Origin: an uncultured Clostridia bacterium
GTDB taxonomy: Bacteria; Bacillota; Clostridia; Oscillospirales; Acutalibacteraceae
Direction of reading: 5' to 3'
DNA: 64,000 bases
Assembly (NCBI GenBank): GCA_944384905.1
Contig: CALWVE010000006.1
Location: 47,247 to 111,246, forward strand
Shown here: one piece after another, positions 1 to 64,000 of the stretch
Layout: every line of letters starts with the position of its first letter
Position numbering within the stretch: position 1 is the stretch's first letter
Made by a program: the position numbers and the translations under genes
Notes under the pieces: generated by a model
The model's input: only the letters and a program-made list of their open reading frames with translations
The model's database searches: none
Told to the model about the DNA's origin: nothing

Positions 1-117
1 CAGATCCATCAGCAGAACCCTGCGGCCGGTTTCGGCCAGTTCTGCGGCAAATACAGCAGCCGCACAGGAAACCCCTGCGCCGCCCTTACCGGATGTGAGG
101 ATTACAATCTTTCCCAT
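1..117 (-). CDS. minD: MinD-like septum-site ATPase, N-terminal fragment
   Basis: The first 39 residues of a ParA/MinD-type ATPase run off the left edge of the window. The start is ATG at 117, with a modest AGGG ribosome site upstream. The fragment begins MGKIVILTSGKGGAGVSC, the deviant Walker A region of MinD. The first (signature) lysine is present, but the usual P-loop lysine before Ser/Thr is valine here. The gene follows mrdA on the same strand after a 110-base gap, the place minC-minD occupy in many clostridial mre clusters, but no minC lies between them. MinD normally sits on the membrane and, with MinC, blocks division near the poles. The identity is inferred from the motif and position; the rest of the protein is not visible. 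Confidence 0.7.
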   Translation of the reverse strand, partial: MGKIVILTSGKGGAGVSCAAAVFAAELAETGRRVLLMDL

Positions 118-227
118 AACAACATGTCCCTACTCTGTCATAATAGCACAAGACGTGCAAATAGTCAAAAGATTTTTTAGCTAAAAGCCTTGTTTTTTTG
201 AAATTTCCGAAAAATACCTGTGCCAAG

Positions 228-2627
228 CTACCCGCCCGAAGAATCATCATCCTTCCAAACATCCGGTTGCTCAACAGACTGACTGTAAGCTGTTGTTAAA
301 GTATCTAAATCCGAAGAAACCGAGGTTTCGGATGAGGGTTCCGATTCTTGTGAGCTTGTCCCGTTTTCCGTCTGGCTGTTCAGCGCGGAATCTTCGGGCT
401 GAGAAGAAGTGGATTCGGAAGAAGCGGGTTCAGACGATTCCGTCTGAGCAGAAGCTGCGGCGGAATCCGAGGAAACGGACGATTCTCCGCTGTCGGCGTT
501 ATCCTGATCTTCCTCTTCATCCGGGAAAACCAGCTCGCCCTTATCGTTTACGGTCTTGCCGTAAAAATAAGCGTCGAGAATATCTTTGGCCACTTCCTGG
601 CAATACGTACCGCTCGCGCCGTACTGCAAAACCACTGCCACGGCAATTTCCGGATCGTCATACGGGGCAAACGCAATAAACGTGACGTTATCGGAATGCC
701 CGGGCACTTCGGCCGTACCGGTTTTGGCACCCAAAGCAATGCCGTAATCGCCGAACTTGGTGGCACCGGTACCGGAAAGCACCACTTCGCGCATGCCAGA
801 TTTGACAACATCCAGCGTCGACTGGGAAATGCCCGTATCGGCCATCACTTCGGGTTCGTATTCGCTGACCACATTCTGACGGTTATAGTCGGTGATATGG
901 TCGAGCAAATGGGTTTTCAAGCGAACGCCGTCGTTGGCGATCGTCGCGCAATAAGTTGCCAGCTGCAAAGGCGTAAACGCGTCGTCCAGCTGACCGATGG
1001 CCGCCTGAATCGTCAAACCGTCCGTCCAGGTCACGCCATGATTTTCCTGATATTCTTCGCGGGAAGACATCGTACCTTCGCTTTCGCCGATTTCCACGCC
1101 CGTCTTGACGCCCAGACCAAACAGGTTGGCGTAAGCGCCCAGGCGATCGATGCCCAGCTGGCGGCCCGTGTCGTAGAAGAACACGTTGCACGATTCCGCA
1201 AGCGCTTCATGCACAGCAACGTTGCTATGGTATCCCAGGCATCGCGGCTGGTAATCGTCGTAATACAAGTAGCGCCCGGCACAGAAAATCTCCGTAACCG
1301 GCGTAATTACGCCTTCTTCCAGTCCCGCGCAGGCCACGCAGGGCTTAAAAACGGAACCCGGCATAAAAGCACCGTCGAATGCACGGTTAAACATGGGCGT
1401 ATTTTCGCTGTCGTTCAGCAGCTGCAGCTTATATTTTTCATCCTCGATATAGCGGTTCATATCATAGGTGGGATAATTCGATGCCGCCAGAATTGAAAAA
1501 TCGTCTACCGAAAGCACCACGGCCGCACCGGCTGTACAGTCTTCGCCAAAGCCTTCGGTATCCTCATCGCCATTTGCAATGGCTTCCTGCTGCCGCTCGA
1601 GACCGTTTTCCTGCGCGGCTTTTACGTTTTTGGCCAAAGAAGCGTTCGCTACCGCCTGCAAGTTGGAATCAAGCGTAAGGTAAACCGTGTTGCCCGAAAC
1701 CGGTGCCTGCGTTACCTCTGTATTGGTAACGTTGCCTTCTCCGTCTGTATACACCAGTTTCTGGCCGTTTTCGCCGCGCAGTTCGTCTTCGAAATAGCTT
1801 TCGATGCCGCTCTGGCCGCGTTTATCGTCGTAGGTATAACCCGAAATATTTTCGCTACTGTATTTTTCCTCTTCGGAAAGTGCATTGTACTGATCCTGCG
1901 TGAGCGAATAGATTTCGCCCACAATATGCGGCGCAAGACTGCCGTTTTCGTAATACCGCTCGGTAGAAACTTCCACGTTAACGCCCGGCAGTTCGGCTGA
2001 AGCCTCACTGACGGCGGCCACGGTGGCCTCGTCCACACCCTGCGCAAACGTATACGGCGTACTGCGGCTAAAGCCCAGTTTCTGCATATAGTAGCGCACG
2101 GCGATCACTTTCATGCGAAGCGTTTCATCGGCGATATCTTCGCATTCATACAGCTCCGTCATATACGCCATACAGTCTTCCGCCGTGGCATACGACTGCA
2201 TGTTGAGCATATACGGCCCTTTCATATACTCGATATCACTTTCCATATCGGCTTTGAAAGCATAGCTGCCGTCTTCTTTGCGCTCAATGGGCAGTTCGTT
2301 GATCCATTTCTGCCCGCGCCCTTCCAAAAGCATAATCGTGGATGCAATCGTCTGGTTGAGCGTTTTGTCATCCGCACCCGTCGCGTTGAACACCACGTTA
2401 TAAACCGTGCGGTTGCCCGCCAGAACATTGCCGTCCTTATCGAGGATTTCCCCGCGCGCGGCCGTCATCTTAACCGAAGACGCACCGCCCGACGCGGAAA
2501 GTTCTTCGAAATCTTCCCCCTGCGCCACCTGCCACTGCAAAAGGCGCAGCTCAAACGCCACGATAAACGCCGCAAGCAGGACGATGCACGCTGCATACCG
2601 CATCCAAACATGTTTCCCTTTGTGCAT
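228..2627 (-). CDS. mrdA: Penicillin-binding protein 2 (elongasome transpeptidase)
   Basis: This class B penicillin-binding protein of 799 residues cross-links peptidoglycan during side-wall growth as part of the Rod complex. It has an N-terminal membrane anchor at about residues 9-30, then a dimerisation domain. The transpeptidase carries all three active-site motifs: SVFK with Ser425, SCN at 479-481 and KTG at 635-637. The last ~95 residues are a Ser/Glu-rich low-complexity tail of the sort seen in extracellular Gram-positive proteins. The ATG start has an AAGGAG site upstream. It is the fourth gene of mreB-mreC-mreD-mrdA, 36 bases after mreD. Confidence 0.95.
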   Translation of the reverse strand: MHKGKHVWMRYAACIVLLAAFIVAFELRLLQWQVAQGEDFEELSASGGASSVKMTAARGEILDKDGNVLAGNRTVYNVVFNATGADDKTLNQTIASTIMLLEGRGQKWINELPIERKEDGSYAFKADMESDIEYMKGPYMLNMQSYATAEDCMAYMTELYECEDIADETLRMKVIAVRYYMQKLGFSRSTPYTFAQGVDEATVAAVSEASAELPGVNVEVSTERYYENGSLAPHIVGEIYSLTQDQYNALSEEEKYSSENISGYTYDDKRGQSGIESYFEDELRGENGQKLVYTDGEGNVTNTEVTQAPVSGNTVYLTLDSNLQAVANASLAKNVKAAQENGLERQQEAIANGDEDTEGFGEDCTAGAAVVLSVDDFSILAASNYPTYDMNRYIEDEKYKLQLLNDSENTPMFNRAFDGAFMPGSVFKPCVACAGLEEGVITPVTEIFCAGRYLYYDDYQPRCLGYHSNVAVHEALAESCNVFFYDTGRQLGIDRLGAYANLFGLGVKTGVEIGESEGTMSSREEYQENHGVTWTDGLTIQAAIGQLDDAFTPLQLATYCATIANDGVRLKTHLLDHITDYNRQNVVSEYEPEVMADTGISQSTLDVVKSGMREVVLSGTGATKFGDYGIALGAKTGTAEVPGHSDNVTFIAFAPYDDPEIAVAVVLQYGASGTYCQEVAKDILDAYFYGKTVNDKGELVFPDEEEDQDNADSGESSVSSDSAAASAQTESSEPASSESTSSQPEDSALNSQTENGTSSQESEPSSETSVSSDLDTLTTAYSQSVEQPDVWKDDDSSGG

Positions 2628-2663
2628 CCTGATTCATCTCCTTATCCAAACCCGATCCCATTC

Positions 2664-3170
2664 TCAGCCTGTAACGGAAAACAGCCCCCGATGAATGGGA
2701 TAAACCACCAGGCAGAACAGCGCCGAATACGCCGCCCGCGGCAAAATGTAGCGCACATAGATGTGCCCCGCGCCGCTTTGCCCGGCCAAAACCACAAAAA
2801 AGACCCATTGAAGGGAGAGCAAAACCACGCAAACCCCCAGCGAAACCGCCGCGCAGGTCAAGAAATTCACCCGCAGCAGATTGCGGCACAGCCAGCTGAT
2901 GAGAAAACACAGCGCCGCCAAAATCAAAGCGTGGAATCCCAGCACACAGCCCATCCCGAAATCGATGAGCAGTCCGGCCGAAAGCCCGAAAACCAGGCTG
3001 GGAATTTCAGATTCAAACAGCGCCGCCGCCACAGCCGCCGCAATCAGCGGAACCGGACGGATTCCCTCGATAGCCGGAAGCATCCCGGGCGTCTGGCTGA
3101 GGACATGCAGAACAAAAAACTCCAGCGCATAGGCAAAATACCGTACGGCCGTCATCCGGCGTTCCATCAT
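2664..3170 (-). CDS. mreD: Rod shape-determining protein MreD
   Basis: This is a 168-residue, very hydrophobic protein with about five membrane segments, the expected size and character of MreD, the integral membrane member of the MreBCD elongation complex. Primary sequence of MreD is poorly conserved, so the call rests mainly on size, hydrophobicity and its place between mreC and mrdA. Its ATG overlaps the mreC stop codon (ATGA, 4 bases), which suggests translational coupling. Confidence 0.88.
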   Translation of the reverse strand: MMERRMTAVRYFAYALEFFVLHVLSQTPGMLPAIEGIRPVPLIAAAVAAALFESEIPSLVFGLSAGLLIDFGMGCVLGFHALILAALCFLISWLCRNLLRVNFLTCAAVSLGVCVVLLSLQWVFFVVLAGQSGAGHIYVRYILPRAAYSALFCLVVYPIHRGLFSVTG

Positions 3171-4039
3171 TTGTTTCCTCCGGTCTGTTCGTCAAAAATC
3201 GCGTTGGACGATTCGCCCTGCCCCAGAAAATCAGTGATGACAAAGACATCCGTAACGTTTTTGATATCGACGCACGGCTGAACCGTTGCGCAGTAAGACA
3301 CGTCGTATTCGCTGGGCTGTACGCTGGTGACATAGCCCAAAACCAACCCTTTGGGGTACACCCCGCTCAGGCCGGACGTGGTGATGATCGTGTTTTCCTT
3401 GATCTTCGTGTCGCGCGTCAGGTAATTCAAACGGATACAGCCTGCTTCTGCCGTTTCGATATCGCTCGAGGTCACGCCGCTTTCGCGGAATTCCGTGGAA
3501 ACAGCCGAAATTTCGAGATCCGGCGACAAAATCGTCTTTACCCGGCTGGTGGTTGCATACACTTCCGTTACGATCCCCACTACGCCGTCGCTGGTAATCA
3601 CCGGGTCGTTGACGCTGATCCCATTCAGGCTGCCCTGATCGATGGAAAAGCCGTAATACAGGTCGTTAGGGTCCCGGCCGATCACCGCAGCCGCTACAAA
3701 TTCAAAATCCTTATTCTGTTCCTTGATTTCGAGAATCGATGCATACTGGATATTCTGCCGCTTCACGTCGTAATAATCCACCAGCTGTTCGCGCAGCAGG
3801 CGGTTTTCCTCTTTGAGCGCATCCAGTTCTTCCGTGTGATCGTTCACGCCCAGCGCATCGCCGATGGCCCGCATGGCGGCCGTTCCGGCTCCCTGCAAAG
3901 GCGCGGTAATCACACCCAAAAAGCTGGACGTCGCCGTGCGCCCGAAACCGGCGGAAAGCACAGCTAAAATCAACAGCACCGCCGTAACACCCACCAGTAC
4001 CCGAGACTTACCGGTGTGAAAAAATCGTTTCATACCCAT
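3167..4039 (-). CDS. mreC: Rod shape-determining protein MreC
   Basis: MreC, 290 residues, is the bitopic scaffold that links cytoplasmic MreB filaments to PBP2 outside the membrane. It has a short basic N terminus and a membrane segment at about residues 13-33. A coiled coil follows at about 65-95 (ELDALKEENRLLREQL), then the beta-rich MreC core with the typical GVVGIV segment. It starts 13 bases after mreB and overlaps mreD by 4 bases, so it is the second gene of the cell-shape operon. Confidence 0.95.
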   Translation of the reverse strand: MGMKRFFHTGKSRVLVGVTAVLLILAVLSAGFGRTATSSFLGVITAPLQGAGTAAMRAIGDALGVNDHTEELDALKEENRLLREQLVDYYDVKRQNIQYASILEIKEQNKDFEFVAAAVIGRDPNDLYYGFSIDQGSLNGISVNDPVITSDGVVGIVTEVYATTSRVKTILSPDLEISAVSTEFRESGVTSSDIETAEAGCIRLNYLTRDTKIKENTIITTSGLSGVYPKGLVLGYVTSVQPSEYDVSYCATVQPCVDIKNVTDVFVITDFLGQGESSNAIFDEQTGGNK

Positions 4040-4052
4040 TCACCCGCCAAAC

Positions 4053-5075
4053 TCAGCGTTTGCGCGCGGCTTTTGAAGCTACGCCAAACTCCAGCCGGCG
4101 GCCCGTTCCTTCCGCTACGCAGTCCAGCGGACTTTCGGCCACCTGCACCGGCATACCGGTTTCCTGCGCGATCAGGCGATCCAATCCGCGCAGCAGAGCG
4201 CCGCCGCCTGTGAGCGTGATGCCGTGGTCGATAATATCGGCGGCCAGTTCCGGCGGGGTCTTTTCCAGCGTGCTTTTTACGGCTTCCACAATCGTGAGGA
4301 TGCAGTCGGCCAATGCTTCGCGGACTTCTTCGGCGTGAACGGTGACGTTCTTGGGCAGGCCGTCCACAAGATTGCGGCCCTTGATCTCCATAAACGCGCC
4401 CTTTACTTCTTCCACCGGATAGGCGGAGCCGATCGCCACCTTGATTTCTTCGGCGGTGCGTTCGCCGATCAGCAGGTTATATTTTTTCTTAATATAGTTG
4501 ACAATGGCGTCGTCGAATTTATCGCCGGCCATACGAACGGAAACCGCGGCGACGATATCGCCCAGCGAAATCACGGCCACTTCCGCCGTGCCGCCGCCGA
4601 TATCCACCACCATGCTGCCGGTGGGATCTTCCACAGGCAGGCCCGCGCCGATTGCCGCAGCCATCGGTTCTTCAATCAGCTCCACGGCGTTGCTGCCGGC
4701 CTGACGGGCGGCGTCTTCTACCGCGCGGCGTTCCACTTCCGTTACGCCGGAAGGAATGCAGATCACAATTCGCGGGCGGCTGAAAAACGAACCGCGCACA
4801 ACGGATTTGATAAAATGCTTGAGCATGGCCGCCGTCACGTCAAAGTCGGCGATAACGCCGTCTTTCAGCGGACGAACGGCGATGATCGAACCGGGCGTGC
4901 GGCCGATCATGTCTTTGGCGGCTTGTCCCACGGCCAGCACTTCATCCGTACGCACATCCACAGCCACAACGGAAGGCTCGCGCATCACGATACCCTTGCC
5001 CTTGACGTACACGAGCGTATTGGCCGTACCCAGGTCAATACCGATATCTTTGGAAAAAATTGAAAACAAACCCAT
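4053..5075 (-). CDS. mreB: Actin-like rod shape protein MreB
   Basis: MreB forms membrane-associated actin-like filaments that steer side-wall synthesis. The first phosphate-binding motif (DLGTANT at about residues 14-20) and later actin-fold motifs such as [15 protein letters not shown] and [10 protein letters not shown] are intact, and 340 residues is the normal family length. I chose ATG at 5075: an upstream in-frame GTG at 5087 lies inside the AAGGTGG ribosome site that serves this ATG. It is the first gene of mreB-mreC-mreD-mrdA, behind a TTGAGA-17-TATAAT promoter at 5205-5233. Confidence 0.96.
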
Positions 5076-5204
5076 TTTAAAAACCACCTTTTTCTTTGTA
5101 GAACGAATATTCCGCCACCCTCTGCTCCGGCAGAAAAGAAAAGCAAAACGTCCGGTTTTTTTCTGTCATTTTTATCTTTAGGCCATAAAACCGCAAGTAT
5201 TTTT

Positions 5205-5233
5205 ATTATAACGGCAAAGCGTTTTTTTCTCAA
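5205..5233 (-). promoter_or_regulatory. Sigma-A promoter of the mreBCD-mrdA operon
   Basis: On the - strand TTGAGA (5228-5233) and TATAAT (5205-5210) are separated by 17 bases. Transcription would start near 5198, about 120 bases before the mreB start codon. Confidence 0.7.
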
Positions 5234-5319
5234 CCGCTTTTCGTCGATTCTTTATGTAAACTTTTTTCTTTTTTCCTCTAAGCGGATTGTTTTGCAGGTG
5301 AAGGATGCCGGGGTGATTG

Positions 5320-5663
5320 GCCGCCGGTTCGCGACTATTGCTTAGGTGTTGGTCATATGAAGGGGAAACCCCCGGCGAGGGTTTCCCCTCGAAAACAGTC
5401 CACCGGACTGTTTTCTCACCCCATCCTGCGCTTATGGAGGCAAAAGAGTTCCGCTCTCTGCGGAGAGCGGCCAAAGGCTCTGCCTTTGGAATCCGCAAAC
5501 CTTTGAAAAGGTTTGATCGAAACTTTTTTCGTTTATACATCAAGCTTCTGCCGCGGCCGCCTAATTGCAATTTTTTTAAAAGCTAAGCGAGGGTACCGAG
5601 CGACCCGCGACTTACCGGCGGAGGTTCTCCGCCCGTGAAGTATCCCGCGGCGGTTCGCCGCCG
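5320..5663. repeat. Mosaic palindromic intergenic repeat, copy A
   Basis: This copy fills the gap between mreB and the DUF4321 gene and ends exactly at the latter's stop codon. In order it holds a GGGGAAACCC/GGGTTTCCCC hairpin, a GAAAACAGTCC/GGACTGTTTTC hairpin (5391-5415) and a conserved CCTGCGCTTATGGAGGC core. Then come a CCGCTCTC/GAGAGCGG hairpin with TGCG loop (5451-5470), an AAACCTTT/AAAGGTTT hairpin and terminal GCGGCGGTTCGCCGCCGC. The same modules in other combinations occur at a dozen other places in the window. Confidence 0.85.
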
Positions 5664-5927
5664 CTAAATGCGCAGCTTCGAGGCCAGCACCACCGCGACA
5701 ATCACCAACAGTGACTGTGCCACGTTGATACTGATCGAAATACCAAACGTAAGCGTCATCACAGCCAAATCCACCGTTACCGGATCAATCCCCGCGTGCA
5801 CACCCAGATTCAGCCAGCCTAAGCCCGGCACCTGCGCGGCCGCATCGCCCAGCACGCTGCCCAGCACCACTGCTGTGACGATAACCACCACCAAAAACAG
5901 TGTGCGCAGCCAATTGCCTTTTTTCAT
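5664..5927 (-). CDS. DUF4321 domain small membrane protein
   Basis: An 87-residue protein with two predicted membrane spans (about 8-28 and 55-84) and a Gly/Pro-containing loop between them. It matches the small clostridial DUF4321 family, which is often found near mreB/radC in Firmicutes; its function is unknown. The start is ATG at 5927 with an AAAGGAATT ribosome site. It lies in the same orientation as the downstream mre operon but is separated from it by repeat copy A and the mre promoter. Confidence 0.7.
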   Translation of the reverse strand: MKKGNWLRTLFLVVVIVTAVVLGSVLGDAAAQVPGLGWLNLGVHAGIDPVTVDLAVMTLTFGISISINVAQSLLVIVAVVLASKLRI

Positions 5928-6196
5928 CTTTTAATTCCTTTCTGCCTCTGCCGGTTGTGGCGAACATTGTTTTGGCCACAAGATGGTGGAAAACTTGTTC
6001 TCCTGCGGTGGAAAACTGCCTTTTGAAGCGTATTTTCACACGCTTTCATCTTTTCCACAAATCGCTTTACACAATCCGACAAGCTTCGATTTTTTCAGAT
6101 TTTATATGCGTTTTTTCTATGTATTCCGCCCTATATCAACAAGTCCTCAACGGGGTTTCAACGAACATTTCCACAATTTCAACCGAGTTTTCAACA

Positions 6197-8290
6197 TTAC
6201 ACAACGCCGCGTTGGGAAAGTCCGCGGGTACAGGGAAATACTGGCTTTTCGTATTGTTGAAAGCTTTGCAGGATTTCCCCACATTCCACGCTGTTTTCCA
6301 CAGTAAACCGCAGCACGCCGAAATCGGCGCGCGCCGCTTCTTCGGCGTGATCCCACAGCGCCAACGGCACACTGTTGAGAATCTCCACGCTGCGCCCGGC
6401 ACCCGTTTTTGTGCACATCACAGGGAACGAAATGCCCTTGCGGTCGGTAATCGAGCCCGGTTCGCGGCAGTTGCGGCAGCCGCCCGGGGCATTGGCCAGC
6501 GGACAGTTGCGCACCAGCATCATCGGCTGGCGGCCGTAGACCAGAATCCCGCGGGGAACGTTTCCGCCCACCTGCGCGCTCTGGCGCAGCGAAAGTTCAA
6601 AAGACAATTCGCATGACGCCGCGCCCAGGCGGGCATACTCCTCGAGGGCAAATGTATTGGTTACGTTGAGCGAAAAGCCGCCGTGACAAACCGCGCCCAG
6701 TTCCCGGCAGAGCGCCACGGCGCCCAGATTGCCGCACCAGAACGTGTCGATACCGGCATTCAGCAGCGCCTGCATTTTGCGGCGCACGGCACCTTGAGCG
6801 CCGAACATAGACCGCGGCAGTTCCACGGCTACCGGCAGGCCTTTCTGTTTTAAAGAAACGAACGTTTCCACGTCGTTTTCCAGCGGCAGATACAGCCATT
6901 CCAGCTCATGGGCGTTTTCGGGAATCTGCCCGGCGTTTGCAAAACGCGCGCGCAGACGGCGCTTTTCGGGCACGTGCGGCGGCACGGCCGGTTTATCCAA
7001 AACAAACGGAATTTCCGGCTGACTGGCGCGCAAAGCCGAAAGCGCAGCCAAAGCATCCCGGCGAAGCGCGTTGATCGCGGAAGCGGGAACCGCCAGTCCT
7101 TCGCCGATGGTACAGTCGATCTGATCGGCGTAATAAGGCGTATCGCCCGTTTTTTCCAGCTGCGCGCGGCAGCGGGCTTCATCGGCCGGGCGGTTGATCG
7201 CCGCTTCGGGCACAGCGCCCTGTACAGACGCTTCGTGTCCCTGCGCATCGCGGACCGTTAAAGCCAGCGGCTGACCGGCCTTGGCCGTAAACGAAAAAGC
7301 AACCGGCACGCTCTTGCGTTCGCCGCGGTAAATCGTGTGCAGCGCGGCAAAAACCTTATTCTGCGCGGCGGCCACGTCTTCTTTGGTGCGGATGCCGAAC
7401 ATCCCGCGCCCCAGTTTGCCGTCCGGGTAACCGGCCGTAAAGCCGGAACGGGAAAACACCGCTTCGAGATCGCGCAGCAACTCCGGCGGAATCGCTTCGC
7501 CGTCGGCGGCGCGGCGGCAGGCCTGCGTGGCGGCGGCCACATATTCGGGCCGCTTAAGCCGTCCTTCGATTTTGGCGGAACAGATCCCCGCCCGGCGCAG
7601 CTCGTCCACGCGCGGGATAAACGAAAAATCTTTGAGACTCAGGTCGTGTCCCGTACCGCCGGGGGCCGCAAACGGCAGGCGGCACGGCTGGGCACACTGC
7701 CCGCGGTTGCCGCTGCGCGAACCCAAGATCGCGCTGAAATAGCATTGTCCCGAAACGGACATGCACAGCGCCCCATGGACAAACGCTTCCAACTCCACGT
7801 CGCAGGCGTCGGCTACGGCGCGCATTTCGGCAAGCGACATCTCGCGCGAAAGCACCACGCGGCTCATGCCCAGTTCCTGTGCCAGCGCGGCGCCGGCCGG
7901 CGTATGCAGGCTCATCTGAGTAGAAGCGTGCACCGTCAGCTGCGGCGCACAGCGCTTCATCAGCGCGTACAGGCCCAGATCCTGCACCAGCACGGCGTCG
8001 GCCGGCATACGGCACGCCAGTTCAATCACCCGCAGCGCGCCGTCGAGTTCTTCGTCGCGCAGCAGGGTATTCACCGTAAGATAAACTTTTACGCCGCGTT
8101 CATGGCAATACGCGGCGGCTCTAAGCAAGGCTTCGTCGTCAAAATTGGCGGCTCCCGCGCGGGCGCTGAACAAAGTAGCGCCCAGATAAACGGCGTCCGC
8201 CCCGCTGCGCACGGCGGCAATGAGCGCTTCTTCCCCGCCTGCGGGAGAAAGCACCTCGATCCGTTCGGGAATGCGTTTGGAATCAGGCAT
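6197..8290 (-). CDS. Peptidase U32 family protein
   Basis: A 697-residue member of the U32 family. Residues about 150-180 contain the signature EAFVHGALC...SGQC...CAQPCR, whose cysteines are thought to bind an iron-sulfur cluster. Family members act in prephenate-dependent tRNA or 23S rRNA hydroxylation (TrhP, RlhA) or were described as collagenase-like proteases; which applies here cannot be told. The length indicates the long form with an extra C-terminal domain. The second half carries a CPLANAPGGCRNC segment, which could bind another metal. ATG at 8290 has a GGAGGG site and overlaps the end of zapA by 8 bases, so the two are coupled. An upstream extension to 8428 is open but lacks a ribosome site. 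Confidence 0.85.
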   Translation of the reverse strand: MPDSKRIPERIEVLSPAGGEEALIAAVRSGADAVYLGATLFSARAGAANFDDEALLRAAAYCHERGVKVYLTVNTLLRDEELDGALRVIELACRMPADAVLVQDLGLYALMKRCAPQLTVHASTQMSLHTPAGAALAQELGMSRVVLSREMSLAEMRAVADACDVELEAFVHGALCMSVSGQCYFSAILGSRSGNRGQCAQPCRLPFAAPGGTGHDLSLKDFSFIPRVDELRRAGICSAKIEGRLKRPEYVAAATQACRRAADGEAIPPELLRDLEAVFSRSGFTAGYPDGKLGRGMFGIRTKEDVAAAQNKVFAALHTIYRGERKSVPVAFSFTAKAGQPLALTVRDAQGHEASVQGAVPEAAINRPADEARCRAQLEKTGDTPYYADQIDCTIGEGLAVPASAINALRRDALAALSALRASQPEIPFVLDKPAVPPHVPEKRRLRARFANAGQIPENAHELEWLYLPLENDVETFVSLKQKGLPVAVELPRSMFGAQGAVRRKMQALLNAGIDTFWCGNLGAVALCRELGAVCHGGFSLNVTNTFALEEYARLGAASCELSFELSLRQSAQVGGNVPRGILVYGRQPMMLVRNCPLANAPGGCRNCREPGSITDRKGISFPVMCTKTGAGRSVEILNSVPLALWDHAEEAARADFGVLRFTVENSVECGEILQSFQQYEKPVFPCTRGLSQRGVV

Positions 8291-8732
8291 TGTGCTTCCC
8301 TCCGTCTGCATCGATTTCAAAAAAGCTCTTGAGTCCCGGCTCGGTTTCTTCCTGCGCGCGGAAAGGATTGCGGTGTTCGGCAAAAACCGCGCCCGCGTCC
8401 AAACCGTCCGCACCTGCGCAGGCAGCACCCTCCAGCCGTTCCAGGCTCGCGCGCAAAGCGCGAATCTGGTCTTCCTGTTGGTTTAGACGCGCTTCTTTTT
8501 CTTCAAGCTGCTTTTTTAGCTCGTCGCCCTCTTTTTCCGCGCGGATCGCCCGGTCGCACAAATTGAGCGCCGCCATCAACAGCGGCCGCTCCGTGGGGCC
8601 GTAAGGGGTTTCCGCTCCATGTATATCAGCTTCCACCTGCCGCACCAATTCCTGCATATATTCATCGGACTCATCTGTCAACAGGCTGACGGGCATTCCG
8701 TTCACCATCAGCCGCACACGCCGCTTTTCCAT
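8283..8732 (-). CDS. zapA: Cell division protein ZapA
   Basis: 149 residues. The N-terminal ~85 residues match ZapA, which binds and bundles FtsZ at the division ring (RVRLMVNGMPVSLLTDESDE, then a helical region). ZapA is usually about 90-110 residues; this one has an added charged coiled coil (about 85-125) and a further ~25 residues. In clostridia zapA commonly precedes a U32 gene, as here. The 8-base overlap with that gene suggests co-expression. Confidence 0.85.
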   Translation of the reverse strand: MEKRRVRLMVNGMPVSLLTDESDEYMQELVRQVEADIHGAETPYGPTERPLLMAALNLCDRAIRAEKEGDELKKQLEEKEARLNQQEDQIRALRASLERLEGAACAGADGLDAGAVFAEHRNPFRAQEETEPGLKSFFEIDADGGKHNA

Positions 8733-9067
8733 TTTCCGCTCGCCGCCTTTCTTTTGTCAAACGTCAAAAAATTCATAGAAAACTTGATTTTTACAAACCT
8801 GTCATGCTATATTGGTAATGCCGGGCAAAGCCCCGGCTTTCCTGCGTTTTCTCTTTCTAATTATACGATTTTTTTATCCCGCATAAAAGGGGATGCATGG
8901 ATTTTTTTATATTTTCATAAATTCGTAAGGAAATCTGCGACTTACTCTTGAAAAATAAGCCAAAACCTATTATACTATACAAGAACCATTCAAGATTTGG
9001 TGCTTATTTTACACATTTTTTATAATTTATGCTCATTATTATATCCTAACCAGAGGGGGACACATTG
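8733..9067. other. Divergent intergenic region between zapA and glgP
   Basis: A 335-base AT-rich region between two divergent transcription units. It holds a short GCCGGG/CCCGGC hairpin at about 8820-8840, a possible - strand TATAAT at 8860-8865 without a convincing -35 box, and the glgP promoter. I see no reading frame with a ribosome site here. Confidence 0.6.
8948..8976 (+). promoter_or_regulatory. Sigma-A promoter of glgP
   Basis: TTGAAA (8948-8953), 17-base spacer, TATACT (8971-8976). The start site would fall near 8983, leaving a leader of about 85 bases before glgP. Confidence 0.75.
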
Positions 9068-11470
9068 GTGAACACGAATCTTACTGTTCAGGAAATCAAA
9101 ACCCGTATTATCGAAAAACTTCACAACAACATGGGCGTTGCACCCGAAGCCGCCAGCGACGAGCAGTACTATAAAGCCGTTGCGCTGATGACCATGGATC
9201 TGATGAAACAGCGCCGCAGTGAATTTATGGCACAGGCCCGCAAGCAGGAGACCAAGCAGGTTTACTACCTTTGCATGGAATTTTTGCTGGGCCGCTCTTT
9301 GAAGAACAACCTCTTCAATATGGGTCTGGAAGAAAACACCCGTACCGCGCTGGCCGATATGAATATCAAACTCGACCGTCTTTATGAACAGGAACCCGAC
9401 GCGGGCCTGGGCAACGGCGGTTTGGGCCGTTTGGCCGCCTGCTTCCTCGACGGCCTGGCCACGCAGGGCTACCCGGCCATGGGTTACTCGCTGCGCTATG
9501 AATACGGTATTTTCCGCCAGAAGCTGGTGGACGGCTGGCAGACCGAATTGCCCGATTTCTGGCTGCCCGGCGGCCGCGTCTGGATGCAGGCCGCGCCCGA
9601 AGACACGGTGGAAGTCCATTTTGACGGCTATGTGGAAGAAGAATGGCACGAAAACAACCGCTACCATTCCATCAACCACAAAAACTACAACACCGTGCGC
9701 GCCGTGCCCTACGATCTGTACGTTTCCGGTATGGACGGCCGCGGCATCAGTGTGCTGCGTATCTGGAAAGCCGAAAACGACAAGTTCGACATGAAGCTCT
9801 TCAACTCCGGCAACTACATGCGCGCGATGGAACAGAGCGCTATGGCCGACGTAATCACGAAGGTTTTGTACCCCGAAGATAACCACCTGGAAGGCAAAAG
9901 CCTGCGCCTTTCGCAGCAGTACTTCCTGTGTTCGGCCACGATGCAGGATATTATCAGCCGCCATCTGAAATCCCACAGCTCGCTCGACGACCTGCCGCGC
10001 CTGGCTGCCATCCACCTGAACGACACACACCCCGTATTGGCCATTCCCGAAATGATGCGCATTATGCTCGACGAATGCGGCTACACCTGGGAAGACGCCT
10101 GGAATATTGTGGGGCGCACCGTAGCTTACACCAACCACACCGTTATGAGCGAAGCGCTGGAATGCTGGAGCGAAGAGCTGGTGAAAATGCGCCTGCCGCG
10201 CATTTATCAGATCATCGTTGAAATCAACCGCCGCTTCTGCGCCGAAATGCACGCCCGCGGCGTGGACGGCTACAAAATCGGCCGCATGGCCCCCCTTAAC
10301 GACGGCTATGTGAAGATGGCTAACCTGGCTGTCATCGCCTGCCATTCCGTCAACGGCGTATCCGCGCTGCACAGCGAAATCCTCAAGGACTCCGTGTTCC
10401 ACGATTTCTATACCGAAATGCCGCAGAAATTCAAGAACGTCACCAACGGTATCGCACACCGCCGCTGGCTGAACCAGTCGAACCCGGAACTGGCCGGCCT
10501 GTTGACCGACCTGATCGGCCCGGATTATATCCACGACGCCGCGAAACTGGAAGACCTGCTCAAATATAAAGATGATCCCGCTGTTTTGGAAAAACTGGCG
10601 CAGATCAAACACGAAAACAAGGTGCGCCTGGCCAATTACCTGAAGAAGCAGGAGGGCGTTTCGATCGACCCCGACAGCATCTTCGACGTACAGGTCAAGC
10701 GTATGCACGAGTATAAACGCCAGCACCTCAATGCACTGCATATCCTCACGCTGTATCGCTGGCTGCGCGAAAACCCGAACGCCGACTTCACGCCCCACAC
10801 CTATCTGTTCGGCGCCAAGGCTGCCCCGGGCTACTACTTCGCCAAGCAGATCATCCAGTTTATCGTCAAGCTGGCCAACACGATCAACAACGATCCGCGC
10901 GTCAACCAGAAGCTGCGCGTACACTTTGTGGAAAACTACTGCGTCTCGGCCGCCGAGATCCTGATCCCCGCCGCCGAAATCAGCGAACAGATTTCTCTGG
11001 CCGGTACGGAAGCTTCCGGTACCAGCAACATGAAGTTTATGATTAACGGTGCGGTTACGCTGGGCACGCTCGACGGCGCGAACGTGGAAATCCACGACAG
11101 CGTAGGCGATGACAACATCCTGCTGTTCGGTATGACGACGCCGGAAGTCAACGCGCTGAAAGCCACCGGCTACAAGCCGCATGTCTTCTACGACAACAAC
11201 CCAATTCTGCGCGGTGCGATCGACGAAATCGGTTCCATGCAGGCTCACGATCTCTACAATGCGCTGTTGAATCAGGACCAGTATATGGCGCTGGCCGATT
11301 TCGATTCCTATGCCGCCACGCAGCGTAAAGCGATGGAAACGTATCGCGACGCCGCCAAGTGGAACCGCATGGCGCTGGAAAACATTGCACACGCCGGTAT
11401 CTTTGCAGCTGACCGCGCCATCCGCGATTACGCCGATACCATCTGGCTCGCCAAGCCGGTCAAACCGTAA
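9068..11470 (+). CDS. glgP: Glycogen/maltodextrin phosphorylase
   Basis: Alpha-glucan phosphorylase (GT35), 800 residues, which releases glucose 1-phosphate from the non-reducing ends of glycogen or maltodextrins. The pyridoxal-phosphate lysine is residue 656 in EASGTSNMKFMINGA, followed by the conserved GTLDGANVEI. I place the start at GTG 9068, eight bases after a GAGGGGG ribosome site; TTG at 9065 is the alternative. A GH13 enzyme follows after only 9 bases, so the pair probably serves storage or dietary alpha-glucan breakdown together. Confidence 0.95.
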   Translation: MNTNLTVQEIKTRIIEKLHNNMGVAPEAASDEQYYKAVALMTMDLMKQRRSEFMAQARKQETKQVYYLCMEFLLGRSLKNNLFNMGLEENTRTALADMNIKLDRLYEQEPDAGLGNGGLGRLAACFLDGLATQGYPAMGYSLRYEYGIFRQKLVDGWQTELPDFWLPGGRVWMQAAPEDTVEVHFDGYVEEEWHENNRYHSINHKNYNTVRAVPYDLYVSGMDGRGISVLRIWKAENDKFDMKLFNSGNYMRAMEQSAMADVITKVLYPEDNHLEGKSLRLSQQYFLCSATMQDIISRHLKSHSSLDDLPRLAAIHLNDTHPVLAIPEMMRIMLDECGYTWEDAWNIVGRTVAYTNHTVMSEALECWSEELVKMRLPRIYQIIVEINRRFCAEMHARGVDGYKIGRMAPLNDGYVKMANLAVIACHSVNGVSALHSEILKDSVFHDFYTEMPQKFKNVTNGIAHRRWLNQSNPELAGLLTDLIGPDYIHDAAKLEDLLKYKDDPAVLEKLAQIKHENKVRLANYLKKQEGVSIDPDSIFDVQVKRMHEYKRQHLNALHILTLYRWLRENPNADFTPHTYLFGAKAAPGYYFAKQIIQFIVKLANTINNDPRVNQKLRVHFVENYCVSAAEILIPAAEISEQISLAGTEASGTSNMKFMINGAVTLGTLDGANVEIHDSVGDDNILLFGMTTPEVNALKATGYKPHVFYDNNPILRGAIDEIGSMQAHDLYNALLNQDQYMALADFDSYAATQRKAMETYRDAAKWNRMALENIAHAGIFAADRAIRDYADTIWLAKPVKP

Positions 11471-11479
11471 GAGGTTCCC

Positions 11480-13357
11480 ATGACGCCTGAAATTTTCAAC
11501 TCCCGTCGGCCTTGTCACCGTTTTCCCCTCGGGGCGGTGCCGGCCGGCACGGGTGTTCATTTCAAGATTTCTCCCATGCGCTCGATGTCTTGCTCGGGCG
11601 CATGGCTTATTGTAGAGAAAGACGGCGGCGGACGCGAAACGCTGGATATGTTCTGGTGCGGCATGAACGGGACGGACGCCGAATGGTGGGAATGTGACTT
11701 TTTCCCGCAGGAGCCGGGGTTGTATTTCTACCGTTTCGAACTGCGCACCGACCGCGGACACCGCGGATTGTTCCGCGCTTCCACAGGCGGCGGCAGTGAA
11801 TTTTCCGGCGACCGTTTGTGGCAGCTCACCGTCTATGACAAAGACTTCACCACGCCCGACTGGCTGGCCGGGGGCGTGATGTATCAGATTTTCCCCGATC
11901 GTTTTGCCTGTTCGGGAGAGGCGAAAACCGGCGTACCGAAAGACCGCGTTTTCCACGAAGACCGCCACGATATTCCCGTCTGGCGGCCGGATGAACACGG
12001 AGAAGTACGCAACAACGATTATTTCGGCGGTGATTTGCGCGGCATCGAACAAAAATTGCCGTATCTTCAGCAGCTGGGTGTGACCTGCCTGTACCTCAAC
12101 CCGATTTTCGAGGCGCATTCCAACCACCGCTACAACACGGCTGATTATTCGCGCGTCGATCCGCTTTTGGGTACGGAAGAAGATTTCACCCGCTTGTGCC
12201 GGGCCGCAAAAGAACACGGTATCCGCATCCTGCTCGACGGCGTATTCAGCCACACGGGCAGCGACAGCATTTACTTTAACCGCGAAAAACGCTACGGCGA
12301 GGGCGGCGCCTACAACGACACGAACTCCCCGTACTATCCCTGGTATACGTTCCGCCGTTGGCCGGACGATTACGACTGCTGGTGGAATTTCACCACCCTG
12401 CCGAACATCCGGGAAATGAACCCGGAATACAACGAATATATCAACGGAACCGGCGGTATTGCGCAGCGCTGGCTGCACGCGGGTGCTTCCGGCTGGCGGC
12501 TGGACGTAGCCGACGAACTGCCGGACGGTTTTCTCGATAACTTGCGCCAAAGCGTAAAAGCCGCCGATCCCGACGCCGTGATTCTGGGCGAAGTTTGGGA
12601 AGACGCTTCCACCAAGATGGCCTACGGACAGCGCCGCCGCTACCTTTTGGGCGGCCAGCTCGATTCCGTAATGAATTACCCGTTCCGCGAAGCCATTCTG
12701 GGCTTCCTCACCGGGAAAAAAGCCGCGCCGATGATGGAAATCATCGAAAGCGTGGTGGAAAATTACCCGCCGCAGGTGGTGCGCCTGCTGATGAACCATA
12801 TCGGCACCCACGACACCGAACGCGCCATCACGGTTTTGTGCGGCATCACCGGCGAAGGCCACGACCGCGAATGGCAGGAACAGCAGCATCTCACACCGGA
12901 GCAGTACCGCCACGGGCGGCAGCTCTTGTGTTTGGCGTCGCTGATGCAGTTTACGCTGCCGGGCGTGCCGTGCATTTACTACGGCGACGAAGCCGGCATG
13001 CAGGGCTGCCGCGATCCGTTCAACCGCGGATTTTATCCGTGGAAAGAAGAAGACCGCGGGCTAATCAGCTGGTATCAGCATCTGGCGGAATTCCGCCGCT
13101 CGATCCCTGTCTTCCGCGAAGGCGGACTGCGCGTATTGTACGCGAAAGGCGATCTGGTGGTATACACCCGGCTGAACCAGGCCGGAGAAGACGCCGTATT
13201 GGTCGCCGTCAACCGCGGGGATGACATCGCCCGCGCGCAGGTAGACGCCGACTTTTCACAGGCTCGATTTTTCTCGGGCGTGCCGGTTTCGCAGGAAATC
13301 AAGCTGCCGGCATTTGGGTATTCCGTGATGCTTTTGCGTGATCCGAAGGAAGCCTGA
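11480..13357 (+). CDS. GH13 alpha-amylase/neopullulanase-type glycosidase
   Basis: A 625-residue glycoside hydrolase of family 13. The first ~125 residues form a beta-sandwich N-terminal domain like those of neopullulanase and cyclomaltodextrinase. The barrel has the four family motifs: DGVFSHTG, nucleophile Asp342 in GWRLDVADE, acid/base Glu371 in ILGEVWEDAS, and Asp445 in HIGTHDTERA. There is no signal peptide, so it acts in the cytoplasm on alpha-1,4 (or alpha-1,6) linkages of imported maltodextrins. It starts at ATG 11480, after an AAGAGG site just behind the glgP stop, and very likely shares its mRNA. Confidence 0.92.
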   Translation: MTPEIFNSRRPCHRFPLGAVPAGTGVHFKISPMRSMSCSGAWLIVEKDGGGRETLDMFWCGMNGTDAEWWECDFFPQEPGLYFYRFELRTDRGHRGLFRASTGGGSEFSGDRLWQLTVYDKDFTTPDWLAGGVMYQIFPDRFACSGEAKTGVPKDRVFHEDRHDIPVWRPDEHGEVRNNDYFGGDLRGIEQKLPYLQQLGVTCLYLNPIFEAHSNHRYNTADYSRVDPLLGTEEDFTRLCRAAKEHGIRILLDGVFSHTGSDSIYFNREKRYGEGGAYNDTNSPYYPWYTFRRWPDDYDCWWNFTTLPNIREMNPEYNEYINGTGGIAQRWLHAGASGWRLDVADELPDGFLDNLRQSVKAADPDAVILGEVWEDASTKMAYGQRRRYLLGGQLDSVMNYPFREAILGFLTGKKAAPMMEIIESVVENYPPQVVRLLMNHIGTHDTERAITVLCGITGEGHDREWQEQQHLTPEQYRHGRQLLCLASLMQFTLPGVPCIYYGDEAGMQGCRDPFNRGFYPWKEEDRGLISWYQHLAEFRRSIPVFREGGLRVLYAKGDLVVYTRLNQAGEDAVLVAVNRGDDIARAQVDADFSQARFFSGVPVSQEIKLPAFGYSVMLLRDPKEA

Positions 13358-13388
13358 GAGAAGAATCAGAAAAAATTTGAAAAAACAC

Positions 13389-13417
13389 TTGACTTTTGAG
13401 CAAAACAAGCTTATAAT
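13389..13417 (+). promoter_or_regulatory. Promoter of the tRNA-Arg gene
   Basis: TTGACT (13389-13394), 17-base spacer, TATAAT (13412-13417), 25 bases ahead of the mature tRNA 5' end. Confidence 0.8.
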
Positions 13418-13442
13418 AATGAAGCTGTCGAAAGACAAGTGT

Positions 13443-13519
13443 GCGCTGGTAGCTCAGCTGGATAGAGTGACTGGCTACGAACCAGTAGGTCAGGGGTTCG
13501 AGTCCCTTCCAGCGCGCCA
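13443..13519 (+). tRNA. tRNA-Arg (anticodon ACG), CCA encoded
   Basis: A 77-base cloverleaf. The acceptor stem is GCGCTGG/CCAGCGC. The anticodon stem ACTGG/CCAGT encloses the loop CTACGAA, giving anticodon ACG (arginine CGN codons after inosine modification). The T arm contains GGTTCGAGTCCC, the discriminator base is G and the 3' CCA is genomically encoded. Its last 19 bases form the start of the tandem repeat unit described next. Confidence 0.96.
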
Positions 13520-13950
13520 AGCCCGGATGTTTTCATCCGGGCTTTTTCTTTTGCGTAATTTTCTTTGGGACTCGAACCCGAAAGGGTCCGAGCGCAGAGA
13601 AAGGCGCCGGGGGCGCGTTTCGCCGCGAGGAGCGGCGCAGGCCGGTACCATGCGAAGCGGGGTGGCCAAGCCGGGCAAGTTGCGAAGCAGCTTGCCAAGT
13701 CCCTTCCAGCGCGCCAAGCCCGGATGTTTTCATCCGGGCTTTTTCTTTTGCGTAATTTTCTTTGGGACTCGAACCCGAAAGGGTCCGAGCACAGAGAAAG
13801 GCGCCGGGGGCGCGTTTCGCCGCGAGGAGCGGCGCAGGCCGGTACCGCGCGAAGCGGGGTGGCCAAGCCGGGCAAGTTGCGAAGCAGCTTGCCAAGTCCC
13901 TTCCAGCGCGCCAAGCCCGGATGTTTTCATCCGGGCTTTTTTCTTTTGTT
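13501..13950 (+). repeat. 197-bp tandem repeat carrying the tRNA-Arg 3' end and terminator
   Basis: Units start at 13501, 13698 and 13895 (spacing exactly 197 bases); the third stops after about 55 bases. Each begins AGTCCCTTCCAGCGCGCCA, the 3' end of tRNA-Arg with CCA, followed by the terminator GCCCGGATG-TTTT-CATCCGGGC plus T-run (13520-13552, 13717-13749, 13914-13946). The ~140 bases between carry GGGACTCGAACCC, an inverted copy of the T-arm sequence, and GC-rich inverted repeats. The two full units differ at only a few bases. Reading frames of up to 220 codons cross the array but are by-products of the repeat. Confidence 0.92.
13520..13552 (+). terminator. Rho-independent terminator of tRNA-Arg
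   Basis: GCCCGGATG / CATCCGGGC stem with TTTT loop, followed by TTTTTCTTTT. It is present three times because of the tandem repeat. Confidence 0.9.
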
Positions 13951-14006
13951 TAGCATTTCTGAATATGGCTCGCGATCATACACAAAACAGCCATTCATAA
14001 AAATCT

Positions 14007-14040
14007 AAGCTCCTTCCGTATGGCAGGAGCTTTTTATTTT
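14007..14040 (+). terminator. Intrinsic terminator-like hairpin
   Basis: AGCTCCT/AGGAGCT stem around a 10-base loop, followed by TTTTTATTTT. It lies about 60 bases past the last partial tandem repeat and backs up the tRNA terminators. Confidence 0.75.
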
Positions 14041-14506
14041 ATCCGTCGGCTCGTAGCTGTTGCAAAGGTGCAAGCCATGAGTAAGGGAACCCCCGGCGAG
14101 GGCGGAGAATCTCCGCTCATAAGTCGCGAATGAAGCATAAAACAAATGAAAAACCTCTGCCGCGCGACTAAAGTACAGATACAGCGACAAGCTTACCCGC
14201 GAAGGATCGTGCGGCGGTTCGCCGCCCGGATGTTTGATTCTACCCTCCTGCGCTTTAGAAGGCAAAGGTGTTTCGCGCCTTGCGAGGCGCGCCGAGGGCG
14301 TTGCCCCTTCACCCCACCACTTTTTGAAAAAAGTGGACAAAAACTTTAACGTTTGTACATCACGCTTCCGCCACGTGACTTGGGCTATCAATTTCATTTT
14401 TGCTTCCCCGTGAAGCATCCTGCGGCGGTTCGCCGCCCGCGACGTATCCTGTGCCGGTTCGGCACCGACCCGCGACTTGGGAGCGGCAACTTGCCGCCCG
14501 TCTTTT
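14041..14506. repeat. Mosaic palindromic intergenic repeat, copy B
   Basis: A long copy, about 465 bases. It holds the GGGAACCC-type hairpin remnant, a CGCGCCT/AGGCGCG hairpin with TGCG loop (14274-14291), the CTCCTGCGCTTTAGAAGGC core and a CCACTTTTT/AAAAAGTGG hairpin. It ends with GCGGCGGTTCGCCGCC and the variant GTGCCGGTTCGGCAC. It ends just before the promoter of the lyase gene. Confidence 0.82.
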
Positions 14507-14509
14507 TCA

Positions 14510-14538
14510 TTGACATCCTTTTTTTGTTCTGCTACACT
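14510..14538 (+). promoter_or_regulatory. Promoter of the heparinase II/III-GH105 pair
   Basis: TTGACA (14510-14515), 17-base spacer, TACACT (14533-14538), directly downstream of repeat copy B and 52 bases ahead of the start codon. Confidence 0.8.
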
Positions 14539-14590
14539 GAAAACAACAGGAAAACCGTACCGGCGGCACTCTCTCCTGTGGAGGATTTGT

Positions 14591-16720
14591 ATGCAGAATC
14601 AATTGTTGTATTCGGGCGTGCATCCGCGCCTGCTCTATTTTGAATCGGATGTACAGGATCTTAAAAAACGCCTTGAAACAGACGCTTCCCTGCGCGATAC
14701 ATTCGCAGGCTGGAAGCAGGCGTCCGATGCGCTGCTCGAAAAACCGTGGCTGACGGAAGAATACGCCGATTCCGTCTATTCCCAGCACGGACGCTACTAT
14801 GAAATCGGCGATTCCTTCTCCGATCTGGCGCTGCGCTTCGGTTTGCTTTACCAGTTAACCGGTGAGCGCGTCTATGCCGAAAAGCTCAAAGACGGTATGC
14901 TTCATTACGCGGCCTTCCACTGCTGGACCGGCCCCGCCAACAAAGACCGCGACACCCCCTGGACGAGCGATCTGACCACCACGCGCATTCTGTACGCCTT
15001 TGCCGTGGCCTACGACTGCATTTACGATACGCTTTCCCCCGCCGAACGCGAAACCATCCGCGCGGCCATGCTGAAAAACGGTATCCGTCCCTTGCTTTCG
15101 GACTGGGTTCTGCCCGGCAAACGCATCCACGCGCTGGACTCCATGGGACACAACTGGTGGTCGGTATGCATCAGCCTGGCGTCGGTGGGGCTTTGTTCCA
15201 TTTACGAGGATGTCCCCGAAGCGGACGCCTGGATGGAACAGATTTTCGGCGCACTGCACGGCTTTTGCACCTATGCGGGCGAAATCCTGCTGAACAAAAC
15301 CGCCAACTTCGACGACAAAGGCCTATTTTACGAAAGCGCAAACTACTTTAATTACGGCATCAGCGAACTGATGCGCTTTGCGTTTGTCTACGCCCGTTTG
15401 TTTGAAAACGGAAAAGAACGCACGCAGTTTGAATCGATCGACCGCGTACCGCAGGCGTTCATGGCGATGTCTTACCCCACATCCAATCCGGAAGCGCCCC
15501 TGCTGTTCCCCAACTTCGGCGACAGCAAGCTTTCCGGCGGATTCACGGCACTGCCGCAGTTTTTGCTGCTGTGGGGCTGCGATGACCCGGCCATCCGCTA
15601 TGCCTACCACACCTACAAAACCGAGCCCGATCTGTTTGATTTTCTATATCCGCAGCTGTTGGGCGGAGCGTTTGGAACGCTTGAAAAGCTGCCGGAATCG
15701 ATGGTCTTCGACAAAAGCGGATACGCCTATCTGCGTACTTCGTGGGAAAAGGACGCGACGCTGCTGGCTGTGCGCTGCGGCTACACCTGGAACCACGCCC
15801 ACGACGACGCCGGGCATTTCATGCTGTTTGCCGACGGCGAACCCGTAATTCCCGATGCGGGCAACTGCTCGTATGACCTGCCGGAATACGGCGGCTACTA
15901 CAAAACGTGCGAAGCACATAATATCGTCACGATCAACGGCCATGCCCAGCGGGAAGACGCGCTGTTTCGCGGCTCGAAATTCCCGGGTACGCTCTCCCAC
16001 TTTATAGACGGCGAAATGAAGTACCTGCTGGCCGATGCCACCGGCCCCACCTGCGACAGCTGCAACCGCAATTACCGCAGCTTTTTGTGGCTTTGCCCCG
16101 ATGTTCTCGTCACGGTGGATGACCTGCGCACCCATGCGCCGGCGGAATTTGCCTCGCTTTTCCATTGCGTAGGTGAAGGACAGCCGGACGGAAACCGCAT
16201 CCATGTACAGGGAAAAACGCCGCTTTCGGCGACCGTGCTGTTCCCCGAGGCGGTAGAAATCGAAACCCGCATAGGTTATCTTCCCCCAGAAAACGCCAAG
16301 GGAACCGATCCCGACGCCAAACCCGAGCTGCCTCGCAAGGCGTATTATGCGTTTAAAGCCGGTGAAAAAACAGACGTGATGCAGTTTGTCTCGTTCTATG
16401 GACTGCATGACGCGGCGGATCTGATCCCGGAGAAAATGGGCGGGAAAAACTGGATCGGCCTGCGCTTTGCGTATGAAGGAAACAGCTATGAAGTGGCCTA
16501 CAATCTGTTGGCCGACGGACGCAAGATGCACGAAAACAGCAACAATACGCTGCTCGGCTTTGAAACGGACGCCTATCTTCTGGCCGTTCGGCGCACACCG
16601 GGCGGAAAAGAAACCGTTCTGATGGTTTACGGCAGCTATCTGCGCCGCGACGGCCAGAGCCTATATGAAAGCTTCACCAAGGATTTTACCGAATTTACTT
16701 GCCCCGGGCAGAAAGGATGA
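14591..16720 (+). CDS. Heparinase II/III family polysaccharide lyase
   Basis: A 709-residue protein with the two-part architecture of heparinase II/III-like lyases. An alpha-helical toroid covers about 60-390, and a beta-sandwich follows, starting near YAYLRTSWEKD with the signature NHAHDDAGHF. Such lyases cut uronic-acid-containing polysaccharides by beta-elimination. No signal peptide is visible, so it probably acts on imported oligosaccharides. ATG 14591 has GGAGG seven bases upstream; an open extension to 14477 overlaps the promoter and is not used. The next gene (GH105) starts 6 bases after the stop and would remove the unsaturated uronyl residue that a lyase leaves. The exact substrate is unknown. 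Confidence 0.82.
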   Translation: MQNQLLYSGVHPRLLYFESDVQDLKKRLETDASLRDTFAGWKQASDALLEKPWLTEEYADSVYSQHGRYYEIGDSFSDLALRFGLLYQLTGERVYAEKLKDGMLHYAAFHCWTGPANKDRDTPWTSDLTTTRILYAFAVAYDCIYDTLSPAERETIRAAMLKNGIRPLLSDWVLPGKRIHALDSMGHNWWSVCISLASVGLCSIYEDVPEADAWMEQIFGALHGFCTYAGEILLNKTANFDDKGLFYESANYFNYGISELMRFAFVYARLFENGKERTQFESIDRVPQAFMAMSYPTSNPEAPLLFPNFGDSKLSGGFTALPQFLLLWGCDDPAIRYAYHTYKTEPDLFDFLYPQLLGGAFGTLEKLPESMVFDKSGYAYLRTSWEKDATLLAVRCGYTWNHAHDDAGHFMLFADGEPVIPDAGNCSYDLPEYGGYYKTCEAHNIVTINGHAQREDALFRGSKFPGTLSHFIDGEMKYLLADATGPTCDSCNRNYRSFLWLCPDVLVTVDDLRTHAPAEFASLFHCVGEGQPDGNRIHVQGKTPLSATVLFPEAVEIETRIGYLPPENAKGTDPDAKPELPRKAYYAFKAGEKTDVMQFVSFYGLHDAADLIPEKMGGKNWIGLRFAYEGNSYEVAYNLLADGRKMHENSNNTLLGFETDAYLLAVRRTPGGKETVLMVYGSYLRRDGQSLYESFTKDFTEFTCPGQKG

Positions 16721-16726
16721 GTACAA

Positions 16727-17839
16727 ATGGAAAAGAAAGTTTTGCAGGATACCATTGATCGCGTTGTGTATCGCCTGATGAATCTGGGCGGCGCCGATTA
16801 CGACAGCGACAAAACCGCCAGTGCCGAAGAAGCGCAGAGCGGAAAAATCGCCCGCGATTTCGGTATCGAGGAATGGGACTGGCCGCAGGGCGTGGGCATT
16901 TACGGTCTGATGCGTCTGCAGCGCGCAGGCGGCGACGAACACCGTTTTGACGCTTTCCTTAGGGAATGGTTTGAGCGCAATGTAGAAGAAGGCTTGCCCT
17001 CCAAAAACATCAATACCACCGCGCCTCTGCTGACGCTCGCCGATTTCTGCGTACAGTGGGAAGATCCGCAGTATGAAGAACTGTGTATCGACCGCGCCGA
17101 ATGGCTGATGAACGGCCTGCCCAAAACCCGCGACGGCGGATTCCAGCACGTGACCAGCGCCATCGGCGACCACAACGGCGTGATTATGAACGAGGGCGAA
17201 TTGTGGCTCGACACACTGTTTATGGCGGTGCTGTTTTTGGCGCGCATGGGCGTAAAATACGACCGCATGGACTGGATCGAAGAAGCCGAACGGCAGTTTT
17301 TGATCCACATCAAATACCTGTATGAAAAGAAGAACGGCCTGTTTTATCACGGCTGGAGCTTCCAGCGCATGGATAATTTCGGCGGAATCTTCTGGTGCCG
17401 CGGAAACTCGTGGTTTACTTACGGCGTAATGGCTTTCCTCGAGATTCTCGAAGACAAGATCGACGGCGGCGTGCGCCAGTATCTGGTAGATACCTTTAAG
17501 GCGCAGGCTTCGGCACTCCTGAAATTGCAGGGCGAAGACGGTCTGTGGCACACGGTTTTGACCGATGCCGACAGCTACGGCGAAGTTTCGGGCACGGCGG
17601 CCATTGCGGCCGGCCTGCTCAAGGGCATCAAGATGGGTCTGCTCAGCGGACGGTATAAGTCCTGCGTGGAGCGTGCGCTTCAGGCGATTTGCAAAAACGT
17701 GGATGAAGACGGCACGGTGCTCAACGTTTCGGCCGGTACCGGCATGGGCATGGACGCCGATCATTATAAAAACATCATCCGTGCGCCGATGGCTTACGGC
17801 CAGTCACTTGCCCTGCTTGCGCTGACGGAAGCGCTGTAA
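16727..17839 (+). CDS. GH105 unsaturated glucuronyl/rhamnogalacturonyl hydrolase
   Basis: A 370-residue (alpha/alpha)6-barrel protein of the GH88/GH105 clan. Recognisable segments are EEWDWPQGVGIYGLMR near the N terminus, RGNSWFTYG near residue 225 and GEVSGTAAIAAGLL near residue 287. Members hydrate and release the 4,5-unsaturated uronic acid at the end of lyase products. Its position 6 bases after a polysaccharide lyase fits this role, and the length is normal. The start is ATG 16727 with an AAAGGATGAG ribosome site inside the end of the lyase gene. Repeat copy C begins directly after its stop. Confidence 0.88.
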   Translation: MEKKVLQDTIDRVVYRLMNLGGADYDSDKTASAEEAQSGKIARDFGIEEWDWPQGVGIYGLMRLQRAGGDEHRFDAFLREWFERNVEEGLPSKNINTTAPLLTLADFCVQWEDPQYEELCIDRAEWLMNGLPKTRDGGFQHVTSAIGDHNGVIMNEGELWLDTLFMAVLFLARMGVKYDRMDWIEEAERQFLIHIKYLYEKKNGLFYHGWSFQRMDNFGGIFWCRGNSWFTYGVMAFLEILEDKIDGGVRQYLVDTFKAQASALLKLQGEDGLWHTVLTDADSYGEVSGTAAIAAGLLKGIKMGLLSGRYKSCVERALQAICKNVDEDGTVLNVSAGTGMGMDADHYKNIIRAPMAYGQSLALLALTEAL

Positions 17840-17840
17840 A

Positions 17841-18289
17841 CAGGTGCCGAACTGGCACAGGATACGTCGCGGGCGGAGAACCTCCGCAGGTGAGTCGCGG
17901 GTCGGTGCCGAACCGGCACAAGATACGTCGCGAATAAGCTTTTGCGAATAGAGAGCTCGTGTCGCGCGGCAGATGATTTTCATTTGCTTTATGCTTGAGT
18001 CGCGAATTGTCGGCGGGGACTCCCCGCAAGTTTTATTCGATTTTTTTCAAAAAATCGTGGGGTCGAGGGGCAACGCCCCCCGGCGCGCCTCGCAAGGCGC
18101 GAAACTCTTTTGCCTTCATAAGCGCAGGAGGGTAGGCAAAAACGTCCGGGGGACGTTTTTGCCGTAGGGAACCCTCGCCGGGGGTTCCCTGGCGGTGACG
18201 GCATATCACCCAAGTCGCGTGGCAGATACTTTCCATTTGCTTTATGCCTCATTCGCGACTTGTCAGCGGGGACTCCCCGCCCACGCAAA
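17841..18289. repeat. Mosaic palindromic intergenic repeat, copy C
   Basis: About 450 bases between two convergent genes. Modules include GTGCCGAACCGGCAC twice, an AAGTCGCG...CGCGACTT block (twice), and CGCGCCT/AGGCGCG with CGCA loop (18084-18101). They also include GCAAAAACGTCC/GGACGTTTTTGC (18136-18162) and AGGGAACCC/GGGTTCCCT. Most modules are inverted relative to copies A and B. Confidence 0.82.
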
Positions 18290-18290
18290 T

Positions 18291-18331
18291 AAAAATCCCG
18301 TGTTCCATTTCGGAGCACGGGATTCTTTTTT
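18291..18331. terminator. Bidirectional terminator
   Basis: ATCCCGTG(T/C)TCC / GGAGCACGGGAT hairpin with T-rich tracts on both sides. It can end both rightward read-through from GH105 and the leftward transcript of the 57-residue membrane protein. Confidence 0.8.
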
Positions 18332-18381
18332 ATGCAAAGATTTTCAACGACTTTTGGGTTGGCTGTGGAAAACCATCCGGG

Positions 18382-18555
18382 TTAGTTTTTGGCCTTTTTA
18401 TCGTGCTTATACAGCCACAAAGCCCGGGACAAAAAGATGATCGCGGCCAAAAGCAGCGGCAGCGCAACCCAGAGGCTGCGGTATTCCCACAAAGCCAATC
18501 CACTCGAAACCAGCCATAAGCCGCCGACCAAGATGCAAAAATTTCTGTTTTTCAC
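18382..18555 (-). CDS. Small hydrophobic membrane protein
   Basis: A 57-residue frame starting at GTG 18555 with an AAGGGGTGA ribosome site seven bases upstream. It has two hydrophobic stretches (about residues 6-23 and 28-46) and a basic C terminus ending KHDKKAKN, so it is predicted to sit in the membrane with its tail in the cytoplasm. It starts 47 bases downstream of the DUF362 stop on the same strand and is followed by a terminator, so it is probably the last gene of the cysK-DUF362 unit. I do not recognise a family. Confidence 0.65.
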   Translation of the reverse strand: MKNRNFCILVGGLWLVSSGLALWEYRSLWVALPLLLAAIIFLSRALWLYKHDKKAKN

Positions 18556-18602
18556 AACGCTTCACCCCTTAAATCACAAAAAGGGCTTGTATCAAACAGA
18601 TT

Positions 18603-19709
18603 TTAGATGCGGATCAATTCATACTGATCGGTGCCGATTCCCATTTTCACGGCGTGGTCAATCTGAGAATGCCAATCCGTGGTGGGGGCGGAATCGATGA
18701 AATGATCGTGGTGTACGTGCGGCATATGGTCAAGCTGGCTATCGGCGATGATCGTCTGGCGGTTCACCGCGTCGGCGCAGGCCTGATCGAGCGCAACCGG
18801 GTCGAACGAAGCAAACATGCCCACATCCGGCACGATCGGAATGTCGTTTTCGGCGTGGCAGTCGCAGTTCGGGGAAACATCGATGACCAGGCTGATATGG
18901 AAATGCGGACGGCCGTTGAGAACGGCCCAGGTGTACTCGGCCATCTTTTTATTCAGGATTTCATTGGTTTCGTCGCCGGGCGCACTGATGGCGTCCATGG
19001 GACACACGCCGATGCAGCGACCGCAGCCCACGCATTTCGTATGGTCGATGGCGGCTTTGCGGTTGGTGATCACCGGCGCATCGTGGGCACAGATTTTAAT
19101 GCAGCGTCCGCAGCCGACGCACTTTTCGGGATCGACTTCCGGCTTGCCCGCGTTGTGCATTTCCATTTTACCGGCGCGGGATCCACAGCCCATACCGATA
19201 TTCTTGATGGCGCCGCCGAAACCGGTCAATTCGTGGCCCTTGAAATGGCTCAGCGAAATAAACACGTCGGCATCCATCATGGCGCGGCCGATCTTGGCTT
19301 CTTTAACATATTCGCCGCCTTCAACCGGAATCAGCACATCGTCGGTGCCCTTCAGGCCGTCGCCGATAATGACATGACAGCCCGTAGAGAACGGCGAAAA
19401 GCCGTTGACATAGGCGGTGTCGATATGGTCGAGTGCATTCTTGCGGCCGCCTACATACAGCGTGTTGCAGTCTGTAAGGAACGGCTTGCCGCCCAGTTCT
19501 TTCACAACTTTAGCCACAACCGCGGCGTAGTTCGGGCGCAGGAAAGCCAGGTTGCCCGGCTCGCCGAAATGCATCTTGATCGCGGCATATTTCTTTTCAA
19601 AATCGATCTGCCCGATTCCGGCCGTTTTGATCAGACGCTCAAGCTTCTGCGGCAGATTTTCCGAAAACGAGGTGTGCATATCCGTAAAATAAACTTTTGC
19701 TTTTTCCAT
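18603..19709 (-). CDS. DUF362 domain protein with two [4Fe-4S] ferredoxin motifs
   Basis: A 368-residue DUF362 protein of unknown reaction. Two CxxCxxCxxxC clusters lie at about residues 190-230 (CVGCGRCIKIC and CVGCGRCIGVC), inserted in the DUF362 fold. Conserved segments around them are HFKGHELTGFGGAIKNIGMG and DVGMFASFDPVALDQAC. Such proteins are common in anaerobes and are thought to handle electrons or assist metal-site maturation. ATG 19709 has a GGAGG site. It lies 18 bases downstream of cysK and is probably co-transcribed. Confidence 0.85.
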   Translation of the reverse strand: MEKAKVYFTDMHTSFSENLPQKLERLIKTAGIGQIDFEKKYAAIKMHFGEPGNLAFLRPNYAAVVAKVVKELGGKPFLTDCNTLYVGGRKNALDHIDTAYVNGFSPFSTGCHVIIGDGLKGTDDVLIPVEGGEYVKEAKIGRAMMDADVFISLSHFKGHELTGFGGAIKNIGMGCGSRAGKMEMHNAGKPEVDPEKCVGCGRCIKICAHDAPVITNRKAAIDHTKCVGCGRCIGVCPMDAISAPGDETNEILNKKMAEYTWAVLNGRPHFHISLVIDVSPNCDCHAENDIPIVPDVGMFASFDPVALDQACADAVNRQTIIADSQLDHMPHVHHDHFIDSAPTTDWHSQIDHAVKMGIGTDQYELIRI

Positions 19710-19727
19710 CTTCTTGCCTCCTGTAAA

Positions 19728-20663
19728 TCAGTCGTGTTCCTGTTTGAACAAATCGGTCGAAAGGTAATGTTCACCGGTATCGGGCAGCACCACCGCGATG
19801 ATTTTTCCGGCAAATTCCGGGCGTTTTGCCACCTGTGTAGCCGCCCAAAGCGCCGCGCCGCTGCTGATGCCGATCAAAAGGCCTTCCTCACCGGCAACCG
19901 CTCGGCTGGCCGCAAACGCTTCTTCGCCGCTGACGGGAATAATTTCATCGATCAGCGAACGGTCCAGCACAGACGGCACAAAATTGGCGCCGATGCCCTG
20001 AATCGGATGCGGCCCGGCTTTGCCACCGGAAAGCAGCGGAGAAGCCGCAGGCTCCACGGCAATCACGCGAATATCCGGGTTTTGTTCCTTTAAATAGCGC
20101 CCCGCACCGGTCAAGGTGCCGCCGGTTCCCACGCCGGCAACCAGTGCGGCCACTTCCCCCTGTGTATCGTTCCAGATTTCGGGGCCGGTTGTTTCGTAAT
20201 GGGCTTTGGGGTTTGCCGGGTTATCAAACTGTCCGGGAATCAGGCTGTTCGGTGTAGACGCGGCCAGCTCTTCGGCGCGTTCAATCGCACCCGCCATCCC
20301 TTTCGCGCCAGGGGTCAGCACCACCTGCGCACCGTACGCTTTGAGCAGCTCAATGCGCTCCACGCTCATCGTATCCGGCATGGTGAGAATCACCTGATAG
20401 CCCTTGGCGCGCGCCACAGCAGCCAGACCGATGCCCGTGTTGCCGCTGGTCGGCTCGATCAGCGTACCGCCCGGGGCAAGTTTTCCGCTTTCTTCCGCGT
20501 CGCGGATCATAGCCGCCGCCACACGGTCTTTGGCGCTGCCTGCGGGATTGAACATCTCAAGCTTGGCCGCCAGTCTGCCCGAAACACCGGCTTTTTGTGC
20601 GTAGCGTTTCAGCTCGAGCAGCGGCGTGCGCCCGATCAGTTCCGTCATGGATGTATACATCAT
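19728..20663 (-). CDS. cysK: Cysteine synthase A (O-acetylserine sulfhydrylase)
   Basis: A 311-residue fold-type II pyridoxal-phosphate enzyme that makes cysteine from O-acetylserine and sulfide. The catalytic lysine is in [14 protein letters not shown] near the N terminus, with the substrate loop [10 protein letters not shown] and the phosphate-binding Gly-rich loop [11 protein letters not shown] start it at ATG 20663, seven bases after AGAGGGGG; longer in-frame starts lack a ribosome site. CysE, which makes O-acetylserine, is encoded at 42577. A promoter lies at 20731-20759. Confidence 0.93.
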
Positions 20664-20730
20664 CAAGAGGCCCCCTCTCTGTTTTTTTGAATAAACTGGT
20701 AAAAATATCATGTTTAAAGGAGTAAATTTA

Positions 20731-20759
20731 TTGTAGGCCATGCGCCGCTTCAAGTCAAG
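20731..20759 (-). promoter_or_regulatory. Promoter of cysK
   Basis: On the - strand TTGACT (20754-20759), 17-base spacer, TACAAT (20731-20736). The start site is near 20724, about 60 bases before the cysK ATG. Confidence 0.75.
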
Positions 20760-20792
20760 CGAAAAAGGTGTATGAATACAACTGAATTAAAT

Positions 20793-20822
20793 TTGACAAT
20801 GCCGTGTCCGGACAGGTATACT
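20793..20822 (+). promoter_or_regulatory. Promoter of the GH51 arabinofuranosidase gene
   Basis: TTGACA (20793-20798), 18-base spacer, TATACT (20817-20822), 60 bases ahead of the start codon and divergent from the cysK promoter. Confidence 0.8.
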
Positions 20823-20882
20823 GAACACAGAACCCGAACGGCGAATTTTCTGCGCCGGTTTAAACATAAAGGAGGAGAACTT

Positions 20883-22361
20883 ATGGCGAAACTTCATATC
20901 GGCGGCCCCTCCCGCAAAGGGACGGTCAGCCCGGAAATCTACGGTCATTTTTCCGAGCACCTGGGACGCTGCATCTACGGCGGCCTGTATGTAGGCGAAA
21001 ATTCCCCTATCAAAAACGTAAACGGCATGCGCTGCGACGTGGTGGAAGCTCTGAAAAAAATGCGCATCCCGGTTCTGCGCTGGCCGGGCGGCTGTTTTGC
21101 CGATGAATACCACTGGAAAGACGGCATCGGCCCCAAAGAAACCCGCAAACGCATGGTCAACACCCACTGGGGCGGCGTGGTGGAAGACAATTCCTTCGGC
21201 ACGCATGAATTTATGGAGCTTTGCCGTCAGCTGGGCTGCGAACCGTATGTCAACGCCAACATGGGCAGCGGCACCGTTCAGGAAATGAACGAATGGGTAG
21301 AATACATGACGTTTGACGGCGTTTCCCCCATGGCTACACTTCGCGAACAGAACGGCCGCAAAGAGCCGTGGCACCTCAAATATCTGGGTGTGGGCAACGA
21401 AAACTGGGGCTGCGGCGGCAACATGCGTCCTTCTTATTATGCGGACGAATACCGCCGTTATCAAACCTACTGCCGCAATTACGGCGACAACAAGCTGTAT
21501 AAAATCGCCTGCGGTCCGAACACCGATGATTACGAATGGACCGACACCGTGATGTCGATCGCGGGGAAATACATGGACGGCCTTTCCCTGCACTACTATA
21601 CGGTTCCCACCGGAAACTGGAGCGACAAGGGCAGCGCGACCGAATTTGACCGCAATCTGTTCTATGCCACGCTGAAAAAGACGTTCTACATGGAAGAACT
21701 GATCCGCAACCACAGCCGGATCATGGACAAATACGATCCCGAAAAGCGCGTCGGTCTGCATGTAGACGAATGGGGCACCTGGTACAACGTGGAACCCGGC
21801 ACGAACCCCGGATTTTTGTATCAGCAGAACACCATGCGCGACGCACTGGTGGCCGGTATCAACCTGAATATTTTCAACAAACACTGCGACCGCGTAAAGA
21901 TGGCCAACATTGCTCAGCTAGTCAATGTATTGCAGTCCGTCATCCTAACCGACGGCGACGAAATGCTGCTAACCCCCACCTATCACGTCTTTGAAATGTA
22001 CAAACACCACCAGGGCGGCAAGCTCCTCGACAGCACCGTGGAAAGCTTTGCTGTAGGCGAAGGCGAAAACTGGGTGCCGAACCTGCACGAATCCGCCACC
22101 GTGGACGCGGACGGAACCGTCCACATCACGCTGGTGAACCTTTCCGATACGGAAAGTTATCCGATGGACGCCGTTCTCGATGGCTTTACCGGCGGTACCG
22201 CAGAAGCGGAACTGCTCACCGGCGAGATGAACGCCCACAATACGTTTGAAAACAAAACGGCGGTTGAAAAACAGACGGCCGATGTTCGCGTAACAGAGAC
22301 GGGTGTATCGTTTACAATCCCGGCTTGCAGCGTGATGCATATCGCCGTGCGCAAAGCCTGA
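20883..22361 (+). CDS. Alpha-L-arabinofuranosidase, GH51
   Basis: A 492-residue GH51 enzyme that removes terminal alpha-L-arabinofuranose from arabinan, arabinoxylan or their oligosaccharides. It is a (beta/alpha)8 barrel followed by a C-terminal beta-sandwich. The acid/base is Glu173 in GVGNENWG and the nucleophile is Glu296 in [28 protein letters not shown] is a typical GH51 signature. There is no signal peptide, so it acts in the cytoplasm. ATG 20883 follows a GGAGGAG site. It stands alone behind its own promoter, with no transporter or regulator beside it. Confidence 0.95.
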
Positions 22362-22365
22362 TATA

Positions 22366-22560
22366 CAAACGAAAAAAGTTTCGATCAAACCTTTTCAAAG
22401 GTTTGCGGTTTCCAAAGGCAGAGCCTTTGGACGCTCTCCGCAGAGAGCGGAATTCCTTTGACTCCCTAAGCGCAGGAAGGTAGGCAGAAACGTCCGAGGG
22501 ACGTTTCTGCCGTAGGGAACCCTCGCCGGGGGTTCCCTGGCGACGCTAAACTGCCGCACG
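22366..22560. repeat. Mosaic palindromic intergenic repeat, copy D
   Basis: A short copy directly after the GH51 stop. It has AAACCTTT/AAAGGTTT, CGCTCTC/GAGAGCG with CGCA loop (22432-22449), GCAGAAACGTCC/GGACGTTTCTGC and AGGGAACCC/GGGTTCCCT. The order is inverted relative to copy A, and it lacks the terminal GCGGCGAACCGCCGC module. Confidence 0.82.
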
Positions 22561-22589
22561 ACTTAGAACAACAACTCGCCGCCTGCAAA

Positions 22590-22637
22590 ATAAAGGAAGA
22601 GCGCTGCCCTATCAACAGGGCAGCGCTCGAATTTTTT
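22590..22637. terminator. Strong bidirectional terminator
   Basis: A perfect 13-base stem, GAGCGCTGCCCTA(T) / (A)CAGGGCAGCGCTC (22599-22628), with a T-rich tract on each side (TTTTTT to the right, CTTCCTTTATTTT on the - strand). It ends the GH51 transcript from the left and the micro-ORF transcript from the right. Confidence 0.88.
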
Positions 22638-22788
22638 GTTTGCCATACAGGCTATTTCACCAAGTCCGAATATGTCATTCTGCGTTGCGTACAGGAAACA
22701 GGAAGATTAAAATCTTTAAACCTGTTGTGGACCCGGTGCCGATGTCCTTCTTTCGGCGCCTCCGCCGCGAAAGGGCTTCGGTGCCTGC

Positions 22789-22815
22789 TTACAGAATCAG
22801 TAGTCTACGCCTCAT
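22789..22815 (-). CDS. Micro-ORF 13 (MRRRLLIL)
   Basis: Last unit. GAGGA (22821-22825), five bases, ATG AGG, eight codons, TAA. It belongs to the MRxxLLI group. A long imperfect GC-rich hairpin follows, spanning about 22735-22785, whose outer arms have one mismatch. Confidence 0.6.
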   Translation of the reverse strand: MRRRLLIL

Positions 22816-22884
22816 AGTAGTCCTCACTCATCCATTAGATGGCTTTTTATGTTTGGCCCCTCCGGCTTTCGCTTTGGGGCCGGC

Positions 22885-22917
22885 TTAAAACTCCAGTAGT
22901 GGGATCCTTATCAACAT
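22885..22917 (-). CDS. Micro-ORF 12 (MLIRIPLLEF)
   Basis: GAGGAG (22926-22931), eight bases, ATG, ten codons, TAA. The peptide core RIPLL matches micro-ORFs 5 and 8. The trailing hairpin GGCCCC...GGGGCC with a GC-GAAA-GC tip (22855-22881) is of the micro-ORF 9-11 type, so this unit mixes two classes. Confidence 0.6.
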   Translation of the reverse strand: MLIRIPLLEF

Positions 22918-22987
22918 TGCATGAACTCCTCATTCATTGTGATAGTGGATCGTTTTTGGCCCCGCCGGTTTTCACCTTGGGACCGAC

Positions 22988-23017
22988 TCAATGTTCCAGT
23001 CTATGGAATTTTTTCAT
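22988..23017 (-). CDS. Micro-ORF 11 (MKKFHRLEH)
   Basis: GAAGGTG (23023-23029), ATG, nine codons, TGA. The trailing hairpin is GGTCCC...GGGGCC (22958-22984) with tip GGT-GAAA-ACC. It differs from micro-ORF 10 mainly in the last residue. Confidence 0.62.
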   Translation of the reverse strand: MKKFHRLEH

Positions 23018-23111
23018 TGTAACACCTTCAAATATTAGAAAGGAAGAAAATTACGAACAATTTCATGAAGTTTTTGTTTATGGCCCCTCCGGCTTTCGCT
23101 TCGGGACCGGC

Positions 23112-23141
23112 TCAATATTCCAGTCTATGGAATCTTTTCAT
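23112..23141 (-). CDS. Micro-ORF 10 (MKRFHRLEY)
   Basis: GAGGA (23150-23154), eight bases, ATG, nine codons, TGA. The trailing hairpin is GGTCCC...GGGGCC (23082-23108) with tip GC-GAAA-GC. Confidence 0.62.
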   Translation of the reverse strand: MKRFHRLEY

Positions 23142-23221
23142 AAGCACAATCCTCAAAATCATGAAAGAAAGATTGAAAATTCAGGCTTCAGGCCCCGCCG
23201 GTTTTATACCTTGGGACCGAC

Positions 23222-23251
23222 TCAATATTCCAGTCTGTGAAACTTCTTCAT
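23222..23251 (-). CDS. Micro-ORF 9 (MKKFHRLEY)
   Basis: GAGGA (23259-23263), seven bases, ATG, nine codons, TGA. The trailing hairpin is GGTCCC...GGGGCC (23191-23218). An extra ~110 bases separate this unit from micro-ORF 8; they hold a small GACCTG/CAGATC hairpin but no further frame with a ribosome site. Confidence 0.62.
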   Translation of the reverse strand: MKKFHRLEY

Positions 23252-23419
23252 AGATAAATCCTCGGTTTGTGACCGCTCTTGAAAAAGTTTTTCTTACTTT
23301 CTATATGATCTGCAAGGCAGGTCAAAATCAAAAGAAAAATTCAGGTCATCAAACAAACGATGTTGTTTTTTTGGTCTGCTTTACGTTTTGCGGTTCCGCA
23401 GTTTTCACCCGGAACCGGC

Positions 23420-23446
23420 TTACTGAATCAGAAGCGGAATCCTCAT
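23420..23446 (-). CDS. Micro-ORF 8 (MRIPLLIQ)
   Basis: GAGGTA (23452-23457), five bases, ATG AGG, eight codons, TAA. The trailing hairpin GGTTCC...GGAACC (23392-23416) begins three bases after the stop. Confidence 0.65.
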   Translation of the reverse strand: MRIPLLIQ

Positions 23447-23517
23447 GAAATTACCTCAGTCATCCCATCGATCACTATTCTTCTTTCAGGCTTACACGGC
23501 TTTTTGAAAGCCGCTTA

Positions 23518-23544
23518 TCAAAGCAAGAGAAGTTTGATCCTCAT
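23518..23544 (-). CDS. Micro-ORF 7 (MRIKLLLL)
   Basis: GAGGTA (23551-23556), six bases, ATG AGG, eight codons, TGA. The trailing hairpin is CGGCTTT...AAGCCG (23497-23513), different in sequence from those of its neighbours. Confidence 0.62.
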   Translation of the reverse strand: MRIKLLLL

Positions 23545-23616
23545 ACGCGATACCTCGAAGTTCTTACCAAACAGTTCATCCGTTTTCTGGTTCCGCAGCT
23601 TTCGCCCGGAACCGGC

Positions 23617-23643
23617 TTACTGAATCAGAAGTCGAACCCTCAT
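23617..23643 (-). CDS. Micro-ORF 6 (MRVRLLIQ)
   Basis: GAGGTA (23649-23654), five bases, ATG AGG, eight codons, TAA. The trailing hairpin is GGTTCC...GGAACC (23589-23613) with tip GC-GAAA-GC. Confidence 0.65.
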   Translation of the reverse strand: MRVRLLIQ

Positions 23644-23737
23644 TTTATTACCTCTGTCTTAATGGCAAGTTATCGATTTCTAAACGAAAACTTTTTAAGC
23701 TCTTTGAATCGCCTTTGGCTGATTCAAGAGAGCGATC

Positions 23738-23764
23738 CTAGCGAATCAGAAGCGGGATCCTCAT
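23738..23764 (-). CDS. Micro-ORF 5 (MRIPLLIR)
   Basis: GAGGTC (23773-23778), eight bases, ATG AGG, eight codons, TAG. The trailing hairpin is long: GCTCT and TTGAATC arms pair with GATTCAA and GAGAGC (23699-23733). Confidence 0.63.
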   Translation of the reverse strand: MRIPLLIR

Positions 23765-23834
23765 AATCAATCGACCTCAAACAAATCGGTTTGTCTGTTT
23801 CAGGCTTCCGCAGCCTTTCGACCCGGAAGCCGGC

Positions 23835-23861
23835 TTACTGAACCAGTAAGTGCATCCTCAT
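23835..23861 (-). CDS. Micro-ORF 4 (MRMHLLVQ)
   Basis: GAGGTG (23869-23874), seven bases, ATG AGG, eight codons, TAA. The ribosome site lies in the loop of an AATCA/TGATT hairpin (23866-23884). The trailing hairpin is GGCTTCC...GGAAGCC (23803-23831). Confidence 0.65.
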   Translation of the reverse strand: MRMHLLVQ

Positions 23862-23961
23862 ATTCAATCACCTCATCGATGATTTGTAAACATATTCATT
23901 TTTAGGGCGGCTCGTTTGTTTGACCTCTCCACCCCTGTCAACAAAAGGCTTTGAGGTCGGC

Positions 23962-23988
23962 TTAAAGAATCAATAGCCTTTTCCTCAT
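23962..23988 (-). CDS. Micro-ORF 3 (MRKRLLIL)
   Basis: GAGGTG (23995-24000), six bases, ATG AGG, eight codons, TAA. The ribosome site lies in the loop of a GAATC/GATTC hairpin (23991-24009). The trailing hairpin has outer arms GACCTC/GAGGTC (23922-23958). Confidence 0.65.
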   Translation of the reverse strand: MRKRLLIL

Positions 23989-24012
23989 CTGAATCACCTC
24001 ATGCGATTCTTT

Positions 24013-24051
24013 TTAGACGGATCTCTTTTGCGAACAAGCTAATTGGAACAC
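24013..24051 (-). CDS. Micro-ORF 2 (GTG start, 12 residues)
   Basis: AAGGAG (24058-24063), six bases, GTG, twelve codons, TAA. The peptide (M)FQLACSQKRSV is a shortened relative of micro-ORF 1. The only hairpin before the next unit is the one that holds the ribosome site of micro-ORF 3. Confidence 0.58.
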   Translation of the reverse strand: MFQLACSQKRSV

Positions 24052-24096
24052 TGGAATCTCCTTCTTTCCATTTGCTTTTCCGTTTGGATCTCATCT

Positions 24097-24141
24097 TTAC
24101 ACCAGATGGATCTTCTTTTGGGAACAAGATAAATGGAACAT
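24097..24141 (-). CDS. Micro-ORF 1 (14 residues)
   Basis: First unit of the transcript. AAGGAG (24148-24153), six bases, ATG, fourteen codons (MFHLSCSQKKIHLV), TAA. A CATCT/AGATG hairpin (24092-24108) has the stop codon in its loop. Confidence 0.6.
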   Translation of the reverse strand: MFHLSCSQKKIHLV

Positions 24142-24203
24142 TGGAATCTCCTTCTTTCCTTTTCTTGTTGTTCTTGTTTTATCCATCTCTCTTTTGTGAC
24201 TAT

Positions 24204-24232
24204 ATGATAGCATAGTGCCTACAAATTGTCAA
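24204..24232 (-). promoter_or_regulatory. Strong promoter of the micro-ORF array
   Basis: On the - strand TTGACA (24227-24232), 17-base spacer, TATCAT (24204-24209), preceded by A/T-rich tracts (24240-24310) that resemble an UP element. The start site is near 24197, about 55 bases before the first micro-ORF. The remaining AT-rich bases to 24383 show nothing else I can support. Confidence 0.82.
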
Positions 24233-24383
24233 CAGGTTTAAAGATGTTTTTTGTTTAAATCACCAAGTTTGACTTTTTGCACAGACAAAAAACATAAAAA
24301 AATTAGCAACGAACAATTAACTGTGCACCTAGCACAAAAAAGCGCATTATTTTAGCTGTAACATCGGCACTTATTTTCTCGCA

Positions 24384-24425
24384 GCGAAAAAAGAACCGGC
24401 TCTGCCCCAAACGGGGCAAAGCCGG
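24384..24425 (-). terminator. Terminator after the pfk-glycosidase unit
   Basis: CCGGCTTTGCCCCG/CGGGGCAGAGCCGG hairpin (24396-24425) followed on the - strand by TTCTTTTTTCG. Confidence 0.88.
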
Positions 24426-24431
24426 GTAAAT

Positions 24432-25403
24432 TCAGTCTGCTTTCCTTAACGGAATGCGTATATTGTATGTATCTGTTTCGTCTTTCGGCATACAGGCGCA
24501 CAGCAAAACGGCGCTGCCGTCCTCATCAAAGAAGATCTGCGGACGCTCCAGCTTCTTAACAGGCTGCATCCCCGTTTTTGTGGGAATCGCCAAACCGAAC
24601 GCCAGCGCATGAGAAGCCGGGTTCCATTCGTAGCCGTCCTGGGATTCAAACAAAGCCGTCGAGCAGGTTCCGGTTCCGGTGAAATAGCCGTGAAAATCTT
24701 TTACAAGCGCATACAGACGTCCGTTTTCGCGCCAGATAAACGGGTCTTCCACCGACCAGGGATTCTGCGGGTTTACCATAATCGGTTTTCCGTGTTTTTT
24801 GAACGGGCCCAGCGGATCTTCCGCTTCAGCCACGCCGCAGATCACAGCGCCGCCGGCCGGTTCGGGACCGTCGTCGGAAACAGCCTTATAGACCATCAGC
24901 GTTTTGCCGTCTTCAAAATGTACGGCCGTGGGATTGGAAACCATGCGGGAATCGATGGCGCCGGGGGTCACATCGATCACCGGATCGGGCAGAATATGCC
25001 ACTCGTTTTCCGGGTCGTCCGTCCAGGCTACGCCGATCCGCTGACGGTTGCGGTGCTGCCACCAGTCGCCGTCGCCGCGGTTGCCCATAAAATACAGGTA
25101 GTGTTTCCCGGTTGCAGAAATCACGGTTGGATTATGCATACACGAGCCGTACCAGGCATTATTCGGACGGTTTGGACCGATCACTTTGACATGCTCAAAC
25201 GTCCCCAATGCATCTTGGCCTTTGGCCAGGCAAAGTTCGGAATCCGTAACCCAGGCGTCAAATCCCTTCGATTTTTCCCACCGGGAATAAACCATATACA
25301 GGCTTTCGCCGTGCCGGAACATCGAAGCGCCCCAGACAAAATAGCCTTCTTCGCGGAAGATGCAGTTTGTCCCGCAGGGCAGCATCCGGCTTGAAAAGTC
25401 CAT
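24432..25403 (-). CDS. Glycosidase-like five-bladed beta-propeller protein (GH43/GH117-like)
   Basis: A 323-residue protein made of repeated beta-propeller blades of the GH43/GH32/GH117 superfamily. Supporting segments are EGYFVWGASMF and GESLYMVYSRWEK near the N terminus, SVEDPFIWRENGRLYALVKD near residue 220 and ERPQIFFDEDG near residue 295. These spacings resemble glycoside hydrolases and related proteins of human-gut Firmicutes; I cannot name the substrate. ATG 25403 has GGAGG just upstream and lies 11 bases after the phosphofructokinase stop, so the two genes share an mRNA. There is no signal peptide. Confidence 0.7.
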   Translation of the reverse strand: MDFSSRMLPCGTNCIFREEGYFVWGASMFRHGESLYMVYSRWEKSKGFDAWVTDSELCLAKGQDALGTFEHVKVIGPNRPNNAWYGSCMHNPTVISATGKHYLYFMGNRGDGDWWQHRNRQRIGVAWTDDPENEWHILPDPVIDVTPGAIDSRMVSNPTAVHFEDGKTLMVYKAVSDDGPEPAGGAVICGVAEAEDPLGPFKKHGKPIMVNPQNPWSVEDPFIWRENGRLYALVKDFHGYFTGTGTCSTALFESQDGYEWNPASHALAFGLAIPTKTGMQPVKKLERPQIFFDEDGSAVLLCACMPKDETDTYNIRIPLRKAD

Positions 25404-25414
25404 ACGAGCCTCCG

Positions 25415-26494
25415 TTAGTCACCGAACGAAATGCCCAGCGTACGGGCCTGTTCGATGATGTCGCTTTCGGGCGAGACATACTTGAGCTTACCGGCGGATT
25501 CTTCCAGCGGGATCGCGGTAATTTCGTTGTTGACCAGCACAACGAGTTTACCATAATCTTTATCAGCGATCATCTGCGCGGCTTTGGCGCCCAGACGGGA
25601 AGAAAGCACGCGGTCGTACGGGCAGGGAGAGCCGCCGCGCTGGGTATGTCCCGGAACGGCTACGCGGATATCCTGAATTCCCTTGCGGGTAAGCTCGTCC
25701 GCCAGGCGATAGGCCGTGGAAACAAACTGCGGATTTTCCTCGAGCTTTTTGCGTTCCTTTTTGGGAAGCGCGGCCACTTCTTTGGAAACGGCGCCTTCCG
25801 CCACAGCCAGAATCGAGAAGCGCTTGCCTTCCTTGGTGCGCTCATTCAAGGCTTTGACAACTTTATCGATATCATAAGGAATCTCCGGGATCAGCACCAC
25901 GTCGGCGCCGCCGGCAATACCGGCGTACAGGGTGATCCAGCCCACCTTATGACCCATGATTTCCACAATAAACGCGCGCCCGTGAGAGGCGGCCGTGGTA
26001 TGGATGCAGTCGATGGTGTTGGTGGCGATATCCACCGCGCTCTGGAAACCGAACGTCATATCGGTGCCCCAAAGGTCGTTATCGATCGTTTTGGGCAGGC
26101 CAATCACGTTGAGGCCTTCCTGACTGAGCAGGTTGGCGGTTTTCTGCGATCCGTTGCCGCCCAGCACAACCAGGCAGTCGAGGCCGAGTTTCTTATAATT
26201 TTCTTTCATGGCCTTTACTTTATCCAGGCCGTTTTCATCGGGTTTGCGCATCAGCTTGAACGGCTGACGGGAAGAGCCCAGAATGGTGCCGCCTTTGGTG
26301 AGAATGCCCGAAAAATCGTTGGAAGTAAGCATGCGGTAGTTGCCGTAAATCAGGCCCTTATACCCGTCGATAAAACCGTAAATCTGCACATTGTCGCACA
26401 GGCGATACAGGCCTTTTACCACGCCGCGCATGGTGGCGTTCAGCGCCTGACAGTCGCCGCCGCTGGTGAGCATACCGATTTTTTTCATTCCCAT
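25415..26494 (-). CDS. 6-phosphofructokinase (PfkA family)
   Basis: A 359-residue glycolytic enzyme that phosphorylates fructose 6-phosphate. The N-terminal loop is LTSGGDCQALNA. The donor-binding loop reads GGNGSQKTA and the catalytic loop PKTIDNDLWGT. The glycine in GGNGS is the ATP-type residue, whereas the lysine in PKTIDND is typical of PPi-dependent enzymes, so the phosphoryl donor cannot be told from sequence. ATG 26494 has AAAGGGGCG upstream; a TTGACG-18-TATAAT promoter lies at 26577-26606. The next gene downstream is a glycosidase-like protein. Confidence 0.92.
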   Translation of the reverse strand: MGMKKIGMLTSGGDCQALNATMRGVVKGLYRLCDNVQIYGFIDGYKGLIYGNYRMLTSNDFSGILTKGGTILGSSRQPFKLMRKPDENGLDKVKAMKENYKKLGLDCLVVLGGNGSQKTANLLSQEGLNVIGLPKTIDNDLWGTDMTFGFQSAVDIATNTIDCIHTTAASHGRAFIVEIMGHKVGWITLYAGIAGGADVVLIPEIPYDIDKVVKALNERTKEGKRFSILAVAEGAVSKEVAALPKKERKKLEENPQFVSTAYRLADELTRKGIQDIRVAVPGHTQRGGSPCPYDRVLSSRLGAKAAQMIADKDYGKLVVLVNNEITAIPLEESAGKLKYVSPESDIIEQARTLGISFGD

Positions 26495-26576
26495 ACAAAA
26501 ACGCCCCTTTATAGGATCATTTGATCCTGTTTTTTGTTATTGTTGCCGGAAAAACGGCTGATTTTCATTTGTTTCC

Positions 26577-26606
26577 ATTATAGTTTGTATACGGCAGATA
26601 CGTCAA
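26577..26606 (-). promoter_or_regulatory. Promoter of the phosphofructokinase unit
   Basis: On the - strand TTGACG (26601-26606), 18-base spacer, TATAAT (26577-26582). The start site is near 26571. Confidence 0.78.
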
Positions 26607-26660
26607 GGGGTTCGATGGGATTTATTAGGCTAAATATACAAAACCGTTTGCCCAAAGGAT

Positions 26661-27269
26661 TCAATCTTCCGTTTCGGGGAACGTGTTTTTGTTTTGGCTT
26701 ACGGGCGACAGATCGCGCATGGCGTCGGAACTGAGCAGCTCGCCGTGTTCGGCCGCAAAAGCCGCGACGGCCGCGCCTTTTCCAATGTATTCGCCGTATT
26801 CGCTCAAAAGAATCAGCAGGGAACGGCGCAGCGTAACCGGCGCGGAAAAAATAAGCCCGTAACCCCGCCCCAGCCGATACAGTAAAAAGGGCACCCTTCC
26901 GCCCGCCGGATGGGTGCGCAGACGAAAAAGCAAATCCAAAACGGCGCCGGCATCCGCTACACGAAACAAAACCGGCTCCGGCGTATGTTTGATGCGGTAA
27001 CACTGTCGGCGGCGCTTTTCCAGAGTAAACAGCAGCAGCACGCGCTCTTCATCCTGAGACGGCAGCGCACGCAGGGTGATGCGCCGCCCTTCGCAGGCAA
27101 AACCGCCGCTGCAGGCAATAGAAAGAATTTTGGCGGCCGCCAGGCGGGAATGGAAACTATGAAAACGCAGCGGCATGGTGCGGTCCGCCTCGAAAATGCC
27201 CAGCGTTTCCGCCTCCTGCGCCGTCAGTATGGCCAGCAGATGATCGTCATCCAGGATCTTCAGTTTCAC
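26661..27269 (-). CDS. MecA-like adaptor protein
   Basis: A 202-residue protein resembling the MecA/YpbH adaptors that hand substrates to the ClpC protease. The N terminus (MKLKILDDDHLLAILTAQEAETLGI) has the strand-helix pattern of the MecA substrate-binding domain. The C-terminal part (about 105-190, with FRVADAGAVLDLLFRL and a final helix) resembles the ClpC-binding domain. The middle lacks the usual acidic linker, so this is a divergent member. The start is GTG 27269, five bases after GGAGGGG; GTG 27275 overlaps the ribosome site. A candidate small RNA with its own terminator lies directly upstream. Confidence 0.55.
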   Translation of the reverse strand: MKLKILDDDHLLAILTAQEAETLGIFEADRTMPLRFHSFHSRLAAAKILSIACSGGFACEGRRITLRALPSQDEERVLLLFTLEKRRRQCYRIKHTPEPVLFRVADAGAVLDLLFRLRTHPAGGRVPFLLYRLGRGYGLIFSAPVTLRRSLLILLSEYGEYIGKGAAVAAFAAEHGELLSSDAMRDLSPVSQNKNTFPETED

Positions 27270-27299
27270 ACGCACCCCTCCCGCAGCGGTATTCTTACT

Positions 27300-27495
27300 C
27301 TATCTTATGCAGCAAAAAGCCGCAGGTGCCGGTTTTTTCCGGAATCTGCGGCTGAAAAGGTAAAATCCCAAAGGCTGCACACCTTTGGGATTTTGGGGAG
27401 GAGTTGTATTGAAAAAAATTACGGACTCGCCGTAAGCTTGTAAGCTGATTTTCATCGACGGCTTTCGCCGTTTCGGTTTGTTTCTCTCTTGTTGT
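27300..27495 (-). ncRNA. Candidate ~195-nt small RNA with C-rich motif
   Basis: Bounded by a very good promoter (27502-27530) and an intrinsic terminator whose arms are GCCGCAG/CTGCGGC with an inner CCGG/CCGG, followed by TTTTTG (about 27302-27340). Inside are a GACGGC/GCCGTC-type hairpin, a second strong hairpin ATCCCAAAGG/CCTTTGGGAT, and an unpaired-looking ACAACTCCTCCCC that is complementary to Shine-Dalgarno sequences. The only frame inside (51 codons from an ATG) lacks a ribosome site. It could act as a free regulatory RNA or as an attenuating leader of the MecA-like gene, which starts about 30 bases after the terminator. Confidence 0.5.
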
Positions 27496-27501
27496 GGCTT
27501 T

Positions 27502-27530
27502 ATTATAACGTGTCATTTTCAAGATGTCAA
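27502..27530 (-). promoter_or_regulatory. Promoter of the candidate small RNA
   Basis: On the - strand a consensus promoter: TTGACA (27525-27530), 17 bases, TATAAT (27502-27507). It is the closest match to consensus in the window. The 175 bases between it and the TrmH stop show nothing more. Confidence 0.85.
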
Positions 27531-27704
27531 TGGGTCTGAATCAGGTTCTATGTTTTGTATAATTGGCCAAAATCGAGATTTCAGTTTTTGTTAAACTTGC
27601 AGTAAATGCAGCGATACTTTTTATACTCTTTTACCCTGTTAAATCGACGTTTCTATCTTTTCGCCCAAAACAAACAGGAAAAAGAGGCTATATCGCACAA
27701 AAAA

Positions 27705-28430
27705 TCAGCTTCGCGTCGTCCGTGTAAACGTGTACAGTCCAATCGCCGCGGAAACCGCCAGATTCAGTGAATCCACATCCGGCCCCTGCGGGATAAAAAT
27801 GCTGCGCCCAACCGTCTGGAACGAGGCGGGCAGGCCGCTGGCTTCGTTGCCGAAAATCAGCGTCCAGCAGGAAGAATGCGGGCAGCGGTCCACTTCGATC
27901 ACTTCGTGGCCGTCGAGCATAAACGGGAACAGATCCCGCTCGGGGAATTCCCGCCGATAGCTTTCAAAATCCGGGTAGACGTGCACGCGCAGTTTGAACA
28001 GCGCGCCCATCGACGCGCGCACCGCTTTGGGGTTGAACGGATCGGCGCAGGGCTCCACAATCGCCAGGTCGCGTACGCCGAACGCCAGCATGGTGCGTTC
28101 AATCGTCCCGAGGTTGCCCATGTCCGAAGGATTCACCAGCATAACGTGCGGGCGGTCCGCCGCAAGTTTACTCTCAAATTTACGGAACTTGCAGGCCGCA
28201 TAGGCCACTTCTTTGTTGGAAATACGGTCGAGCGTTTTCTGATCCAGGCGGCAGGGGACGTTCTTTTCCGCGCAAAGGGCGAACAGCTTTTCCTTATCGT
28301 TAAACGTAGGGGAAACGCACACTTCCAGCGCCAGGTCGGGGCGGGATTCCAGCAGTTCAAACGTGGGGAACGGCCCCAGCGTATAGGAATATTCAAATTC
28401 TTTTTTGTAGCGGCGGATACCGGGTTCCAT
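27705..28430 (-). CDS. TrmH/SpoU-family RNA 2'-O-methyltransferase
   Basis: A 241-residue SPOUT methyltransferase. The three knot motifs are present: NPSDMGNLGTIERTMLAFG, FGNEASGLP and the closing DSLNLAVSAAIGLY. An N-terminal ~95-residue domain may bind RNA. It should methylate a ribose 2'-OH in rRNA or tRNA; the target is unknown. ATG 28430 lies eight bases after AAGGAG; an upstream GTG overlaps that site. The gene is 28 bases downstream of rpe and probably co-transcribed. Confidence 0.88.
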   Translation of the reverse strand: MEPGIRRYKKEFEYSYTLGPFPTFELLESRPDLALEVCVSPTFNDKEKLFALCAEKNVPCRLDQKTLDRISNKEVAYAACKFRKFESKLAADRPHVMLVNPSDMGNLGTIERTMLAFGVRDLAIVEPCADPFNPKAVRASMGALFKLRVHVYPDFESYRREFPERDLFPFMLDGHEVIEVDRCPHSSCWTLIFGNEASGLPASFQTVGRSIFIPQGPDVDSLNLAVSAAIGLYTFTRTTRS

Positions 28431-28458
28431 GGCGTTCACTCCTTTTGGGCGGCGGAAT

Positions 28459-29085
28459 TTATTTAAGCACGGCGATAGCCTGAGCGGTGTCTTCGGCGTT
28501 GAATACGCTGGAACCGGCTACGGCAATATCCAGCCCGGCTTCGCGGCAGGCGTCAATCGTTTTGGGACCAATGCCGCCGTCGGCTTCTACGGTAAGCGTG
28601 GGGAATTTTTCCTTAAGCGTGCGGATTTTCGGCATCATATCAGCCATAAACGACTGGCCGCCGAATCCGGGTTCCACGGTCATCACCAGCGCCATGGCCA
28701 GCTTGTCCGCATAGGGGAACAGCGCTTCCACAGGCGTACCGGGCTTGACGGCCAGACCCGGCTTACAGCCGCAGGCCAGAATTTCTTCGATCACGGCGGC
28801 GGGATCGTCTTCGCATTCCACGTGGAAGGTGATGAGATCCGCGCCCGATTTTGCAAACGTGCGGATATACGCCAGCGGATGCGAAAGCATCAGATGCACG
28901 TCAAACGGGAGTTTGGTGTGGGGACGCAGGGCGGCGATCACGGCCGGGCCAAAGCTGAGGTTCGGCACAAAATGGCCGTCCATGACATCCAGATGAACCA
29001 GATCGGCGCCGGCGGCATCGATTTTTTTCACTTCGTCGGCCATATGGGAAAAATCACAGGCCAGCATAGAGGGGGCAATCAACAT
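28459..29085 (-). CDS. rpe: Ribulose-phosphate 3-epimerase
   Basis: A 208-residue TIM-barrel enzyme of the pentose phosphate pathway that interconverts ribulose 5-phosphate and xylulose 5-phosphate. Metal- and substrate-binding segments are visible: APSMLACDF, HLDVMDGHFVPNLSFGP, FDVHLML, VEPGFGGQSF and VEADGGIG. I start it at ATG 29085, nine bases after AAAGG; two upstream in-frame ATGs lack a good site. Confidence 0.94.
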   Translation of the reverse strand: MLIAPSMLACDFSHMADEVKKIDAAGADLVHLDVMDGHFVPNLSFGPAVIAALRPHTKLPFDVHLMLSHPLAYIRTFAKSGADLITFHVECEDDPAAVIEEILACGCKPGLAVKPGTPVEALFPYADKLAMALVMTVEPGFGGQSFMADMMPKIRTLKEKFPTLTVEADGGIGPKTIDACREAGLDIAVAGSSVFNAEDTAQAIAVLK

Positions 29086-29100
29086 AAAAAACATCCTTTC

Positions 29101-29587
29101 ATCGGGCGGCAAGTTGCCGCTCCCAATTCGCGGGTCGCTCGGTACCCTCGGCGGCGAACCGCCGCTGGATACGTCGCGGGCGGGCTAAAATCAAATTAAA
29201 AGCCAAAGTCACGCGGCAGAAGCTTACTATACAAACACGGAAAGTTTCGATCAATTCTTCGCTGCCGCTACGGTCGGCGCCTTGTTTGTGTGCCACTGGC
29301 ACACGGCGCCCTTTTCAAAGGTTTGCAGGTGTCCAGAGGGCAGCGCCCTTTGGGCGTCCGCCGCAGCGGACGAAATACCTTTGCCTCCATAAGCGCAGGA
29401 GGGTAGCCGAAAGCGTCCGGGGGACGGTTTCGGCGTAGGGAACCCTCGCCGGGGGTTCCCTGGCGGCGAACCGCCGCGGGATACTTCACGGGGAAGTTTC
29501 GCTAAATATATAAGCTCAAGTCGCGCGGCAGATGCTTTCCATTTGCTTTATGCCTCATTCGCGACTTGTCGGCGGGGACTCCCCGCA
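29101..29587. repeat. Mosaic palindromic intergenic repeat, copy E
   Basis: The longest copy, about 490 bases, ending exactly at the stop codon of the AEC transporter. It includes GCGGCGAACCGCCGC twice, CGTCCGC/GCGGACG with CGCA loop (29355-29372), a CGAAAGCGTCC/GGACGGTTTCG hairpin with one mismatch, AGGGAACCC/GGGTTCCCT and the AAGTCGCG...CGCGACTT block. A 53-base extra segment (29258-29310), also found in copy G, is inserted next to the CTTTT/AAAGG stem. Confidence 0.85.
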
Positions 29588-30508
29588 TTACGCCAGCAGC
29601 TCGGCCGCTACCGTAAACAGCGGCAGAGTAATGATCGAAAGCAGCGTGGAAAGCGCCACGACCTTGGAAGCCAGACGCGCGTCCCGGCCAAACTGCACCG
29701 AGAACAGCACCGCGTTGGCGGCAACCGGCGCGGCGGCCTGAATCACGTTGCCAACAAACAGAGGATAGGACGGGCGCAGCAACAGCATGGCGCCCAAAAA
29801 CAGCAGGGGAGCCACGATCAGACGCAGAGCCGAGGCGGCATACACCTGCCAGTCGGTGAACATCGATTTCCATTCGATGGCGGCGATATGGCTGCCCACC
29901 ACCACCATCGCCAGCGGTGTATTCAGCGCGGCAAAACCCTCAACAGGCTGTAAAATCAATTCGGGCAGCGAAATTTTCAGCAGATAAATCGGCACGCCTA
30001 CGGCCAGGCCGATCACGCCCGGATTGAGCAGTGCGGTTTTCAGGCTGGCTCGTTTCCCGCCGCTCATCATGGAATAGCCGTATGTCCAGCAGAACAAATT
30101 GAAAACGGCGATATAAACCGAAGCATACACCACGCCGCTGTCGCCCACAACCGACTGCACCAGCGGCATGCCCATAAATCCGGTATTGGAAAAAATCACA
30201 GCAAAACGCAGGGTTTTCTGCCGGTCCGGTTCGGTTTTGCGGAAAGTAAGCAGCGAAAGAAGAATCGCGAGCAAATGCGCCAAAACCGCGGTAAGCACCG
30301 AAAAGCCCAAAACGGGCAGTTCCACGCCGCTGTCGGCCGAAAGAAACGAGGAAACGATCAGGCAGGGCGTGACGATTCGCAGCAGAAACGCCGTAATTTC
30401 CGCAATACCCTTGTGCGTCAGCATGCCGGCTTTGGTGCAGGCAAAACCTACGGCGATCATCACAAACAAAATGCCGACCTTTTCCATAACAAGCAGGATG
30501 GCTTCCAT
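29588..30508 (-). CDS. AEC family transporter
   Basis: A 306-residue integral membrane protein with about ten hydrophobic segments, matching the auxin efflux carrier (AEC) family of bacterial permeases, which move small carboxylates such as malate. Typical pieces are the N-terminal VGILFVMIAVGFACTKAGML with LRIVTPCLIVSSF, and the C-terminal AAAPVAANAVLFSVQFGRDA. The substrate is unknown. Its ATG overlaps the TGA of the upstream small membrane protein by one base, so translation is coupled. Its stop abuts repeat copy E. Confidence 0.85.
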   Translation of the reverse strand: MEAILLVMEKVGILFVMIAVGFACTKAGMLTHKGIAEITAFLLRIVTPCLIVSSFLSADSGVELPVLGFSVLTAVLAHLLAILLSLLTFRKTEPDRQKTLRFAVIFSNTGFMGMPLVQSVVGDSGVVYASVYIAVFNLFCWTYGYSMMSGGKRASLKTALLNPGVIGLAVGVPIYLLKISLPELILQPVEGFAALNTPLAMVVVGSHIAAIEWKSMFTDWQVYAASALRLIVAPLLFLGAMLLLRPSYPLFVGNVIQAAAPVAANAVLFSVQFGRDARLASKVVALSTLLSIITLPLFTVAAELLA

Positions 30509-30789
30509 CAGTGTTTTTCCTCTCCGCCGCCCGACTGAGCGCTTCTGTCGCGGTAGTGTTTAAAGTAGAAAATCACCAGCGGCAGCAGGACGCAGATCGA
30601 AACGGCCCGCAGAATCCAAACCCAGGGAGACGCGAACAAATCGACGGCGAGTATGGCGTCGGCGCCCCACCAGAATCCCAGAAAAAAGAAAAATCCGCCC
30701 GCCGCATAGAAAATCGGGCTTTCTTTTCTGTATTTGACAATCAGGATAAATCCGATCACCAGCCACAGCACGGCATACACATAAGGCAT
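30508..30789 (-). CDS. Small three-helix membrane protein
   Basis: A 93-residue protein with three predicted membrane helices (about 3-19, 28-47 and 55-76) and a charged C-terminal tail rich in Arg, Ser and Glu. No family recognised. The start is ATG 30789 with an AAGGAGG site. The tight TGATG junction with the AEC transporter suggests an accessory role or simple co-expression. Confidence 0.7.
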   Translation of the reverse strand: MPYVYAVLWLVIGFILIVKYRKESPIFYAAGGFFFFLGFWWGADAILAVDLFASPWVWILRAVSICVLLPLVIFYFKHYRDRSAQSGGGEEKH

Positions 30790-30944
30790 TTGACATCCTC
30801 CTTCAAATTTAAGCTTTGTGAGCTGTTTGAAACAAAAGAATGCGGACGCCGCCCGCGGGCATGGGTCCGTTTGTTTATTATACCATTGCGTCAGAGGACT
30901 GACAAGGCGCGTACGGCTGTTTCCCTGAAAATTTCGCCAAAGAC

Positions 30945-30973
30945 TTGCGCGTTTTCCCGCCGCGTGCTATACT
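30945..30973 (+). promoter_or_regulatory. Promoter of the small membrane protein-ybjQ pair
   Basis: TTGCGC (30945-30950), 17-base spacer, TATACT (30968-30973), 33 bases before the start codon. Confidence 0.65.
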
Positions 30974-31006
30974 GCAGACACCCTCACCCAAGAAAGCAGG
31001 ATCGAT

Positions 31007-31234
31007 ATGAAACAATCCATCCGAAAAATCATTGCCCCCGTGGTCATCGTGGCGCTTTTGCTGGCGGTTCTTTTCGGTTACGGCATCACCGTGATCGCCA
31101 TGCCTATGCCGGTTTGGATCAAGGTGATTTTCGGGATCGTACTGGTTTCGCTTTCGGGTGTGGGAATTTATGTATTGATGCAGCGCATCCAGGAGATAAG
31201 GAGCGGAGAAGAAGATGATCTTAGTCACTACTGA
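31007..31234 (+). CDS. Small two-helix membrane protein
   Basis: A 75-residue protein with a basic N terminus, two membrane helices (about 9-30 and 36-59) and a charged tail. ATG 31007 has an AGGA site. It overlaps the following ybjQ-type gene by 20 bases, so the two are translated from one message. Family not recognised. Confidence 0.7.
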   Translation: MKQSIRKIIAPVVIVALLLAVLFGYGITVIAMPMPVWIKVIFGIVLVSLSGVGIYVLMQRIQEIRSGEEDDLSHY

Positions 31235-31526
31235 AACGATTGCCGGCAAACAGTTTGAAATGCTGGGCCTTGTGAAAGGCAGCACAATCCAGAGCAAAAA
31301 CATCGGCCGCGATATTACCCAGAGCTTCAAAACGCTGGTCGGCGGCGAACTGAAAGCCTATACGGATATGATGGATACTGCCCGGGCGCTGGCTACCAAG
31401 CGCATGGTGGAAGAAGCCGAGCAAATGGGCGCAGACGCGATTGTGTGCGTGCGTTATTCTTCCGCATCCGTCATGCAGGGCGCGGCGGAAGTCATGGCCT
31501 ACGGAACAGCCGTTAAATTTATCTGA
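31215..31526 (+). CDS. YbjQ family protein (UPF0145, heavy-metal-binding fold)
   Basis: A 103-residue YbjQ-type protein that forms small beta/alpha oligomers. Family hallmarks are MILVTTETIAGKQFEMLGLVKG at the start, the central helix TARALATKRMVEEAEQMGADAI and the closing VMAYGTAVKF. Biochemical function is uncertain despite the heavy-metal-binding name. ATG 31215 has an AAGGAG site within the preceding gene. Confidence 0.88.
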   Translation: MILVTTETIAGKQFEMLGLVKGSTIQSKNIGRDITQSFKTLVGGELKAYTDMMDTARALATKRMVEEAEQMGADAIVCVRYSSASVMQGAAEVMAYGTAVKFI

Positions 31527-31584
31527 TAAAATAAAGGGGAATCCGCGCACCGGAAGGGGGTTCCCCGACAACAAAAGATTTCAT

Positions 31585-31630
31585 CAAGGGGCTTTCCAAA
31601 AAGGAAAGCCCCTTCCGTTTTGGAAGGGGC
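31585..31630. terminator. Overlapping hairpins between convergent genes
   Basis: GGGGCTTTCC/GGAAAGCCCC and CCCCTTCC/GGAAGGGG share an arm, so two alternative stems can form. They lie between the ybjQ and lipoprotein stops and can serve both strands. Confidence 0.55.
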
Positions 31631-31636
31631 CTGCGA

Positions 31637-32251
31637 TTATTCGATTTCGGTATAGAACCAAAGCCTATATTGGATAGGTTCTCCGGGTGTAGGTTTTTCG
31701 TCGACATGAGTGATTTCAAGCCGGGTATCATCACTGGTAAATTCGGCTATGGTTGCAAGGAAATCCCAGTCCTCCAGCGAAACTTCCGTCGGTTCGCCGT
31801 ATACTTCTGTCAGCCGATCTACAATTGCCTGATCGCTTTCGGCTTCGAGATACATCCAAACTTCTGCCAGTTTGTCATCGTGGAAGCGCAGGTCTACCGT
31901 ATAAAAATTGATATCGGCATACGGCATCCCCAGAAAACCGTCTTCCGGCAGATAAATTGAGCAGGGAACCATAGTCACACGAGTTCCGTTTCCCCAATCA
32001 TTGATTGTTATTGTTTCACCGGCTTGTTCGACGCGGTTTTTCACATCATCGAGAGAAGTTCCCCACGGTGCATCGGGCAGAGGAGAAGCTAATTTTTCGG
32101 GCAGAACTTCCTGTTTGGAAGAAGTTTCGCCTGGGGTGCTTTCCGGCGCGTTGCTGCCAGTGGTCTCAGGCTTTTGACACGCCGCAAGCGGAATCAGAAG
32201 AAGCAGACAAAGCGCCAGAGGCAGCAAACGTTTTCTAAACACACGAATCAC
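31637..32251 (-). CDS. Predicted lipoprotein
   Basis: A 204-residue exported protein. It has a basic N terminus, a hydrophobic stretch and a lipobox LAAC with Cys25, then a Ser/Thr/Glu-rich linker (about 27-52) and a folded domain of ~150 residues. The domain contains PWGTSLDDVKNRVEQAG, a pattern seen in small clostridial lipoproteins. The function is unknown. It has its own promoter at 32349-32377 and ends at a convergent hairpin. Confidence 0.75.
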   Translation of the reverse strand: MIRVFRKRLLPLALCLLLLIPLAACQKPETTGSNAPESTPGETSSKQEVLPEKLASPLPDAPWGTSLDDVKNRVEQAGETITINDWGNGTRVTMVPCSIYLPEDGFLGMPYADINFYTVDLRFHDDKLAEVWMYLEAESDQAIVDRLTEVYGEPTEVSLEDWDFLATIAEFTSDDTRLEITHVDEKPTPGEPIQYRLWFYTEIE

Positions 32252-32348
32252 CTCTAAAAAAATAATATAGGGGTCGCGATACCGGCTGCATGGGAATCAC
32301 CTTTTTCAAAATAAACATATTTTTGCTTTTTGCTTAGTTTGCAAATAT

Positions 32349-32377
32349 AGTATATCATATTCTATAAAGGGAATCAA
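32349..32377 (-). promoter_or_regulatory. Promoter of the lipoprotein gene
   Basis: On the - strand TTGATT (32372-32377), 17-base spacer, TATACT (32349-32354). Upstream, 32383-32408 holds an inverted repeat TGACAA...TTGTCA, a possible operator. Confidence 0.7.
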
Positions 32378-32462
32378 CGATTATGACAAAAATGTAACCA
32401 AATTGTCATTGTTATGAAATTTGTAAGCGTTTTGTCATTTTTATTTATGGCGATATAAAAGC

Positions 32463-32493
32463 AAAGCTCTTCCACGCGGGAAGAGCTTTTTAT
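32463..32493 (+). terminator. Terminator-like hairpin
   Basis: AAAGCTCTTCC/GGAAGAGCTTT hairpin followed by TTATT, beside repeat copy F. No + strand gene feeds it within the window; on the - strand it could end read-through from the ABC ATPase gene across copy F. Confidence 0.6.
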
Positions 32494-32505
32494 TATGCGG
32501 TTTAC

Positions 32506-32686
32506 CGCGGCTTGTAGCTATTGCGTGGGTGTCGGCCATAAGTAGGGGAAACCCCCGACGAGGCGGGGAGTCCCCGCTGACAATTCACGAATTAAGCATA
32601 AAACAAATGGGAAGCATCTGCCGCGCGACTTGAGCCTATACACCTAGCGAAACTTCCCCGTGAAGTATCCAGCGGCGGTTCGCCGC
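32506..32686. repeat. Mosaic palindromic intergenic repeat, copy F
   Basis: A short copy: GGGGAAACCCCCGAC remnant, GCGGGGAGTCCCCGC, the AAGTCGCG block in inverted order, and GCGGCGGTTCGCCGC that stops at the last codon position of the ABC ATPase gene. Confidence 0.8.
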
Positions 32687-33391
32687 TTACCATTCTACGT
32701 CGGCCACGTCCATGGGGTGCTCGTTCACCGTCACGGAATCTACCCGGCCGCTTTTGACGCGGATTACGCGGTCTCCTATGGCTGTAAGCGCCAGGTTATG
32801 CGTGATAATCACCACCGTCATGCCTGTGCGGCGGGATGTATCCTGCAAAAGCTTCAAAATCGCCTTGCCTGTGCTGTAATCAAGCGCACCGGTCGGCTCG
32901 TCGCACAGCAGCAGCTTGGGATTTTTCGCCAGCGCGCGCGCAATGGCCACGCGCTGCTGTTCGCCGCCCGAAAGCTGGGCCGGGAATAGATCCATCTGCT
33001 TTTCCAGGCCCACGTCTTTCATCACCTGCACAATATCCAGCGGATCGCGGCTGATCTGCGTGGCCAGTTCCACATTTTCAAGCGCCGTCAGGTTCTGCAC
33101 AAGATTGTAAAACTGGAAGACAAACCCCACGTCATACCGGCGATAACCGATACGCTGGGTTTGGTCGTAATCGCTGATTTTTTTGCCATCGACGATGATT
33201 TCCCCCTCGGTCAGGGTTTCCATGCCGCCCAAAATGTTGAGGATCGTGCTTTTGCCGGCGCCGCTCGCGCCCGCAATAATCACCACTTCGCCTTTGTTGA
33301 TGGAAAAATCCACGCCGCTGAGCGCCGGAATTTCCACATCGCCCATTTTATAGATTTTCTTTACATTTTTAAATTCAATAAACGGTTCCAT
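32687..33391 (-). CDS. ABC transporter ATP-binding protein (MacB/LolD/FtsE type)
   Basis: A 234-residue ATPase subunit with Walker [10 protein letters not shown], signature [15 protein letters not shown], Walker [13 protein letters not shown] and switch His in VIITHN. It belongs to the MacB/LolD/FtsE subgroup that works with MacB/FtsX-type permeases in efflux or cell-envelope processes. No permease gene lies next to it, so the partner must be encoded elsewhere. ATG 33391 has an AGGAG site, and a promoter is visible at 33442-33470. Confidence 0.92.
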
Positions 33392-33441
33392 AGCTTTCTC
33401 CTGCTTTTGAAAAACATAACGAGTTCGCTTTTTCTGCTTTT

Positions 33442-33470
33442 ATTATACCTTTCGAAATTAGCCGCCGCAA
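33442..33470 (-). promoter_or_regulatory. Promoter of the ABC ATPase gene
   Basis: On the - strand TTGCGG (33465-33470), 17-base spacer, TATAAT (33442-33447). Confidence 0.68.
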
Positions 33471-33513
33471 GGGCTGTTTATGAGCAGAATGTAAAGCTTT
33501 TTTGCACTTTATA

Positions 33514-33542
33514 TTGACTTCCCCGCCTGCTTCTGCTAGCAT
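33514..33542 (+). promoter_or_regulatory. Promoter of the second heparinase II/III-type gene
   Basis: TTGACT (33514-33519), 17-base spacer, TAGCAT (33537-33542), divergent from the ABC ATPase promoter. Confidence 0.7.
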
Positions 33543-33631
33543 AAGGCAGAACGGAAAGTTCTTCCGTTTCGAATTGTTTGGAACAGATGGCCGGAGCTTC
33601 CGGCCGCGGAAAATCCGCAGGAGGATGTTGT

Positions 33632-35545
33632 ATGACAGGACCCAGATTGACTCAAGAAGAATTTTTTACCCGCGTGCTGAATCTTGACGCACCGGAAATG
33701 GCCGAAGTTAAAAAAGCAGCCGCTGCCCGTGACTGGGAAGCCTGCACTCATGCTTTTGCCGAAGCCGCCCGTAAAACTTTGCGCCCCGAACTTTGGCGCG
33801 ATCAGATCAGCGAGCCGGATTTCGGCGGTCACCACAGCCTGGAAGGCGAAGACCTCATGGCCGCTGCCGACCGCGTGATGAACAACACACTGATTTCGTG
33901 CGGCATTGCCCACAGCTACCCGGACGGCTTCGATTGGGAAACCAACCAGACGCCCGACCAGTATAACGAATGGATTTGGCAATTAAACCGCAGCGCGGAA
34001 TATACCTGGCTGACCGGCGCATACCTGCGCACCGGCAAGCTTACTTATGCCGAAAAACTGGCCGAAATGTTCACCTCCTGGGTGCATCAGGCCATCGTTC
34101 CCCAGCATGCGGAACCCGGCGCCACCCATACCTGGCGCACCATCGAATCCGGTATCCGTATGACGCCGTGGGGTATCGCCCTCAATCTGCTGGGCAACAC
34201 GCCCGCTTTTACCGATGAAGTGGTTACGCTTTGGTTTATGTCTTTGTGGGAGCACGGCTATCGCCTGCGCTTTGAAAACACCCACAACGGCAACTGGTAC
34301 CTGATGGAGCTGAAAGGCTTGCTGTTTGTCTGCCTGCAGGCGCCGTTCTTCCGCGATACGCCGGCCTGGCTGGAATACGCCGTAACCGAGCTGACCGCCG
34401 AAACCGAAATTCAGATCTATCCCGACGGCTTCCAGTTCGAGCTGTCCCCCGGCTATCATCACGTCGTGATGGTCAACTACGAAGCCGCCATGCGGATGAT
34501 GCACCGCTACGGCGTGCCGTTCCCGGAAAAACTGCTGAAAAACCTGGAACGCGGCTATGAGCTGTATCAGCGCATCATGCGTCCCGATTCCTTCCTGCCC
34601 GAACTCAACGACAGCGCCTATTACACCGCCGCCGAATTTATCGAAGCAGGCTGCGAACTGTTCCCCGAACGCGAAGATTTTGTCTTTACCAAAACGTTCG
34701 GCAAAGAGGGCAAAGCGCCCGATTATACTTCCACGCTGTTGGAATACCCCGGCATCGCCGTGATGCGTACCGGATGGGATGAAAACGCCGTTTGGGCGCT
34801 GCTCGACGCCGGTCACTTCGGCCGCGGACACCAGCACGAAGACAAGCTGAACCTGCTGGTTCATGCTTACGGCGAATTGCTGCTGACCGAAGCCGGCAAA
34901 TACGCCTACGACCGTTCGCCGTTCTTTACCTATACGCTTACCACGCCCGGCCACAACACCGTGATGGTGGACGGCATGGGCCAAAACCGCAAGCGTATCT
35001 TCACCTGGGAAGCCGGAAAAGACGGCGACATCCGCAAAAAAGCTGAAAACGTCACCTGGAAAACCGACGACAAAGAAGACGTAGCCGGCGGCGTATATAA
35101 CGACGGCTATGGTCCCGAAAACGACACCACCGTAACCCATCGCCGCACCGTGCGCTTCATCAAAGACGGCGGGGAACTGGGACACCCGTACTTTGTGGTA
35201 GAAGACGTGATGACGCCTTCGGACGACCGTGAACATACCTACGATGTACTGTGGCATCCGCAGTTTAAAGACATTGCCGCAAACGGAACCTGCACCTGGA
35301 TCAAGGGCAACAAAGCATCCGTTGCGATTTCGGACACCACCAACGCCGACCATATCGAGCAGATCATGATCGTCGGCCAGCAGGAACCGTACGTGCAGGG
35401 CTACCTGATGCACGGCGAAGTGCAGGGCACGCAGGAAGAGTTCCCGGTTTTGATTCACCGCGTGAAAGGCCGCGGAGAAATCACCGTGACCACGATCATC
35501 GAGCCGGTCCCCGCAGGCGAAACACCCGTAATCTGGAATCGATAA
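33632..35545 (+). CDS. Heparinase II/III family polysaccharide lyase (second copy)
   Basis: A 637-residue lyase-type protein: an alpha-helical toroid at about 60-340, including an alginate-lyase-like segment with GNWYLMELKGL, then a beta-sandwich with the heparinase II/III motif GRGHQHEDKLNLLVHAYGEL near residue 395. It is only distantly like the protein at 14591, so the two likely act on different uronic-acid polymers. No signal peptide is visible. ATG 33632 follows GGAGGATG. It is a single-gene unit with its own promoter and a perfect terminator at 35637-35669. Confidence 0.82.
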   Translation: MTGPRLTQEEFFTRVLNLDAPEMAEVKKAAAARDWEACTHAFAEAARKTLRPELWRDQISEPDFGGHHSLEGEDLMAAADRVMNNTLISCGIAHSYPDGFDWETNQTPDQYNEWIWQLNRSAEYTWLTGAYLRTGKLTYAEKLAEMFTSWVHQAIVPQHAEPGATHTWRTIESGIRMTPWGIALNLLGNTPAFTDEVVTLWFMSLWEHGYRLRFENTHNGNWYLMELKGLLFVCLQAPFFRDTPAWLEYAVTELTAETEIQIYPDGFQFELSPGYHHVVMVNYEAAMRMMHRYGVPFPEKLLKNLERGYELYQRIMRPDSFLPELNDSAYYTAAEFIEAGCELFPEREDFVFTKTFGKEGKAPDYTSTLLEYPGIAVMRTGWDENAVWALLDAGHFGRGHQHEDKLNLLVHAYGELLLTEAGKYAYDRSPFFTYTLTTPGHNTVMVDGMGQNRKRIFTWEAGKDGDIRKKAENVTWKTDDKEDVAGGVYNDGYGPENDTTVTHRRTVRFIKDGGELGHPYFVVEDVMTPSDDREHTYDVLWHPQFKDIAANGTCTWIKGNKASVAISDTTNADHIEQIMIVGQQEPYVQGYLMHGEVQGTQEEFPVLIHRVKGRGEITVTTIIEPVPAGETPVIWNR

Positions 35546-35636
35546 ACGCCATAACGCGGGATCTGCCGGTTTTGAAAAGTTGTTTGATTCTGATTTTGCT
35601 CGTTTTGTTTATGTAAACAGTGATTTGTGTGCGATC

Positions 35637-35671
35637 TAAAAAATCCCCTCTGAAAAAGAGGGGATTTTTTG
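35637..35671 (+). terminator. Terminator of the second heparinase II/III-type gene
   Basis: AAAAAATCCCCTC/GAGGGGATTTTTT perfect stem around TGAAAA. Because it has A- and T-runs on both flanks it can work in either direction. Confidence 0.92.
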
Positions 35672-35815
35672 CGGCAAAAACGCCGATTCGGGCGAATCGC
35701 CTGTTTTTTGCTTCTCTGTCACATTATGACAACCTTCGACGAATGATTTGCCGTATACTGATAACGGAAGCCGAAGCCACCCTGTTTTTGACGTATTTTG
35801 AAAGGGGGACCCTAC

Positions 35816-36016
35816 ATGAACACATGGGCAAAACATTGGACCGCATGGTGTATTGAATACCATTGGTGGCGTATCCGCTGCCTGCGCCGCTCAGCCGGCA
35901 AAAACAAACGCGCGCAAACCCGTATTCAACTGCACCGTTACCGCGCCGCACAGTTAGGAGATTTGTACGAAATTTTGATCGGCATCCGCGATTTCGACCA
36001 TCGCGTGATCGGCTGA
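35816..36016 (+). CDS. Small Trp/Arg-rich protein, unknown function
   Basis: A 66-residue frame from ATG 35816 with an AAAGGGGG ribosome site. The first ~20 residues are strikingly aromatic (NTWAKHWTAWCIEYHWWRIR), the middle is strongly basic, and the end is acidic-hydrophobic (LGDLYEILIGIRDFDHRVIG). No membrane span. A possible -10 box TATACT lies at 35754-35759 without a clear -35. It has its own terminator (36034-36068), so it appears to be a separate unit. Not recognised. Confidence 0.5.
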   Translation: MNTWAKHWTAWCIEYHWWRIRCLRRSAGKNKRAQTRIQLHRYRAAQLGDLYEILIGIRDFDHRVIG

Positions 36017-36033
36017 ATGCATAGGGTACATAA

Positions 36034-36068
36034 AAAGGGAACCGGATACCGGTTCCCTTCTGAATTTT
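36034..36068 (+). terminator. Terminator after the 66-residue gene
   Basis: GGGAACCGG/CCGGTTCCC hairpin followed by TTCTGAATTTT. Confidence 0.75.
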
Positions 36069-36075
36069 AGGCGGT

Positions 36076-36345
36076 ACTTTGCTGCCAGGGAACCCCCGGC
36101 GAGGGTTCCCTACGAATCAAACATCCCCCGGATGTTTGATTCTACCCTCCTGCGCTTGATGATGCAAAAGCGTTTCGCGTCCTGCGGGACGCGCCGAGGG
36201 CGTTGCCCCTCGACCCCACCACCTTTTGAAAAAGGGCGCCGTGTGCCAGTGGCACACAAACAAGGCGCCGACCGTAGCGGCAGCGAAGACCTGGACGAAA
36301 ACTTTAATTTTTGTATAGCAATCTTCGCCGCCCGCTACAGCAAAA
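36076..36345. repeat. Mosaic palindromic intergenic repeat, copy G
   Basis: Between convergent genes. It holds AGGGAACCC/GGGTTCCCT, GAATCAAACATCC/GGATGTTTGATTC (36113-36141), CGCGTCC/GGACGCG with TGCG loop (36176-36193), a CCACCTTTTGAAAAAG stem and the 53-base extra segment (36235-36288) shared with copy E. Confidence 0.85.
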
Positions 36346-36382
36346 ATCCCCGGTTCAAGAATGAATCGGGGATTGCTCATTT

Positions 36383-37723
36383 TTATTTCGCCAGAATTTC
36401 TTCTTTGCGTGCCAGGATGTCGTCGGAAATCAGTTCCTTTTCCACAACATCAAACCCGATGCGCTGGATCGTATCGCTGAAGCGTTCGCCAGCCTGGCCG
36501 TTTTCCTTAAAGTACAGGATGGCCTTTTCCACCATATTCAGCACTTCTTCTTCGCTTGTGAAGATCTTGTTGATCGTCATGGCGCGGGCAAAACGCTTGC
36601 CCCAGCGGCCGCCCACATACACTTTGTAGCCGGTCATCTCTTCGCCAAACACGCCGAACGGACATTTGCCGACACAGCGTCCGCAGTGGTTGCAGCCTTC
36701 GGCATCCCAAACGATCTTGCCGTTTTCGACATGGCAGTTCTTGATGGGGCAGGCGGCTTCGATCATGCACTTTTTGCAGCCGCGGCATTTATCGAGATCG
36801 ATCTTCGGCACACGCTGGCCGATGATGCCCAGGTCGTCCAGATCGGGCTTGACGCAGTTATTGGGACATCCGCCCACCGCAATCTTGAATTTATGCGGCA
36901 GCTTCACGGTTTCGTAGCCCTTGTAGAAGCGCTCGTGGATCTTTTCGGAAAGACCGAACGTATCGATCAGGCCATACTGGCAGGTCGTACCCTTGCAGGA
37001 AACAACCGGGCGAACTTTGGCGCCCGTGCCGCCGGTTTCCAGTCCTTCTTCGGCCAGATAGGCGCGGAAATCCTCGATTTTGTCGTACGGAACGCCCTGC
37101 ACTTCCATCGTGAGACGGGAAGTAAACGTAACTTCGCCCGTGCCGAACCGTTCGGCAGCTTTGGCCACCTTCGCCAGTTCGCGCGCCGTCACTTTGCCGT
37201 TTCTCGTGATCACGCGGCCCTGGAACAAGCCAGGCACATTTTTATTATGCAAAAAGCCCAGACCTTTTACGCGCTTAATCTCCGCAGCCGGAACCGCTTC
37301 GTAAACCGGCGTTTCCTTTTTGGGCAGCTTGTCGTTAAGCTCTTCAATATAAGCTTCCAGCAGGTCGCAAACCATACCCACAGCTTCGGCACAGCGGGTA
37401 TCAGGTTTGTTGTAACGCGGTTTAATGCCGCTGCATTCGGTGCAGTCGCCGAACAGATAGCTGAAACGGCGATGGAAAGCCGCGATAGCCGGACGGAAAT
37501 CTTCGCCCAACGCCTCTGCAAACATCTTACCCAGCACAGCAACCGAACCTGCCATCAAGCCGCAGGTGCCTTCCACACCCATGCCGCCGGAAAATCCCAT
37601 CAGCAGCGAACGATCGCCTTCATCAAATCCCAGGCCGTACACATCCGATGCGGCCATGAAAATCGATTCCGCACAATGATGACCCTGATCGAGGTAGTAG
37701 GCCAGCGCTTTTTCTTTGAGCAT
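36383..37723 (-). CDS. C_GCAxxG_C_C domain fused to a siroheme sulfite/nitrite-reductase-type protein
   Basis: 446 residues in two parts. Residues 1-~130 match the C_GCAxxG_C_C family (spaced cysteines in HHCAESIF, VEGTCGLMAG, DCTECSG and RCAEAVG), often found in anaerobe redox loci. Residues ~145-446 match small anaerobic sulfite/nitrite reductases. These have the siroheme-[4Fe-4S] cysteines in SCKGTTCQYG and GGCPNNCVKP, followed by a two-cluster ferredoxin insert (CRGCKKCMIEAACP and CNHCGRCVGKCP). It should reduce sulfite, nitrite or a related oxidised substrate in the cytoplasm. ATG 37723 has a GGAGG site; an open N-terminal extension lacks one. Its promoter is flanked by a perfect palindrome. 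Confidence 0.8.
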   Translation of the reverse strand: MLKEKALAYYLDQGHHCAESIFMAASDVYGLGFDEGDRSLLMGFSGGMGVEGTCGLMAGSVAVLGKMFAEALGEDFRPAIAAFHRRFSYLFGDCTECSGIKPRYNKPDTRCAEAVGMVCDLLEAYIEELNDKLPKKETPVYEAVPAAEIKRVKGLGFLHNKNVPGLFQGRVITRNGKVTARELAKVAKAAERFGTGEVTFTSRLTMEVQGVPYDKIEDFRAYLAEEGLETGGTGAKVRPVVSCKGTTCQYGLIDTFGLSEKIHERFYKGYETVKLPHKFKIAVGGCPNNCVKPDLDDLGIIGQRVPKIDLDKCRGCKKCMIEAACPIKNCHVENGKIVWDAEGCNHCGRCVGKCPFGVFGEEMTGYKVYVGGRWGKRFARAMTINKIFTSEEEVLNMVEKAILYFKENGQAGERFSDTIQRIGFDVVEKELISDDILARKEEILAK

Positions 37724-37780
37724 AAAATGCCTCCGTTTCCCCGGCCTTCGCACAGCCGGATGATCTTTGATCTTTTTTTC

Positions 37781-37826
37781 AGTATACAATACGCCATTTA
37801 TAAAGTAAAGTTATAAATATTTATAA
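37781..37826 (-). promoter_or_regulatory. Promoter with upstream perfect palindrome
   Basis: On the - strand TTTACT (37804-37809), 17-base spacer, TATACT (37781-37786). One base upstream of the -35 box is the 16-base perfect palindrome TTATAAATATTTATAA (37811-37826), well placed for an activator or redox-responsive repressor of the reductase gene. Confidence 0.65.
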
Positions 37827-37949
37827 TGGATCGGAAAAAATTTATAGACGAAAAAGGGCTTACAGCCCTCCTTTCGCTTTTTGTGATCGCAAAAGCGCCT
37901 GTTTTTTGGCTGTTTTTTATAAAAAGTGCAAGTTTGATTTGGCAACTGA

Positions 37950-38011
37950 TGTAAAAATTTAGATCAAATTTACAAATACCCGTTGTAAAAACGTCCTGTT
38001 CGTGCTACTAT
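37950..38011 (+). promoter_or_regulatory. Promoter and dyad ahead of the phosphotransferase gene
   Basis: TTGTAA (37983-37988), 17 bases, TACTAT (38006-38011). Just upstream is the inverted repeat TGTAAA-N13-TTTACA (37950-37974), a likely operator. This divergent region (37724-38073) holds no gene. Confidence 0.6.
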
Positions 38012-38073
38012 AACAATACAGAAAAACCACCGCATGCCCCGCACGGGGCGTTTCAGCAAAGGAGGACTTGTAG

Positions 38074-38823
38074 ATGAAACTGGATCAGGTTGTTGCGGTT
38101 CGTCCCGCAAAAACAGTTTATCGTGACGGCGATTATGCCATTAAGGTGTTTAACGAAAATTATTCCAAATCCGATATTCTCAACGAGGCTTTGAATCAGG
38201 CTCGTGTAGAAGAAACCGGTCTGCATATCCCGAAGATCGAGGAAGTAACCAAGATCGACGGCAAATGGGCGATTGTCTATGATTATATCGAAGGCAAAAC
38301 CCTGCAGCAGCTGATGGATGAAAATCCCGAAAAGGAAGACGAATATCTCGATCTGTTTGTCAATCTGCAGCTGGAAGTCCATTCCAAGAGCTGCCCGCTG
38401 CTCAACAAGCTGAAAGACAAGATGAACACGAAGATTTCGCAGACGGATCTCGACGCCACCACGCGTTATGAACTGCACACGCGTCTGGAATCGATGCCGC
38501 GCCATGCGAAAGTTTGCCACGGCGACTTCAACCCCAGCAACATCGTCATCACAGCCGACGGCACGCCCTATATTCTCGACTGGGCGCACGCCACGCAGGG
38601 CAACGCTTCGGCGGATGTAGCCCGCTCGTATCTGCTGTTTAAGCTGGCCGGCAAAGATGATCTGGCCGAAAAGTACCTGCGTCTGTTCTGCAAAAAGAGC
38701 GACACCGCGCTGCAGTATGTGCAGAAGTGGATGCCGATCGTAGCGGCTTCGCAGTCTGTAAAGGGCAACCCCGAAGAACGCGAATTCCTGCTGCGTTGGG
38801 TCAACGTAGTCGATTACGAATAA
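38074..38823 (+). CDS. Kinase-fold phosphotransferase (aminoglycoside/choline kinase-like)
   Basis: A 249-residue protein of the APH/choline kinase superfamily, similar to the TIGR02172-type paralogues of anaerobes. The catalytic loop is CHGDFNPSNIVIT and the metal-binding aspartate is in YILDWAHAT; the N-lobe contains YAIKVFNE with the ATP-anchoring lysine. The small-molecule substrate is unknown, and resistance is not implied. ATG 38074 has AAGGAGG upstream. It is followed after 111 bases by the sensory hydrogenase pair and may be part of the same unit. Confidence 0.8.
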   Translation: MKLDQVVAVRPAKTVYRDGDYAIKVFNENYSKSDILNEALNQARVEETGLHIPKIEEVTKIDGKWAIVYDYIEGKTLQQLMDENPEKEDEYLDLFVNLQLEVHSKSCPLLNKLKDKMNTKISQTDLDATTRYELHTRLESMPRHAKVCHGDFNPSNIVITADGTPYILDWAHATQGNASADVARSYLLFKLAGKDDLAEKYLRLFCKKSDTALQYVQKWMPIVAASQSVKGNPEEREFLLRWVNVVDYE

Positions 38824-38934
38824 GTTTTCCCGGCGGCGGGCGGGCATATGCCGGTCTGCCGCCTTTTTCTGCGGATTTTTCCGCCCCATCTACCTGCCGC
38901 GGCAACCCCGCGCAGAACAAAAGGAGAATGCCGG

Positions 38935-40614
38935 ATGGCAGAATTTTTGAGGCTTAAAAAATCAAACTGCAAAAACTGTTATAAATGTATCCGCAACTGC
39001 CCGGTGAAATCGATCCGCTTTTCCGCCGGGCAGGCCAATATCGTACCGGAAGCCTGCATTCTGTGCGGCCAGTGCTTCGTGGTCTGTCCGCAAAACGCCA
39101 AGGAAATCGCAGACGATACCGAACGCGTGCGCGTGATGCTGCAAACCGGAACGGTGGTGGCCAGCATTGCGCCCTCGTTTGTGGCCAACTACGACGGCGC
39201 CGACATTCACGCGCTGGAAAAGTCGCTTAAAAAACTCGGTTTCGCGGCGGCGGAAGAAACCGCCGTGGGCGCTTCGCAGGTTAAAAAGGAATACGAACGC
39301 ATTTTAGCCGAAGAAAAGCCGGATGTACTGATTTCTTCGTGCTGCCACAGCGTGAATCTGCTGATTCAGAAATACCATCCGGCCGTACTGCCGTATCTCG
39401 CGCCGGTTCAGTCGCCCATGCTGGCGCATGGCGAAGACATCCGCCGGCGGTATCCGGGCGCAAAAGTGGTGTTCATCGGCCCGTGTCTGGCCAAAAAGGA
39501 CGAGGCCGCACGCTACGGGATCATCGACGCGGTGCTTACGTTTGAAGATCTTTCCCGGTGGCTCGCCAGAGAAGGCATCGAGATCGAACGCTCGGAATCG
39601 ATTGAAAAAGAAGAGCACAGCCGCACCCGGCGCTTCCCCACAACAGGCGGCATTTTGGCTTCGATGGACCAGTCGCGCGCGCCGGACTACACGTATCTTG
39701 CGATTGACGGCGTGGAAAACTGCATCGCGGCTTTGCAGGATATCGAGCGTGGCGCCATTCGGCACTGCTTTATCGAGATGTCAGCCTGTGTGGGCAGCTG
39801 TATCGGCGGCCCGGTTATGGAAAAATACCACCGCTCGCCTGTGCGCGATTTCGCGCGCGTGGCGGCTTATGCGGGGAATGAAGACTTCGAAGTGGAACAG
39901 CCCGCGGCGGCCGCACTGCATCAGGAGCGCGAACCCATCCGCTTGAACAACGAGATGCCCACGGACGCCCAGCTTAAGGAAATCCTGCAAAAAATGGGCA
40001 AAACCAGCCCCGAACAGATCCTCAACTGCGGCTCGTGCGGCTACAACACCTGCCGTGAAAAGGCCATAGCGATTTTCCAGGGCAAAGCCGACCATACCAT
40101 GTGCCTGCCGTTTTTGAAAGAACGCGCCGAAAGCTTTTCCGATAACATCATCCGCAATTCGCCCAACGGTATTCTGGTGCTCAACGAAAACCTTGAGGTG
40201 CAGCAGATCAACCCCGCGGCCTGCCGGATTCTCAACATCCGCCTGCCGCAGGACGTATTGGGCGAGCCGGTTGTGCGCATTCTCGATCCCAAGCCGTTTG
40301 CCCGCGTACTCGAAACCGGACGCGGCCAGAAGGCACAGCGCCAGTACCTTTCGGAATACGGGCGCTATGTGGAACAGTCGGTGGTGTATGATAATGAATA
40401 CCGCAATGTGATCTGCCTGCTGCGCGACGTAACCGAGGAAGAGCGCGTGAACGAATCGAAGGAAGAAATCCGCATGCAGACGATCGAAACCACGGACAAG
40501 GTGATCGAAAAGCAGATGCGCGTCGTGCAGGAAATCGCCTTCCTGCTGGGAGAAACGGCCGCCGAGACCAAAACCGCCCTCACCAAACTGAAGGAGTCGA
40601 TCTCGCATGAATGA
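38935..40614 (+). CDS. Sensory [FeFe]-hydrogenase-like protein with PAS domain
   Basis: 559 residues. It has an N-terminal two-cluster ferredoxin (CKNCYKCIRNC and CILCGQCFVVC) and then a [FeFe]-hydrogenase large-subunit-type domain (about 75-330). A 4Fe-4S cysteine cluster domain follows (NCGSCGYNTCREKA near 365), then a PAS domain (about 395-500) and a helical tail. The H-cluster cysteines are present in altered motifs: SSCCHS, GPCLAKKDE and EMSACVGSCIGGP. This domain order and the next gene (SpoIIE phosphatase, 8-base overlap) match sensory group hydrogenases that report H2 or redox state rather than catabolic enzymes. ATG 38935 lies eight bases after AAGGAG. Confidence 0.85.
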   Translation: MAEFLRLKKSNCKNCYKCIRNCPVKSIRFSAGQANIVPEACILCGQCFVVCPQNAKEIADDTERVRVMLQTGTVVASIAPSFVANYDGADIHALEKSLKKLGFAAAEETAVGASQVKKEYERILAEEKPDVLISSCCHSVNLLIQKYHPAVLPYLAPVQSPMLAHGEDIRRRYPGAKVVFIGPCLAKKDEAARYGIIDAVLTFEDLSRWLAREGIEIERSESIEKEEHSRTRRFPTTGGILASMDQSRAPDYTYLAIDGVENCIAALQDIERGAIRHCFIEMSACVGSCIGGPVMEKYHRSPVRDFARVAAYAGNEDFEVEQPAAAALHQEREPIRLNNEMPTDAQLKEILQKMGKTSPEQILNCGSCGYNTCREKAIAIFQGKADHTMCLPFLKERAESFSDNIIRNSPNGILVLNENLEVQQINPAACRILNIRLPQDVLGEPVVRILDPKPFARVLETGRGQKAQRQYLSEYGRYVEQSVVYDNEYRNVICLLRDVTEEERVNESKEEIRMQTIETTDKVIEKQMRVVQEIAFLLGETAAETKTALTKLKESISHE

Positions 40615-41788
40615 GCTTTTCACCGACATCGGATACAACAGCCTGATTAAAGACGGGGAAGAAGTGTGCGGCGACCGCGTGGAAGTAGCCGGCGACGGCG
40701 AAAAAAGCACCGTGGTGGTGCTTGCGGATGGGCTGGGCAGCGGCGTAAAAGCGTGCATTCTCTCCACCCTCACGGCGAAAATGCTTTCCACCATGCTGGC
40801 CGACGGGATGTCTGTGGAAGAAAGCGTGCGTACCATCGCCCAGACGCTGCCGGTCTGTTCGGAACGCGGGCTTGCGTATTCAACATTCACGGCCGTTCGT
40901 GTGGAAAACAACCGTACCGTGGAAATCGTGAACTACGATAACCCCATGCCCATCGTCCTGCGCGGCGGCCAGGCATACGATTACCCCGTTTCCACATTCC
41001 ATGTGGAAGAAAAAGAGATCACGCGCACACACTTCACCTTACAAGACGGCGACACGCTGGTGCTCCTCAGCGACGGCGTACAGCACGCCGGTGTGCCGCA
41101 CGGGGGCGCTTCGTATAAGCTGGGCTGGGGACGCGACAACATCGTATCGTTTCTCGAGATTTTCGCACAGACGGGCTTTAACGCCAAAACGCTGACCACC
41201 GTGCTTTTGGGCGAGGTTTACGAACGCTACACCGCCCAGCCGGGGGACGATTCCACCGTCTGTACCATTTCGCTGCGCCGGCGCCGGCAGGTCAATCTGA
41301 TGATCGGCCCGCCCGCCAACCGCGAAGACGAGCACAAAATGATGTCGCTGTTCTTCTCCAAGCAGGGGAAAACCATCGTCTGCGGCGGAACGACTTCCAA
41401 AATCGTGGCCGCTTATCTGGATAAACCGTATCGCCCCGGCCCGCCCTCGGACGACCCGGATGTACCTGCGTGCGGTGAGATTGAAGGCGTCGATCTCGTA
41501 ACGGAAGGCGTTTTGACGATCAACCGCGTCTTGCAGTATGCGCAGGATTTTCTGCGCGACAACGACACCTATACGCAGTGGGGCTACAAAAAAGACGGCG
41601 CCTCACGGATTGCGCGTATGCTGTTTGAGGAAGCGACGGACATTAACTTTTTTGTAGGGCGCGCGATGAACCCGGCACACGAAGACCCGGATATGCCGAT
41701 CCATTTCAGCATTAAAATGCGGCTGATTGAGGATTTGGCGGAAGCCCTGCGCAAAATGGGCAAGCAAATCAAAGTCAGCTATTTCTAG
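40607..41788 (+). CDS. SpoIIE/PP2C-type protein phosphatase
   Basis: 393 residues. The first ~230 are a SpoIIE-type PP2C serine phosphatase with metal-binding aspartates in VVVLADGLGSGVKA, LLSDGVQHAG and QPGDDSTVC. A C-terminal region of ~160 residues (from about MIGPPANREDEHKMM) is characteristic of phosphatases paired with sensory hydrogenases. It overlaps the hydrogenase gene by 8 bases, so the two products are made together. They are inferred to form an H2- or redox-responsive dephosphorylation switch; the target is unknown. Confidence 0.85.
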   Translation: MNELFTDIGYNSLIKDGEEVCGDRVEVAGDGEKSTVVVLADGLGSGVKACILSTLTAKMLSTMLADGMSVEESVRTIAQTLPVCSERGLAYSTFTAVRVENNRTVEIVNYDNPMPIVLRGGQAYDYPVSTFHVEEKEITRTHFTLQDGDTLVLLSDGVQHAGVPHGGASYKLGWGRDNIVSFLEIFAQTGFNAKTLTTVLLGEVYERYTAQPGDDSTVCTISLRRRRQVNLMIGPPANREDEHKMMSLFFSKQGKTIVCGGTTSKIVAAYLDKPYRPGPPSDDPDVPACGEIEGVDLVTEGVLTINRVLQYAQDFLRDNDTYTQWGYKKDGASRIARMLFEEATDINFFVGRAMNPAHEDPDMPIHFSIKMRLIEDLAEALRKMGKQIKVSYF

Positions 41789-41789
41789 C

Positions 41790-42212
41790 GGGGCGGCGGC
41801 GAACCGCCGCAGGATTCTTCGCGGATAGGCAAAAATAAATTTAATAGCTAAAGTCACGCGACAGAAGCTTGGTGTACAAACGTAAAAAGTTTTACTCGAT
41901 TTTTTTCAAAAAATCGTGGGGTCGAGGGGCAACGCCCCCGGCGCGCCTCGCAAGGCGCGAAACCCTTTTGCCTCCAAAAGCGCAGGAGGGTAGGCAGAAA
42001 CGTCCTCCGGACGTTTCTGCCGTAGGGAACCCTCGCCGGGGGTTCCCTAGCAGCAACTTGCCGCACGATACTTCACGGGTAAGTTTTGACAGATGTATAA
42101 ACTCAAGTCGCGCGGCAAATGCTTTCCATTTGCTTTATGCCGCATTCGCGACTTGTTGTCGGGGACTCCCCGCCCTTGCCTGGGGTTCCCTGGCGGCAAC
42201 TTGCCGCACGTA
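41790..42212. repeat. Mosaic palindromic intergenic repeat, copy H
   Basis: It begins two bases after the phosphatase stop with GGCGGCGAACCGCCGC. Then come CGCGCCT/AGGCGCG with CGCA loop (41942-41959), GCAGAAACGTCC/GGACGTTTCTGC, AGGGAACCC/GGGTTCCCT, the AAGTCGCG...CGCGACTT block and a second partial GGGTTCCC module. It ends five bases before the cysE promoter. Confidence 0.84.
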
Positions 42213-42216
42213 AGCA

Positions 42217-42245
42217 TTGACAAACGCGGTATTTTGCTGTATGCT
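42217..42245 (+). promoter_or_regulatory. Promoter of the cysE-cysS operon
   Basis: TTGACA (42217-42222), 17-base spacer, TATGCT (42240-42245). Confidence 0.8.
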
Positions 42246-42254
42246 ATCGGTAAA

Positions 42255-42510
42255 GCATCGATCGGAAGAAGTAACCGTGCTTTTCCCGCGCAAGAGAACG
42301 GAGGTCATCGGCTGAAAGCCTCCCCCGCGGCAAGACGGCGAAATGCATCCGGGAGCGGCAGGGGGAACGGGCTTCCTCAGTATCTCTGCCCGTGTGCGCC
42401 CCGTTAAGGCGCAGCGGTTTGCTCTAGGGCAGACGGCACAAAGTGATAAATGCGAAGTGGAACCGCGGATTTTCCGCCTTCGTCTCTTAAGGGGACGGAG
42501 GCGTTTTTTC
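42255..42510 (+). promoter_or_regulatory. T-box riboswitch, cysteine type
   Basis: The leader between promoter and cysE has the T-box core TGGAACCGCGG (42458-42468). It is followed by a terminator with arms CGCCTTCGTCTC/GGGGACGGAGGCG and TTTTTT (42475-42509). A Stem I candidate contains an AGTA motif and, on its 3' side, the specifier triplet TGC (Cys) followed by A at 42344-42347. Uncharged tRNA-Cys would stabilise the antiterminator and switch on cysE-cysS. Confidence 0.88.
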
Positions 42511-42576
42511 ACCCTCCTGTACCCGGCCGCATACAATAGAAACGGATATGAAGCCCTACAAAGGAGGGAAACACCT

Positions 42577-43224
42577 GTGTTTGACCGACTGAAAGAAGAA
42601 CTCGATTCCATTCTCGAGCGCGATCCGGCCGCCCGTTCCCGCGCAGAAGTCTATTTCCTGTATTCGGGATTCCGCGCCGTTCGGGCTTACCGCAAAGCCA
42701 ACTGGTTTTACCGCCACAATATGAAATTTATTGCCCGCTGGATTTCTCAGCGCGCCCGTCATAAAACCGGCATTGAAATTCATCCCGGCGCCACCATCGG
42801 CAAGGGACTGTTTATCGATCACGGCATGGGCGTCGTGATTGGAGAAACCGCCGAAATCGGCGATTACTGCACGCTGTATCAGGGTGTCACCCTGGGCGGA
42901 ACGGGCAAAGACCACGGCAAGCGCCATCCCACTCTGGGCAATCACGTGCTGATCGGCGCGGGCGCCAAAGTATTGGGGCCGTTCACCGTGGGCGATCACG
43001 CCCGTGTGGCCGCGGGCGCGGTGGTGCTCAGCGCGATTCCGGCCAACGCCACGGCCGTGGGCGTGCCTGCGCGCGTAGTGCGTGTAAACGGAGAAAAAGT
43101 CAATCATTGCAGCGACAATCTCGACCAGATCCATGTGGCCGACCCCGTGGCACAGGAACTGTGCCGCATGCGCGCCCGTCTGAAAAAAATGGAACAGCAG
43201 CTTTCAAAAAATACAGAAGAATAA
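42577..43224 (+). CDS. cysE: Serine O-acetyltransferase
   Basis: A 215-residue enzyme that acetylates serine with acetyl-CoA, the first step of cysteine synthesis. Left-handed beta-helix hexapeptide repeats run from about [20 protein letters not shown] to GVPARVVR, including the catalytic His region [16 protein letters not shown]. The C terminus carries a short coiled coil ([13 protein letters not shown]). The start is GTG 42577 with an AAGGAGGG site. It is the first gene of the T-box-controlled cysE-cysS operon; cysK at 19728 completes the pathway. Confidence 0.95.
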
Positions 43225-43239
43225 ACGGAGGACACCATC

Positions 43240-44640
43240 ATGCAGCTTTACAACACGCTGACTCAGCAAAAAGACGAATTCAAAACCCATACCCCCGGCA
43301 AAGTGGGAATGTATACCTGCGGCCCCACGGTGTATCACTTCGCGCATATCGGCAACCTGCGCAGCTACATCATGGAAGATGTGCTGGAAAAATACTTGCG
43401 CTATGCGGGTTATGACGTGAAGCGCGTGATGAACATCACAGACGTGGGCCATCTGGCCAGCGACGCCGACACCGGCGAGGACAAGATGCTCAAAGGCGCC
43501 AAGCGTGAGCACAAAACTGTAATGGAAATCGCAAAATTCTATACGGATGCATTTTTTGCTGACTGCAAAAAGCTCAACATCAAAACGCCCGACGTGGTGG
43601 AGCCGGCCACAAATTGCATTCCTGAATTTATCCATATGATCGAAACCCTGCTTGAAAAAGGCTATGCCTATCAGGCCGGAGAAAACATCTATTTCGATAC
43701 ATCCAAGCTGAAAGATTACTATGTATTCGGCAGCCACAATGTGGAAGATCTGGCTGTGGGCGTGCGCGACAGCGTGGAAGAAGACGCCAACAAGCGCAAC
43801 AAAAGCGACTTCGTTTTGTGGTTCACCAAATCGAAGTTTGAAGATCAGGCGCTGAAGTGGGACAGCCCCTGGGGCGTAGGCTATCCGGGCTGGCACATTG
43901 AATGCTCCAGCATCAGCCTGAAGCACCTGGGCGAATACTGCGACCTGCACTGCGGCGGTGTGGATAATATTTTCCCGCACCACACCAACGAAATTGCCCA
44001 AAGCGAAGCCTATCTGGGTCACGCCTGGTGCCCGCAGTGGTTCCATGTAGCCCACCTCAACACCACCGGCGGCAAAATGAGCAAATCCAAGGGCGAATTT
44101 CTCACGGTTTCGCTGCTGGAAGAAAAAGGCTACGATCCGCTGGCCTATCGCTTCTTCTGCCTGCAGTCGCATTACCGCAAGCCGCTGCTGTTCAGCTGGG
44201 AGGCACTCGACAACGCGGTTTCGGCTTACACCAAGCTGCGCAGCCGTACGTCCGCGCTGAAAAACGAAGGCGACGTAAACGAAGCCGAACTGGCTCCGCT
44301 GCGTGCCGCGTTTAAAGAAGCGATGGACAACGACCTGAACACCTCGCTGGGCGTAACGGCCGTATATGATGTGCTGAAAGCCAATCTCAGCGACGCCGCC
44401 AAGCGTACGTTGATCGCTGAATTTGACAGCGTGCTTTCGCTCAACCTGCTGGAGCCGATTGAAACGGCAGCCGCGCCGCAGGATAACGAATTGACCGCTT
44501 GGGTGGAAGAAAGAATCGCCGCCCGTCTGGCCGCCAAAAAGGCCAAGGACTACGCCACGGCCGACGCCATCCGCAATGAGCTTTCCGCTCGCGGCGTGAC
44601 GATCAAAGACACCAAAGACGGCACCACCTGGAGCCTATAA
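43240..44640 (+). CDS. cysS: Cysteinyl-tRNA synthetase
   Basis: A 466-residue class I synthetase that charges tRNA-Cys. The HIGH-type motif is HFAHIGN near residues 33-39 and the KMSKS loop is at 279-283. Zinc-binding residues are visible in MYTCGPTVYH, GWHIECSS and HCGGVDNIFPHH. The start has a GGAGG site, 15 bases after cysE. Both genes sit behind a cysteine T-box, so low tRNA-Cys charging raises both synthesis and use of cysteine. Confidence 0.97.
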   Translation: MQLYNTLTQQKDEFKTHTPGKVGMYTCGPTVYHFAHIGNLRSYIMEDVLEKYLRYAGYDVKRVMNITDVGHLASDADTGEDKMLKGAKREHKTVMEIAKFYTDAFFADCKKLNIKTPDVVEPATNCIPEFIHMIETLLEKGYAYQAGENIYFDTSKLKDYYVFGSHNVEDLAVGVRDSVEEDANKRNKSDFVLWFTKSKFEDQALKWDSPWGVGYPGWHIECSSISLKHLGEYCDLHCGGVDNIFPHHTNEIAQSEAYLGHAWCPQWFHVAHLNTTGGKMSKSKGEFLTVSLLEEKGYDPLAYRFFCLQSHYRKPLLFSWEALDNAVSAYTKLRSRTSALKNEGDVNEAELAPLRAAFKEAMDNDLNTSLGVTAVYDVLKANLSDAAKRTLIAEFDSVLSLNLLEPIETAAAPQDNELTAWVEERIAARLAAKKAKDYATADAIRNELSARGVTIKDTKDGTTWSL

Positions 44641-45027
44641 GCGGCGGCGAACCGCCGCTGGATACGTCGCGGGGAAGTTTTGCTAAGTGTATAAGCTCAA
44701 GTCACGCGGCAGAAGCTTGGTGTACAAACGTAAAAAGTTTTCGTCCACCTTTTTCAAAAGGTGGTGGGGTCGAGGGCAAAGCCCTCGGCGCGCCTCGCAA
44801 GGCGCGAAACTCTTTTGCCTCCAAAAGCGCAGGATGGGGTGAGAAAACAGTCCGGGGGACTGTTTTCGAGGGGAAACCCACGCGCTTAGAGGGGTTTCCC
44901 CTTGCGGCGAACCGCCGCTGGATACGTCGCGGGGAAGTTTTGCTAAGTGTATAAGCTCAAGTCGCGCGGCAGATGCTTTCCGTTTGCTTTATGCCTCCTT
45001 CGCTGACGGCGGCGAACCGCCGCGTCC
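44641..45027. repeat. Mosaic palindromic intergenic repeat, copy I
   Basis: It starts directly after the cysS stop with GCGGCGAACCGCCGC. It holds a CCACCTTTTT/AAAAGGTGG stem, CGCGCCT/AGGCGCG with CGCA loop, GAAAACAGTCC/GGACTGTTTTC and a GGGGAAACCC/GGGTTTCCCC hairpin whose loop is the longer variant ACGCGCTTAGAG. A second GCGGCGAACCGCCGC unit and part of the AAGTCGCG block follow. Confidence 0.84.
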
Positions 45028-45057
45028 AAATCACAGGTGAAGTGCAAACAAAAATAA

Positions 45058-45097
45058 AAAGACAGCCATGCAAAAGCGCACGGCTGTCTCTTTTTAT
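45058..45097. terminator. Bidirectional terminator between cysS and ppk1
   Basis: AGACAGCC/GGCTGTCT hairpin with T-rich tracts on both sides, serving cysE-cysS from the left and ppk1 from the right. Confidence 0.88.
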
Positions 45098-45124
45098 ATG
45101 CATTTTCCTATAAATCAGATACGA

Positions 45125-47302
45125 TTACGCTTCCGGCTGTGTTTCCGCTTTCGGCTGATTGGCTTCGTACGCCTGCGCATAGAAAAATTCCTGCGAATTC
45201 AGCGGCTGCTCGCTGTTGGTCACCTTGACATACATACCGTTTTCAACCTGTACACGGGCCTTGCAGTTGTCGCGCAGCATGGTATCGAACATCTCATGCA
45301 TTCTGGCTCGGATGGCGGGATCATAAATCGGCGCGGCTACTTCCACACGGCGCAGCGTGTTGCGCGTCATAAAGTCTGCCGAAGAAATATACAGCTTTTC
45401 GCTGTCTCCGCAGCCGAAAATATAAATGCGCGAATGCTCCAGAAAACGCCCGACAATGCTGATGATGCGGATGTTTTCCGTGTAGCCCGGCACACCGGAC
45501 TGCAGGCAGCAGATGCCGCGCACGATCATATCGATCTTGACGCCGGCCTGCGAAGCTTCGATCAGCTTATCCATGATCTTCTTATCGGTCAGGGAATTGA
45601 TCTTGATACCGATATAAGCCGGGCGGCCGTGTACCTTGGCGTCGATCTGCTCCTCGATGAGATCGATAATCTTATTTTGCAAACACTTAGGCGCAACCAG
45701 CAAATGCTCGGTCTCTTCCACAACTTCGCCCAGAGAGAGCGCAGAGAAAATCTCCGCCGCTTCGTGTCCGATGCCCGGATGGGCGGTGAGGATCTGCAAG
45801 TCGGTATACAGGCGCGCGGTTTTTTCGTTGTAGTTGCCCGTACCGATCTGCGTAATCGTTTCGATGCCGTTTTCGCCGCGGCGGGTGATCAGGCACAGCT
45901 TGGAATGAACCTTGAGTTTATCCAGCCCATAAATAACATGGCAGCCGGCATCTTCCAGACGGCGCGACCATTCGATGTTGTTTTCTTCGTCAAAACGGGC
46001 TTTCAGTTCCACCAAAACGTCAACCTGCTTGCCGTTTTCGGCGGCTTCTACCAGCGCTTCCACCACCTTGCTGTGCTTGGCCAGACGGTAAAGCGTCATC
46101 CGGATCGAAACAACCTGCGGATCACAGGCGGCCTCGTGCAACAGATTCAAAAACGGCTGAATCGATTCAAACGGCAGCGAAATCATGCGGTCTTTTTCCA
46201 GAATCTGTTCGATCATCGGGCGGCCCGTTTCCAGCATAACCGGATGCTGCGGCACGCGGCGATCATAAAACAGGCCGGTATTGGCGCGCATCAGGTTCTG
46301 CATGGTAAAGAGGAACGACAGATCCGCGGGCATTTTCGAAACATAAACCTGTTCGCTTGTCAGCCCCAGACGGTCGCACAACAAACTTGTGATGCGGCTA
46401 TCCATGGGACGGGTCATTTCCAGGCGAACCGGGCACAATTTGCGGCGCTGGCGAATCACCTCGGCCATATGCTCGCGGTAATCGAGATCTTCGTCGGCGA
46501 TACTGTCGGCGTCGATATCGGCGTTGCGGGTAATACGGATCAGCGATTTCGATTTTACGCCGTACTTCTTAAACACCTTCGGCAAAAAGTGCAGAATCAG
46601 TTCTTCAGAGGTAATATAGCAGCCGGGATGCTCGGGCATGGGGATCAGCCGCTGGAAAACACCTGTGCTGCACGGTACGATACCGATTTTTACTTTTTCA
46701 GGTTTTTTCTCGTTTTTTTCGGCCTTATCACCTTTTTTGCCCAGCTCGGCCACGGCATACAGTTCTTTGTTATTGAGGAACGGGAACGGCTGCTTTTTGC
46801 CCACCACAATCGTGGAAAGCAGCGGCTGAAGTTCACGCGTGAAATACCGTTCCAGCTCTTTCTTTTCGCTCGAACGCAGATCGGCAAACGTCAGCAGCGA
46901 GACGCCCTGCTCTGAAACGGCATCCATCAGATCCCGATAAACGGCTTCGCGTTTGGGAATCAGTTCACGTACCTGACGCAAAACGGCCAGAATCTGCTCC
47001 ATGGGCGTCATATGGGTTTTGTTTTCGCGGATTTCGTTTTCCAGCAGCATCATGTCGTGCAGCGAACCGACGCGCACCATGAAAAATTCGTCCAGGTTGG
47101 TCTGGAAAATCGAGAGGAAAGACATCCGTTCACACAGCGGGTTGGTTTCATCGGCGGCTTCTTCCAAAACGCGCTCGTTGAATTTCAGCCAGGAAAGTTC
47201 ACGGTTGAGATAACACAGGGCGCGGGGCACCAGCGGATGGGGCGTAAGAGGCTGAGCCTCTTCCAAAACGATCGGTTGGTTGACAGGTTCAATTTCCGTC
47301 AT
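45125..47302 (-). CDS. ppk1: Polyphosphate kinase 1
   Basis: A 725-residue enzyme that polymerises the gamma-phosphate of ATP into polyphosphate. The N-terminal domain starts with CYLNRELSWLKFNERVLEEA; later come VELKARFDEENNIEWSRRLEDAG and the catalytic His in KLKVHSKLCLITRR. ATG 47302 has AAGGAAGTGA upstream and gives the usual family length. The frame remains open to TTG 47437, which sits eight bases after a strong AAGGAGG site and would add 45 residues containing one membrane helix. Both starts look usable, so a membrane-anchored form is possible. Confidence 0.93.
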   Translation of the reverse strand: MTEIEPVNQPIVLEEAQPLTPHPLVPRALCYLNRELSWLKFNERVLEEAADETNPLCERMSFLSIFQTNLDEFFMVRVGSLHDMMLLENEIRENKTHMTPMEQILAVLRQVRELIPKREAVYRDLMDAVSEQGVSLLTFADLRSSEKKELERYFTRELQPLLSTIVVGKKQPFPFLNNKELYAVAELGKKGDKAEKNEKKPEKVKIGIVPCSTGVFQRLIPMPEHPGCYITSEELILHFLPKVFKKYGVKSKSLIRITRNADIDADSIADEDLDYREHMAEVIRQRRKLCPVRLEMTRPMDSRITSLLCDRLGLTSEQVYVSKMPADLSFLFTMQNLMRANTGLFYDRRVPQHPVMLETGRPMIEQILEKDRMISLPFESIQPFLNLLHEAACDPQVVSIRMTLYRLAKHSKVVEALVEAAENGKQVDVLVELKARFDEENNIEWSRRLEDAGCHVIYGLDKLKVHSKLCLITRRGENGIETITQIGTGNYNEKTARLYTDLQILTAHPGIGHEAAEIFSALSLGEVVEETEHLLVAPKCLQNKIIDLIEEQIDAKVHGRPAYIGIKINSLTDKKIMDKLIEASQAGVKIDMIVRGICCLQSGVPGYTENIRIISIVGRFLEHSRIYIFGCGDSEKLYISSADFMTRNTLRRVEVAAPIYDPAIRARMHEMFDTMLRDNCKARVQVENGMYVKVTNSEQPLNSQEFFYAQAYEANQPKAETQPEA

Positions 47303-47563
47303 GGTCTCACTTCCTTTTTTGATAAAATGGGTAGAATGAAAAAACCGGAAATAAGCGGTTCCGGCTAAAATCAGCAATCCGGCGGCCGGCAGCACACAAG
47401 GCCAGAAGCCAAACGGCAAATCGGTTAAAAACGGCAAGCTGTATGCCTCCTTTACACCATAACCGATACAGATAAGGTCTATCCATGTCGATTATATAAA
47501 AAAATTATAAAATATAGATCAAATCAAAATCAGAACCGTGTAAAACGCGCTTGGTTGTGTGCC

Positions 47564-47597
47564 AAAAAAGCTGCGGCCATACCGCAGCTTTTTTATA
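47564..47597. terminator. Bidirectional terminator hairpin
   Basis: AAAAAAGCTGCGG/CCGCAGCTTTTTT perfect stem with CATA loop, between ppk1 and the UroD-like gene; it can work on either strand. Confidence 0.8.
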
Positions 47598-47624
47598 GAG
47601 AAATTACGTTGCCGACAAGACATA

Positions 47625-47818
47625 CAAAATGGCGGCTCACAGCTGTTGGCAAGTGCAAATCGCGAGTAGGGGAAACCCCTCTAGGCGCGTGGGCGGGGAG
47701 CCCCCGCGGGCAATTCGCGAATTGGATATAGAATAAATGACAAGCATCTGCCGCGCGACTTGAGCTTATATACCTAGCAATACTTCCTCGTGAAGTATCC
47801 TGCGGCGGTTCGCCGCCC
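47625..47818. repeat. Mosaic palindromic intergenic repeat, copy J
   Basis: A short copy: GGGGAAACCCC with the CTCTAGGCGCGTGGG loop variant, GCGGGGAGCCCCCGC, the AAGTCGCG block inverted, and GCGGCGGTTCGCCGCC abutting the stop codon of the UroD-like gene. Confidence 0.8.
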
Positions 47819-47820
47819 GG

Positions 47821-49062
47821 TTACGGTTTCCAGTAAGTATCGATCGTTTCCTTAGCCAGCTGCACATAGCGGCGTCCGCGCTCAAAATCACCGAAAATCG
47901 TGCCCACTTCGCGCTGAGCCACTTCCAGCATACAGCCGCTCGCGTGCTCGGCCACTTCTTTGAAGTAGGCGCGGATGGCATCTTCATCCAGCGGACCGTG
48001 GTTCGTCACATATTCCGCGCGCGGTTTGCTGTAGAACACCACGTTGCTGCCGCGCAGATATTCGCCCACCTGTGCTTCGTTGTTAAACGGCGAAACGGAA
48101 AGCTTGCGCAGATTCTTCCATTTGGAGAGATACTCCGGCCAGATGGCGTCTACGCGCTCGCAGCAGCCATAAGAAAGCAGGCCGTAGCGTTTCACCAGGC
48201 GATCCTGATAGGGGAATACGAATTCCCCGAACATCTCGGGCGAAACGGCTGTGGTTTCCTGAGATTCCAAGAAGCCCCAGCACTGCGTGGTACGGGTTAC
48301 GTTTTCAGCCGGAAGCTCGTGGTTAAAGGCAAAGCTTTCCTGCGCAACCGGGCTGATACCTGCCGTGGGGCACAGCAGCTTTTCATTTTCCAGGAAATCG
48401 TAGTATTTTTCATACACGGTGCAGGCCATATCCATGGCTTCGTGTACTTTTTCGGGGCAATCGTAAAGCGAGCAGTAAAACGCTTCCATGCCCATCAAAA
48501 AGACGATCGGCGAGGTCATGGGGCCGGTGAGGCTACCCATCACCAGGCGAGGCTTTAAGATATCGCCAAACGTATCCTCGGCCAGCGCCATGCGTTCCAT
48601 CGTCGCTTCGCGGTCTACGCCAAACGAACCGCCTTTGAGCTTATCGATTTCCTCTTCCAGATCCTCAATGACAGGATCGATATGGAATCCCTGAGAATGC
48701 TCGATGTTGGAGCGGGTTTTCTGTGGCGAGATACCAAACGGCGAAACATAGGTACGCCACTGGATATCGAAAGTGGGCGAAATGGGCGTGTCGTCGTCGA
48801 ACAGTTCGCGTCCCACCAGCGTATTCAGCATGGCGCGTTCCAGTTCGCGAGCTTCTTTGCCCTCACACTGCATACGGGGATCCACCACTTCGTGCGGAAA
48901 ATTGGAGAACAACAGGCGAACCGTGGGGCCTTCGCGGCGGCCTTCGGCCTGTGCCTGCCATTTTTTCAGAATTTCATCGTTTTTGGCGCAGGTGGCGTAT
49001 TCCAGCTGTTTCTGCGCCAATCTGCGAAGAATTTCGCGGTCTTTTCCCTGAATCGGATTCAT
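47821..49062 (-). CDS. Uroporphyrinogen decarboxylase (URO-D) family protein
   Basis: A 413-residue TIM-barrel protein of the URO-D superfamily, of the type found in glycan and corrinoid-methyltransferase loci of gut Firmicutes rather than true HemE. Pieces such as VMGSLTGPMTSPIVFLMGMEAFY, YGLLSYGCCERVD and NHGPLDEDAIRAYFKE support the call. Relatives include corrinoid-dependent methyltransferases, but no corrinoid protein gene is nearby, so the reaction is unknown. ATG 49062 has GAAGGGAAG seven bases upstream. A single-gene unit, as far as I can see. Confidence 0.72.
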   Translation of the reverse strand: MNPIQGKDREILRRLAQKQLEYATCAKNDEILKKWQAQAEGRREGPTVRLLFSNFPHEVVDPRMQCEGKEARELERAMLNTLVGRELFDDDTPISPTFDIQWRTYVSPFGISPQKTRSNIEHSQGFHIDPVIEDLEEEIDKLKGGSFGVDREATMERMALAEDTFGDILKPRLVMGSLTGPMTSPIVFLMGMEAFYCSLYDCPEKVHEAMDMACTVYEKYYDFLENEKLLCPTAGISPVAQESFAFNHELPAENVTRTTQCWGFLESQETTAVSPEMFGEFVFPYQDRLVKRYGLLSYGCCERVDAIWPEYLSKWKNLRKLSVSPFNNEAQVGEYLRGSNVVFYSKPRAEYVTNHGPLDEDAIRAYFKEVAEHASGCMLEVAQREVGTIFGDFERGRRYVQLAKETIDTYWKP

Positions 49063-49221
49063 AGACAAACTTCCCTTCCGTTTTTCAATATAGGTCTCCT
49101 CCAAGAGTCATCCGATGTGTTTTAGCATACACAGATAAACGAGAAAAAACCAGAGAAATTTGTTGCGCTTTTTTTGAAATTTGTTTCCTGATTTTTCCGA
49201 AAGCGCAGCAGCTTAACCGGA

Positions 49222-49935
49222 TCAGATGGTATCAGCGGTTACGATCGTGAGATCGGGATGCATCTGCAGAATGGAAGCAGGAACGGCGGGTGTCACCGGG
49301 CCGAAGAACGCTTTTTCCATGATTTCTTTTTTATCGGCGCCGTTGGCAATCAGCAGAACCTTTCTGGCGCGCATGATCGTCTGGATACCCATGGTCACGG
49401 CGTGCGTGGGCACTTCGCTTTCGCTGCCGAAGAAGCGGGCGTTCGCCTTGATCGTCATTTCGTTGAGTTCCACACAATGCGTGATCGTGGGAAAATCGGG
49501 GGCCGGCTCGTTAAAGCCGATATGTCCGTCGTGGCCGATGCCCAGAAGCTGCAGATCCACGCCGCCCAGCGAACGGATCAGCTCTTCATAGCGCTGGCAT
49601 TCGGCGTCCATATCTTCGGCCTTGCCGTTGGGCACATGCGTACGGGCTTTGTCGATGTTCACATGATTGAACAGGTTGTCATTCATAAAGTAGCGGTAGC
49701 TCTGTTCGTGGTCGCCGGAAAGGCCCACATATTCATCCAGGTTTACGGATGTAATCTGAGAAAAATCAATGTCGCCCTTGTTGTACCAATCGATCAACTG
49801 CTTATAGGTACCCACAGGGGAAGAACCCGTGGCCAGACCCAGCACACTGTCGGGCTTGAGAATGATCTGAGCGGCGATGATATTGGCAGCCTTGCGGCTC
49901 ATATCGGCATAGTCTTTGGCACGAATGATTTTCAT
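49222..49935 (-). CDS. nagB: Glucosamine-6-phosphate deaminase
   Basis: A 237-residue enzyme that converts glucosamine 6-phosphate to fructose 6-phosphate and ammonia. Conserved pieces are LGLATGSSPVGTYKQL, the catalytic segment SVNLDEYVGLSGDHEQSY and LLGIGHDGHIGFNEPA. No nagA lies beside it. The start is ATG 49935 with AAGAGG upstream, behind a TTGACT-17-TATACT promoter. Confidence 0.95.
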   Translation of the reverse strand: MKIIRAKDYADMSRKAANIIAAQIILKPDSVLGLATGSSPVGTYKQLIDWYNKGDIDFSQITSVNLDEYVGLSGDHEQSYRYFMNDNLFNHVNIDKARTHVPNGKAEDMDAECQRYEELIRSLGGVDLQLLGIGHDGHIGFNEPAPDFPTITHCVELNEMTIKANARFFGSESEVPTHAVTMGIQTIMRARKVLLIANGADKKEIMEKAFFGPVTPAVPASILQMHPDLTIVTADTI

Positions 49936-49999
49936 GTTCAAAACCTCTTTTTCTTGTTTTTATCGGCCGTCCGCTCAAAAATGCTGACGGCTTTTTAAC

Positions 50000-50028
50000 A
50001 GTATAACGCACCCCCTGAATAAAGTCAA
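50000..50028 (-). promoter_or_regulatory. Promoter of nagB
   Basis: On the - strand TTGACT (50023-50028), 17-base spacer, TATACT (50000-50005). Confidence 0.75.
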
Positions 50029-50088
50029 TTCATTCCCTGCATTTAAATAGGAAAGAGGGTGCGAAAGAGCGTCAAAACCTTGTTTTTG

Positions 50089-50117
50089 TTGACAATTTGA
50101 ATAGGATTTGATATATT
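50089..50117 (+). promoter_or_regulatory. Promoter of the GH78-GH43 fusion gene
   Basis: TTGACA (50089-50094), 17-base spacer, TATATT (50112-50117), divergent from nagB. Confidence 0.75.
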
Positions 50118-50192
50118 GACTTTGTATAGGCTGCACGGATTCTGCAGCTATAATCTGTGTTTCCGGTCAGCCGGAGGGAGGAGCACAAAATC

Positions 50193-53126
50193 ATGATGCA
50201 ATCATCTGTTTTCCGCGGGCGCTGGATGGCTGCGCACGAGTTTGCCGAGCTTGCGCCGGTGGATATTTTCCACCGCGAAATGGAAGAAGTAAACCTGCCG
50301 CATCATTCCGACGCGCTTAAAAATTTCCATATGCTCGTCAAAAAGACATTGATGCTCACAAAAGAGGAAGCTGACTCGCTTTGGATCCGCCTGACAGCCG
50401 ACGACTACTTCAAACTGTGGGTCAACGGCCGGTTCGTGGGGCAGGGTCCCGCGGCGGGCTATCCGTTTGCTTATTACTACAATGAATTCCAGCTTTCGCC
50501 GTTTGTACACGAAGGTGAAAACGAGATTTTCCTCGATGTGTATTATCAGGGGCTGATTAACCGTGTCTGGAACAGCGGCGACCTGCGTCAGGGGCTGATT
50601 GCCGACCTGTTCTGCGGGGAAGACCTGCTTTGCAGCGCCGACGAAACCTGGCTGTATACGCGCGATATGCGCTACACGGGGATGACGACGTTCGGCTACG
50701 AAACGCAGTTCGCCGAAGATTTCGACGAACGAGTGCCCATGCCGGCCTGGCAGCCTTTGCAGGCGCGCGAAAACGCCGACTATACGTTTGAAAAATGCAC
50801 CACACCCGTTGTGGTGGAAACCGTTCGCCCGCCGGTCTGCCGCAAGGAAAACGACGTCACATTCTGCGATTTCGGGCAGGAAGTGATGGGCGGCTTTGCG
50901 CTGCGCGCCATGGGCCCCGAGGGAGCGCAGGTCATCATCCGCTGCGGCGAAGAACTGGACGACACCGGCCGCGTGCGCTTTGATATGCGCTGCAACTGCC
51001 GTTATGAGGAAACCTGGACGCTCGGCGGCGGGGAAAGCACCCTTTCGCAATACGACTATAAAGCGTTCCGCTATGCGGAATTTACCTGCACCGGCGGTGC
51101 GGTATTGCTTGATATTGCTGCTGAAGTGCGCCACTATCCGTTTGACGACGGCGCCTGTACGCTCACTTCCGACTGCGAAAATCTGAACCGCGTGTTTGAG
51201 CTTTGCAAAAATACGATCAAATACTGTACGCAGGAGGGCTTTATGGACTGCCCGTCCCGCGAAAAAGGGCAATACGCTGGCGATCTGACGATTACCGGCG
51301 GCACGCATATGATGCTCACCGGCGACGGCACGCTGTTTTTAAAAGCGATTGAAAATCAGGTGCAGTCGCTCAAAATCGCGCCGGGTATGCTGGCCGTTAC
51401 GCCCGGTTCGCTGATGCAGGAAATCGCAGACTATTCCCTGCAGTTCCCGCTGCTCATTGAGCGTTATTACCGCTATACGGGCGACCGTGAATTCCTTTTG
51501 AAAATGCTGCCCGCCTGTGACGCTGTGATCGAGCATTTCGAACAGTTCGCCCGTGAAGACGGCCTGCTTGAAGCCGTAACCGATAAATGGAATCTTGTGG
51601 ACTGGCCCGCCAACCTGCGCGACGATTACGATTTCCCGATGACCAAACCCATAGGCCCGGGCTGTCACAATGTGCTTAACGCATTCTGGGCAGGGTGTGT
51701 TTCCGTTACGGAAGAACTGAAAAAACTGGCCGGCGTAACCTATACGCCGCGCGCCGAAGCGCTCACCGCGGCATTTAACGCCGCCTTTTTGAACAATGAA
51801 ACCGGCGTGTATACCGACAGTGAAACAAGTACCCACAGCTCGCTGCACGCCAATGTGATCCCGGCGTTCTATGGGCTGGTTCCCGAAGCGAACACCGAAA
51901 AAGTAGCGGATCTCATCTGTGAAAAAGGGATGCGCGGCGGGGTCTATATGGCGTTCTTCCATCTGAAGGCGCTGGCACGGCTGGGCAGATACGACGAAGT
52001 ATTCCGCCTGATCGTCAGCGAAGAAGAAAATTCCTGGATGAATATGATCCACGAGGGCGCCACCACCTGTTTTGAAGCCTGGGGCAAAGACAAAAAATTC
52101 AATTGCAGCCTGTGCCATCCGTGGGCAAGCGCACCGGTCACCGTATTGGCGGAAGACCTGCTGGGCCTCAAGTTTGACGCACAGACGGGTGAGGCTTCGT
52201 TTGAGCCGCGCCTGCCCGAAGAAGTGGGGCATATCCGCTTCACACTTCCGCTCGGCGGCAAGCCGCAGACCTGCACCTACACCCGGGACGGCATGCTGCT
52301 CACCGAACAGATCGGCGTGCGCGATCCGTTTGTGCTGGTTCATAACGACACCTATTATCTGTACGGCACGCGCAACGCGACCTGCTGGGGCAAAGCTGAC
52401 GGATTTGATGTGTACACCGGCACCGATCTGCGCCATTGGTCGCAGCCGAAACCGATTTTCACCAAAACGCCGGATTTCTGGGCCGACCGCAACTACTGGG
52501 CGCCCGAAGTCCATGCCTATAAAGGAAAATTCTATCTTTTTGCAAGCTTTAAAAGCGAAACACGTCATCGCGGCACACAAATCCTGGCAGCTGACACACC
52601 CGAAGGGCCGTTCGTCCCGCTGACGCCGTATCCCGTCACGCCGGAAGACTGGGAATGCCTGGACGGTACATTCTATTGTTCGCCCGAGGGCAAGCCGTAT
52701 ATCGTTTTCTGCCACGAATGGACGCAGGTAGGCGACGGCGAAATCTGGGGCATGGAGCTGAGCGAAGACCTGACGCACGCCGCCGGGGAACCGTTCCTGC
52801 TGTTTTGCGCTTCTCAGGCACAGGATTGGCTGCGCCCGGTCGATGACAAGGGAAATTATGTCACCGACGGCCCGTTTGTATGGGAAGAAAACGGCGAGCT
52901 TGTCATGATCTGGTCGAGCTTCGGCGAAAAGGGCTATGTACAGGCCGTAGCGCGCAGCAAAAGCGGCGATATTCACGGCCCGTGGACGCACGACAAACAG
53001 CTTTTGATGGAACAGGACGGCGGACACGGTATGATGTTCCGCGATCTTTCGGGGAATCGTTGGCTGGTTCTGCATTCGCCCAACCGTACGCCGCTGGAAC
53101 GTCCCGTATTCCTGCCCCAAGACTAA
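50193..53126 (+). CDS. GH78 alpha-L-rhamnosidase fused to a GH43-type domain
   Basis: 977 residues. Residues 1-~240 form carbohydrate-binding/jelly-roll modules seen in GH78 (ADDYFKLWVNGRFVGQGPA). About 320-670 is the (alpha/alpha)6 catalytic region with the rhamnosidase motif FMDCPSREKGQYAGDL. From about 705 a complete five-bladed propeller begins with VRDPFVLVHNDTYYLYGT and continues with YWAPEVHAYKGKFYLF and CLDGTFYCSPEGKPYIVF, the pattern of GH43 arabinosidase/xylosidase-type domains. The protein probably removes rhamnose and arabinose or a similar sugar from the same side chain, as in rhamnogalacturonan I. No signal peptide. ATG 50193 (or 50196) follows GGAGGGAGGAG. Confidence 0.82.
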   Translation: MMQSSVFRGRWMAAHEFAELAPVDIFHREMEEVNLPHHSDALKNFHMLVKKTLMLTKEEADSLWIRLTADDYFKLWVNGRFVGQGPAAGYPFAYYYNEFQLSPFVHEGENEIFLDVYYQGLINRVWNSGDLRQGLIADLFCGEDLLCSADETWLYTRDMRYTGMTTFGYETQFAEDFDERVPMPAWQPLQARENADYTFEKCTTPVVVETVRPPVCRKENDVTFCDFGQEVMGGFALRAMGPEGAQVIIRCGEELDDTGRVRFDMRCNCRYEETWTLGGGESTLSQYDYKAFRYAEFTCTGGAVLLDIAAEVRHYPFDDGACTLTSDCENLNRVFELCKNTIKYCTQEGFMDCPSREKGQYAGDLTITGGTHMMLTGDGTLFLKAIENQVQSLKIAPGMLAVTPGSLMQEIADYSLQFPLLIERYYRYTGDREFLLKMLPACDAVIEHFEQFAREDGLLEAVTDKWNLVDWPANLRDDYDFPMTKPIGPGCHNVLNAFWAGCVSVTEELKKLAGVTYTPRAEALTAAFNAAFLNNETGVYTDSETSTHSSLHANVIPAFYGLVPEANTEKVADLICEKGMRGGVYMAFFHLKALARLGRYDEVFRLIVSEEENSWMNMIHEGATTCFEAWGKDKKFNCSLCHPWASAPVTVLAEDLLGLKFDAQTGEASFEPRLPEEVGHIRFTLPLGGKPQTCTYTRDGMLLTEQIGVRDPFVLVHNDTYYLYGTRNATCWGKADGFDVYTGTDLRHWSQPKPIFTKTPDFWADRNYWAPEVHAYKGKFYLFASFKSETRHRGTQILAADTPEGPFVPLTPYPVTPEDWECLDGTFYCSPEGKPYIVFCHEWTQVGDGEIWGMELSEDLTHAAGEPFLLFCASQAQDWLRPVDDKGNYVTDGPFVWEENGELVMIWSSFGEKGYVQAVARSKSGDIHGPWTHDKQLLMEQDGGHGMMFRDLSGNRWLVLHSPNRTPLERPVFLPQD

Positions 53127-53440
53127 TGCGGGGAACCGCCGGCGGCAAGTTGCCGCACCCAATTCGCGGGCGGCGAACCGCCGCAGGATACGTCGCGGAT
53201 AAGCTAAAATAAAATGAAAGGCTAAAGCCACGCGGCAGAAGCTTTATGTACAAACATTAAAGTTTTCGTCCACCTTTTTCAAAAGGTGGCGGGTGTCCAG
53301 AGGGCAGCGCCCTTTGGACGCTCTCCGCCGAGAGCGGAACTCCTTTGCCTCCATAAGCGCAGGATGGGGTGAGAAAACAGTCCGGTGGACTGTTTTCGAG
53401 GGGAAACCCACGCGCTTAGAGGGGTTTCCCCTGCTTCTGA
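53127..53440. repeat. Mosaic palindromic intergenic repeat, copy K
   Basis: It starts at the GH78-GH43 stop. It has GCGGCGAACCGCCGC, a CCACCTTTTT/AAAAGGTGG stem, CGCTCTC/GAGAGCG with loop CGCC, GAAAACAGTCC/GGACTGTTTTC and GGGGAAACCC/GGGTTTCCCC with the ACGCGCTTAGAG loop. Confidence 0.84.
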
Positions 53441-53526
53441 CTCGCGCCTACGCAATAGTTACGAGCCTACGGCAAAAAACGCCTCAGAAAAATCACTTGA
53501 AATCCCGTTAACAGGGAGGAAGTTGT

Positions 53527-54729
53527 ATGGAAAATTTTATTGTTGAACCGCAAAAGCAAATTCCCGTAGCCGATACCTGCGATGTGCTGGTCGCGGGCGG
53601 CGGCGTGGCCGGTGTGGCCGCCGCTTTGGCTGCTGCCCGGCGCGGTAAGCGCGTGGTTTTATGTGAACAACAATACATAGTGGGCGGACTGGCTACGGCG
53701 GGACTGATCGCTATTTATCTGCCACTTTGCGACGGTCGCGGCCGCCAAGTGAGCTTCAGCGTGGCGGAAGAACTGCTGCGCCTTTCCGTTTGCGAAGGCG
53801 GCGGCGAAGTGCCCGCGCTCTGGCAGGAGCCGCACACGCCCGAAGAACGCGCACATTGCCGGTTCAAGCTGGAATATAACCCCCAGCTGGCGGCCATTGC
53901 GTGGGAACAGGCGATGACAGCCGCCGGCGTGCGGATTCTGTACGGCACATCGGTGTGCGCCATCGATCAGGCGGACGGCATGATCCGCCACGTGATCGTG
54001 GAAAACAAATCCGGCCGCAGTGCAATCGCCGTCAAAAGCGTGATCGACGCCACGGGCGACGCGGATGTAACGGCGCTTTCCGGCGAAGAAACCGCACGCT
54101 TTGGGCAGGGAAATGTCCTCGCGGCCTGGTATTACAGCTTTACGGGCGGCAAGCCCCGTATGCATATGCTGGGTTTCAGCGATATTCCCGATAAATACAA
54201 AACCAAAGAGACCGAAAATCTGCTTTCGCCGCGCCGATTCGGCGGACTGGATGCCGAAGAGCGCAGCGAAATGGTGTTGGCTTCCCACAAAACGCTGCTC
54301 GAGGATTACCGGCGCTTCCGCGAAAAGGGCGACGAAGCACTGCCCATGACGATCGCGACGATCCCGCAGGTGCGCATGACGCGCCGGCTGGCGGGCGACT
54401 ATACGCTCGACGACACCGAATCGTTCACCCGATTTGAGGATTCCGTGGGGCTCATCAGCGACTGGCGCAAACCCGGGCCTGTGTACGAGGTGCCGTTCGG
54501 CACGCTGCACGGCAGCCGGGTGAAAAACCTGCTCACGGCCGGGCGCTGCATCAGCGTAACCGACGCCATGTGGGATATTTCCCGCGTGATCCCCTGCTGC
54601 GCCGTTACGGGCGAAGCCGCCGGCGTGGCCGCTTCGGTGGGAAGCGATTTTACGCAGATCAATCTTGCCGCCGTACAGGACGCCCTGCGCCAAAACGGCG
54701 TCGCACTGCATACAGATGAAATTTTTTGA
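53527..54729 (+). CDS. FAD-dependent oxidoreductase
   Basis: A 400-residue flavoprotein of the FAD_oxidored (PF12831) type. The dinucleotide fold AGGGVAGVAAALAAARRGKRV is at about 22-42, followed by the GGLATAGL loop. A second conserved segment, VIDATGDADVTALSGE, is near 172, and the C-terminal RCISVTDAMWDISRVIPCCAVTGEAAGVAA closes the FAD site. Relatives in gut Firmicutes lie in carbohydrate loci; the substrate is unknown. ATG 53527 has GGGAGG. The aldo/keto reductase follows after 25 bases, so a two-gene redox unit is likely. Confidence 0.85.
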   Translation: MENFIVEPQKQIPVADTCDVLVAGGGVAGVAAALAAARRGKRVVLCEQQYIVGGLATAGLIAIYLPLCDGRGRQVSFSVAEELLRLSVCEGGGEVPALWQEPHTPEERAHCRFKLEYNPQLAAIAWEQAMTAAGVRILYGTSVCAIDQADGMIRHVIVENKSGRSAIAVKSVIDATGDADVTALSGEETARFGQGNVLAAWYYSFTGGKPRMHMLGFSDIPDKYKTKETENLLSPRRFGGLDAEERSEMVLASHKTLLEDYRRFREKGDEALPMTIATIPQVRMTRRLAGDYTLDDTESFTRFEDSVGLISDWRKPGPVYEVPFGTLHGSRVKNLLTAGRCISVTDAMWDISRVIPCCAVTGEAAGVAASVGSDFTQINLAAVQDALRQNGVALHTDEIF

Positions 54730-54754
54730 ATTTAAATAAAGAGAGGGAAAAAAC

Positions 54755-55855
54755 ATGGAAAACAAACTGGGATTCGGCTTGATGCGTCTGCCGAAAAACG
54801 AAGCGGGAGAAATTGATATTCCCCGCGTAAGCGAAATGGCCGATGCGTTTCTTGCGCGCGGTTTCACGTATTTTGACACAGCCTATGTGTACGCCAGTTC
54901 AGAAGTCGCCTTCCGCGAAGCCGTTGTGCGCCGCCATCCGCGTGAAAGCTTCACGGTGGCCAGCAAAATGGCGGGGTGGCAGCTCAATGACACCCGCACG
55001 CCCGAAGTGATGTTCAACGAACAGCTGGAGCGCTGCGGCGTAACGTATTTCGATTATTATCTGCTGCACAGCCTGCAGCCCTCGCGTATCGCAGGCTATG
55101 AGAAAAACGACTGCTGGAACTTTTGCCTGCAAAAGAAAAAGGAAGGCAAAATCCGCAATTTTGGCTTCTCGTTCCACGGCGACCCCGTACTGCTCGAACA
55201 GCTTTTGAACGATCATCCGGAAGTGGATTTCGTTCAGCTTCAGATCAACTACGCCGACTGGGAGAATAACGCCATCTGGTCCGGCGAAAACTACCGCGTA
55301 TGCCGCCGCCACAACAAGCCCATCGTGGTAATGGAGCCGGTTAAGGGCGGCTTGCTTGCCAACCTTGCGCCCGAACTGCAGCAGAAACTCGACGCGGTGC
55401 GTCCGGGCAAATCGGCGGCCTCGTTTGCACTGCGCTATGCCGCTTCGCTCGAGGGTGTGATGATGGTGCTTTCCGGCATGAGCGACGCCGCTCAGATGGA
55501 AGACAACCTGCGTACGTTCGAGCAGTTTGAGCCGCTGACCGACGACGAACGCCGCGCCATCGACGAAGTAACGAAAGCACTGCTCGCCGCCGATACCATT
55601 CCCTGTACATCCTGCCGCTACTGCGTAGCCGGATGTCCCAAGCATATTGCGATTCCGGATGTATTCAAGAGCTACAACATGATCCAGACGTACGGCGATC
55701 ACAGCCGCCCGCACCTGTATTACGGCGAACTGCTGGCACAGGGGAACGGACGCGCGGGGGACTGCATCGGCTGCCGCCGGTGCGAAGCCGCCTGCCCGCA
55801 GCATCTGGAAATTGTATCGCTGCTCAAAAAAGTTTCCGCCGTACTCGACCGCTAA
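54755..55855 (+). CDS. Aldo/keto reductase with C-terminal [4Fe-4S] ferredoxin motifs
   Basis: 366 residues. A TIM barrel of the aldo/keto reductase family (residues 1-~270) has the tetrad in FDTAYVY, VASKMA and LLHSL. It is followed by a ferredoxin-type tail with two clusters: CTSCRYCVAGCP near 288 and CIGCRRCEAACP near 338. Such proteins, common in anaerobes, probably take electrons from ferredoxin rather than NADPH alone. ATG 54755 follows GAGAGGG. It is likely co-transcribed with the FAD oxidoreductase; together they could oxidise or reduce a sugar derivative. Confidence 0.9.
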   Translation: MENKLGFGLMRLPKNEAGEIDIPRVSEMADAFLARGFTYFDTAYVYASSEVAFREAVVRRHPRESFTVASKMAGWQLNDTRTPEVMFNEQLERCGVTYFDYYLLHSLQPSRIAGYEKNDCWNFCLQKKKEGKIRNFGFSFHGDPVLLEQLLNDHPEVDFVQLQINYADWENNAIWSGENYRVCRRHNKPIVVMEPVKGGLLANLAPELQQKLDAVRPGKSAASFALRYAASLEGVMMVLSGMSDAAQMEDNLRTFEQFEPLTDDERRAIDEVTKALLAADTIPCTSCRYCVAGCPKHIAIPDVFKSYNMIQTYGDHSRPHLYYGELLAQGNGRAGDCIGCRRCEAACPQHLEIVSLLKKVSAVLDR

Positions 55856-56225
55856 GTACCGAACCGGTACAGGTGAGTCGCGGGTCGCTCGTACCTCGCT
55901 TCGCTTTCATGAAAATTGCAGTCAAGCGGCCGCGGTGCCGAACCGGCACAGGATACTTCACGGGGAAGTTTCGTTAGGTATACGAGCTCAAGTCGCGCGG
56001 CGTAAGCACGATGTACAAACATTAAAGTTTTCGTCCACATTTTTCAAAAGGTGGCGGGTGTCCAGAGGGCAGCGCCCTTGGTCGTCCGCCGCAGCGGACG
56101 AAACTCTTTTGCCTCCATAAGCGCAGGAGGGTAGGCAGAAACGTCCGGGGGACGTTTCTGCCGTAGGGAACCCTCGCCGGGGGTTCCCTGGCGGAAACCA
56201 CCGCAGGATGCTTCACGGGGAAAGC
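55856..56225. repeat. Mosaic palindromic intergenic repeat, copy L
   Basis: It begins at the reductase stop with TACCGAACCGGTA, then GTGCCGAACCGGCAC, the AAGTCGCG block, a CCACATTTTT/AAAAGGTGG stem and CGTCCGC/GCGGACG with CGCA loop. GCAGAAACGTCC/GGACGTTTCTGC and AGGGAACCC/GGGTTCCCT follow. The first two modules show paired base changes of one stem. Confidence 0.83.
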
Positions 56226-56317
56226 TTTTCATTTTATCTATTTCCCTAAAAGTGGGGACAAAGTCTTAATTTTCGCTTCAAATTTTAATCAAATAGATCT
56301 TTGGGAGGTTAAACAAC

Positions 56318-57997
56318 ATGAAATTCAAGGATATTCCCTATCATCGCCCGGATCTGGCCGGTGTGGCCGATCAGCTGCGCAGCCTGATTGAAGGCATCCG
56401 CGGCGCGAAAAGCTACGAAGAGCTACGCGATCTGTATGTGGCTTTCGACGCTTCGCAGGGCGAAACGGACGATATGATTACCATCGCCCACATCCGCAAC
56501 ACCATCAACACCGCCGATCCGTTCTACGAAGAAGAAATGCGCTATATCAACGGCGAAATGCCCCGCTTGGCGCTGCTGGAAAAAGAAGCCGGCGAAGCGC
56601 TGCTTGCTTCTCCGTTTGCCGATGATTTTTCCCGCGAATTCGGCGACATCATGATGAAAAACATTCAGGCACAGCAGCGGCTTTCGAATGAATCCGTTGT
56701 GGAAGACAAGGTACGCGAATCCGAGCTGCAGCAGCAGTACTCCAAGGTTTCGGCCGGCTGCACCACCGTTTTCCGCGGCGAGACCTGCAACTTCTACGGT
56801 CTGCTCAAGCATATGCAGAGCACCGACCGCGCCGAACGCAAGGAAGCCTTTGAGGCTTGGGCCGACCTGTACGAAAGCGTATCCGGCAAGCTTGACGCCA
56901 TTTACGACGAAATGATCGAAGTGCGCTGCCGCATGGCCGAAAAGCTGGGCTTCAAAAATTACACCGAGATGGCTTATCTCCAGCGTCATCGCTTCGATTA
57001 CAACGCTGAAGACGTGGCGAACTTCCGCCGCCAGGTGCGTGAAGTCATCGTGCCCGCCTGCCAGAAGCTGTATGAGCGTCAGCGTCAGAATCTGGGCATC
57101 GATACGCTGTATTATTACGACGAATCGCTGGTCTATCCGGAAGGCAACGCCATTCCGCAGGGCAGCCGCGACGAACTGGTAGCGGCCGCGCAGAAGATGT
57201 ACCGCGAGCTTTCTCCCGAAACCGGCGAATTCTTCGACAAAATGGTGGAAGACGAGATGTTCGATCTCGAAACCAAGCCGGGCAAGCGCGGCGGCGGCTA
57301 CTGCACGTCGCTTGCCGGACGCAAGATGCCGTTTATCTTCTCCAACTTCAACGGCACCAGTGCCGACGTGGATGTATTGACACACGAAGCGGGTCACGCC
57401 TTTGCGTTCTACACCTCCTGCCGTACACAGCCGCTCTCCGGCCTGACGCACACCACCAGCGAAATCGCCGAAATTCATTCCATGTCGATGGAACACTGGA
57501 CCTATCCGTGGATGAAGTATTTCTTCGGCGACGCAACCGAAAAATACCTGTATGCGCACCTTTCCTCCGCGCTGATGACCGTTCCGTATCTGGTGAGCGT
57601 GGATGAGTTCCAGCACCGCGTATTTGAAAATCCCACGATGAGCGCCGCCGAACGCCGCGCTGTGTGGCACGAGATTGAAACGATCTATCTGCCGTGGCGC
57701 AACTATGACGGCAACAAGTTCTTAGAAGAGGGCGGCTTCTGGATGCAGAAACAGCACGTCTTCCTGTACCCGTTCTATTATGTAGACTACGCGCTGGCAC
57801 AGATGGGTGCATTCGAATTCTACGGCCGCATGAAGAACGACCGCGAAAATGCGTGGAAAGATTACTACAAGCTCTGCCAGACCGGCGGCAGCAAGGGTTA
57901 TTTCGACACGCTGAAGCTGGCAAACCTCAGCTGCCCGCTGAAAGAAGGCGCGGTAGCCAAAGCCGTGGCCGGCGTATTGGATGAACTCAAAGTTTAA
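56318..57997 (+). CDS. M3 family oligoendopeptidase (PepF-like)
   Basis: A 559-residue zinc peptidase of family M3 that cleaves short peptides in the cytoplasm. The zinc motif HEAGH is at residues 356-360 (LTHEAGHAF), with the third ligand Glu in TSEIAEIHSMSMEH. The length fits the shorter clostridial M3 oligoendopeptidases. ATG 56318 follows GGGAGG. A single gene ending in a clear terminator. Confidence 0.93.
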   Translation: MKFKDIPYHRPDLAGVADQLRSLIEGIRGAKSYEELRDLYVAFDASQGETDDMITIAHIRNTINTADPFYEEEMRYINGEMPRLALLEKEAGEALLASPFADDFSREFGDIMMKNIQAQQRLSNESVVEDKVRESELQQQYSKVSAGCTTVFRGETCNFYGLLKHMQSTDRAERKEAFEAWADLYESVSGKLDAIYDEMIEVRCRMAEKLGFKNYTEMAYLQRHRFDYNAEDVANFRRQVREVIVPACQKLYERQRQNLGIDTLYYYDESLVYPEGNAIPQGSRDELVAAAQKMYRELSPETGEFFDKMVEDEMFDLETKPGKRGGGYCTSLAGRKMPFIFSNFNGTSADVDVLTHEAGHAFAFYTSCRTQPLSGLTHTTSEIAEIHSMSMEHWTYPWMKYFFGDATEKYLYAHLSSALMTVPYLVSVDEFQHRVFENPTMSAAERRAVWHEIETIYLPWRNYDGNKFLEEGGFWMQKQHVFLYPFYYVDYALAQMGAFEFYGRMKNDRENAWKDYYKLCQTGGSKGYFDTLKLANLSCPLKEGAVAKAVAGVLDELKV

Positions 57998-58016
57998 GCG
58001 AAACGCAAAATGCGAT

Positions 58017-58052
58017 AAAAAGAGGAACCCTTGCAAAAGGGTTCCTTTTTCT
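58017..58052 (+). terminator. Terminator of the M3 peptidase gene
   Basis: AGGAACCC/GGGTTCCT hairpin with TTGCAAAA loop, followed by TTTTTCTTT. Confidence 0.88.
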
Positions 58053-58096
58053 TTGTAAAGCCGCTAAATTGTACGAAGATTTTTGTCTTTCTAAAA

Positions 58097-58378
58097 GGGA
58101 ACCCCCGGCGAGGGACGGAGAATCTCCGCTCATAAGTCGCGGATAAAGCCACCGTCAAAACCCAAGCTTCTGCCGCGCGACAAAAGCAAACGTAATTGAA
58201 AAACCTGCCCGTGACGTATCCTGCGGCAGTTTGCCGCCCCGGACGCTTTCGGCTACCCTCCTGCGCTTGATGACGCAAAGGTATTTCGCGCCTTGCGAGG
58301 CGCGCCGGGGGGCTTTGCCCCTCGACCCCACCACCTTTTGAAAAAGGTGGACGAAAACTTCTTTCGTTTGTATATCTA
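58097..58378. repeat. Mosaic palindromic intergenic repeat, copy M
   Basis: Between convergent genes: GGGAACCCCCGGCGAGGG remnant, GCGGAGAATCTCCGC, an AAGTCGCG-type block, CTCCTGCGCTTGATGACGC core, CGCGCCT/AGGCGCG with TGCG loop and a CCACCTTTTT/AAAAGGTGG stem. Confidence 0.82.
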
Positions 58379-58403
58379 GTCTGTTACATAGCTATCAGAT
58401 TTT

Positions 58404-59240
58404 TTATTCTTCCTCTTCATCTTCTTTTCGGATGGACACCAGCCACATATTGACCGTCCCGCCGAAAAAAAGGATATACATACAAAAATACAGCCACAGC
58501 ATCAACAGGACAATCGCCGTAAGCGAGCCGTATAGGTTGGAATAATTTGAGAAATTATCGATATAAAACGAGAACAGGCGTGAAAAAATCAGCCAGCCCA
58601 GCGCCGAAAACAAAGCGCCGGGCAATAAGTCCCGCAGGCGCATGGGATTATTGGGCAGCACCTTATACATCAGCAAAAACAGGAAAGTCAGCACAACCGC
58701 CGCTACCATCGAGCGGAACGTGAGAATAAACAGCGCGGTTCCCCTGAATTCGGGAAATAGCGGAACCAGAAGATCCGCAAGCGCGCCGCCGAATACCAGA
58801 ATCAGCAGGGTAATGGCCAGCACAATAAAAAAGGCAATGGTATAGAAAAACGAAATGATACGGGTTAAAAAATAATTCCGGGTTTCGTGCGTATCATAAA
58901 CCGAACACAGACCCTTGGTTACGGCGAACATACTGCGCGAAATAGCCCACAAGGCGGCGATAACCGAAACGGAAACGATGGCCGTTTCCCCGTGGGAAGT
59001 AGCCTCATTCACCACGCCCAGGATAAAATCCAAAACGGCATCCGGCAGCAGGGCGGTGAGGTCCCCCATAATCTGCGACTCGGCAATATGCATGGCACGC
59101 AGCAGGGAAACCAGCAAAAGCGTAAACGGGAAAAACGCGATAATGATAAAAAACGCCGATTGCCCCGACCAGGCATCCAAAGAACTGTCGCTGATCTTAT
59201 CCATAAACCATTTTACCGTATGCCAGATTTTGCGCAGCAC
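58404..59240 (-). CDS. YihY/BrkB family membrane protein
   Basis: A 278-residue integral membrane protein with six hydrophobic helices, typical of the YihY (formerly RNase BN/BrkB) family. SLDAWSGQSAFFIIIAFFPF near the N terminus and LLPGALFSALGWLIFSRLFSFY near residue 205 are characteristic. It ends in an acidic tail. The function is not established. I use GTG 59240, eight bases after GGGAGG; GTG 59249 touches the ribosome site. Confidence 0.88.
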   Translation of the reverse strand: MLRKIWHTVKWFMDKISDSSLDAWSGQSAFFIIIAFFPFTLLLVSLLRAMHIAESQIMGDLTALLPDAVLDFILGVVNEATSHGETAIVSVSVIAALWAISRSMFAVTKGLCSVYDTHETRNYFLTRIISFFYTIAFFIVLAITLLILVFGGALADLLVPLFPEFRGTALFILTFRSMVAAVVLTFLFLLMYKVLPNNPMRLRDLLPGALFSALGWLIFSRLFSFYIDNFSNYSNLYGSLTAIVLLMLWLYFCMYILFFGGTVNMWLVSIRKEDEEEE

Positions 59241-59273
59241 GCCCGTCACCTCCCATCGTGGTAGTATGCCCTT

Positions 59274-59302
59274 ATTATAGCGAAAATTACAAAGCGGTGC
59301 AA
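59274..59302 (-). promoter_or_regulatory. Promoter of the YihY gene
   Basis: On the - strand TTGCAC (59297-59302), 17-base spacer, TATAAT (59274-59279). Confidence 0.72.
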
Positions 59303-59316
59303 CCGATTGTATTTAC

Positions 59317-59353
59317 GAACCCGTGACGTATCGTGCGGCGGTTCACCGCTCAA
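59317..59353. repeat. Fragment of the mosaic repeat family
   Basis: CCCGTGACGTATCGTGCGG followed by CGGTTCACCG: the terminal module of the family alone, in the divergent promoter region of yihY and the GH42 gene. A second fragment lies at 61472-61496 (GGGGAACCCCCGGCGA). Confidence 0.65.
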
Positions 59354-59381
59354 ATTTACTTCTTCGCGCTTTAATTCTCCA

Positions 59382-59410
59382 TAGACAAATCATTTTGCGG
59401 ATGCTACAAT
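59382..59410 (+). promoter_or_regulatory. Promoter of the GH42 gene
   Basis: TAGACA (59382-59387), 17-base spacer, TACAAT (59405-59410), 33 bases ahead of the start codon. Confidence 0.65.
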
Positions 59411-59443
59411 GAAACCAAACTGACCCCGGAGGAGGTTTCTGTA

Positions 59444-61471
59444 ATGAACAAAAGAACCGTTTTCCCCGCTTTCCTGCACGGCGGAGACTACAACCCCGAT
59501 CAATGGCTGAATTACCCCGAAATCCTGAAAAAAGACGTGGAACTCATGAAAGAGGCGCACGTCAACTGCGTATCGCTGGGCATCTTTGCCTGGGCCAAGC
59601 TGGAACCGAGCGAAGGCAACTACCAACTTGACTGGATGGCCGAAATCATCGACCGTCTGTATGAAAACGGCATCTACACCATTCTGGCCACGCCGAGCGG
59701 CGCCAAGCCGATGTGGATGAGCGAAAAATACCCCGAAATCCGCCGCGTTTCCGGCGCAACCGGACACCGCGAGCTTTCCGGAAACCGCCACAACCATTGC
59801 TACACCTCTCCCGTTTACCGCGAAAAGGTTCGCCAGATCAACACCGTATTGGCCGAGCGGTTCTCCCGCCATCCCGGCGTGATTCTATGGCATCTTTCCA
59901 ACGAATACGGCGGGGAATGCCACTGCGAACTTTGCCAGCAGGCGTTCCGCGACTGGCTGCGCGAAAAATACGGCACGATCGAAGCGCTCAACCACGCCTG
60001 GTGGGCTGATTTCTGGAGCCACACGTATTCCGATTTTTCGCAGATCACCTCCCCGATGGTGGGCGGCGAACACAGCATCCACGGCCTGACGCTCGACTGG
60101 AAACGCTTTGTCACGCACCAGACCGTCGACTTCATGCGCGCGGAAATCGACGCTGTGCGCGCCGTAAACCCCGATTTGCCGGTCACCACCAACATGATGG
60201 GCTGGTACGACGGACTCAACTACTACAAATTCGGCCCGTATGTCGACATCGTTTCGTGGGACAACTACCCCCGCTGGCACACAGCAAATAATGTTGATAT
60301 TGCAGCCGACGCCGCGGCGGCTCACGACATCATGCGCTCTGTTAAGCGCGCACCCTGGCTTTTGATGGAAAGCACCCCGAGCATGACCAACTGGCAGCCC
60401 ACCTCCACGCTCAAGCGCCCGGGCATGCACATGACGTCTTCCTTGCAGGCTGTGGCGCACGGTTCCGATTCCGTGCAGTATTTCCAATGGCGCAAAGGGC
60501 GCGGCTCGTTTGAAAAATTTCACGGCGCCGTGGTCGATCATTACGGCGGCAGCGACACCCGCGTTTTCCGCGATGTAGCGGCCGTGGGCAGCCGTCTGGA
60601 AGAGATGAAGCCGCTGCTCGAAACGGAAGTTCGTCCGCAGGTAGCCGTTGTGTATGACGTAGAAAACCGCTGGGCGCTGGAAGATTCCGCAGGCCCGCGC
60701 CGCGCCGGCATCGGCTATACCGACGACGTTCACGCCTGGCACCGCGCGTTCTGGGAGCAGGGCATCCCGGTCGATATGATCGACATGGAATGCGACGATC
60801 TTTCGCGCTACAAGGTGATTGCCGCGCCGATGCTGTATATGTACCGCGCCGGATTTGAAAAGAAACTGCGCGAATTTGTAGAAAACGGCGGCATTCTGGT
60901 GGGCACCTACAACACCGGTATCGTCAACGATACGGATCTTTGCTATCTGGGCGGCTGGCCGGGAGAAACGATGGATCTGTTCGGCTTGTGGAACGAAGAA
61001 ATCGATTCCCTGCCGGAAGGCGCCACAAACGCCATGGTCTGCCGCGGCGAAGGACACCGCCGCTATACCGTGCGCGATCTCTGCGCAATCGTACACGCCA
61101 AAGGCGCCGAAGTTTTGGCCGAATACGACGATGATTTCTACAAAGGCACGCCCGCGCTGACCGTCAATCGCTACGGACAGGGCAAAGCCTATTATGTGGC
61201 CGCTCGCGCCGAGGCTGACTTCCTGCGCGATTTCTGCACCAAACTGGCCGATGACGCCGGCGTTGTCCGCGCGCTCAACACCGCGCTGCCGTATGGCGTT
61301 GTTCCGATGATGCGCACGGACGAAACGGGCAAAGCCGTGGTATTTGTGCAGAACTTCACCGGCGAAACCAAACCGCTCATGCTGAACGAAACCTGCACCG
61401 TGTTTGAAACCGGCGAAAAAACAGACGCGCTCACCCTCGCGCCGTATGAAACCGTGATCCTGCTGAAATAA
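59444..61471 (+). CDS. Beta-galactosidase, GH42
   Basis: A 675-residue GH42 enzyme hydrolysing beta-galactosides, often galacto-oligosaccharides or galactan fragments. The barrel begins HGGDYNPDQWLNYPE. The acid/base is Glu154 in HLSNEYGGECHC and the nucleophile is Glu309 in WLLMESTPSMTNW. A CHCELC motif next to the acid/base fits the zinc-binding cysteines of the family. It has a C-terminal trimerisation and beta domain and no signal peptide. ATG 59444 follows GGAGGAGG. Confidence 0.94.
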   Translation: MNKRTVFPAFLHGGDYNPDQWLNYPEILKKDVELMKEAHVNCVSLGIFAWAKLEPSEGNYQLDWMAEIIDRLYENGIYTILATPSGAKPMWMSEKYPEIRRVSGATGHRELSGNRHNHCYTSPVYREKVRQINTVLAERFSRHPGVILWHLSNEYGGECHCELCQQAFRDWLREKYGTIEALNHAWWADFWSHTYSDFSQITSPMVGGEHSIHGLTLDWKRFVTHQTVDFMRAEIDAVRAVNPDLPVTTNMMGWYDGLNYYKFGPYVDIVSWDNYPRWHTANNVDIAADAAAAHDIMRSVKRAPWLLMESTPSMTNWQPTSTLKRPGMHMTSSLQAVAHGSDSVQYFQWRKGRGSFEKFHGAVVDHYGGSDTRVFRDVAAVGSRLEEMKPLLETEVRPQVAVVYDVENRWALEDSAGPRRAGIGYTDDVHAWHRAFWEQGIPVDMIDMECDDLSRYKVIAAPMLYMYRAGFEKKLREFVENGGILVGTYNTGIVNDTDLCYLGGWPGETMDLFGLWNEEIDSLPEGATNAMVCRGEGHRRYTVRDLCAIVHAKGAEVLAEYDDDFYKGTPALTVNRYGQGKAYYVAARAEADFLRDFCTKLADDAGVVRALNTALPYGVVPMMRTDETGKAVVFVQNFTGETKPLMLNETCTVFETGEKTDALTLAPYETVILLK

Positions 61472-61559
61472 GGCGGTGGGGAACCCCCGGCGACAATTAC
61501 CATACAATAACTAAAATGAACAAAGCGGCGATCCAACCGGACCGCCGCCCTGCTTGTAT

Positions 61560-62198
61560 TTATCCCACATACCCGGGTGAAGGAACCTCCATATACTTTT
61601 CCGGGTCCATCAGTAGCAGTTCTACACGCTCTTGAAAATACGCCTTGGGATAATCCGGGTGATCGAACACGATAAAATCGCCGTACTGCCGGGCCAGCTC
61701 TTCCCGGATAAACGCTGCATCGCGACCCTCTACGATCAGGAAAATCCGCCAGCCCAATTCATCATCGAATTCCAGCTCCCCCGTAAAGCGGAAGGAATAC
61801 TGTGCATACGCTTCATCGTTCAAAAACGACTGGAACCGCACCCAGTTTCTGCCTGCATCCTCAATGGAATACGGCACATAGCGGATTTCGCGCAGCTTTT
61901 CTGCGTACGCTGGGTCCAACCGCTGCCAGTAAGAAAGCGGATGAATACTGCCTTCTTTGACATAAACAACGTGATAGCGTTTCCAAGGGTCTCTAGAATT
62001 CACTCCCCAAAATCCGGCGAAATCCCAAGGCACACGCCAGATTTCCATTTCTTCTTCGCTTTCCAGTCCTCTCACATAGGTATACTGGTATCCGCCCGGA
62101 TAGAGCGGGACATAGAGATAGAGGATAAAACCGCTCAAGAGGACAGAAACCAGCGCCATAGCAGCTGCGCGATACCAAGCAGATTTCCATAGCTTCAT
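61560..62198 (-). CDS. Membrane-anchored protein of unknown function
   Basis: 212 residues with one N-terminal membrane segment (about 9-31), then a ~180-residue extracytoplasmic domain rich in Tyr, Trp, Glu and Asp. No family recognised. The start is ATG 62198 with a GAGAGGAGG-type site. It has its own promoter at 62270-62298; only a weak GGCGGCGGT/GCCGCC hairpin follows the stop. Confidence 0.6.
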   Translation of the reverse strand: MKLWKSAWYRAAAMALVSVLLSGFILYLYVPLYPGGYQYTYVRGLESEEEMEIWRVPWDFAGFWGVNSRDPWKRYHVVYVKEGSIHPLSYWQRLDPAYAEKLREIRYVPYSIEDAGRNWVRFQSFLNDEAYAQYSFRFTGELEFDDELGWRIFLIVEGRDAAFIREELARQYGDFIVFDHPDYPKAYFQERVELLLMDPEKYMEVPSPGYVG

Positions 62199-62269
62199 AG
62201 AAAAGCCTCCTCTCAGCCTACATATTCACGTGAGGTTTTATTGGCAAAATAAACGATTTCTCTATGTTC

Positions 62270-62298
62270 AGTATATAAAATCTGCACAGTTGCGTCAA
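62270..62298 (-). promoter_or_regulatory. Promoter of the 212-residue protein gene
   Basis: On the - strand TTGACG (62293-62298), 17-base spacer, TATACT (62270-62275). Confidence 0.75.
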
Positions 62299-62347
62299 TA
62301 TATTTCCACAAAATTAAAGATATTTTTATTTAATTTTTCTATTTCTA

Positions 62348-62376
62348 TTGAAAGCCAAGAGTAAAATCGATATACT
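62348..62376 (+). promoter_or_regulatory. Promoter of the ribbon-helix-helix gene
   Basis: TTGAAA (62348-62353), 17-base spacer, TATACT (62371-62376), 24 bases before the start codon, so the leader is very short. Confidence 0.78.
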
Positions 62377-62400
62377 GAAACCACTGTGTGAGGTGATTCG

Positions 62401-62580
62401 ATGAGAAATAAAGAAAACAAACATCTGGGAATTGAAATTGATCCGGAACTGCATCGCAAGCTGCGTTATGTCGCTGATTATGAAGGACGTTCAATGAATG
62501 GTCAGATTTTGTATCTGGTGCGTCAGTGCATCCGCGAATTTGAATCGAAAAACGGGGAAATTGAAGAAGAAAAAGCATAA
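62401..62580 (+). CDS. Arc-like ribbon-helix-helix DNA-binding protein
   Basis: A 59-residue protein with the Arc/CopG pattern. A short strand (HLGIEIDPELHRKLRYVA) is followed by two helices, the second starting at GRSMNGQILYLVRQCIREFE, the usual place of the Gly/Ser turn. The tail is acidic. Such proteins dimerise and bind operator DNA, alone or as antitoxins; no toxin gene is adjacent. ATG 62401 follows GAGGTGATTCG, and a strong terminator closes this single-gene unit. Confidence 0.8.
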   Translation: MRNKENKHLGIEIDPELHRKLRYVADYEGRSMNGQILYLVRQCIREFESKNGEIEEEKA

Positions 62581-62622
62581 AAAATCCCACCGCAAATTTC
62601 TGCGGTGGGATTCATTTTTCTT
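62578..62622. terminator. Bidirectional terminator
   Basis: AATCCCACCGCA/TGCGGTGGGATT hairpin with A/T tracts on both sides, between the ribbon-helix-helix gene and ychF, which converge here. Confidence 0.88.
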
Positions 62623-62629
62623 ATCGAAA

Positions 62630-63724
62630 TTACACGTTGAAGCGGAACAGCACGATATCGCCGTCCTGCATCACATATTCCTTGCCTTCGCTGCGGACCA
62701 GACCCTTTTCCTTGGCGGCGGCCATGCTGCCGCAGGCAATCAGGTCATCGTAAGCAATCACTTCCGCGCGGATAAAGCCGCGTTCAAAGTCGGAATGGAT
62801 CTTACCGGCGGCCTGCGGGGCGCGGGTACCCTTAGTGATCGTCCAGGCGCGCACTTCCTGTTTGCCGGCGGTGAGGTAGGAGATCAGACCCAGCAGCGCG
62901 TAGCCGGCTTTGATCAGACGGTCAAGACCCGATTCTTCCAGACCCATATCAGCGAGGAACATTTTCTTTTCGTCGGGTTCCATGTCGGCGATCTCGGCTT
63001 CCGTTTCGGCGCAGATAGGCAGCACGGCGGCGCCTTCCTCGTCGGCAATCTTTTTCACGGCGGCAAAATAGGGGTTGTTTTCCACGCCGCCCAGGAAATC
63101 TCCGTCGCTCATGTTGGCGGCGTAGATAATCGGCTTATTGGTCAGCAGAGAAACGGAAGCGAGCAACTCGGCTTCTTCTTCCGTGCAGGAAACGCTGCGT
63201 GCGCTGCGTCCGTTATCGAGCGCTTCTTTTACACGCTCAAAAAATTCAAGTTCCTGCTGATATTTCTTATCGGCCTTGATCATCTTCTTGGTTTTGTCGA
63301 TGCGGCGCTCGAGGATTTCGATATCGGAGAGAATCAGCTCCACGTTAATCGTTTCGATGTCGCGCGCGGGATCGACGCTGCCGTCCACATGGACGATATC
63401 GTCGTTTTCAAAGCAACGCACCACATGGACAATCGCGTCTACTTCGCGGATATTGGAGAGGAATTTATTGCCCAGGCCTTCGCCCTTGGAAGCGCCCTTC
63501 ACCAGACCGGCGATGTCCACGAATTCGATGGTTGCGGGGGTGTATTTATCGGGCTCGTACATTTCGGCCAGCTTGTCCAGACGGGAATCCGGAACGGCAA
63601 CCACGCCCACGTTGGGCTCGATGGTGCAGAACGGATAGTTGGCGGCCTGTGCGCCCGCATTGGTAATAGCATTGAACAGCGTACTTTTGCCCACGTTGGG
63701 CAGTCCAACGATTCCTAATTTCAT
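62630..63724 (-). CDS. ychF: Redox-regulated ATPase YchF (OBG-type)
   Basis: A 364-residue OBG-family P-loop protein that prefers ATP to GTP and binds ribosomes. Walker [10 protein letters not shown] starts at residue 6, switch segment [19 protein letters not shown] follows, and the C-terminal TGS-like domain ends with [19 protein letters not shown]. The NKxD-type specificity motif is replaced by NMSD, as expected for YchF. ATG 63724 follows AAGGAGATG. Confidence 0.96.
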
Positions 63725-63837
63725 ATATCTCTACATCTCCTTAAAAAATGCTGTATTTACAAGGTTTTTCGCACTTTGGCGTTTTGGCTACTACGCCATT
63801 TTTACGCCATTTACGCATGGACTTGCATGAAGTTATA

Positions 63838-64000
63838 TCAACATACGCTACTGCGCTGAAATTGCTTGACCGCCTGATCCAGTGTTTCATCGGTCACATG
63901 GACATACCGATCCATTGTGGTTTTGATGCTGGCGTGTCCCAGCAGCTTTTGCAGCACTTTCGGCTGCATTCCGCTTTCAATCGCACGGGTTGCATAGGTG
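63838..64000 (-). CDS. Tyrosine recombinase/integrase, C-terminal fragment
   Basis: The last 53 residues of a phage-type integrase enter from the right edge. They include [10 protein letters not shown] (family histidine-box position here carrying Thr-Tyr), [16 protein letters not shown] with the nucleophile tyrosine near the end, and the stop at 63838. Such enzymes insert or excise mobile elements, so an integrated element probably begins here and extends rightward. Only about 110 bases separate it from ychF. Confidence 0.85.

Follow-up and report, generated by a model that had tools for sequence, protein, structure and literature searches.

What could be the use of a transcription unit that seems to encode nothing but very short peptides? 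The question is raised by positions 22590..24232 of the window (the whole 64-kb stretch of DNA that was analysed), where the - strand carries 13 micro-ORFs of 8-14 codons, preceded by a near-consensus promoter and followed by an intrinsic terminator.

The array and its units

The initial annotation had described 13 micro-ORFs on the - strand, each with a Shine-Dalgarno (SD) sequence, and all were present with the peptides given: MR(x)(x)LL eight times (unit 12 included), MK(K/R)FHRLE(Y/H) three times and FxLxCSQK twice. Twelve of the 13 start with ATG and unit 2 with GTG; the start of unit 12 is uncertain, as it reads ATA at the position homologous to the other starts, with an ATG two codons upstream. 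A strong promoter and a strong terminator were likewise predicted, as claimed, the former (24232-24204) matching the consensus at 11/12 positions. The stretch also lacks a normal gene, as had been stated: the longest - strand stop-to-stop frame is 59 codons, and the four ORFs (62-133 aa) that it contains on the + strand matched no Pfam family. Beyond the terminator lies a convergent gene, and no co-directional gene precedes the terminator. A folded 3' domain is predicted for the RNA, with a z of -4.6 over 22590-22830, a span that takes in the terminator. The features are as follows.

24204..24232, - strand: predicted promoter, TTGACA-17-TATCAT with TG ahead of the -10; resembles L048, a locus of another genus
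24142..24203, - strand: A-rich leader (ACAAAAGAGAGAT...) and first extended SD; homologous to L048
24097..24141, - strand: micro-ORF 1, MFHLSCSQKKIHLV, SD GAAAGAAGGAGATTCC; the same SD precedes a unit of genome G060
24013..24051, - strand: micro-ORF 2, VFQLACSQKRSV, GTG start
23962..23988, - strand: micro-ORF 3, MRKRLLIL
23835..23861, - strand: micro-ORF 4, MRMHLLVQ
23803..23831, - strand: hairpin 3' of unit 4 stop
23738..23764, - strand: micro-ORF 5, MRIPLLIR
23617..23643, - strand: micro-ORF 6, MRVRLLIQ
23589..23613, - strand: hairpin 3' of unit 6 stop
23518..23544, - strand: micro-ORF 7, MRIKLLLL
23420..23446, - strand: micro-ORF 8, MRIPLLIQ
23392..23416, - strand: hairpin 3' of unit 8 stop
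23222..23251, - strand: micro-ORF 9, MKKFHRLEY
23191..23218, - strand: hairpin 3' of unit 9 stop
23112..23141, - strand: micro-ORF 10, MKRFHRLEY
23082..23108, - strand: hairpin 3' of unit 10 stop, by alignment; the unit alone folds otherwise
22988..23017, - strand: micro-ORF 11, MKKFHRLEH
22958..22984, - strand: hairpin 3' of unit 11 stop
22885..22917, - strand: micro-ORF 12, MLIRIPLLEF (start uncertain); a 3-codon MQC frame starts at 22922
22855..22881, - strand: hairpin 3' of unit 12 stop
22789..22815, - strand: micro-ORF 13, MRRRLLIL
22640..22788, - strand: predicted folded 3' domain of the RNA
22599..22628, - strand: intrinsic terminator, predicted stem of 13 pairs

Under a strict unit rule (a 5-base SD, ATG and a frame of 7-14 codons), the array held 12 units, compared with a mean of 0.57 and a maximum of 3 in 500 dinucleotide shuffles. 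The rule found 0 units on the opposite strand of the array and at most one in any non-overlapping stretch of equal length elsewhere in the 64 kb (steps of 100, both strands). An SD followed by ATGAGG and two Leu codons occurred 7 times in the 2.19-Mb assembly, always within the array, and 0 times in the reversed control.

The annotation had proposed testing the micro-ORFs for synonymous-site bias, and the outcome was divided. Amino-acid likeness exceeded column permutations in both the MR..LL class (P 0.0055) and the MKxFHRLE class (P 0.005), but the third-position excess alone was weak (P 0.10 and 0.07, respectively). The Arg codon of the MR motif was AGG in 8/8 units, although AGG makes up 3.9% of the 77 Arg codons in four nearby genes; therefore, the window units may be under nucleotide-level constraint besides that on the peptide. 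The peptide likeness, together with similar first ORFs within genera (below), suggests some peptide role.

A family of gene-less loci in relatives

Searches of relatives, covering 235 to 398 genomes each, identified, in several families of one order, a group of related loci that lack genes but have strong promoters and units of 2-3 codons. The family unit has a very strong SD, GGUGA-N-UCC-N, followed by AUG or GUG and, after one or two codons that vary, a stop. Among 65 sites that had played no part in finding the loci, 42 ended within 3 codons (7/122 controls) and 27 ended after exactly 2 codons (0/122 controls); Fisher tests, which take the sequences as independent even though many of them are related, gave 5e-18 and 5e-15, respectively. 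The site and short-unit counts cover 32 loci, leaving out two ambiguous ones, L144 and L151. The 75 short units start with ATG (64) or GTG (11), stop with TAA (52), TAG (14) or TGA (9) and use 16 different sense codons at position 2; two are one-codon frames. The encoded dipeptides include fMet-Lys, fMet-Tyr, fMet-Arg and others, the second residue being variable. First ORFs are alike within genera (MYDETDSQ/MYDENDSQ in g77, MDSEQTARYH/MDSESIARYH in f26), and what lies downstream of the loci changes from genus to genus among the relatives examined.

At the order level, the exact pattern gave 22 matches in 19/235 genomes and 0 in the reversed control; the non-stop codon TGG, though permitted, occurred in 1/22 matches. 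The strict pattern matched 14/398 family genomes. Two loci from the strict pattern (L088, L091) and four from the exact pattern (L142, L150, L158, L159) were judged by context to be chance matches and excluded. Outside the order, 2/208 genomes matched at the class level, both with identical sequence, and were judged unrelated. Most genomes lack recognisable units; therefore, the locus is either non-essential or has often diverged beyond recognition.

Does the window array belong to this family? Its promoter-to-first-SD segment is 79% identical to L048, a gene-less locus of another genus (E 5.3e-10, one genome), the comparison of promoter and leader being with L048; the runner-up outside match has E 6.9e-4 (398 genomes). 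Window units 1 and 2 fit GG..NCC-N-RTG with the extended SD GGAGATTCC-A-RTG and have GAAAGAAGGAGATTCC in common with G060. The TCC part of the extended SD is absent from units 3-13, and the window frames, at 8-14 codons, fall outside the 2-3-codon range; relatives also have longer frames, with first ORFs of 17-25 codons. In the window array, frames have been lengthened to 8-14 codons and units multiplied to 13, hairpins follow most of the stops, and the peptides show some conservation. The 13-unit form was seen once because the window's genome (G000) is the sole one of its genus among those compared.

We also predicted pairing with the 16S tail of genome G559 (Rfam SSU), a sequence found in 1/20 genomes. 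Predicted pairing averaged -14.7 kcal/mol for 15 hand-picked family units (18-23 bases) and was -13.9 to -16.8 kcal/mol for window units 1-4; the SDs of units 5-13 are of ordinary strength (-6.1 to -10.1 kcal/mol). Thirteen starts from the window's ORF list averaged -8.8 kcal/mol, and the random mean was -5.2 kcal/mol.

Family loci are often divergent from DUF1292/6S RNA in relatives. When loci were chosen by DUF1292 score alone, divergent units were present in 9/30 and absent from 21/30, amounting to 17 units in 44 kb versus 2 in 123 kb of control sequence. Four loci (L100, L103, L104, L115) entered this count only, the orientation of L100 being set by an uncertain rule. No link between array and DUF1292/6S was seen in f14, the two are on separate contigs in G205 (g94), and in G000 DUF1292/6S sits on contig C27, from which the array is absent, so that the array is not divergent from DUF1292.

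What is conserved

Start, stop type and codon 2 vary across the family; the layout is constant. Conservation of the units exceeded that of the remaining sequence in 15/19 pairwise comparisons, for example 0.98 for units and 0.49 for the remainder in g36, 0.95/0.46 in g90 and 0.88/0.50 in g77. However, four comparisons showed no unit excess: g69 (0.29/0.41, with the unit misplaced by the alignment), G475-G445 of f26a (0.80/0.81) and two in f14 (0.85/0.84 and 0.85/0.85). Spacers drift in g36, g77 and g90, whereas those of f26 and f14 are well conserved.

The initial annotation argued for translation from such conservation. In its favour, start and stop positions are kept through ATG/GTG and TAA/TAG/TGA swaps, but 12/62 G.GAGTCC motifs in 29 loci lack a start, with AAG (6) or CCT/CCG (6) in its place; therefore, the SD-like motif is selected on its own account. 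This count omits L096, L101 and L114, which were found via DUF1292 only. Among the 50 motifs with a start, 5 had no stop within the 24 bases examined.

Hairpins kept while starts and frames are lost had been named as the contrary pattern; we looked for it in relatives and found the opposite, with the start-less motifs as a reserve. The pairs of the window hairpins are supported (covariation 0.386 versus 0.236 in shuffles), but in relatives a hairpin does not generally follow the stop (mean z -0.68 versus -0.44 upstream; 58 units, 25 loci), and the hairpin was dropped as the core of the system. The covariance-model search that had been suggested led, in the loci scanned, to no array beyond the original one. 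Model R1, built from seven window units, recovered nothing but its own array when run on 60 genomes and on a single genome; with 398 genomes and a cut-off of E <= 0.5 it matched 81 including G000, with a chance-like best outside score of E 2.9e-4, and nine matched loci that were scanned (L010-L018) contained no array.

Peptide-based patterns gave 0 matches to viral contigs, plus one chance match within a phage gene, and blastn against phages and plasmids gave one 45-base match (E 0.04) and otherwise none. A search of genome contigs for the neighbouring GH43 found one distant locus, without a micro-ORF cluster. Integron-like cassettes, type III antitoxin repeats and microcin C-like genes were dropped because the ten neighbouring ORFs include no integrase, toxin or modification gene.

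Interpretation and alternatives

Of the three roles that had been proposed, the best fit is ribosome loading that outweighs the peptides in importance, since relatives encode various dipeptides, among them fMet-Lys, fMet-Tyr and fMet-Arg. Across the family, selection seems to act on the loading and rapid release of ribosomes more than on the peptides. Relatives keep such loci with frames down to two codons, and the RNA would therefore likely catch ribosomes rather than make useful peptides. Our preferred reading, held tentatively and with somewhat less than even confidence, is that the window locus is a stand-alone RNA gene, a member of this family, that catches ribosomes to start, stop and restart without a useful product. 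The locus would be transcribed into an abundant RNA, and 30S subunits would be held by long pairing with the 16S tail. The 70S ribosome would reach a stop within one to a few codons and re-initiate with ease, and the net effect could be to absorb or buffer initiating ribosomes, or else initiator tRNA.

Alternatively, the SDs may be stabilisers, with parked ribosomes shielding a long untranslated RNA whose other parts, such as the 3' domain, act. A strong SD is reported to stabilise Bacillus mRNAs even without a start codon (PMC3997798), and a mini-ORF SD to protect one E. coli mRNA (PMC8708949); the start-less units, the predicted 3' domain of the window RNA and the conserved spacers of f26 and f14 would all suit this role. 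However, it does not explain the retained starts and immediate stops, and spacers drift in g36, g77 and g90; we consider it unlikely.

That the peptides are the product, as signals or toxins made in bulk, seems decidedly unlikely. This role is unsupported for the family, where dipeptides vary at residue 2, and the ten neighbouring ORFs include no export or processing gene (Pfam and NCBIfam), but it could still hold in the window species. In its favour are the two peptide classes of the window, which exceed column permutations, and the alike first ORFs of g77 and f26.

Two-codon frames behind a strong SD might instead be toxic minigenes that drop peptidyl-tRNA and deplete tRNAs as an inducible growth brake. 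Such frames with UAA stops are described as the most toxic (PMC8708949), and UAA accounts for 52/75 stops of the family short units. Yet the promoters are near the housekeeping consensus, which would disfavour tight induction, codon 2 is diverse, and the 8-14 codons of the window frames are in the less toxic range; we regard this reading as improbable.

A sponge, in which SD-like motifs titrate an RNA-binding protein or one or more C-rich small RNAs and any translation is a by-product, is quite improbable: codon-3 stops of all three types would be unexpected, and the motif varies (GGAGAUUCC, GGUGUUACC) yet still resembles the 16S-tail complement, even though GGUGAGUCC is retained without a start codon and Bacillus is reported to have an sRNA sponge (PMC8216469). 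A tandem leader governing a downstream gene in cis is highly improbable and, as one of the roles first proposed, unsupported since no co-directional gene precedes the terminator, a convergent gene follows it and the downstream content of the relatives examined differs by genus, although the minigenes known so far, as covered in PMC8708949, act in cis on the next gene.

Comparison with known systems

The leader minigenes treated in PMC8708949 (axe-txe mg2, the ycbK mini-ORFs and the LEE4 mini-ORF) likewise combine an SD with an ORF of 2-6 codons, and their layout matters more than the peptide; however, those described there occur in 1-2 copies, in cis upstream of a gene, whereas here up to 13 stand alone with their own terminator. 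STAB-SD or ribosome-protected 5' leaders, as described in PMC3997798, share a strong, at times start-less SD, but here several SDs occur, the majority accompanied by a start and a stop, and the RNA has no coding region in need of protection. Dual-function RNAs of the yfr6 type also pair a short RNA locus with a small ORF, a single conserved one in the account of PMC2864571, whereas here minimal ORFs are repeated.

Rfam gave no match at gathering score to the array (nine weak matches, E 2.4 to 9.4), and in the 26 other loci scanned only 6S, tRNA, rRNA and Gut-1 reached that score, none within an array. The annotation had known of no described system of this form, and we too found no such RNA class in Rfam scans or the literature searched. 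We found no RNA class that would accommodate a selected content of "start, stop at once" that is repeated and occurs in several families of a single order. Still more tentatively than the reading of the window locus itself, we suggest a new bacterial RNA class, read by ribosomes and coding for nothing useful, a ribosome-idling RNA assembled from repeated, very strong start sites that meet a stop at once. It would offer a natural system for studying how ribosomes initiate, terminate, recycle and drop off on minimal ORFs.

CsrB/RsmZ-type sponge RNAs have a repeated short motif in an RNA without a long ORF, as here, but the present repeat resembles the 16S-tail complement and carries start and stop codons. 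6S RNA is a global decoy of RNA polymerase, and the class suggested here would be its counterpart in translation. In many relatives 6S RNA (RF00013) is encoded close to the family locus, but no 6S match lies inside the window array or the relatives' scanned arrays, and the proposed target is the ribosome. If the RNA does hold ribosomes, bacteria would regulate free ribosomes by a decoy RNA, as 6S RNA does for RNA polymerase.

Results

The micro-ORF array in the window is real. The 13 frames described in the initial annotation are all present on the - strand between a promoter and a terminator, each 8-14 codons long and preceded by a Shine-Dalgarno (SD) sequence. Its statement that the stretch contains no normal gene also holds, as the longest stop-to-stop frame on the - strand is 59 codons and the four + strand ORFs (62-133 aa) matched no Pfam family. 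The features are:

24232-24204, - strand: predicted near-consensus promoter, TTGACA-17-TATCAT with TG preceding the -10
22640-22788, - strand: predicted folded 3' domain of the RNA (z -4.6 for 22590-22830)
22628-22599, - strand: intrinsic terminator

We judge the array real because 12 frames pass a strict rule, whereas 500 shuffles gave 0.57 on average and never more than 3, the opposite strand gave none and no other window stretch of equal length exceeded 1, and because all seven matches to SD-ATGAGG-N6-Leu-Leu in the 2.19 Mb assembly lie within it (control, 0). Upstream of the array, and in its orientation, lie a GH43-like gene and a phosphofructokinase gene; from the opposite side an arabinofuranosidase gene converges on it. 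The phosphofructokinase shares 90% identity with one from a 'Clostridia bacterium'.

A search of related genomes with a model of the window unit, as the initial annotation had suggested, gave nothing convincing outside the array. With blastn, the whole stretch had a single clear match among 398 family genomes, locus L048 from another genus, which is 79% identical from the promoter through the leader to the first SD (E 5.3e-10 on a one-genome basis); no other outside match had an E value below 6.9e-4. No protein gene was found in L048 between promoter and terminator. Its first frame is 20 codons long. Close to the 3' end of the locus is AAAGGTGAGTCCA-ATG-AAA-TAA, a two-codon frame also present in the other three genomes of that genus (four examined) and repeated three times in tandem in G265. 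In this genus the locus is divergent from DUF1292, with 6S RNA nearby (its score in G068 is slightly below gathering).

The pattern GGTGAGTCCAATGARATRA, with one mismatch allowed, had 16 matches, two of them taken as chance from context, in 14 of the 398 family genomes and 9 of 135 genera (reversed control, 3). A freer pattern, GGTGAGTCCNRTGNNNTRR, had 22 matches in 19 of 235 genomes of the order and 13 of 123 genera (control, 0), four being taken as chance and two assigned neither way. Beyond the order, 2 of 208 genomes matched, both by identical sequence. Many of these gene-less loci have strong promoters and several units (MK*, VK*, MR*, MA*, MYK* and MDQQS* in G060; MCLDEPIGQIRMVRAQGSIR*, MYR*, MK*, MYT*, MK* and MI* in G475), while some, such as those of family-level group f14, have one. 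In L075, L077, L126, L133 and L155-L157 a first ORF of 17-25 codons begins with a similar peptide in members of one genus (MY-DE-, or MDSE-TARYH for three genomes of f26), and is possibly a regulatory leader peptide.

The layout recurs outside the search pattern. Among 65 GG-N2-7-NCC-N-RTG sites in 32 loci that do not match the pattern, a stop follows within three codons in 42 (7 of 122 control sites) and after exactly two codons in 27 (0 of 122), with Fisher values of 5e-18 and 5e-15 that overstate the case because related sequences are not independent. The 75 short units, search-pattern units included, start with ATG (64) or GTG (11) and stop with TAA (52), TAG (14) or TGA (9); their second codon takes 16 sense values, most commonly TAC, AAA and AGA. 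Nine of 30 loci chosen by DUF1292 score carry divergent units, 17 in 44 kb where 123 kb of control sequence contained 2; G076 and G194, among the nine genomes, also served in the other tests.

Units were more conserved than the rest in 15 of 19 pairwise comparisons, and no general hairpin behind the stops was found in relatives (mean z -0.68 versus -0.44 upstream; 58 units, 25 loci). Relatives that keep the hairpins and lose starts and frames, the refuting case named in the initial annotation, are thus not what we found. The window itself is unlike its relatives, as many of its stops have a hairpin behind them (mean z -2.1, 13 units).

Conservation of units and of the remaining sequence (unit/rest), by genus (g) or family-level group (f)
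g36: 0.98/0.49
g77: 0.88/0.50, 0.81/0.35, 0.76/0.33
g90: 0.95/0.46
g94: 1.00/0.79
g61: 0.45/0.21, 0.54/0.27, 0.68/0.53
f26b: 1.00/0.95, 0.97/0.78, 0.97/0.77
f26a: 1.00/0.97, 0.99/0.80; not above rest in G475-G445, 0.80/0.81
f14: 1.00/0.87; not above rest, 0.85/0.84, 0.85/0.85 (one of two counted sites resembles a chance rule match); f14 rest takes in part of the next gene
g69: not above rest, 0.29/0.41 (unit misplaced by alignment)

The motif upstream of the starts approximates the complement of the 16S 3' tail plus one extra base (GGUGA-N-UCC). A search of 20 genomes turned up the tail GGATCACCTCCTTTCT once, in a G559 locus called SSU rRNA by Rfam, with no match in the other 19, including the window's own (G000). 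Predicted pairing with the tail averages -14.7 kcal/mol for 15 hand-picked family units (18-23 bases) and is -13.9 to -16.8 for window units 1-4, compared with means of -8.8 for 13 window ORF-list starts and -5.2 for random 20-mers; window units 5-13 pair ordinarily.

Discussion

Window and L048 share promoter and leader, and the SD of units 1-2 is common to G060 (16 bases, GAAAGAAGGAGATTCC). The window frames are longer than those of the family, and the array is not at DUF1292/6S, which in G000 lies on contig C27 with no array. We take the array for a derived copy of the family locus that has expanded and moved, although units 3-13 could have arisen by convergence. Inverted repeats of 19 bases (22709-22727 and 24230-24248; 95% complementary, 1502 bases between arms) flank it, one arm overlapping the -35 box, and are possibly linked to the move away from the DUF1292 locus. 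Among fetched loci, 6S RNA lies near DUF1292 in many (L074-L077, L124-L139, L141, L152, L155); a tRNA and Gut-1 RNA (RF01706) adjoin the G381 array (L129, 2603-2784); a MreB gene (PF06723) follows an f14 locus (L147, 2-1015); and f26 locus L152 contains an NFACT-domain gene (PF05833, 3-1274), presumably of the RqcH type.

What is directly observed is the unit layout and its conservation. From these we tentatively favor ribosome capture and idling, in which the predicted RNA would be transcribed and ribosomes would bind the units, terminate fast and restart, with the net effect of a sink or buffer. Published minigenes provide a physical basis: a frame of two codons behind a strong SD allows ribosomes to restart and to shed peptidyl-tRNA, and an RNA is protected by ribosomes sitting on its strong SDs (PMC8708949, PMC3997798). 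Such protection could instead stabilize the RNA for some other function, which we think unlikely. The last 241 bases (22590-22830) do fold strongly (z -4.6); the 3' domain did not reach an Rfam gathering score, giving weak matches only at relaxed E-value. A hairpin model of seven window units has 92% of cells paired, with three pairs changed on both sides (a number matched by 163 of 500 shuffles) and a covariation score equalled in 1 of 500 shuffles and no slid control.

That the peptides are the products seems less likely again. The peptide conservation asserted in the initial annotation survives as amino-acid likeness, which exceeds column permutations in both the MR..LL (P 0.0055) and MKxFHRLE (P 0.005) classes; the excess at third positions by itself is weak (0.10 and 0.07), and Arg in the MR motif is encoded without exception by AGG, a codon seldom used in four nearby genes. 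Depletion of a tRNA is more doubtful still, and an sRNA sponge is the least probable of these readings. The SD-like motif G.GAGTCC is retained even where the start is absent. In 29 loci, 50 of 62 such motifs carry ATG or GTG where a start is expected, with a stop within three codons in 45 and none in the 24 bases examined in 5. Six have AAG there, all retaining the stop at codon 3 or 4, and six have CCT or CCG (two apiece in three related f26 genomes). The AAG-for-ATG units with a retained stop are those of L079 (= L127), L080 (= L130), L082 (= L141), L083 and L084.

No description of an RNA of this kind was found in the accessible parts of the open-licence literature, and the uORF and noncoding motifs in the portions available of PMC8632094 and PMC2864571 include none with the form of the array. 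The published minigenes of PMC8708949 and PMC3997798 work in cis on the gene that comes after them, whereas the window array has no such gene ahead of its terminator.
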